In this document: positions 1-20,634 of the stretch, piece after piece
Numbering within the stretch: position 1 is the first letter of the stretch
Layout of the letters: each line of letters begins with the position of its first letter
Virus record (IMG/VR): IMGVR_UViG_3300025430_000135
Location: 1-20,634 of that record
Source of the DNA: a virus
Strand: one strand, 5' to 3'
Length of the DNA stretch: 20,634 nt
Position numbers and translations under genes: made by a program
The notes under the pieces: model-generated
What the model saw: the letters and a program-made list of their open reading frames with translations, nothing else
Databases searched by the model: none
What the model was told of the DNA's origin: nothing

Positions 1-155
1 CCCTCGTGCCGACTGTATTCAGCGTACATCCAATCTAAACTGGTAGCTTCTAACGCACGGTTTTCTACAGGACCTAGAGCCTTTAACTGACGATGCCAAG
101 TGGTGTCATCGTGTGTGGCATCGTTGAAAAAGCTGTCGCCAAAAATCCAAATCAT
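1..155 (-). CDS. SGNH/GDSL-like protein, N-terminal part (cut by window edge)
   Basis: A minus-strand reading frame starts at an ATG at 155 and runs off the window after 51 residues. It begins MIWIFGDSF, and the GDS at residues 6-8 is the block I nucleophile signature of SGNH/GDSL hydrolases (seen in sequence; family knowledge). The only other visible hint is a conserved-looking aromatic/acidic stretch (WMYAEYSRHEG) at the end of the visible part. The start overlaps the stop of the upstream GNAT-like gene as ATGA, so the two are probably translationally coupled. The substrate cannot be inferred, and the catalytic Asp/His block lies outside the window. The family assignment rests on one short motif and is moderate. 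Confidence 0.55.
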   Translation of the reverse strand, partial: MIWIFGDSFFNDATHDDTTWHRQLKALGPVENRALEATSLDWMYAEYSRHE

Positions 156-601
156 TCAACTTCTTTATAGTAGTATTCGTAGTTGACTGTAGTGGCATTT
201 TCTTTACGAATTCTAGCACCATTTTTTAAATGGAATCTACGTGCCATGGGCGTTTGAGGACTTAGTGTAACTATGCCTTTAAGATCAGCATAGTCTTTTT
301 TCAACCACTCGGCGGCCTGTTGCAGCAGCGTAGCACCGGCTCCTGGAGCATAACTCCATATGGTGTAAAATACAGCAATTTCCTTGTCCTTGCTCATGTT
401 AACTAGGTCTTCCTCAGTTTCGGGAACACCTTTGAGCCATTGCATACAAGTGGCTGCCAGCACTTCTTCTCCTGCTTTGAGTATGAGTATTTCTGCTGCT
501 TCGTTAATGCGTTGCTCAAGGGGAATGTGTGGACGAACAGGGTCGTCCTTGATTAATCTGACTAGGGGATCAGTGATGTCTCTAATGTGATGAAGTTCCA
601 T
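152..601 (-). CDS. GNAT-like acetyltransferase
   Basis: 149-aa soluble protein. Residues 72-105 look like the beta4-alpha3 core of a GNAT fold: a hydrophobic strand (EIAVFYTIWSYA) followed by PGAGATLLQQ (86-95), which resembles the acetyl-CoA pyrophosphate-binding motif (Q/R-x-x-G-x-G/A). Residues 117-130 (TPMARRFHLKNGAR) resemble the later helix and strand, where many GNATs have an F/Y-x-x-x-G-F segment. The 149-aa length suits the family. Its substrate is unknown; phage members of this type are normally left as hypothetical or N-acetyltransferase. It follows the helicase gene after a 48-nt gap and overlaps the next gene by ATGA. A possible sigma70 promoter (618-646) precedes it. Confidence 0.6.
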   Translation of the reverse strand: MELHHIRDITDPLVRLIKDDPVRPHIPLEQRINEAAEILILKAGEEVLAATCMQWLKGVPETEEDLVNMSKDKEIAVFYTIWSYAPGAGATLLQQAAEWLKKDYADLKGIVTLSPQTPMARRFHLKNGARIRKENATTVNYEYYYKEVE

Positions 602-617
602 GTTTCGCTACCTGGTT

Positions 618-646
618 ATTATATGTGTACTTATCTTTCTGACCAA
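618..646 (-). promoter_or_regulatory. Possible sigma70-type promoter before the GNAT-like gene
   Basis: On the minus strand TTGGTC (646-641) is followed after 17 nt by a perfect TATAAT (623-618). Transcription would start near 611, about 10 nt before the ATG at 601. The -10 is perfect, but the -35 matches only 3 of 6 positions. The gap is AT-rich, so chance is possible. Confidence 0.35.
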
Positions 647-649
647 AAA

Positions 650-2095
650 TTACAAATCATCGCTAGGCAAATTGTTTAATAGTTCCCTTAATTTACTGCT
701 GGCAACTTCGGCCTGCACTTTAGGTGCCGGAGTACCGTTGTCTACGATTTCACCTGTGGTACTGTTAACTGTTTGTCGCTGCTTGATACTGTTGAGCAAC
801 ACACTGCCTGCACTGGCTTGTCCGTGACCATAGCCGTCTTCTTCATCCAAATCTGAAATACGCAGTGTGTCAATATTAAACTCTAGGTCAATCTTTTGAC
901 CAACTCCGCTGGAACTACGTGTTTTCATTAGCTGGATTTGATAACGTCCACGTTCACGCATTGCACGACTGGTAAAGATACCAAACACATTATCAGCTGT
1001 TTGAATCTTACTTAATCCGCCCGAGATGTGGCTGTGATCAAACTCAACTTCTTCAACAGCACCGCGATTTAGCTGTGCCGCTGTGACAAATATACAGTTC
1101 TTTTCTACAGCTAGATTACGCAATTCCTCACTGACATATTTGTCTTTGACAAACAAGTTTTCAGCACTGATACGCTTGCTCAAGGGCAACAACAAGTCCA
1201 TATAGTCTACCAGTAGTACATCAATCTTGCGCCCCATTTTGATTTCATACTCTTTCATATAAGCGCGAATATCATTGGCTGTCTTGCCGCTTGGCATATA
1301 CTTGACTTGGAATTGTCCTGATTTTTTTCCAATCATTTTGACTTTCATTTCCACGTCGTCAATGCTTTTGAAAATTTCTCTTGTGGGTATTCCAGTTACC
1401 ATAGCATCTACCCGCAAGCTAACCAGTTCTTCACTCAATTCAAGTGTCAGATACAAGACATTGTGTCCAGCTAGGCTATAGTTTACTCCAAGATTAGCCA
1501 AAAACAAACTCTTACCAGCACCACTACCGCCAGCCCATATGTTAAGCTCACCTCGATTAAATCCACCATATAGTTTATCATCGATGGCTTTCCAACCTGT
1601 GGATATTTGTCCATTTTTATCCTTAATACGCATCAATCTAGCACGGGGATCAGCAAAGTAATCAGTGCCCATGTCACGTTGTAGGCCCACTTGTACAGCC
1701 TGTTTAATTTTTTCTTCTACAGGACCATATTCACCTTTTTCCAGCAAGTCAGCTGACTCTAAGATAGCACGTTCAAGACCTTTGTGTCTAATAAATGTTT
1801 CAAAATCATTCATCAACCAATCATAGTGTTCGTCACGTAGATCTTCTGCTGCCTTGAGATTTGATCCTGTAGCTGCATTGATAATGTCTGGCGTGGGCAA
1901 TACATTATTTTCAGTTACATATTTGGTTAGAAATTCTGCAGCTGGTTGTAGTTTACGGTCAAATAGATTACTGTCAAAAATACTTTGACAGCGTACAAAC
2001 GTGCCAGCATCTGCCAACATCATTTCTAGATATACACGTTGTATGTCATATCCATAATCAACGTTTTGTCTTGCGCGGTCTTTTTTATCATTCAT
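650..2095 (-). CDS. 41: Replicative DNA helicase, T4 gp41 / DnaB type
   Basis: 481-aa hexameric 5'-3' helicase of the phage replisome that partners with primase gp61. A helical N-terminal domain (about 1-150) is followed by a RecA-like motor domain: Walker A GGSGAGKS (189-196), the DnaB H1a-like YLTLELSEE (215-223), Walker B IDVLLVDYMD (291-300), the H3-type Gln in AAQLNRG (339-345), and the KTRSSSGVG arginine-finger region (391-399). Length is close to T4 gp41 (475 aa). The ATG at 2095 lies six bases after a TATAAT and has no Shine-Dalgarno at normal distance, so the message may be leaderless. The C-terminal 70 residues are polar and low in motifs. The gene follows a carbamoyltransferase; primase lies upstream in the same direction. 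Confidence 0.95.
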   Translation of the reverse strand: MNDKKDRARQNVDYGYDIQRVYLEMMLADAGTFVRCQSIFDSNLFDRKLQPAAEFLTKYVTENNVLPTPDIINAATGSNLKAAEDLRDEHYDWLMNDFETFIRHKGLERAILESADLLEKGEYGPVEEKIKQAVQVGLQRDMGTDYFADPRARLMRIKDKNGQISTGWKAIDDKLYGGFNRGELNIWAGGSGAGKSLFLANLGVNYSLAGHNVLYLTLELSEELVSLRVDAMVTGIPTREIFKSIDDVEMKVKMIGKKSGQFQVKYMPSGKTANDIRAYMKEYEIKMGRKIDVLLVDYMDLLLPLSKRISAENLFVKDKYVSEELRNLAVEKNCIFVTAAQLNRGAVEEVEFDHSHISGGLSKIQTADNVFGIFTSRAMRERGRYQIQLMKTRSSSGVGQKIDLEFNIDTLRISDLDEEDGYGHGQASAGSVLLNSIKQRQTVNSTTGEIVDNGTPAPKVQAEVASSKLRELLNNLPSDDL

Positions 2096-2101
2096 GTGTG
2101 T

Positions 2102-2130
2102 ATTATAGTTTCTTTAAATATTAATTGCAA
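2102..2130 (-). promoter_or_regulatory. Sigma70-type promoter of helicase gene 41
   Basis: Minus strand: TTGCAA (2130-2125), a 17-nt spacer, then a perfect TATAAT (2107-2102). Six bases (ACACAC) separate the -10 from the ATG at 2095, so the predicted first transcribed base is about the A of the start codon. The -35 overlaps the last codons of the carbamoyltransferase gene. Confidence 0.6.
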
Positions 2131-3055
2131 GGTGTTTGACAGGACTCCAGTTATAATCCCATACTCTCTGTTTAGTGTGATATAGCACGGCTCCAATACT
2201 ACTACTTGGATCTCCAGGGTTAGGAAGACTCCAACGATACTTAAACATAGGTTCAACATACCGTTTATTTGCCTGACTATTCATAGCACACCCGCCCATG
2301 TAGACCAAACAGTCTGCACCTGTTAATTCTTTTGCCAAGCTCATTACCGAGCCAATTTGTACTTCAAATGCATCTTGTACTGCGGCTGCTATATCACACT
2401 GATCTTGTAAATTATTAATGGGATAAGGCCAATTTAATACCCCTCTGTGGAAATTATAATTCAAATCAACTGTGCCAGTTATGTAACTATTAACTTCTTT
2501 AAAATAGCGCCACTTGTCTCCTTGCTGGGACATTTGTTGTAACAAGTATTCATCTTTGATTGGAGTAAGTCCGCATAGTTTTGTAAATGCACTGTAAAAC
2601 AATCCCAAACTATGTGGATAACTTCTGCTCCACACTTTGGTCATTTTGCCGTGTTTTGCTTCCCATATCGTGGCGCACTCAAATTCGCCGATTGCATCAA
2701 GAACAACAATTGCACAATGATTAAACGGACTAGTATAGTACCCAGCGGCAGCATGACTAGCATGGTGAGGAGTATATGTGATAGGTGCATATTTGAATTG
2801 TGTTAAATGTCGTTTTGGTAATACAGACATATCCATAGCTGTTCTATACTGTCCAGCATATAGTTGTCTAGCTTTTTTAATCCAAGGACGCTCATACCAG
2901 AAGATTCGATCTGGTGCGCCTTGCCCTAGTGCTCGATTAAGTATGGTGCCATCTAGTAAATCTTCTGAAGAATTATCCAAAGAAAATAATTTATTATCTT
3001 TGAATACAGCTAAACTACTGCCATGATTAAGAGCGTTTATCCCCCAGAGTATCAT
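2114..3055 (-). CDS. NodU/CmcH-type carbamoyltransferase, Kae1-like domain only
   Basis: 313-aa protein matching the N-terminal Kae1/TsaD-like domain of NodU/CmcH/TobZ O-carbamoyltransferases. Visible are the opening strand with NHGSS (10-14), the metal-binding histidines in PHHASHAAAGY (96-106), an ASKHA-type VVLDAIGE (117-124), MGGCAMN (253-259) and the closing PGDPSSSIGA (280-289). In cellular family members (about 500-600 aa) a YrdC-like domain follows and makes the carbamoyl-adenylate; here the reading frame ends directly after the Kae1-like domain and the next gene is the helicase. The phage protein may therefore need a carbamoyl-adenylate from elsewhere or have another donor. The acceptor is unknown (sugar, nucleotide or DNA base). 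Its ATG overlaps the stop of a 37-aa gene (ATGA). Confidence 0.8.
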   Translation of the reverse strand: MILWGINALNHGSSLAVFKDNKLFSLDNSSEDLLDGTILNRALGQGAPDRIFWYERPWIKKARQLYAGQYRTAMDMSVLPKRHLTQFKYAPITYTPHHASHAAAGYYTSPFNHCAIVVLDAIGEFECATIWEAKHGKMTKVWSRSYPHSLGLFYSAFTKLCGLTPIKDEYLLQQMSQQGDKWRYFKEVNSYITGTVDLNYNFHRGVLNWPYPINNLQDQCDIAAAVQDAFEVQIGSVMSLAKELTGADCLVYMGGCAMNSQANKRYVEPMFKYRWSLPNPGDPSSSIGAVLYHTKQRVWDYNWSPVKHLAINI

Positions 3056-3165
3056 TTGTATATAAATGGATCACGTTTACGTAATTCTTCTAGGCGTTGT
3101 TCAAATGCCTTTTTCTCTTTATACTTGCGATAAGGAGTTAACAGCCAATTAATTAATTTTTTCAT
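3052..3165 (-). CDS. 37-aa basic phage protein
   Basis: A short minus-strand gene in the gap between the membrane protein and the carbamoyltransferase. It encodes 37 residues, starting MKKLINWLLTPYRKY and ending RKRDPFIYK, with many Lys/Arg and a central heptad-like helix (KEKKAFEQRLEELRKR). Support comes from a good ribosome-binding site (AAAGGAC, 7 nt before the ATG at 3165), close packing after the upstream stop at 3176, and a 4-nt ATGA overlap with the next start. No function is recognisable. The amphipathic N-terminal WLL segment followed by a charged helix would allow membrane association or a small-partner role. Confidence 0.75.
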   Translation of the reverse strand: MKKLINWLLTPYRKYKEKKAFEQRLEELRKRDPFIYK

Positions 3166-3175
3166 ATTATGTCCT

Positions 3176-3589
3176 TTAAATTCTGTATGCGGTTACTATG
3201 TTATTTTCTAGTACAACACTAGTACTGTATTTTCCTTTGCCTACTCGATCATAACTCCATGTTTCTTTATACTTGGTTTTAAGTTGTTGTTGCTGAATAT
3301 ATCCAGGATATCCTTTTGACTCTAACAACATTTCTCGAGTTTGCCCAACCCAAATATCACCTAACAATATTCTGTCTGCAATGTTTTTACCAAAACGTTT
3401 AATCAAATCATTCACGTAGGCTTCGTGTTTTTTTCGTTCTTCTTCGGCAAGTCTAGCTGACTCTGCTTTTTCGTGTTCGTTATACAAGTACCATACAATA
3501 CCTATAACCGCAAAAAATCCTGCTGCCTGCCATGGAAATAAAATTATAAGAAATATTATAATACCTAATATAAATGCACCAGATTCCAT
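3176..3589 (-). CDS. Membrane-anchored protein with BamE/SmpA-like C-terminal domain
   Basis: 137 aa. Residues 5-36 hold two closely spaced hydrophobic segments split by PW (19-20), probably a hairpin or one long membrane anchor. A charged, coiled-coil-like stretch (37-60, rich in E/K/A) follows. Residues 67-137 contain ILLGDIWVGQTREM (74-87), then KGYP and a strand-rich end (KTKYKETWSYD; STSVVLENNIVTAYRI). That layout (G-x-x-x-x-G-M/Q-T-x-E-x-L...G-x-P...W-x-Y...V-x-F-x-N/D-G) resembles the SmpA/OmlA/BamE fold of bacterial outer-membrane lipoproteins. There is no lipobox cysteine. The gene starts inside the primase stop (TAATG) and so is co-translated with primase. Role unknown. Confidence 0.65.
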   Translation of the reverse strand: MESGAFILGIIIFLIILFPWQAAGFFAVIGIVWYLYNEHEKAESARLAEEERKKHEAYVNDLIKRFGKNIADRILLGDIWVGQTREMLLESKGYPGYIQQQQLKTKYKETWSYDRVGKGKYSTSVVLENNIVTAYRI

Positions 3590-4560
3590 TATACTGTATC
3601 CTTAAACCATTTTTTTGCTCGTAATTGAATTTTCAAACCGTTAGATTCCTTACTATTTACAATTAGCCATAGTGTTGCTAGACGACCAAGTTTGATTATA
3701 GCATCGTTGATATCTTTAACACTATCGGGCCAGTTAGGCATGCTAACACTCCACCCTAACTCGATTGCACGTTCAACAGTTTTAGGACCTTCATGGTCTC
3801 TATCCGGAACTAAAACTATTTCTTTACCTAATTGTTTTAACAACCAGTTTTGACTATCTTTAATCTCTGCTCCGAGTAATGCACAGCCATCAATACTTAG
3901 CGCATCAAACGGACCTTCGCTGACAATTACGAACTCACGATTGTCCTTCTGATTATCTAAATTAAAAACATAGCCAGGTTGTTGTTCGCTCAAATACTTA
4001 GGACTAGCATCTCCAATAGTTCTAGCAGTCCATCCTACAATTTCATTATTAAATAAAAATGGAATAATAAGTCTATTGCTGAATCCAACTTTAGGAGTCC
4101 AATAGAAAGGAAAATCTTCAGGGTAAATTTTTCTATTAACCATGTACTCTAGCACAGGTATAAGTTTTTCTGGAAGGTCAACTAACAAGTCTGTAATTAG
4201 TTGACTATCCATAGGTAACGCACGAACATCAAATTTTGGAATAATACTACGGATTTCTGTTGTATTATTTTCGTCTAATCTCAGTGCTTCTAGCCTTAAT
4301 TGTGCAATGATATCATCGGGGATATTTAAATCCCGCATGAATTTATTCATTTTTTGGCTAATGTGTCTACCTGGTTGCCAGCTACATTTGAATCCGCAAT
4401 TGAAACAGTGATAGCTTACAGCATCACCACCATTAACAATAAAGCCACCGCGCTGTCTCTTGTCATCACAACAGACAGCATTAAACCCAATCCAACCGCT
4501 TGGAGTATTTTTTCTCTTGCCAGGCAAGTATTGTAGTAAAGTGTCTGCAATTAGGCTCAT
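3589..4560 (-). CDS. 61: DNA primase, T4 gp61 type
   Basis: 323 aa from the ATG at 4560. It synthesises RNA primers on the lagging strand together with helicase gp41. A zinc-binding N-terminus carries cysteines at 30, 31, 52 and 55 (VCCDD and HCFNCGF). The catalytic TOPRIM domain shows SEGPFDA (214-220, E215 and D219) and VPDRDHEG (251-258, D253/D255), followed by DINDAI (283-288). Length matches T4 gp61 (342 aa). An upstream in-frame GTG at 4575 is possible, but the ATG is preferred because the extra five residues lie inside the -10 box of the promoter. The stop overlaps the next start (TAATG). Confidence 0.93.
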   Translation of the reverse strand: MSLIADTLLQYLPGKRKNTPSGWIGFNAVCCDDKRQRGGFIVNGGDAVSYHCFNCGFKCSWQPGRHISQKMNKFMRDLNIPDDIIAQLRLEALRLDENNTTEIRSIIPKFDVRALPMDSQLITDLLVDLPEKLIPVLEYMVNRKIYPEDFPFYWTPKVGFSNRLIIPFLFNNEIVGWTARTIGDASPKYLSEQQPGYVFNLDNQKDNREFVIVSEGPFDALSIDGCALLGAEIKDSQNWLLKQLGKEIVLVPDRDHEGPKTVERAIELGWSVSMPNWPDSVKDINDAIIKLGRLATLWLIVNSKESNGLKIQLRAKKWFKDTV

Positions 4561-4565
4561 GCCTA

Positions 4566-4594
4566 AGTATAACACGTTATTTGATTAAAATCAA
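4566..4594 (-). promoter_or_regulatory. Sigma70-type promoter of primase gene 61
   Basis: Minus strand: TTGATT (4594-4589), a 17-nt spacer, then TATACT (4571-4566), followed by TAGGC and the ATG at 4560. It matches 4/6 and 5/6 to consensus. The expected start point falls on or next to the start codon, and no Shine-Dalgarno sequence is placed at normal distance. It would let primase be made early, apart from the late-promoted virion gene upstream. Confidence 0.55.
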
Positions 4595-5700
4595 CTGATA
4601 ACGGTAACTGTATTAACCATTCCGTAAACTAATGCTGGATTTTGCTGAGCACCGTATTGCCAAACATCTGGATACAACCAACTAACTCGCATATAGTTAT
4701 AACTGTTTCCAGTTGCTGGATTTATCACTGGAATATTATTAAATGATACCGTTGTAGAAGTTTGAACTGAATATGTAATTGATTGTAATTGTACGGCATC
4801 CTTGAATGATTCTACAGAAATAGTCATATCTTCTGTGGCCTCTACATAAATTGTTCCAATAAAATTTGTCATATTGATTCTAAAATTCATGTATTCTGTA
4901 GCCTGCGCTTCATAAAATTTACAAGGAATTGCACTGGTATGATTAATTACATTACCCATGTAATTAATTTCACCTGAAAATTTATCGTAGATGATGGTTT
5001 TTCGACTTTTCGGCATAGCATTACCGATTACATCAATTCTACCAGCAGCGCTAAAAAAACTATCTGTATATAATACTATGTTATTTCCTGAACTATCTAC
5101 GGCTATAACACTATAAGTTAAACTTTGACTATCTATATCTGAAATGTCTTCTGCTGGAATAATGATTTTTGCTAGCCCTTTGATAGCACTAGTTAGTGTT
5201 ACTCCTGTATGCCCAGATATAGTTTGGCTGGGAAATGTAACTGTTAATGATGTTGTTGCACTATCGACATCGACTGATACACTTGAAACTATAACCGGTC
5301 CTACTATATTTGTTCCCGTTAACACATTGGAATTTAAAAAATTGCCTGTAATATTTGCTGTAGGTATTGTAATTGTTGCTGATGTAGTTTTTGCAACTGG
5401 AATCGGCGCAACTACTGTAGCTCCAGTTGCTGTAGCTGATGCTAGCAATGTTAAGGAGTACGGGCTACTCTCTAAAGCCTTACCGCTTGCATCCATTACA
5501 TTAACTTCCATGTTAGTTAATGCGGATAAGTCTATACGCTTTTGATCAGCGTTCTGGATATCGAATTCTATGACGTTATCCACGCCTTGATAAATTTTAA
5601 TTGTTCTTGCGTACACGACTTTATTCTCCACAGTGAATCCTGCCAAATTGGCTAATAGTATAGCTCTATTAGGATATAAATAACTTTGAACTTTTTGCAT
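4591..5700 (-). CDS. Probable virion (baseplate/fibre-associated) structural protein
   Basis: 369 aa, strand-rich and rich in Ser, Thr, Val and Ala, with few charged residues and no catalytic motif. The N-terminus (about 25-80: VVYARTIKIYQGVDN, then FDIQNADQKRIDLS) is of the kind seen in virion structural proteins of aquatic T4-like phages and recalls BppU-like N-terminal domains. The centre (about 85-200) holds two similar beta stretches ending TANITGNF and SQTISGHT. A later segment (AAGRIDVIGNAMP) recurs in such proteins. The C-terminal 100 residues look like a small beta domain with NYMRVSWLYP. It has a late-type promoter at 5720-5727 and an AAAGG site 9 nt before the ATG. The structural role is inferred from composition and promoter type. 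Confidence 0.6.
   Translation of the reverse strand: MQKVQSYLYPNRAILLANLAGFTVENKVVYARTIKIYQGVDNVIEFDIQNADQKRIDLSALTNMEVNVMDASGKALESSPYSLTLLASATATGATVVAPIPVAKTTSATITIPTANITGNFLNSNVLTGTNIVGPVIVSSVSVDVDSATTSLTVTFPSQTISGHTGVTLTSAIKGLAKIIIPAEDISDIDSQSLTYSVIAVDSSGNNIVLYTDSFFSAAGRIDVIGNAMPKSRKTIIYDKFSGEINYMGNVINHTSAIPCKFYEAQATEYMNFRINMTNFIGTIYVEATEDMTISVESFKDAVQLQSITYSVQTSTTVSFNNIPVINPATGNSYNYMRVSWLYPDVWQYGAQQNPALVYGMVNTVTVIS
5675..5682 (+). promoter_or_regulatory. T4-type late promoter (TATAAATA) for the plus-strand gene
   Basis: A perfect match to the T4 late promoter octamer TATAAATA on the plus strand. As in T4, transcription would start about 6 nt downstream, near 5688, giving a leader of about 37 nt that contains GAGG (5705-5708) ahead of the ATG at 5725. 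The box lies inside the N-terminal codons of the divergent virion gene. Confidence 0.65.
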
Positions 5701-5719
5701 TGGCGAGGACCTTTAATAG

Positions 5720-5727
5720 TATTTATG
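5720..5727 (-). promoter_or_regulatory. T4-type late promoter (CATAAATA) for the virion protein gene
   Basis: On the minus strand CATAAATACTATT (5727-5715) matches the extended T4 late promoter, with one mismatch in the octamer. The predicted start near 5714 gives a 14-nt leader with AAAGG 9 nt before the ATG at 5700. The box also contains, in complement, the start codon of the plus-strand gene. Confidence 0.65.
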
Positions 5728-6099
5728 GCAAAATTAAGAGACAACATTGAACAAAATCTACCATTTATTAGCGTCATCAACTATGGTGAAAACGAATACG
5801 TGGGAATTATAATAAACCAAGATCAGTTTGTAACTAGTTTCTACGATCTAAACGCCTTAAAAACACCAGAGGAAACAAAAGTATTTTTAGAAATCGGCGA
5901 AGTATGGTGGTGGGAAAGCAATCGCCAATTTCCTATTACTGTATTCTGCAGAGATGAAATACAACCCTTTAATTATGCTATTAAAACATTCAATAGCAAA
6001 GACACACGTATTATATTAGGCCCAGTAGTAAATTTAATGAATCTTACACTAAAACGTGTTAAACGAAAAAGTGTTCAGCTAGTACGTAAAGTTCGTTAA
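5725..6099 (+). CDS. Conserved phage protein of unknown function (only plus-strand gene)
   Basis: 124 aa from the ATG at 5725 (MAKLRDNIEQ). The frame is open further upstream, but only with a TTG at 5686 that has no ribosome site. The protein has a strand-rich body with a striking EVWWWESNRQFP (residues 60-71) and a very basic tail (KRVKRKSVQLVRKVR). No enzyme motif is visible. I recall similar short proteins in T4-like aquatic phages but cannot name a function. It has its own perfect late promoter, so a late (virion or assembly) role is likely. The basic tail could bind nucleic acid. Its stop overlaps the stop of the convergent DnaE-like gene, with no terminator between them. Confidence 0.75.
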   Translation: MAKLRDNIEQNLPFISVINYGENEYVGIIINQDQFVTSFYDLNALKTPEETKVFLEIGEVWWWESNRQFPITVFCRDEIQPFNYAIKTFNSKDTRIILGPVVNLMNLTLKRVKRKSVQLVRKVR

Positions 6100-6668
6100 T
6101 TAAACTCGTAGCTAATTCTTTCGCAGATTAAATTCATCTGCACTACAATTACATGTGCATACGCAATAGCATGCGCTTTCTTAAAATAATATTCGTCATT
6201 CTCTGGTTTTATCCAAATTTCCGACAGTATCGTTGTCCAATCTTTTCCTATCAAATAACGCTTGGCTGGCCGAATCATAGCTAGCACTGCTGCCAATTGT
6301 TCTATTGATGTGGGCTTGACCTGTCTCAATATAGACCCGTGCCCATTCACGTGAAAGAGTAAATCGACGAAGTCGTCTTGCTCTAGTAGATCCCATAAAG
6401 GTTCTGTCTCCATTAATTGTGTTAAGTGTTCTTTATTTTTAACACCTTCGTACACGCTGACATTTAAAAAATCTATTTTAAAATATCCGCGATCTTCGGC
6501 TGTTTTATAATCAATAGTACTTATTCCAGTTGCAGGGTTGTATGGAATGCTAGTACAATATATACCAGTGTTGTGCTTTTTAAAAGAACCGTCGAGACTA
6601 GCATCTATATGTTTTAATACAGCTAGTGCTTGAGTTCTATCAGCAAAGTCGAGGTCGATATCTGGCAT
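6096..6668 (-). CDS. Miniature DNA polymerase III alpha (DnaE/PolC)-like protein
   Basis: 190 aa reading as a condensed bacterial C-family polymerase catalytic region. It begins directly at MPDIDLDF (D3, D5, D7), equivalent to the E. coli DnaE segment holding catalytic D401/D403. Next come KHNTGIY (31-37) and GYFKIDFLNV (61-70), where D66 would be the third catalytic Asp (D555). FHVNGHGSI (105-113), LAMIRPAK (129-136) and FKKAHAIAYAH (162-172) correspond to DnaE FQ-ES-GM, RPGP and F-K-SHSAAYA. Cellular alpha subunits exceed 1000 aa; the PHP domain, about 100 residues between the Asp pair and the third Asp, the clamp-binding and OB domains are all absent. An in-frame TAA lies just upstream, so this is the true start, 2 nt after the oxygenase stop. 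Polymerase activity is unproven. Confidence 0.75.
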   Translation of the reverse strand: MPDIDLDFADRTQALAVLKHIDASLDGSFKKHNTGIYCTSIPYNPATGISTIDYKTAEDRGYFKIDFLNVSVYEGVKNKEHLTQLMETEPLWDLLEQDDFVDLLFHVNGHGSILRQVKPTSIEQLAAVLAMIRPAKRYLIGKDWTTILSEIWIKPENDEYYFKKAHAIAYAHVIVVQMNLICERISYEFN

Positions 6669-6670
6669 AG

Positions 6671-7255
6671 TTAATTAAAATTAAAAGCAATACAAATTCG
6701 TTCATCATCGATTAAGTGTCTTGGAACACAATGTCTAACATAACTTCTGAATATGACAAGACTACCGGGACTTGGTATAAAATCGTGTGTCATCACATTC
6801 ATGTAGTTAGGTATAGTAGCTGCAACAGGACACATGTCTGGCTCTAACGGGCTTTCAAAAACTAAATTAGAAGATCCTTCAGGCACCGATACATAATAAA
6901 CAGCCGAAAATGTACTACTATGGTGATGATGAAAATCTTGGAAGTCGTATTTTTTCATAATATTAATCCAAGCTTCTGTGCATACATATTTCTTTTTGTT
7001 GCGTTCTACACCTAGTATTTTGGCAAAATTGTTTACATGTCCAGTAATGGTCTCTACAATTATTTTAAAATCCATATCTTTAGAAATGTCATGTGTGCCT
7101 AATGTATTGTATGTAGGACTAATCCACATCTCGCTTCCTGATTTAGTTGTCGATTGTATGGCTTTTATTTTAGATAACAAATCGGCATTTGTTTCTTCAA
7201 TTTCAGTTATTTTATCTGTATATATTGCTGTAGGAAATAATAATTCAACACCCAT
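6671..7255 (-). CDS. 2OG-Fe(II) oxygenase-like protein (first of two)
   Basis: 194 aa. It resembles the family of short putative 2-oxoglutarate/iron oxygenases (TIGR02466-like): AWINIMKKYDFQDFHHHHSS (95-114), a double-stranded beta-helix core with FSAVYYVSVPEG (116-127), then PSPGSLVIFRSYVRHCVPRH (161-180) and ERICIAFNFN. H109/H111 occupy the first metal position as HxH rather than the classic HxD. H175 is the likely distal ligand and R186 (in DERICIAF) the likely 2OG-binding Arg. The substrate is unknown. The start overlaps the zinc-finger gene stop by one base (TAATG), and the stop is 2 nt from the DnaE-like start. Confidence 0.75.
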   Translation of the reverse strand: MGVELLFPTAIYTDKITEIEETNADLLSKIKAIQSTTKSGSEMWISPTYNTLGTHDISKDMDFKIIVETITGHVNNFAKILGVERNKKKYVCTEAWINIMKKYDFQDFHHHHSSTFSAVYYVSVPEGSSNLVFESPLEPDMCPVAATIPNYMNVMTHDFIPSPGSLVIFRSYVRHCVPRHLIDDERICIAFNFN

Positions 7256-7950
7256 TATATATTACTCTCTTTAATAACTTCTTTTACAAACATTACATCT
7301 TCTGGTAATTTTTTAAATTTGCTAACCCAAAATTGTGGATCAATAATATTTTGTATATGTCCTAATTGATCATCGCTAAATTTTTGTAGCATAGCTTTTC
7401 CATTAGAACTGTTTAAGATTAACCAAGGACTAAGTTTTCCATCTTTGATATCATAGCATGCTCTACTTAGACTAGCATATAAAAAATAATGATTCCATTG
7501 TGCGTTATGATCATCTGCCCAATCCATCATCGTTTGGATCGATCTTTGTGTTGCGGTTTCGGCGGTTTCTCTTCTGATAAGGTCGAGTACGTATTGGGTG
7601 TAGAGTTCATCTCTACACCAGTGGTCGAGCTTGACTCCAGAGCGGACAACATAATCGATAAATTTTTCCGGGTAGAGAGGATTAACATTGCTGACAAAAC
7701 TGCCAAACTTAACAAAAGCATTATAGTAACTGCTTTTACAAAAATCTTCATATGTTTTTTCCTGTTTACTATTGGGTTGAACTATTTTATAGAATTTTTG
7801 AAATGTATCAAACGCAAGAACTACATGTTTTTCTTTTTGTGCTAGATGCCTGCGTTTTTGCTCACACACATGTACAAACAAAGTCTTTTCTTGCATAAAG
7901 CCTTTGCTACAATGTCCACAGGAATATGGTTGATTAACTAATGCCATCAT
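7255..7950 (-). CDS. Conserved phage protein with N-terminal C2HC zinc finger
   Basis: 231 aa. Residues 9-35 (YSCGHCSKGF...LFVHVCEQKRRH) form a zinc-finger-like unit with ligands C11, C14, H27 and C29, followed by a basic stretch. The rest (about 45-231) is a helical domain with many aromatic residues and no known catalytic motif, including EDFCKSSYYNAFVKFGSF, RSGVKLDHWCRDELY and SPWLILNSS. I recall homologues in T4-like cyanophages annotated only as hypothetical. The finger plus basic patch suggests nucleic-acid or protein binding in replication, repair or late transcription (inference from motif and neighbours). A start at either of two adjacent ATGs is possible; the first overlaps the upstream stop (ATGA). 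Confidence 0.75.
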   Translation of the reverse strand: MMALVNQPYSCGHCSKGFMQEKTLFVHVCEQKRRHLAQKEKHVVLAFDTFQKFYKIVQPNSKQEKTYEDFCKSSYYNAFVKFGSFVSNVNPLYPEKFIDYVVRSGVKLDHWCRDELYTQYVLDLIRRETAETATQRSIQTMMDWADDHNAQWNHYFLYASLSRACYDIKDGKLSPWLILNSSNGKAMLQKFSDDQLGHIQNIIDPQFWVSKFKKLPEDVMFVKEVIKESNI

Positions 7951-8426
7951 TTTAATTTTTTAGCTATGGTTGCTTCGTCCATTCCGTATTTTCTTGCTAG
8001 CTCTTTCATTTCTTTGTCTGTAGTTATTTCAGCCAATAACTCTAACTCATCTCGTTTACGATTAGGATAAATTTCTTCTAAAAATTTATATCTCTTACCG
8101 CCAGTACCTGTTTTTTTCTTAGGCCCTATCCAATTATGGTAAAATGTTTTTTCGCCATTATAACTACACATACACAATAACAACCATAATAATTTAGGAT
8201 GTTTTTGTAAATCATTCCAATTTTTATTAAAGTATTCGTTTACAGTTAATACAAAATGTTCCTGTATTTCTCTTTTTTGATCTTGAGCACTACTAAGATA
8301 CCTGTTTAAAATAAAGAATTCACTTTTTAGACTTTTTTGTTGTTCGACAGTCATTTCGTCCCATGCCGCGCGAACATTCATGTCTACAAATGCTATCTTT
8401 TCTTTTAATTCGATCTTATCACTCAT
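7947..8426 (-). CDS. Conserved phage protein, possibly clamp-loader small subunit (gp62)-like
   Basis: 159 aa, helical and charged. Visible blocks are FFILNRYLSSAQD (37-49), VNEYFNKNWNDL (63-74), HPKLLWLLLCM (77-87), a Lys/Gly-rich turn (IGPKKKTGTGGKRY) and a C-terminal helix-turn-helix-like ELARKYGMDEATIAKKL. The F-x-x-NR-x-LS block and the YG-x-x-x-x-x-A ending are loosely reminiscent of gp62 of T4-like aquatic phages, but order and spacing differ and I would not assign it. The gene overlaps both neighbours (8 nt with the 95-aa gene, ATGA with the zinc-finger gene), so all are probably made in set proportions. Confidence 0.65.
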   Translation of the reverse strand: MSDKIELKEKIAFVDMNVRAAWDEMTVEQQKSLKSEFFILNRYLSSAQDQKREIQEHFVLTVNEYFNKNWNDLQKHPKLLWLLLCMCSYNGEKTFYHNWIGPKKKTGTGGKRYKFLEEIYPNRKRDELELLAEITTDKEMKELARKYGMDEATIAKKLK

Positions 8427-8706
8427 ATTTTTCTTGACTTAGTTTATATAATATTTTAACACGATCTATAGCTTTTTGCAAGGCAGGATTGCTCTTTCCT
8501 GCTAGACGAATTTTAATCCATTCATTATGATCAGCTAATTCTTTATTGCCGATTTCCTTACGCACATCAAATCGTTTCGATTCTTCGGGATCGTAATCCC
8601 ATCCAATTGCTTTTCTAGTACTAGGGTCTGCACCAAATTCGCGAGCATACGTAACAGTACCGTTGCGCTCATAAATGTAGTTTACGCCTGGTTTAAGATT
8701 ACCCAC
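8419..8706 (-). CDS. Conserved 95-aa phage protein
   Basis: 95 aa starting from a GTG at 8706, with a good ribosome site (GAGGAA, about 8 nt upstream) placed inside the end of the oxygenase gene. The body reads NLKPGVNYIYERNGTVTYAR early and SNPALQKAIDRVKILYKLSQ at the end: a small beta unit then a helix. Proteins with this PGVxYIYER...NPALQxAxxRVxxxYxLS layout are common in T4-like aquatic phages (from memory) without known function. It overlaps the oxygenase stop by 8 nt and the next start by 8 nt. Confidence 0.75.
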   Translation of the reverse strand: MGNLKPGVNYIYERNGTVTYAREFGADPSTRKAIGWDYDPEESKRFDVRKEIGNKELADHNEWIKIRLAGKSNPALQKAIDRVKILYKLSQEKYE

Positions 8707-9337
8707 GGAACAATTCCTCTTTTGGAATTAATCTAGCATCGAACGCTAACACTGTCCGAGTACCATTGCCTTTCCAAGGATACACAGTATGTGGAATATG
8801 GCTTGGGAATACTAAAACTGTGCCCGGTGTAGGATCGTATTTCCATGTATCAGTCATGACAAACCTGTTTACATCTTTAGTTACAGGTAATCTAAATAAA
8901 ATTTGTGCATCACTCGGTTGACTGTTATCTACTAATTCTGGTGCACTGATGTATACATTCCCGCTGATATTTCCAGCAGGATGGCTATGCATTTCTTGGT
9001 AATCTCCAGGATATTGTCTAATAGTCCAAATACTAGTAACAACAATATCGCACAACTTAAGATCTTCTGCGCCGGATTGTTGAGTTACAATTTCCATATA
9101 ACCTTGACAAATACCTTTAATGTATTTGATTAACCATGTCACATCAACATCTTTATCATTAGGGAAAATTTGTACCTGATGTCCACCTCTAACACTAATA
9201 GTCGGATCTCCCGCATCATTGGCGCCATCTTGCAAGTGCATTGCATCTACTAGTGTATACATTTTACTATATTCCTGCGGAGGAACATTATCTATACAAA
9301 TTATAGTAGGTTGAAAATATGCTATCTTTAATGTCAT
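8699..9337 (-). CDS. 2OG-Fe(II) oxygenase-like protein (second of two)
   Basis: 212 aa, another member of the short putative 2OG-Fe(II) oxygenase family. Motifs are WTIRQYPGDYQEMHSHPAGN (104-123) with H117 and H119, strand SGNVYISAPE, then TPGTVLVFPSHIPHTVYPW (170-188) with distal H183, and GTRTVLAFDAR with R194 as likely 2OG ligand. The GxLxxFPSxxxHxVxP run is typical of TIGR02466-type proteins (family knowledge). It shows the same HxH arrangement as the other copy but is otherwise only distantly alike, so it is probably not a recent duplicate. It overlaps the upstream gene by ATGA. The substrate is unknown. Confidence 0.8.
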   Translation of the reverse strand: MTLKIAYFQPTIICIDNVPPQEYSKMYTLVDAMHLQDGANDAGDPTISVRGGHQVQIFPNDKDVDVTWLIKYIKGICQGYMEIVTQQSGAEDLKLCDIVVTSIWTIRQYPGDYQEMHSHPAGNISGNVYISAPELVDNSQPSDAQILFRLPVTKDVNRFVMTDTWKYDPTPGTVLVFPSHIPHTVYPWKGNGTRTVLAFDARLIPKEELFRG

Positions 9338-9840
9338 AATAGTTTATCCAATTGAATTAATTCGCTTTGTCGTGATATTTCTTTAACAAAATAAACACAA
9401 TCTGGTTTTGACCCGGTACTTGTAGGAGTAGCTAGTAGTTGTCCATTCTTCATTTTAGGAAAATACCATTTTACATCGTTATAAAAGTTAAGTATTTTAA
9501 TAGGTTTAAATTCGATTCTAAAACTACTTAATGGATTAAAACATAGTGCTTCAAATCCTCGATCATTTAAGCTAGTTAACGGTAATACTTCGATATCACA
9601 ACTACTTGAACTATCTCCGACCGCTATGCTCCAATCTATCGGCATAGTAACTTCATTATCTCCAATTTGCAATACAATTGCTGGAGCATTAAAACTTTCT
9701 AAAAATATTAACGGCATAAAAAAGAAATCAGGCGAATTGGGATCACTGTTATCTAATACCGCAAAACGTGTATTTTCGTCTACCTCCTCGGGTAAATTGT
9801 TCAACGAAAACATTTCGTTATCTAATGTTAGTATCTGCAT
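9334..9840 (-). CDS. Conserved phage protein of unknown function next to UvsW
   Basis: 168 aa, strand-rich, no Cys cluster or catalytic motif. Distinct blocks are VLDNSDPNSPDFFFMPLIFL (28-47), MPIDWSIAVGD (66-76), LPLTSLNDRGFEALCFNPLS (86-105) and KWYFPKMKNGQLLATP (124-139), ending VYFVKEISRQSELIQLDKL. I recall this pattern as a conserved hypothetical in T4-like cyanophages, where it also sits beside replication genes. A ribosome site (AAGGAA) lies 6 nt after the UvsW stop and about 5 nt before the ATG. The stop overlaps the oxygenase start. Confidence 0.75.
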   Translation of the reverse strand: MQILTLDNEMFSLNNLPEEVDENTRFAVLDNSDPNSPDFFFMPLIFLESFNAPAIVLQIGDNEVTMPIDWSIAVGDSSSSCDIEVLPLTSLNDRGFEALCFNPLSSFRIEFKPIKILNFYNDVKWYFPKMKNGQLLATPTSTGSKPDCVYFVKEISRQSELIQLDKLL

Positions 9841-9846
9841 AGTTCC

Positions 9847-11313
9847 TTATTTTTGCCAATCCACTTTATCTAAAGTAAATGGATACTTGGCTTCCTTGTA
9901 AAATTTCTTTCTTTCTGTAAGATGGCGCTTTGCCCACTTACAAGTACTGGTTAGATCCCAGATTTGTACAAAATCCTTATCTTCTGCCTTACGGATGCCT
10001 CTGCCTATACTTTGTATAACTCTAACAAATGATTTTCCTGGTTCTAATAAAATCAAATTAAAAATACGGGGAATATTAATTCCAACCGCAGCAACACCGA
10101 ATGTTGCAACAATTACTTTATTATCGCTTGTTTTAATTTCATCATATTCTTCTTTTCTATCAGTAGTTTTGACCGCCCCTGATATAAAAACTGAATCTGG
10201 TATTTCATTTACTAAAAATTTGCCTGAATCTATTCTATTAACTAGAACTAATGTGTTGCCTGATTGTGATATTTTTTTAATTAAATTGCTGATATATATC
10301 ATCCTGTTTTCTTCAGTAACAAGATATTTTAATTCTTCTTGATATGTCTTAAACTCTGGTAAATCTATCATCTGTACTACATTAACATGGCATGCTGATA
10401 GCACACCCATTTCTTGCAATTCGTGAGCTTTAATTCCACCAACAACTGGCCCAAGACTGGCAAAAATAGGTTCTGCTTCAAAGTCTCCTTTAGGAACTGT
10501 TCCAGTTAATCCCCAACGTATAGGTGCATTACATAGATTTTGTGTAAGTAAATTTTTGAGTACATCTGCTTTTGCCATATGAACTTCGTCTACTATCACC
10601 GTTCTAACACCATCTAAAAATTCAGCTAACGATACAATATCATACTCGTGATTTTTACTTTTTTTATCTAAAATATTAAGACTTTGCCAAGTGCAGATTG
10701 TATGTGTTTTGTTTAGATCTTTTCTGTCCCCGTAGTATACACCTACATCTAGTCCTACGTTGATGAAATCTTCTTCTGTTTGTTCAACAAGACTTTTATT
10801 AGGAACAATCGTAATAGTTCTTCCATATTTTTCAGCACAATGACTTAGTGTTGCTGTAGTAATTGTTTTGCCTGCGCCTGTTGCAATTTCTTGAAGACTT
10901 TGTGTATTTTCGAAAAATCTATTAATTGCTTCGACTTGATAATCACGCAACATAATAGGTTTGCCTTCTTGTTGATGACCTTTTGGCCATACTTTACCTT
11001 GATCGGCCCAGTATGTTTCTGTTACTGGTTCAAACGATATTTTTTTAGTAGTACGCAAATCTTCTAATTCATCGATGTCTATATCCATGTCGGATAATAC
11101 CGCAAGTACTCTTTCTAATTGACTCAAGTAACCGTTACCCCCAAGTCCAAACATGCTAACTTTGCCGTCCCAACGACCTAATTTATAAGCTGGGCGATAG
11201 CGTGCCGTTGGATCTACATATTTGAATGTATTTGCTAATTTCTTTCGAGCTTCCAACGGTAAGCCTTCAAGTTTGATATTTACTTCGTCTCTAATTACTA
11301 ATTTTACAGTCAT
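9847..11313 (-). CDS. uvsW: UvsW superfamily 2 helicase
   Basis: 488 aa, equal to or slightly shorter than T4 UvsW (503 aa). UvsW unwinds branched DNA and R-loops and drives the switch from origin- to recombination-dependent replication. A small N-terminal domain (1-100) is followed by the Q-motif-like LRDYQVEAI (122-130), Walker A ATGAGKT (144-150), DEVH (242-245), motif III GLTGT (268-272), motif V ATFGVAAVGINIP (403-415) and motif VI QSIGRGIRK (434-442). All helicase motifs appear intact. Start and upstream stop overlap (ATGA), so translation is probably coupled to the unknown 396-aa gene before it. Confidence 0.93.
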   Translation of the reverse strand: MTVKLVIRDEVNIKLEGLPLEARKKLANTFKYVDPTARYRPAYKLGRWDGKVSMFGLGGNGYLSQLERVLAVLSDMDIDIDELEDLRTTKKISFEPVTETYWADQGKVWPKGHQQEGKPIMLRDYQVEAINRFFENTQSLQEIATGAGKTITTATLSHCAEKYGRTITIVPNKSLVEQTEEDFINVGLDVGVYYGDRKDLNKTHTICTWQSLNILDKKSKNHEYDIVSLAEFLDGVRTVIVDEVHMAKADVLKNLLTQNLCNAPIRWGLTGTVPKGDFEAEPIFASLGPVVGGIKAHELQEMGVLSACHVNVVQMIDLPEFKTYQEELKYLVTEENRMIYISNLIKKISQSGNTLVLVNRIDSGKFLVNEIPDSVFISGAVKTTDRKEEYDEIKTSDNKVIVATFGVAAVGINIPRIFNLILLEPGKSFVRVIQSIGRGIRKAEDKDFVQIWDLTSTCKWAKRHLTERKKFYKEAKYPFTLDKVDWQK

Positions 11314-12500
11314 ATTTTTATTCTAAGATCCATAGTAACTGGCTCGTCTGCCCACTCGACTATTAAATCGCAACAGTTAGAGTATACACTAGTTTTGCCG
11401 TGACGTAAACCCATTTTAGTATCCAAAGCAAGTACGCTCATCGGCTTCCATGCATTAGTTAAGAAAAATTTCGGTAATTTCCCGCTCATTACAACAGCTA
11501 CTTGTGTGTCGTCATCTAGTCTGTAATTATATTCTTTTTCTTTGATTAACTGATTAAAATGTTTTCCAGTCTCGTCATTGGGTAATCTAAAATATACACC
11601 AATTCGATCAAAAATTCCATTATTTTCCAGGGCTTCTGATAAAATTTGTAAATTTTCAAAATACTTGTTATTCACATAAGTGTCAAATACAACCAATAAT
11701 GGTAATCTACGTAAATTGACCAAAGACTCTATGGTATCTGAAATTGAATGAGTTTTTTTGTCCACATATACTCTGGTTTTTGACCGGTTAGCAATGTACT
11801 CTGTTAAATTTTCACCTGGATTTTTTGCATTTTCGACCAAGTACTGGTATCGCATACTTCGGTCATTGATGATATTTTGATCAATCGATGTTGACAGCCC
11901 TAAGTCATCGGTAATAGCTTTTTGAAAATTTTTATGTTCAATGTCGGTGATTAAAAATTGGTCAAAAATTTCGGTTTTCGACCATGATTTTATGGTTTTA
12001 TAGTAGTCTGTAATAGCTTCGTCAATTTCAAACTCAAACGGACTGAGAGCTTCATATAGAGCAACGATATTTTTTTCAGTCAGCTCGCATTGCCAATTTT
12101 TAGTGTTTACGTGCGAAGTAAGCCCATCTGTAGTTTTTGTCAAATTTGTCAAAATTTGACGAATTTCTTGAGAAAATGACATTTCTATAAAAAGTATGGA
12201 TTCTTGCTCTTCGTTCTTTTTAATATAAAGTTTTTTAATTTGTTCTATGTGTCTAAAAGGTTTAGACCAAGAAATATCAGATAATGTGGTTTTAATTTCT
12301 TCTGAAAAATTCTTGATTTTTTCAGAATTTTCTCGAAGAATTTTGACTAGCAATCGACTTTGATTTTCTGTGATAAAAATATGCGAATTTACAGAAGATG
12401 CAAGGCTACGTAACACTTTGCAATCTCGACCAGATATTTGGTCTTCAATGGCAGGGTTAGTTGCATTAGAAATTTTAATTAATAAGTTATCTACAGTCAT
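11310..12500 (-). CDS. Unrecognised 396-aa protein heading the UvsW operon
   Basis: 396 aa from the ATG at 12500 (MTVDNLLIKIS). A GTG 18 nt upstream is also in frame but falls inside the promoter. The N-terminal 260 residues are helical, Lys/Asn/Glu-rich and without known motifs. From about 265 an alternating alpha/beta part starts (LPLLVVFDTYVNN, IGVYFRLPNDETG, TQVAVVMSGKLPKFFLTNAW, VLALDTKMG), looking like a Rossmann/RecA-like core with no P-loop. The C-terminus has HGKTSVYSNCCDLIVEW. It could be a UvsW partner or a degenerate ATPase; I cannot name a family. Its own promoter (12510-12538) and coupling to UvsW suggest early expression and a DNA-metabolism role. Confidence 0.7.
   Translation of the reverse strand: MTVDNLLIKISNATNPAIEDQISGRDCKVLRSLASSVNSHIFITENQSRLLVKILRENSEKIKNFSEEIKTTLSDISWSKPFRHIEQIKKLYIKKNEEQESILFIEMSFSQEIRQILTNLTKTTDGLTSHVNTKNWQCELTEKNIVALYEALSPFEFEIDEAITDYYKTIKSWSKTEIFDQFLITDIEHKNFQKAITDDLGLSTSIDQNIINDRSMRYQYLVENAKNPGENLTEYIANRSKTRVYVDKKTHSISDTIESLVNLRRLPLLVVFDTYVNNKYFENLQILSEALENNGIFDRIGVYFRLPNDETGKHFNQLIKEKEYNYRLDDDTQVAVVMSGKLPKFFLTNAWKPMSVLALDTKMGLRHGKTSVYSNCCDLIVEWADEPVTMDLRIKI
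12139..12160. repeat. 22-bp perfect inverted repeat inside the 396-aa gene
   Basis: GTCAAATTT (12139-12147) and AAATTTGAC (12152-12160) are perfect inverted arms around a 4-base centre. They could fold as a hairpin in the message or be bound as a dyad. It lies in coding sequence for LTNLTKTT-type residues, so chance is possible in this AT-rich gene. Confidence 0.5.
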
Positions 12501-12509
12501 AATAAAGTA

Positions 12510-12538
12510 AGTGTACACTAACGATTGTTAAAGGTCAA
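12510..12538 (-). promoter_or_regulatory. Sigma70-type promoter of the 396-aa gene / UvsW operon
   Basis: Minus strand: TTGACC (12538-12533, 5/6), 17-nt spacer, TACACT (12515-12510, 4/6). It sits between the terminator at 12546-12581 and the ATG at 12500, exactly where a new transcription unit should begin. The expected start (about 12503) leaves almost no leader. Confidence 0.6.
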
Positions 12539-12545
12539 CCAATTA

Positions 12546-12581
12546 GAAAAAAATAGGCCTCAATATTATTTAAGGCCTATT
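12546..12581 (-). terminator. Rho-independent terminator after uvsY
   Basis: Inverted arms AATAGGCCT (12552-12560) and AGGCCTATT (12573-12581) form a 9-bp stem with a 12-base loop. On the minus strand the stem is followed by a run of seven T (12552-12546). It ends the gp32-UvsY unit just before the promoter of the next operon. Confidence 0.85.
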
Positions 12582-12603
12582 GTGTACCTTTTGGGCAAAT
12601 TGA

Positions 12604-13059
12604 TTATAAAGTTGCATCTTCCATACCAGCAACACGTAGCTTCACAATATTTGTGATTTGCCATTGTTTCTGATCAAGTGCTTTAGTAATACCTAACCAC
12701 TTATTACGTAGTAAAGCAAATTCGTTGATAATTTTTTCAAAGTCAACAACATCTGCTTCACCTTCTACATAACGATGGCAATCTTGACTACTTAAGGCAC
12801 GTTGATAGTTTTCCAAGTATTTACGAAAATGTTGACTCTTAAGACGTCTTAATTCAATGTTAAGGTATTCTAAAATTGCTTCAATTTCTTGTAATTGACC
12901 GAATCTATGCTCGACAATGCCTGGCATCGATGCCGCGGCACGTTCAACATTTCCAACAATCTTACATTCTTTAGCTGCATCAATTAACTGATCGTTAAAG
13001 TAATCAACGGCATCTGGAATTTTAGAAATATCTTTACTAACTTCAGAATACCAACCCAT
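12604..13059 (-). CDS. uvsY: UvsY recombination mediator
   Basis: 151 aa, slightly longer than T4 UvsY (137 aa). UvsY displaces gp32 from ssDNA and loads UvsX. The protein is helical with the family's layout: an N-terminal helix pair, RRLKSQHFRKYLENYQRAL (71-89), EGEADVVDFEKIINEFALLR and the conserved end WLGITKALDQKQWQITNIVK followed by LRVAGMEDATL. It starts within the stop of the 79-aa gene (TAATG) behind GGAG, in the order UvsX - small protein - UvsY. A strong terminator follows, so it is the last gene of the recombination unit. Confidence 0.88.
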   Translation of the reverse strand: MGWYSEVSKDISKIPDAVDYFNDQLIDAAKECKIVGNVERAAASMPGIVEHRFGQLQEIEAILEYLNIELRRLKSQHFRKYLENYQRALSSQDCHRYVEGEADVVDFEKIINEFALLRNKWLGITKALDQKQWQITNIVKLRVAGMEDATL

Positions 13060-13298
13060 TAAAACTCCAATTCGCCGTAATCTTCGTCATCTTCGATATC
13101 TTCGTCATCATTGAGATAATATCCGATTGCTTGATCAAGTGTTTCGTCTACACCTAATGCTTCTTTAAAAACTTTATCCGGTACACCGAAATCTGCCAAT
13201 AGATCAACATAGCGTTCTGCTACTGTTTCTAATTGTTTTTTATCAATATACTCAACAAAGTTTAGCCAAATATCGCCCACTTGTGTTTCATTCAACAT
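13059..13298 (-). CDS. 79-aa acidic protein between UvsX and UvsY
   Basis: 79 aa; a helical part (LNFVEYIDKKQLETVAERYV) followed by a very acidic tail (DDEDIEDDEDYGELEF). The start overlaps the UvsX stop by 11 nt and has GGAG upstream; the stop overlaps the UvsY start by one base. Such a gene in this position is familiar from T4-like aquatic phages but has no known function. The acidic tail resembles DNA-mimic or gp32-tail-like segments that bind recombination proteins (inference). Confidence 0.75.
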   Translation of the reverse strand: MLNETQVGDIWLNFVEYIDKKQLETVAERYVDLLADFGVPDKVFKEALGVDETLDQAIGYYLNDDEDIEDDEDYGELEF

Positions 13299-14343
13299 TC
13301 TCTTCTATCTCCTCTGGAATGGTAGTTGGTTTAATTTTTAAATGATAATTTGCCATTACCATATCTAATTTATCATCTTTCCATTCTTTTCGGTACAATA
13401 AGGTTTCTTCTCCAGTAGTTGGATCAACATATTTTAAACGATTACCTTGTTGTACAAGAAGTCCTTGCTTTTCAAGCATATCAACCATACCGCTATAAGG
13501 ATTCATTCCAGTTTCATATGGAATTTTAATTTGCACTGACTCGAACGGTTTAGCATAACGTGTTTTCATAATTTTGCATGCTGCACGAATACCATTTACC
13601 TCGCTAGTTTTGTTGCCGTCTTCGTCTTCTTTCAACTTTAACTTCTTCATAGCAACCACGATAGAACTTGCATAAACGAATCCTTGACCGCCTGAAATTT
13701 TGTCATCTGGATCAAACATATCTTGGCTTGCGTATGTATGATTAGTACATACCATACCAACATTATAATTACCAAACATGTTTACACAGTTACGAACAAG
13801 TGCTGTAAGTGCTTTAGGTTTACGACCCATATCACCTTTAAGGTCACCTGCTTCAAATTGATTAATGTCAGTAGGAGTAAGTAACATACCCAAGCTGTCT
13901 ATGACAAACAGGACTTTTGGTCGTTCAGTCATTTCTTTATATTCTTTCATAAACTCATGAATAGTTTTAGCCACATCATCGATCATGGCCATGTTGAGTT
14001 TAAGAAGTTTATCTTCGCTAGTATCCACACCTAAATCGTGTAACCACTTTTCATCTAACGCATTTTCTGTATCAACTAAGATAACATAAATGCCTTGAGC
14101 TTGTGCATTACGTACTAGATTACCCGAACAGATAAAACTTTTACCTGCACCGCTTTCGCCGGCAAACACAGTTACTTTACCTAGTGGGACTCCTTTATGG
14201 AAGTCGCCACTAATTAAATAATTAAGTGTGTAGTTGCCTGTACTAACCCAATCTGTAGGATCATTGAATCCTACTCCAAGTCCGTCAATTGACTTGGTCA
14301 AAGTTTTTCTAAACTTTGATAAATCAAACGCTTTAGTTGCCAT
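13288..14343 (-). CDS. uvsX: UvsX RecA-like recombinase
   Basis: 351 aa, shorter than T4 UvsX (391 aa). It forms filaments on ssDNA for strand exchange and recombination-dependent replication, with UvsY as loader and gp32 as competitor. Motifs: Walker A GESGAGKS (62-69), the catalytic-Glu strand VDTENALD (90-97), Walker B VLFVIDS (144-150), an L1-like region up to MGRKPKALT, and L2 around KISGGQGFVYAS (215-226). The C-terminus ends in an acidic stretch (EEIEENVE). The ATG is 1 nt after the stop of the 63-aa gene. All catalytic residues expected for activity are present. Confidence 0.95.
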   Translation of the reverse strand: MATKAFDLSKFRKTLTKSIDGLGVGFNDPTDWVSTGNYTLNYLISGDFHKGVPLGKVTVFAGESGAGKSFICSGNLVRNAQAQGIYVILVDTENALDEKWLHDLGVDTSEDKLLKLNMAMIDDVAKTIHEFMKEYKEMTERPKVLFVIDSLGMLLTPTDINQFEAGDLKGDMGRKPKALTALVRNCVNMFGNYNVGMVCTNHTYASQDMFDPDDKISGGQGFVYASSIVVAMKKLKLKEDEDGNKTSEVNGIRAACKIMKTRYAKPFESVQIKIPYETGMNPYSGMVDMLEKQGLLVQQGNRLKYVDPTTGEETLLYRKEWKDDKLDMVMANYHLKIKPTTIPEEIEENVE

Positions 14344-14344
14344 A

Positions 14345-14536
14345 TTAGTTATCCAAGTCCATTGTGTTCCATTCTTGTACTACAGCAAGCATTTCTTCTT
14401 CTGTACTACAAAGAACTTTTGCGGTCTTCCACTCGCTTTCGTCATCACGACCACCAACTTCTACCATAAAGCCATTATCATAACGGTTAATAGTAATTGA
14501 TTCATTTACTTTGCTTAGTTTGCTTAATTTAGCCAT
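14345..14536 (-). CDS. 63-aa conserved phage protein between gp32 and UvsX
   Basis: 63 aa: basic start (MAKLSKLSKV), a small strand-turn-strand unit (ESITINRYDNGFMVEVGGRD), then WKTAKVLCSTEEEMLAVVQEW. It has a strong ribosome site (AGGAG, 7 nt before the ATG) and touches the UvsX start. It looks like a compact beta-beta-alpha domain with no recognisable active site. Its place between gp32 and UvsX points to a role in recombination or replication (inference from context only). Confidence 0.75.
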   Translation of the reverse strand: MAKLSKLSKVNESITINRYDNGFMVEVGGRDDESEWKTAKVLCSTEEEMLAVVQEWNTMDLDN

Positions 14537-14562
14537 TTAATTCTCCTGTTTTTGTAGATGAC

Positions 14563-14593
14563 TAGGGCGTACAACTAAGTTGTAGAGGCCCTA
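14563..14593 (-). promoter_or_regulatory. Hairpin between gp32 and the 63-aa gene
   Basis: TAGGGC/GCCCTA outer arms (14563-14568, 14588-14593) enclose TACAAC/GTTGTA (14570-14575, 14579-14584) with a 3-base loop and a small internal bulge. On the minus strand no T-run follows directly, so it is more likely an mRNA processing or stability element, or a weak attenuator, than a full terminator. Confidence 0.5.
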
Positions 14594-14598
14594 ACCGA

Positions 14599-15582
14599 TT
14601 ATTGTTTTTGACGATTGCGAATCATTGCCAAGATATCTTGAGCACGTGAATCGCCACCCTCTGTAGATGTCGGAGCACTTGCTTTTGGTGCAGGTGTCGA
14701 CTTAGATACTGGTGTATCGTCTTCGTCGATGTCATCTGTTGCTGGTGAAGATGCTTTAGGAGTTGACTTAACAGGATCTCCAGTATTTTGGCTCATCCCT
14801 GCTGGTTTGAAATATTGTCCCCAACGTTCCATATCATATGGTTCGCCGTCGACTGATGCTTCAAACATTTCTTTCATAACCTTTAACTCAACTTCGCCAG
14901 GTTTCTTAGGCAAAAAGTCTTGTAAGTTATATAAACCATATTGAGAAATAGCAGCCTGTTCAGCATCGCTCAATGGACGCTCACGACGTGCCCAACTAGA
15001 TGTTGAGTAGTCAGCATAACCGCCTTTGCTACCTTTCTTCATGCGATAGTCTAGACCATGCACGTAGTCAGTTGGCAAATCTTCCAACTCTGGATCAACC
15101 AAAGCAGCACGGATGCTTGTAAAGATTTGTGGGCCGATAATAAATCTACGTATTGGATTTTCTGGCTGTTCTTCAGCCTTTTCGCCTAGACCGTCCTCAA
15201 CAACAAATCCTTGGAAAATGTATGAACGCTTTTTCCAGTATTTACGACCCATATCTTCCAATGCTGGATCTTTAAACCATCCACGTACTTCTGAAAGAAT
15301 AGGACAAGTGTCGCCATACATTTCAACGCATGGTACTTGTACTGTGATGTTTTTGCTTTCTGATTCGCCTTTGATACCTGCAAAGGGAAGTTTGATCATT
15401 GCACGTTCAACCCAGAAAAATGTGTTATCTGTGTTGCCGTCTGGTAAGAATCGCATAACGGATTCGCTACCTTCTTTTAAGTTCCAAAACGGATAAATTG
15501 ATTTATCTCCGCCTGTTCTTTCTCCAGAACCTTTTGATTCCGATGCCTTAAGTTTTGCTCTAATTTCAGCTAAAGTTGCCAT
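14599..15582 (-). CDS. 32: Single-stranded DNA-binding protein gp32
   Basis: 327 aa (T4 gp32: 301). It coats ssDNA during replication, recombination and repair and works with UvsX, UvsY, primase and helicase. The basic N-terminal segment (ATLAEIRAKLKA) fits the cooperativity domain; the OB-fold core begins with YPFWNLKEGSESVMRFLPDG (30-49). The region that binds zinc in T4 contains PCVEMYGDTCPI (C85, C93), so fewer obvious ligands are visible than in T4 (His and three Cys). The C-terminal third is flexible and acidic (DDIDEDD) with Ser/Pro/Thr repeats, ending AQDILAMIRNRQKQ. A strong AGGAG precedes the ATG. Confidence 0.93.
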   Translation of the reverse strand: MATLAEIRAKLKASESKGSGERTGGDKSIYPFWNLKEGSESVMRFLPDGNTDNTFFWVERAMIKLPFAGIKGESESKNITVQVPCVEMYGDTCPILSEVRGWFKDPALEDMGRKYWKKRSYIFQGFVVEDGLGEKAEEQPENPIRRFIIGPQIFTSIRAALVDPELEDLPTDYVHGLDYRMKKGSKGGYADYSTSSWARRERPLSDAEQAAISQYGLYNLQDFLPKKPGEVELKVMKEMFEASVDGEPYDMERWGQYFKPAGMSQNTGDPVKSTPKASSPATDDIDEDDTPVSKSTPAPKASAPTSTEGGDSRAQDILAMIRNRQKQ

Positions 15583-15652
15583 AATATTCTCCTATTGTTA
15601 GCCTTTATGTGCTTTTTTATTTGCCTAATATTCATTTATGATCTACATAAAC

Positions 15653-15685
15653 AAAAAGCGCATACATGTTATTGTATACGCTTTT
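15653..15685 (-). terminator. Terminator between the peptidoglycan-binding gene and gp32
   Basis: Arms AAAAGCGCATACA (15654-15666) and TGTATACGCTTTT (15673-15685) make a 13-bp stem (one G-T pair) with a 6-base loop. On the minus strand it ends in a U-rich tail; the plus strand also reads into T's, so it may work both ways. Confidence 0.8.
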
Positions 15686-15695
15686 ATTTAGCATT

Positions 15696-15729
15696 GCAAG
15701 AGAAATCTTGCTGAAAATACGAGTATTTT
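15696..15729. repeat. Two small perfect hairpins ahead of the terminator
   Basis: GCAAGA-GAAA-TCTTGC (15696-15711) and AAAATAC-GA-GTATTTT (15714-15729) lie head to tail between the stop of the 317-aa gene and the terminator. On the minus strand they come first in the transcript, giving three stem-loops in about 80 nt; they may protect the 3' end of the late message. Confidence 0.55.
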
Positions 15730-15735
15730 ACTCAA

Positions 15736-16689
15736 TCAACGATAGTGTACCAAATTAACAATTCTAGTCAATTCGTCATTACGGAAGCTAGTACTTTCGC
15801 CCATTGCTGCTGGCCCGGCTGGCATTTCTTGGGTTGTTTTTACCGCATTCGCTTGATTTTGAGCGTCGGCTGCCGCATATTGTGCATCGTCAGCTTTTTC
15901 AGCTTCGCTTTTTGCTGGTGCAGCTGCAGGTGCTGCCGCAGGTGCTGCCGCAGGTGCTGCCGCAGGTGCCGTCGCCATATGTCCAACTGTGTCACGCGGA
16001 CCATTATAAACTCGTTTTTGTGCCGCTTGGCCTGTCGCAGGTGCAGCATCTGGCTTGGCAAATGTAGCATCTGTTCCAAATTCAGAACCTTGTGCTGTAA
16101 CATTTGCAGGTGCGCCAGCAGGTGCCGCCGCAGGTGCAGGAGTAGGTTTTGCTTGATTAGCTGGATTTTCTAAACCACCTGTCGGAATTGCGGTTGCCGC
16201 GTTAGTAGTACCGACTGGATTCTTAGCGGCATCTCCTGTAGGAGCCGCTGGTGCCGGTGTTGCTGCTGGTGCCGTAGGTGCCGTAGGTGCCGTAGGTGCC
16301 GTAGGTGCCGTAGGTGCCGTAGTGCCAGCTGGTGCAGCCGCTGGTGCACTACCACCAAATTGTTTAATAGCCGCTTGTGTAGCTGGCCCCATGATACCAT
16401 CGGCTTTAATTTTTGCACCTTTAGCAATTAAATCTTGTTGTTGTTTCATAACAGCCGGATCTGATTTAGCTGAAGGTTTAGCCATATTAGCAGCCGCAGC
16501 ACCGCCAGCTGCTCCAGCAGCCGCCGCACCACCGAGGCCTAATGCACCACCAATTTTTCCGCCTAATGCTTTAGCACCTTGCCATAAATCACCGGCAATA
16601 CCTTCGTTTTGTTGGCTTTCAATTTCGGCTATCTTTTCTCTTAGTCCGGCAACACGAGCCGCTAATTGGTTTTCATCTATACGTTTCAT
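15736..16689 (-). CDS. Ala/Pro-rich protein with peptidoglycan-binding motif
   Basis: 317 aa. A coiled-coil-like start (1-28, ARVAGLREKIAEIESQQ) is followed by a Gly/Ala-rich hydrophobic stretch (38-68). Residues 79-112 (MKQQQDLIAKGAKIKADGIM, then GPATQAAIKQFGG) match the C-terminal part of a PG_binding_1 repeat, whose hallmark is DGxxGPxTxxAhxxF. A long linker of APT and APAA repeats and Gln/Asn-rich parts follows. The C-terminus is ESTSFRNDELTRIVNLVHYR. It starts inside the stop of the 682-aa gene (ATGA). A virion-associated or cell-wall-binding role is likely (inference); no lysozyme domain is present. Confidence 0.7.
   Translation of the reverse strand: MKRIDENQLAARVAGLREKIAEIESQQNEGIAGDLWQGAKALGGKIGGALGLGGAAAAGAAGGAAAANMAKPSAKSDPAVMKQQQDLIAKGAKIKADGIMGPATQAAIKQFGGSAPAAAPAGTTAPTAPTAPTAPTAPTAPAATPAPAAPTGDAAKNPVGTTNAATAIPTGGLENPANQAKPTPAPAAAPAGAPANVTAQGSEFGTDATFAKPDAAPATGQAAQKRVYNGPRDTVGHMATAPAAAPAAAPAAAPAAAPAKSEAEKADDAQYAAADAQNQANAVKTTQEMPAGPAAMGESTSFRNDELTRIVNLVHYR
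15926..15970. repeat. 12-bp tandem repeat (3.75 copies) in the 317-aa gene
   Basis: GCAGGTGCTGCC is repeated at 15926, 15938 and 15950 with a partial copy at 15962. It encodes the AAPA repeats of the linker. Copy number may vary by slippage. Confidence 0.9.
16271..16322. repeat. 9-bp tandem repeat (five perfect copies plus a partial) in the 317-aa gene
   Basis: GCCGTAGGT is repeated five times without change from 16271 to 16315, then a partial copy. It encodes the PTA tripeptide repeat. Perfect identity suggests recent expansion and length polymorphism. Confidence 0.95.
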
Positions 16690-18734
16690 TTTTTAACTCC
16701 CGCTATTTTAAGTATACTTGATAATTCATCAGATTCATTGTATTGTTCACTTGGATCAGCACGATCTATAAGTTGTATTACATGCTTAAGATCTTCTTCT
16801 GTAGCATTGCCAAAATCTCCGTTCTTGAAATCTTTTATCACACTAATTTTAGCACGAGTTCCACCTATAGTGAAGTTTTTAGCTTCTTTATTCCAAAATC
16901 CTGCAATGCTTTTAAGAATTTGTTCTACACCACTTTCACTACTACCTGCATCAAAACCAAAATCTTCTGGACTCATGCCACAATCTTTCATACAATCGTG
17001 TAAAGTCATTTCTTTGTGGCCAAAGTCTAATTTAGTATCTAATTTGGCACCGTGCTTTTTAGCTGTATGTATTGCTTTGATTAATCTAGCTTTAGAACTT
17101 TCTGCTATTGGAGGTGCTGGTGGTACAGCGCCTGCTTCAGGCGGTGCTGCTGGAGGTGCTGCCGGAGGTGCTGCTGGAGGTACCGGTTCTGCACCTGGTG
17201 TGGGTGCAGATGCCTCGGGTGGTGGAGTTTCTCCGCCAATTTCTTCTCCACCTTTAAAATTCAATTGAGGTAAAATTCTTGCGACATCTTCATTATCTTT
17301 AGCCATAGAATTTAATTCTTGCTGGATCGCTCCACGTGCATCTAAATCTGGATCAATGTCTTTCATTTTTTCTAAAAATTCTGGATCATCGATTAGACCT
17401 TTTAAACTATCAATAATATTAATACCTTCAGGTCCGCCTTTTAGTTCAGTTTTCATTATTTCATTGAACTTGTCAACAGCTGCTTGCTGTGTATCTTTAT
17501 TAGGGCTGAATAATGTATCTTCACCTTCTTGTGTTTCTTCGTCTTCATTAACAATACTATCTAAGAAATTTTCAAAATAATCTTCTGGAGATTCTTTCAT
17601 ACTCTTTGGTTTCTTGCCATGTTTTTTCATATTAATAGCGATGGCTGCTTGTTGTGCTGGACTACCAGCCTCGTCTAACAAATCGTCGGGCGACAATTCT
17701 TTAACTGGAATTTCGCTTTCATCTACAAGCCTGAAGATATATGGAAATGCTGTTTTTAACTCCTCGTTAAATGTACGTACTGTTAAACGATCAATCCAAT
17801 CGCTCATAATTTCTTCAGGAATTATCTGTTCTTCACGAGCTTCAAATGATTCTGCAAATTGTGCATAATATGTAGGACGTTGTAAATTATGAATTTCTTT
17901 TTTAACTTCTTCAATACGTTCAAATACCTTATTTGTAATATCGCCCATTGCTTCTGACAATGCTGAATTACGACCAACATATCCTTTAAACTTACGTAAC
18001 TGCGCTAGTTCTTCGCTTAGGCTAGTGATATGTTTACCAATGCCATCATAAGGATTTCCACCAGCTTTTAAATGTTCTGCTAGAGCACGTGCGCCATTCA
18101 AATGTTTATAAGGATATTTAAAACGTTCACCTTCGGCTGTCTCTACCCATATGCCTTCTATGTGCATTGTTCGACCAGCAGCTACTTCTGGGTTAATAGG
18201 TTGACTGTGTTTAACAATTAATCTTGCCTCGCCTAAATCTTGGTAGCTCATACGAGCTGTTCCGTACATTTTACTTTCCATCATTGAAGATTTAGGAGCC
18301 ATTTTAGGTTTAGGTTGCTGGGCAGGTTGTTGCATAGGCTGTTGCATTTCGGGTTCTTCCTTACGTTTTGCTTGAAATTCGTAATCACGTTTATCTAATT
18401 CACTCTTACCAATATTTTGCACATCAAAATTTAGCAAACGATCTTTAGCAAATTGTCTAAATCCACGAATAAATTTAAAAGCACCGTGATGTTTGTCATC
18501 AGCTAAATCACCGCTAATTTGTACAACAACACCGTCATCTTCGTCTAGTGTAATAGCTATAGTACCTAGACTAACTCCATTTTCTTTATAATCAAACTCA
18601 AAGAAACGTGCCTTAGCAATATCTTCTTTTTTACTAAGAACCTTAGCATTTTCGTCACCCATTTTAATATTAGGAAAACGGGTTTCAATTTTACCGTAAA
18701 GGTCTAGTGCAATTTTATCTAAATTCGTGTTCAT
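16686..18734 (-). CDS. 682-aa low-complexity phage protein, probably late
   Basis: 682 aa from the ATG at 18734; a longer frame from a GTG at 18809 would overlap the terminase end by 65 nt and is less likely. A folded N-terminal part (about 1-115), a Gln/Pro/Met linker (QQPMQQPAQQPKPKM), a central helical domain (150-400), an acidic stretch, a PPAA repeat linker, and a C-terminal domain (about 540-682) with KLDFGHKEMTLHDCMKDCGM and FTIGGTRAKISVIKDF. It ends NESDELSSILKIAG. The build (domains joined by flexible linkers, beside terminase) suggests a virion, scaffold or injected protein. I do not recognise a family. An AATAAATA late-like box abuts the ATG. Confidence 0.75.
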   Translation of the reverse strand: MNTNLDKIALDLYGKIETRFPNIKMGDENAKVLSKKEDIAKARFFEFDYKENGVSLGTIAITLDEDDGVVVQISGDLADDKHHGAFKFIRGFRQFAKDRLLNFDVQNIGKSELDKRDYEFQAKRKEEPEMQQPMQQPAQQPKPKMAPKSSMMESKMYGTARMSYQDLGEARLIVKHSQPINPEVAAGRTMHIEGIWVETAEGERFKYPYKHLNGARALAEHLKAGGNPYDGIGKHITSLSEELAQLRKFKGYVGRNSALSEAMGDITNKVFERIEEVKKEIHNLQRPTYYAQFAESFEAREEQIIPEEIMSDWIDRLTVRTFNEELKTAFPYIFRLVDESEIPVKELSPDDLLDEAGSPAQQAAIAINMKKHGKKPKSMKESPEDYFENFLDSIVNEDEETQEGEDTLFSPNKDTQQAAVDKFNEIMKTELKGGPEGINIIDSLKGLIDDPEFLEKMKDIDPDLDARGAIQQELNSMAKDNEDVARILPQLNFKGGEEIGGETPPPEASAPTPGAEPVPPAAPPAAPPAAPPEAGAVPPAPPIAESSKARLIKAIHTAKKHGAKLDTKLDFGHKEMTLHDCMKDCGMSPEDFGFDAGSSESGVEQILKSIAGFWNKEAKNFTIGGTRAKISVIKDFKNGDFGNATEEDLKHVIQLIDRADPSEQYNESDELSSILKIAGVKK
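17143..17178. repeat. 12-bp tandem repeat (three copies) in the 682-aa gene
   Basis: GGTGCTGCTGGA, GGTGCTGCCGGA, GGTGCTGCTGGA follow one another from 17143 and encode the PPAA linker. The unit resembles, but is not identical to, the 12-bp repeat of the next gene. Confidence 0.9.
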
Positions 18735-18744
18735 AGTATATTTA

Positions 18745-20346
18745 TTAAAAACCTCGGGATATGTATATGGGCAACGGCGGCTCAAAATCGTCTTCTGTAA
18801 CCCAATCACTTGTTACTTTTAGATGTTCAAACACAGCAGGATCCCATTCTGCTAGTACTTGACTAATACGTACTACTAGTAATAATGCGGCTACTAGGTC
18901 GTCGTGTTGTCCTTCTTTGGCACTAAAACTTGTACCTTTAGCAATATAAGTTTTTAATTCGCTGATTAAAGGACGGCTATAAAGTATCATTTTATCTTCT
19001 TCTACTAAAAACTTTACCTTAGCGCAAGTACTAATTTTTGTGCCGTGGGTAGTATTAAATCCTTTACGGAATTTACGCACATGTCCTTTACGGTTAGGTT
19101 CACTTAAAAATATACCTGGAAAAGTTTCTTCCCCTAGATTATCTATGACTACCAATGCGCTTTCACCTACTGTATTGTTTTCTACACTCCAGTAGATTTG
19201 ATTATAACTATCTGGTCCTAGCTCGTCTGAAATATATTTCAATATATCTCTAAAAATTTTAACTTGTTGTTGTATAGGAGTAATATTATGCTGCCATTCT
19301 GCTACTTGTGTCATACTGGGCATTTCAAAGACTTCGATAGCTCCATAGTCGCCACCAGTACCTAAGCTAGGGTCTAATGCAATTAAATAAACATTTCCAG
19401 GTACAGGTTTCTTCCACCAACGAACTTGCCCCATTTTCCAAGCTGGTTCTTTACCTACCATATCAACAAGTTTTAAACTGTTGATAAGTGTTTCATCGTA
19501 AATTAAAAATTCACATCCATATTCTCGACGGAAACGTTCTTCACCGATACGACCCATTTCAACACGTTTCCATTCTTCATCGCGATCCGGATGTTCATGC
19601 CATTCAGCACGGAATCCATGAAATCCGTTTAGCCCGGTGCCGTCAGCTTTTTCATTTCCATATTCATCAAATTTGTTCTGGCTTTCTTTCCAGATTATTG
19701 CGAATTCATCTTCGTCGCTGTTTGGAGTTGATGTAATGATTGCTCGTCCACCTGTTGCCAGGGTTGGTGAAATTGAGGTCCAAAATTCAGTTGCAATATT
19801 GGGTTGAACAAACGCAAACTCATCGCAATAAAGTAAGGATATGGACATACCACGACCGGTATTGCCAGTAGTAGTAGCTGAAACAATTCTTGATCCGTTT
19901 TCAAATTCAATACTCCCTTTATTATAATTTACCACACCTGCGCGAACATAGTCTTCACACAGTTCGTATCCGTAACGAATACGTTGCATAATTTCCTGAC
20001 TGCCTGTATACTTGTGGGCGGCCACTAGAATAGTTTGATCTGGGTGAAACATGGCATACCATAATAGATAACTTGACGCACAAGTGGTCTTACCACTTTG
20101 ACGCGGTAGCATGTTGATGTTAAACCTATAATCGTGATAAGCGGCAAGCAATCTCTCTTGGTATTCAAAAGGTTCAAATTTTACTTTGCCTTTTACCGGA
20201 TGCTGAATATGAAAAAAGTTTTTGGCAAAATGTAAATAGCCAGTTTGAGGGTCGGCACACTTCATCAAGTGTTCAACTTGTTCTTCTGTAAACTTTTCTT
20301 TAGTGTGAGCCTTTTTTGTTAAGACCCCGTCGAGACTTTTTGCCAT
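18745..20346 (-). CDS. 17: Terminase large subunit, T4 gp17 type
   Basis: 533 aa. The motor and nuclease that packages DNA into the prohead through the portal. The ATPase half has the adenine-region FEPFEYQERLL (57-67), Walker A PRQSGKTT (81-88), Walker B with catalytic Glu LLYCDEF (171-177) and coupling motif TSTPNS (205-210). The RNase H-like nuclease half shows ALDPSLGTGGDYG (323-335, D325), the SVEN strand (E389) and HDDLVAA (481-487). T4 gp17 is 610 aa, so this is a shorter form common in aquatic relatives. The ATG at 20346 has no ribosome site; it directly follows a terminator and an ATTAAATA box. Confidence 0.96.
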   Translation of the reverse strand: MAKSLDGVLTKKAHTKEKFTEEQVEHLMKCADPQTGYLHFAKNFFHIQHPVKGKVKFEPFEYQERLLAAYHDYRFNINMLPRQSGKTTCASSYLLWYAMFHPDQTILVAAHKYTGSQEIMQRIRYGYELCEDYVRAGVVNYNKGSIEFENGSRIVSATTTGNTGRGMSISLLYCDEFAFVQPNIATEFWTSISPTLATGGRAIITSTPNSDEDEFAIIWKESQNKFDEYGNEKADGTGLNGFHGFRAEWHEHPDRDEEWKRVEMGRIGEERFRREYGCEFLIYDETLINSLKLVDMVGKEPAWKMGQVRWWKKPVPGNVYLIALDPSLGTGGDYGAIEVFEMPSMTQVAEWQHNITPIQQQVKIFRDILKYISDELGPDSYNQIYWSVENNTVGESALVVIDNLGEETFPGIFLSEPNRKGHVRKFRKGFNTTHGTKISTCAKVKFLVEEDKMILYSRPLISELKTYIAKGTSFSAKEGQHDDLVAALLLVVRISQVLAEWDPAVFEHLKVTSDWVTEDDFEPPLPIYISRGF

Positions 20347-20360
20347 ATGTTTATTTAATC

Positions 20361-20409
20361 AAAAAAATAGACCCCGGGGGGTCTATTTGGCACCTTGGAC
20401 AGGGTGCTA
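20361..20409 (-). terminator. Terminator before the terminase gene, with second hairpin
   Basis: AAATAGACCCC (20365-20375) pairs with GGGGTCTATTT (20378-20388), a GC-rich stem with a tiny loop; on the minus strand it is followed by a seven-T run (20367-20361). A second small hairpin GCACC/GGTGC (20390-20394, 20403-20407) precedes it. It ends the gene entering from the right and isolates the terminase unit. Confidence 0.85.
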
Positions 20410-20422
20410 ACTGCGACGAAAC

Positions 20423-20634
20423 TTAACCGTTTAATCTTTTGTTTAATGCTAGCATAGCATTTAATTCTTTACTTTCATTCATTTGTTCTGGTAAGGTTGG
20501 AGTATGGTGTTGTCCTAAACTTCCTTGAATATCATTTTTCATACGCTTTCTTCTATCAGCCGTAAGTTTTCCTTTTGAGTCGCCTTTACTAGAGATACTA
20601 CCATAACCCCAGTTCTCAGGATCATTGTGATGCT
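20423..20634 (-). CDS. C-terminal part of an unidentified gene (cut by window edge)
   Basis: The last 69 codons of a minus-strand gene, ending at TAA 20423-20425. The visible peptide starts HHNDPENWGYGS, has a basic middle (GKLTADRRKRMKNDIQG) and ends MNESKELNAMLALNKRLNG. I do not recognise it. Its position just upstream of the large terminase would suit the small terminase or another packaging or virion gene, but the sequence gives no direct support. The end resembles the C-termini of the two genes following the terminase. The frame is open to the window edge and followed by a terminator, which supports a real gene. Confidence 0.7.
   Translation of the reverse strand, partial: HHNDPENWGYGSISSKGDSKGKLTADRRKRMKNDIQGSLGQHHTPTLPEQMNESKELNAMLALNKRLNG

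Follow-up and report, generated by a model that had tools for sequence, protein, structure and literature searches.

In the group 2.2 jumbo phages, Iyer et al. (2021) described a minimal DNA polymerase III alpha subunit split into an N-terminal protein that binds NTP and a C-terminal one that binds Mg and the template, their genes lying far apart; the split subunit was suggested to cooperate with the family-B enzyme, and the split form was read as ancestral, predating LUCA (PMC7824862). The basic idea of the split has therefore been in print, from sequence analysis, since 2021. A truncated Pol III alpha was noted in the genome paper of phage vB_PcaM_CBB, as CBB_328 (PMC5259590), and likewise in the genome paper of Atu_ph07. 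A literature search found no experiment or biochemical study on either half.

The DNA analyzed here (the window) is a 20,634-nucleotide IMG/VR virus record, a fragment of a viral genome. The gene under study is surrounded by a gp17-like terminase gene, UvsX-, UvsY- and UvsW-like genes, a gp61-like primase and a gp41-like helicase, and for this reason the window was assigned to a T4-like phage. The original prediction had placed in it a 190-aa protein resembling DnaE, and the ORF was found exactly as proposed, on the minus strand (Table 1). Its product, from here on the C-half, begins with MPDIDLDF and ends with ICERISYEFN; the preceding gene stops 2 bp before the ATG, and the 3' end overlaps a convergent gene. 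As in the phages of Iyer et al. (2021), the window contains a standalone C-terminal piece which starts at PDID and holds the catalytic Asp residues and partial fingers; its large relatives, like those phages, are T4-like, have a separate, distant N-terminal piece (the N-half) with the GRGS motif, and encode a family-B polymerase too. CBB_328 (172 aa) and the 'DNA polymerase' proteins of RaK2, 121Q, PA5oct and Atu_ph07 are full-length homologues of the C-half, 37-54% identical. On these grounds the window gene can be taken as a new member of the split minimal Pol III alpha, for which the same split had been inferred independently. What is newly specified here is where the split lies, that no intein is present, that the thumb and the R709 segment are lost, that R390 is changed to Glu and the H760 steric gate kept, and how the genes are linked to those of the replisome.

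Table 1. Features of the C-half gene and its neighborhood, in window coordinates. Residue counts refer to 110 C-half homologues; locus counts include only loci with room for the neighbor, and come from related phages, which are not independent.
Feature	Position	Strand	Remarks
C-terminal half of split minimal DNA polymerase III alpha	6096..6668	-	190 aa; PHROG 11778
PDIDLDF	6645..6665	-	D3, D5, D7 = E. coli D401, D403, D405; 110/110
K31-H32 of KHNTG	6573..6578	-	= DnaE K510-H511 of KHAGG; H32, G35 110/110
FKIDF	6468..6482	-	K64 = K553, D66 = D555 (third catalytic Asp); both 110/110
RPAK	6261..6272	-	R133-P134 = E. coli R639-P640, RP of RPGP; R133, P134, K136 110/110
FKKAHAIAY, O-helix motif	6159..6185	-	F162 = F756, H166 = H760; F162, K163, H166 110/110
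Convergent small gene, PHROG 11637, function unassigned	5725..6099	+	4-bp overlap with the 3' end of the C-half
Primase, gp61-like	3589..4575	-	adjoins the C-half in 61/62 loci
DnaB-like helicase, gp41	650..2095	-	beside the C-half in 47/47 loci
UvsW-like helicase	9847..11313	-	conserved upstream flank

Comparison with the PHROG collection assigned the C-half to its family, annotated as 'DNA polymerase', with an E-value of 4e-66, and also detected phrog_405, composed of full-length, single-chain phage DnaE proteins (E 1.4e-8). The likeness to DnaE is weak when the C-half sequence is used alone (phmmer E 0.12; Pfam finger domain 0.014, under the cut-off) and clear at the family level: a profile built on the family found M. 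tuberculosis DnaE1 as the top PDB match (E 7.5e-5), and profile-to-profile comparison with DnaE gave an E-value of 5.6e-6. The identity of the homologues to DnaE is only about 22-25%. An AlphaFold2 model, based on an alignment of 81 sequences from the window and IMG/VR, reached a mean pLDDT of 91.6. When the model was compared with the PDB by Foldseek, the first 15 matches were Pol III alpha or other members of the C family, followed by noise, and matches in a viral structure library were phage DnaE proteins; the whole-chain TM-score against Pol III is modest (0.40-0.44). The C-half gene is real, and its product is a homologue of the DnaE palm and fingers; the descent originally proposed from motifs is borne out by family, profile and structure matches alike.

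Alignment of 110 C-half sequences revealed that residues D3, D5, D7, H32, G35, K64, D66, R133, P134, K136, F162, K163 and H166 are invariant. The residues numbered in the original prediction were right, D3 and D5 corresponding to D401 and D403 and D66 to D555, and so was its assignment of the RP of RPGP and of the F-K-x-H-x-x-x-Y motif; its three Asp residues turned out to be unchanged in every homologue. D401 and D403 are metal ligands, while D405 is an Asp typical of DnaE, replaced by Asn in PolC (PMC3919608). The invariant K136 occupies a position where DnaE has Pro. In E. coli Pol III, H760 is presumed to act as the steric gate for the sugar (PMC8485763), and its conservation in the C-half suggests the use of dNTPs.

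The PHP, clamp-binding and OB parts are absent, as had been claimed, together with the thumb, the HhH and all C-terminal parts. A loss of about 100 residues had also been proposed between the first Asp pair and the third Asp. Such a gap is real, but it amounts to about 81 residues between E. coli positions 403 and 510 and corresponds to the thumb, missing between PDIDLDF and KHNTG; about 88 further residues are lost between R639 and H760, a part of the fingers which includes Q687, E688 and R709.

That the C-half opens directly with the catalytic PDIDLDF is explained by a separate gene, which encodes the initial part of the palm. By searching whole records with PF07733 (DnaE palm), one N-half each was detected in Atu_ph07, Phosso, Paride, RaK2, SCTP-2 and two large IMG/VR contigs; one other contig gave only a weak match, located at the C-half itself, and two contigs gave none. 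N-halves correspond to PHROG 11127, are about 164-182 aa long and carry the motif GRGSxxxS, with G134, G136, R137, G138 and S139 unchanged in 87 of 87 sequences. They end at, or at most 2 residues from, EFL, and align with DnaE as far as FERFL (E. coli 392, Taq 454; profile E 2.6e-14), while the C-half resumes at E. coli 400, with PDID. The split point falls in a loop of about 7 residues, NPERVSM, which separates the GS motif, binding the nucleotide, from the DxD, binding metal, within a single active site. Modeled alone, the N-half was matched by Foldseek to C-family polymerases (Pol III alpha), and its lowest confidence, 67, falls in the GRGS stretch. A split intein was rejected, since the ends of the N-halves and the starts of the C-halves, at PDID or a few residues ahead of it, leave no intein room on either half. 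PHROG lengths hinted at intermediate phages split at the same site, but in six phages taken from the N-half search, JG024, 2S-4, GBK1, TJE4, Lactobacillus P1 and Stanimal, the protein is always a single-chain DnaE.

As the window is a fragment of its genome, the evidence on the N-half comes from its relatives. Both halves were found, in one copy each, in all 16 distinct records of at least 270 kb tested, while smaller contigs contain one or both, as expected of fragments. In the complete, 141-kb genome of phage Slickus01 the two genes, again single-copy, lie 11 kb apart; elsewhere the distance ranges from about 33 to 220 kb. A family-B polymerase (PolB, PF00136) was detected in 11 of 11 large relatives, at a locus outside the stretch spanned by the window, in agreement with the T4-like setting and the co-existing replicase originally assumed. 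A DnaQ-like exonuclease (PF00929) is above the cut-off in only 6 of the 11: RaK2-like phages and Paride have one, the nearest large relatives of the window (G001 and G002) do not, and a common partner exonuclease for the split pair was therefore rejected.

Kept and lost residues were evaluated against seven single-chain DnaE proteins, a few of the kept ones being only nearly invariant. In E. coli numbering, the N-half part of the pair keeps R324, E328, G359, R362, G363, S364, L386 and F391, and the C-half part keeps D401, D403, D405, H511, G514, K553, D555, F756, H760 and Y764. Two residues invariant in the seven single-chain proteins are lost: R390 is Glu in 84 of 87 N-halves, and the segment containing R709 is deleted from the C-half. 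By this residue map, the split pair has retained the apparatus for chemistry and lost those for gripping DNA and for processivity.

Full-length homologues of the C-half were found in jumbo phages infecting Agrobacterium, Sinorhizobium, Pseudomonas, Salicola, Vibrio, Xanthomonas or one of many enterobacteria, as well as in the smaller Slickus01, thus spanning phages of alpha- and gammaproteobacteria. Relatives are present in at least 347 IMG/VR stretches, and the best 80 of these are all intact, standalone ORFs. A viral-contig scan with the SCTP-2 homologue gave no match. A scan of genome contigs for cellular homologues detected three good matches (56-59% identity) on small MAG contigs labeled Natrialbaceae, Rickettsiales and Pacearchaeota (L206, L207, L208), most likely phage DNA misbinned with cellular genomes, and three more weak ones (26-28% identity). 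Against near relatives, the median dN/dS of the C-half is 0.078 (38 unsaturated pairs of 79): the gene is under strong purifying selection.

The genomic context of the two genes was also compared. In the inspected homologue records the order is uvsW, then, further on, the C-half, the convergent gene, a structural gene, gp61 and gp41, and this arrangement around the C-half is also found in RaK2, Paride, Atu_ph07, Phosso and SCTP-2; the order around the N-half recurs in RaK2, Paride and Atu_ph07. Among loci with room, which belong to related phages and are not independent, the clamp loader gene gp44 follows the N-half in 63 of 63, and the PHROG 11637 gene, always convergent with the C-half and overlapping or nearly touching its 3' end, is present in 100 of 102. 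The latter may be regarded as a conserved neighbor of the C-half, which does not imply a role in the enzyme.

What was computed is the homology of the halves, their split point and co-occurrence, the conservation of their residues and the linkage of their genes; dimerization, activity as a polymerase and the exact task are inferred. The C-half is probably the metal-binding, template-side subunit of a two-subunit, thumbless nucleotidyltransferase of DnaE type, completed by the N-half and adding dNMPs beside the family-B polymerase. The N-half, of about 170 aa and encoded 11-220 kb away, would bring the first part of the palm and the GRGS nucleotide-binding motif; the two proteins most likely associate without covalent link to form a Pol-beta-like active site, which would use dNTPs at the T4-type replisome. 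Joint work of the halves is supported by the constraint on both genes, their co-occurrence and their linkage to replisome genes. Likely tasks would be short syntheses, for example in gap filling, in repair or in handing over primers. With the thumb and the clamp-binding, OB and PHP parts missing, the pair is unlikely to replicate processively, and the absence of the thumb makes its grip on a primer-template doubtful. The wider proposition, that a large T4-like group maintains a polymerase cut through its own active site, whose freely encoded, thumbless subunits are tied to the clamp-loader and helicase-primase clusters and have a distinct job beside the family-B replicase, such as gap filling or lagging-strand or end synthesis, is put forward tentatively, as somewhat less likely to hold than to fail.

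The main rival accepts an active enzyme made of two halves, and sees in it a non-template nucleotidyltransferase, with DNA ends, proteins or small molecules as acceptors, like minimal enzymes of Pol-beta fold. Metal and nucleotide residues left intact, while the thumb and the R709 segment of the fingers are missing and R390 is replaced by Glu, speak for this reading. Against it stand the conservation of the O-helix FKKxHAxxY, in which H760 is the steric-gate His, and of the RP motif in the fingers, and the location of both genes in replisome clusters, beside gp44 and gp41/gp61; it is considered unlikely. The other possibilities raised at the start, a lone mini-polymerase and a decoy, are less likely still. 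That the 190-aa C-half alone could be a minimal polymerase or nucleotidyltransferase finds some encouragement in its three catalytic Asp residues and in the confident fold predicted for it by itself. Yet the part of the palm with the GS motif, where GRGS is invariant, is supplied by a separate gene in every large genome with a C-half, and self-sufficiency was rejected on the basis of this co-occurrence, as very improbable.

Equally improbable is that the C-half acts as a decoy or inhibitor, binding host Pol III or its partners. The protein does resemble part of the host alpha subunit, and interference with host replication is common among phages, but it lacks the parts of alpha which bind the clamp, tau and epsilon, its homologues, from phages whose hosts are distant, have the low identity to DnaE given above, and both halves keep, under strong purifying selection, every metal- and nucleotide-binding residue, for which a decoy would have no need; catalytic conservation and dN/dS led to the rejection of this proposal. 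Decay of a captured host dnaE, which would account for the absence of large parts of alpha, is contradicted already by a dN/dS of about 0.08, by invariant catalytic residues, by conserved length and place, and by the grouping of the split proteins in one clade apart from single-chain DnaEs with 100/100 support, and can be practically dismissed.

A two-subunit DnaE-type enzyme may be set against the known C-family polymerases. With bacterial DnaE the pair has in common the palm and fingers motifs, including D401/D403/D405/D555, K553, H511, G514, F756, H760 and Y764, but its chain is broken inside the palm and it has no PHP, thumb, HhH, clamp-binding or OB part; the C-half keeps D401/D403/D555 and D405, and at 190 aa is not a single multidomain chain. 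PolC differs by an Asn at the position of the invariant D7, and by an exonuclease domain, absent from the 190-aa C-half. Cyanobacterial split DnaE is likewise encoded by two genes, with another break point, and the phage halves, unlike it, have no intein. A tree including seven split pairs placed them in one clade on a long stem, fully supported; being unrooted and built without PolC or an outgroup, it favors neither the ancestral, pre-LUCA reading of Iyer et al. nor a derived split through later loss.

If the halves form an active enzyme, no smaller working core of a bacterial-type replicase would be known, and the cut in it would separate the nucleotide-binding from the metal-binding part of one active site. 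Such an enzyme would show the minimum need of a C-family palm, and why phages provided with a full family-B replicase retain another polymerase unrelated to it. The split point and the residue map are precise enough to make an experimental test simple.

Other genes were observed around the two loci. In 82 of 83 loci, the gene that comes next downstream of the N-half looks like a GroES-type co-chaperonin, named by eye (e.g. L096, 4762-5106, plus strand); in many loci a MazG-like gene follows it, before gp44. In the window, the interval from uvsW to the C-half contains two putative 2OG-Fe(II) oxygenase genes (6671-7255 and 8699-9337, minus strand; PF13759, phrog_81), variable passengers present in 25 and 55 of 111 loci, respectively. 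Between primase and helicase, a gene at 2114-3055 (minus strand) encodes a 313-aa protein with a carbamoyltransferase N-terminal domain (PF02543) and no obvious C-terminal one. A 402-aa protein, encoded between uvsW and uvsY (11310-12518, minus strand), has almost no family match (phrog_12611, E 0.0026). Near the structural genes, the product of 15736-16689 (minus strand, 317 aa) has a high content of Ala, Pro and Thr, with runs such as TAPTAPTAP and APAAAPAAAP.
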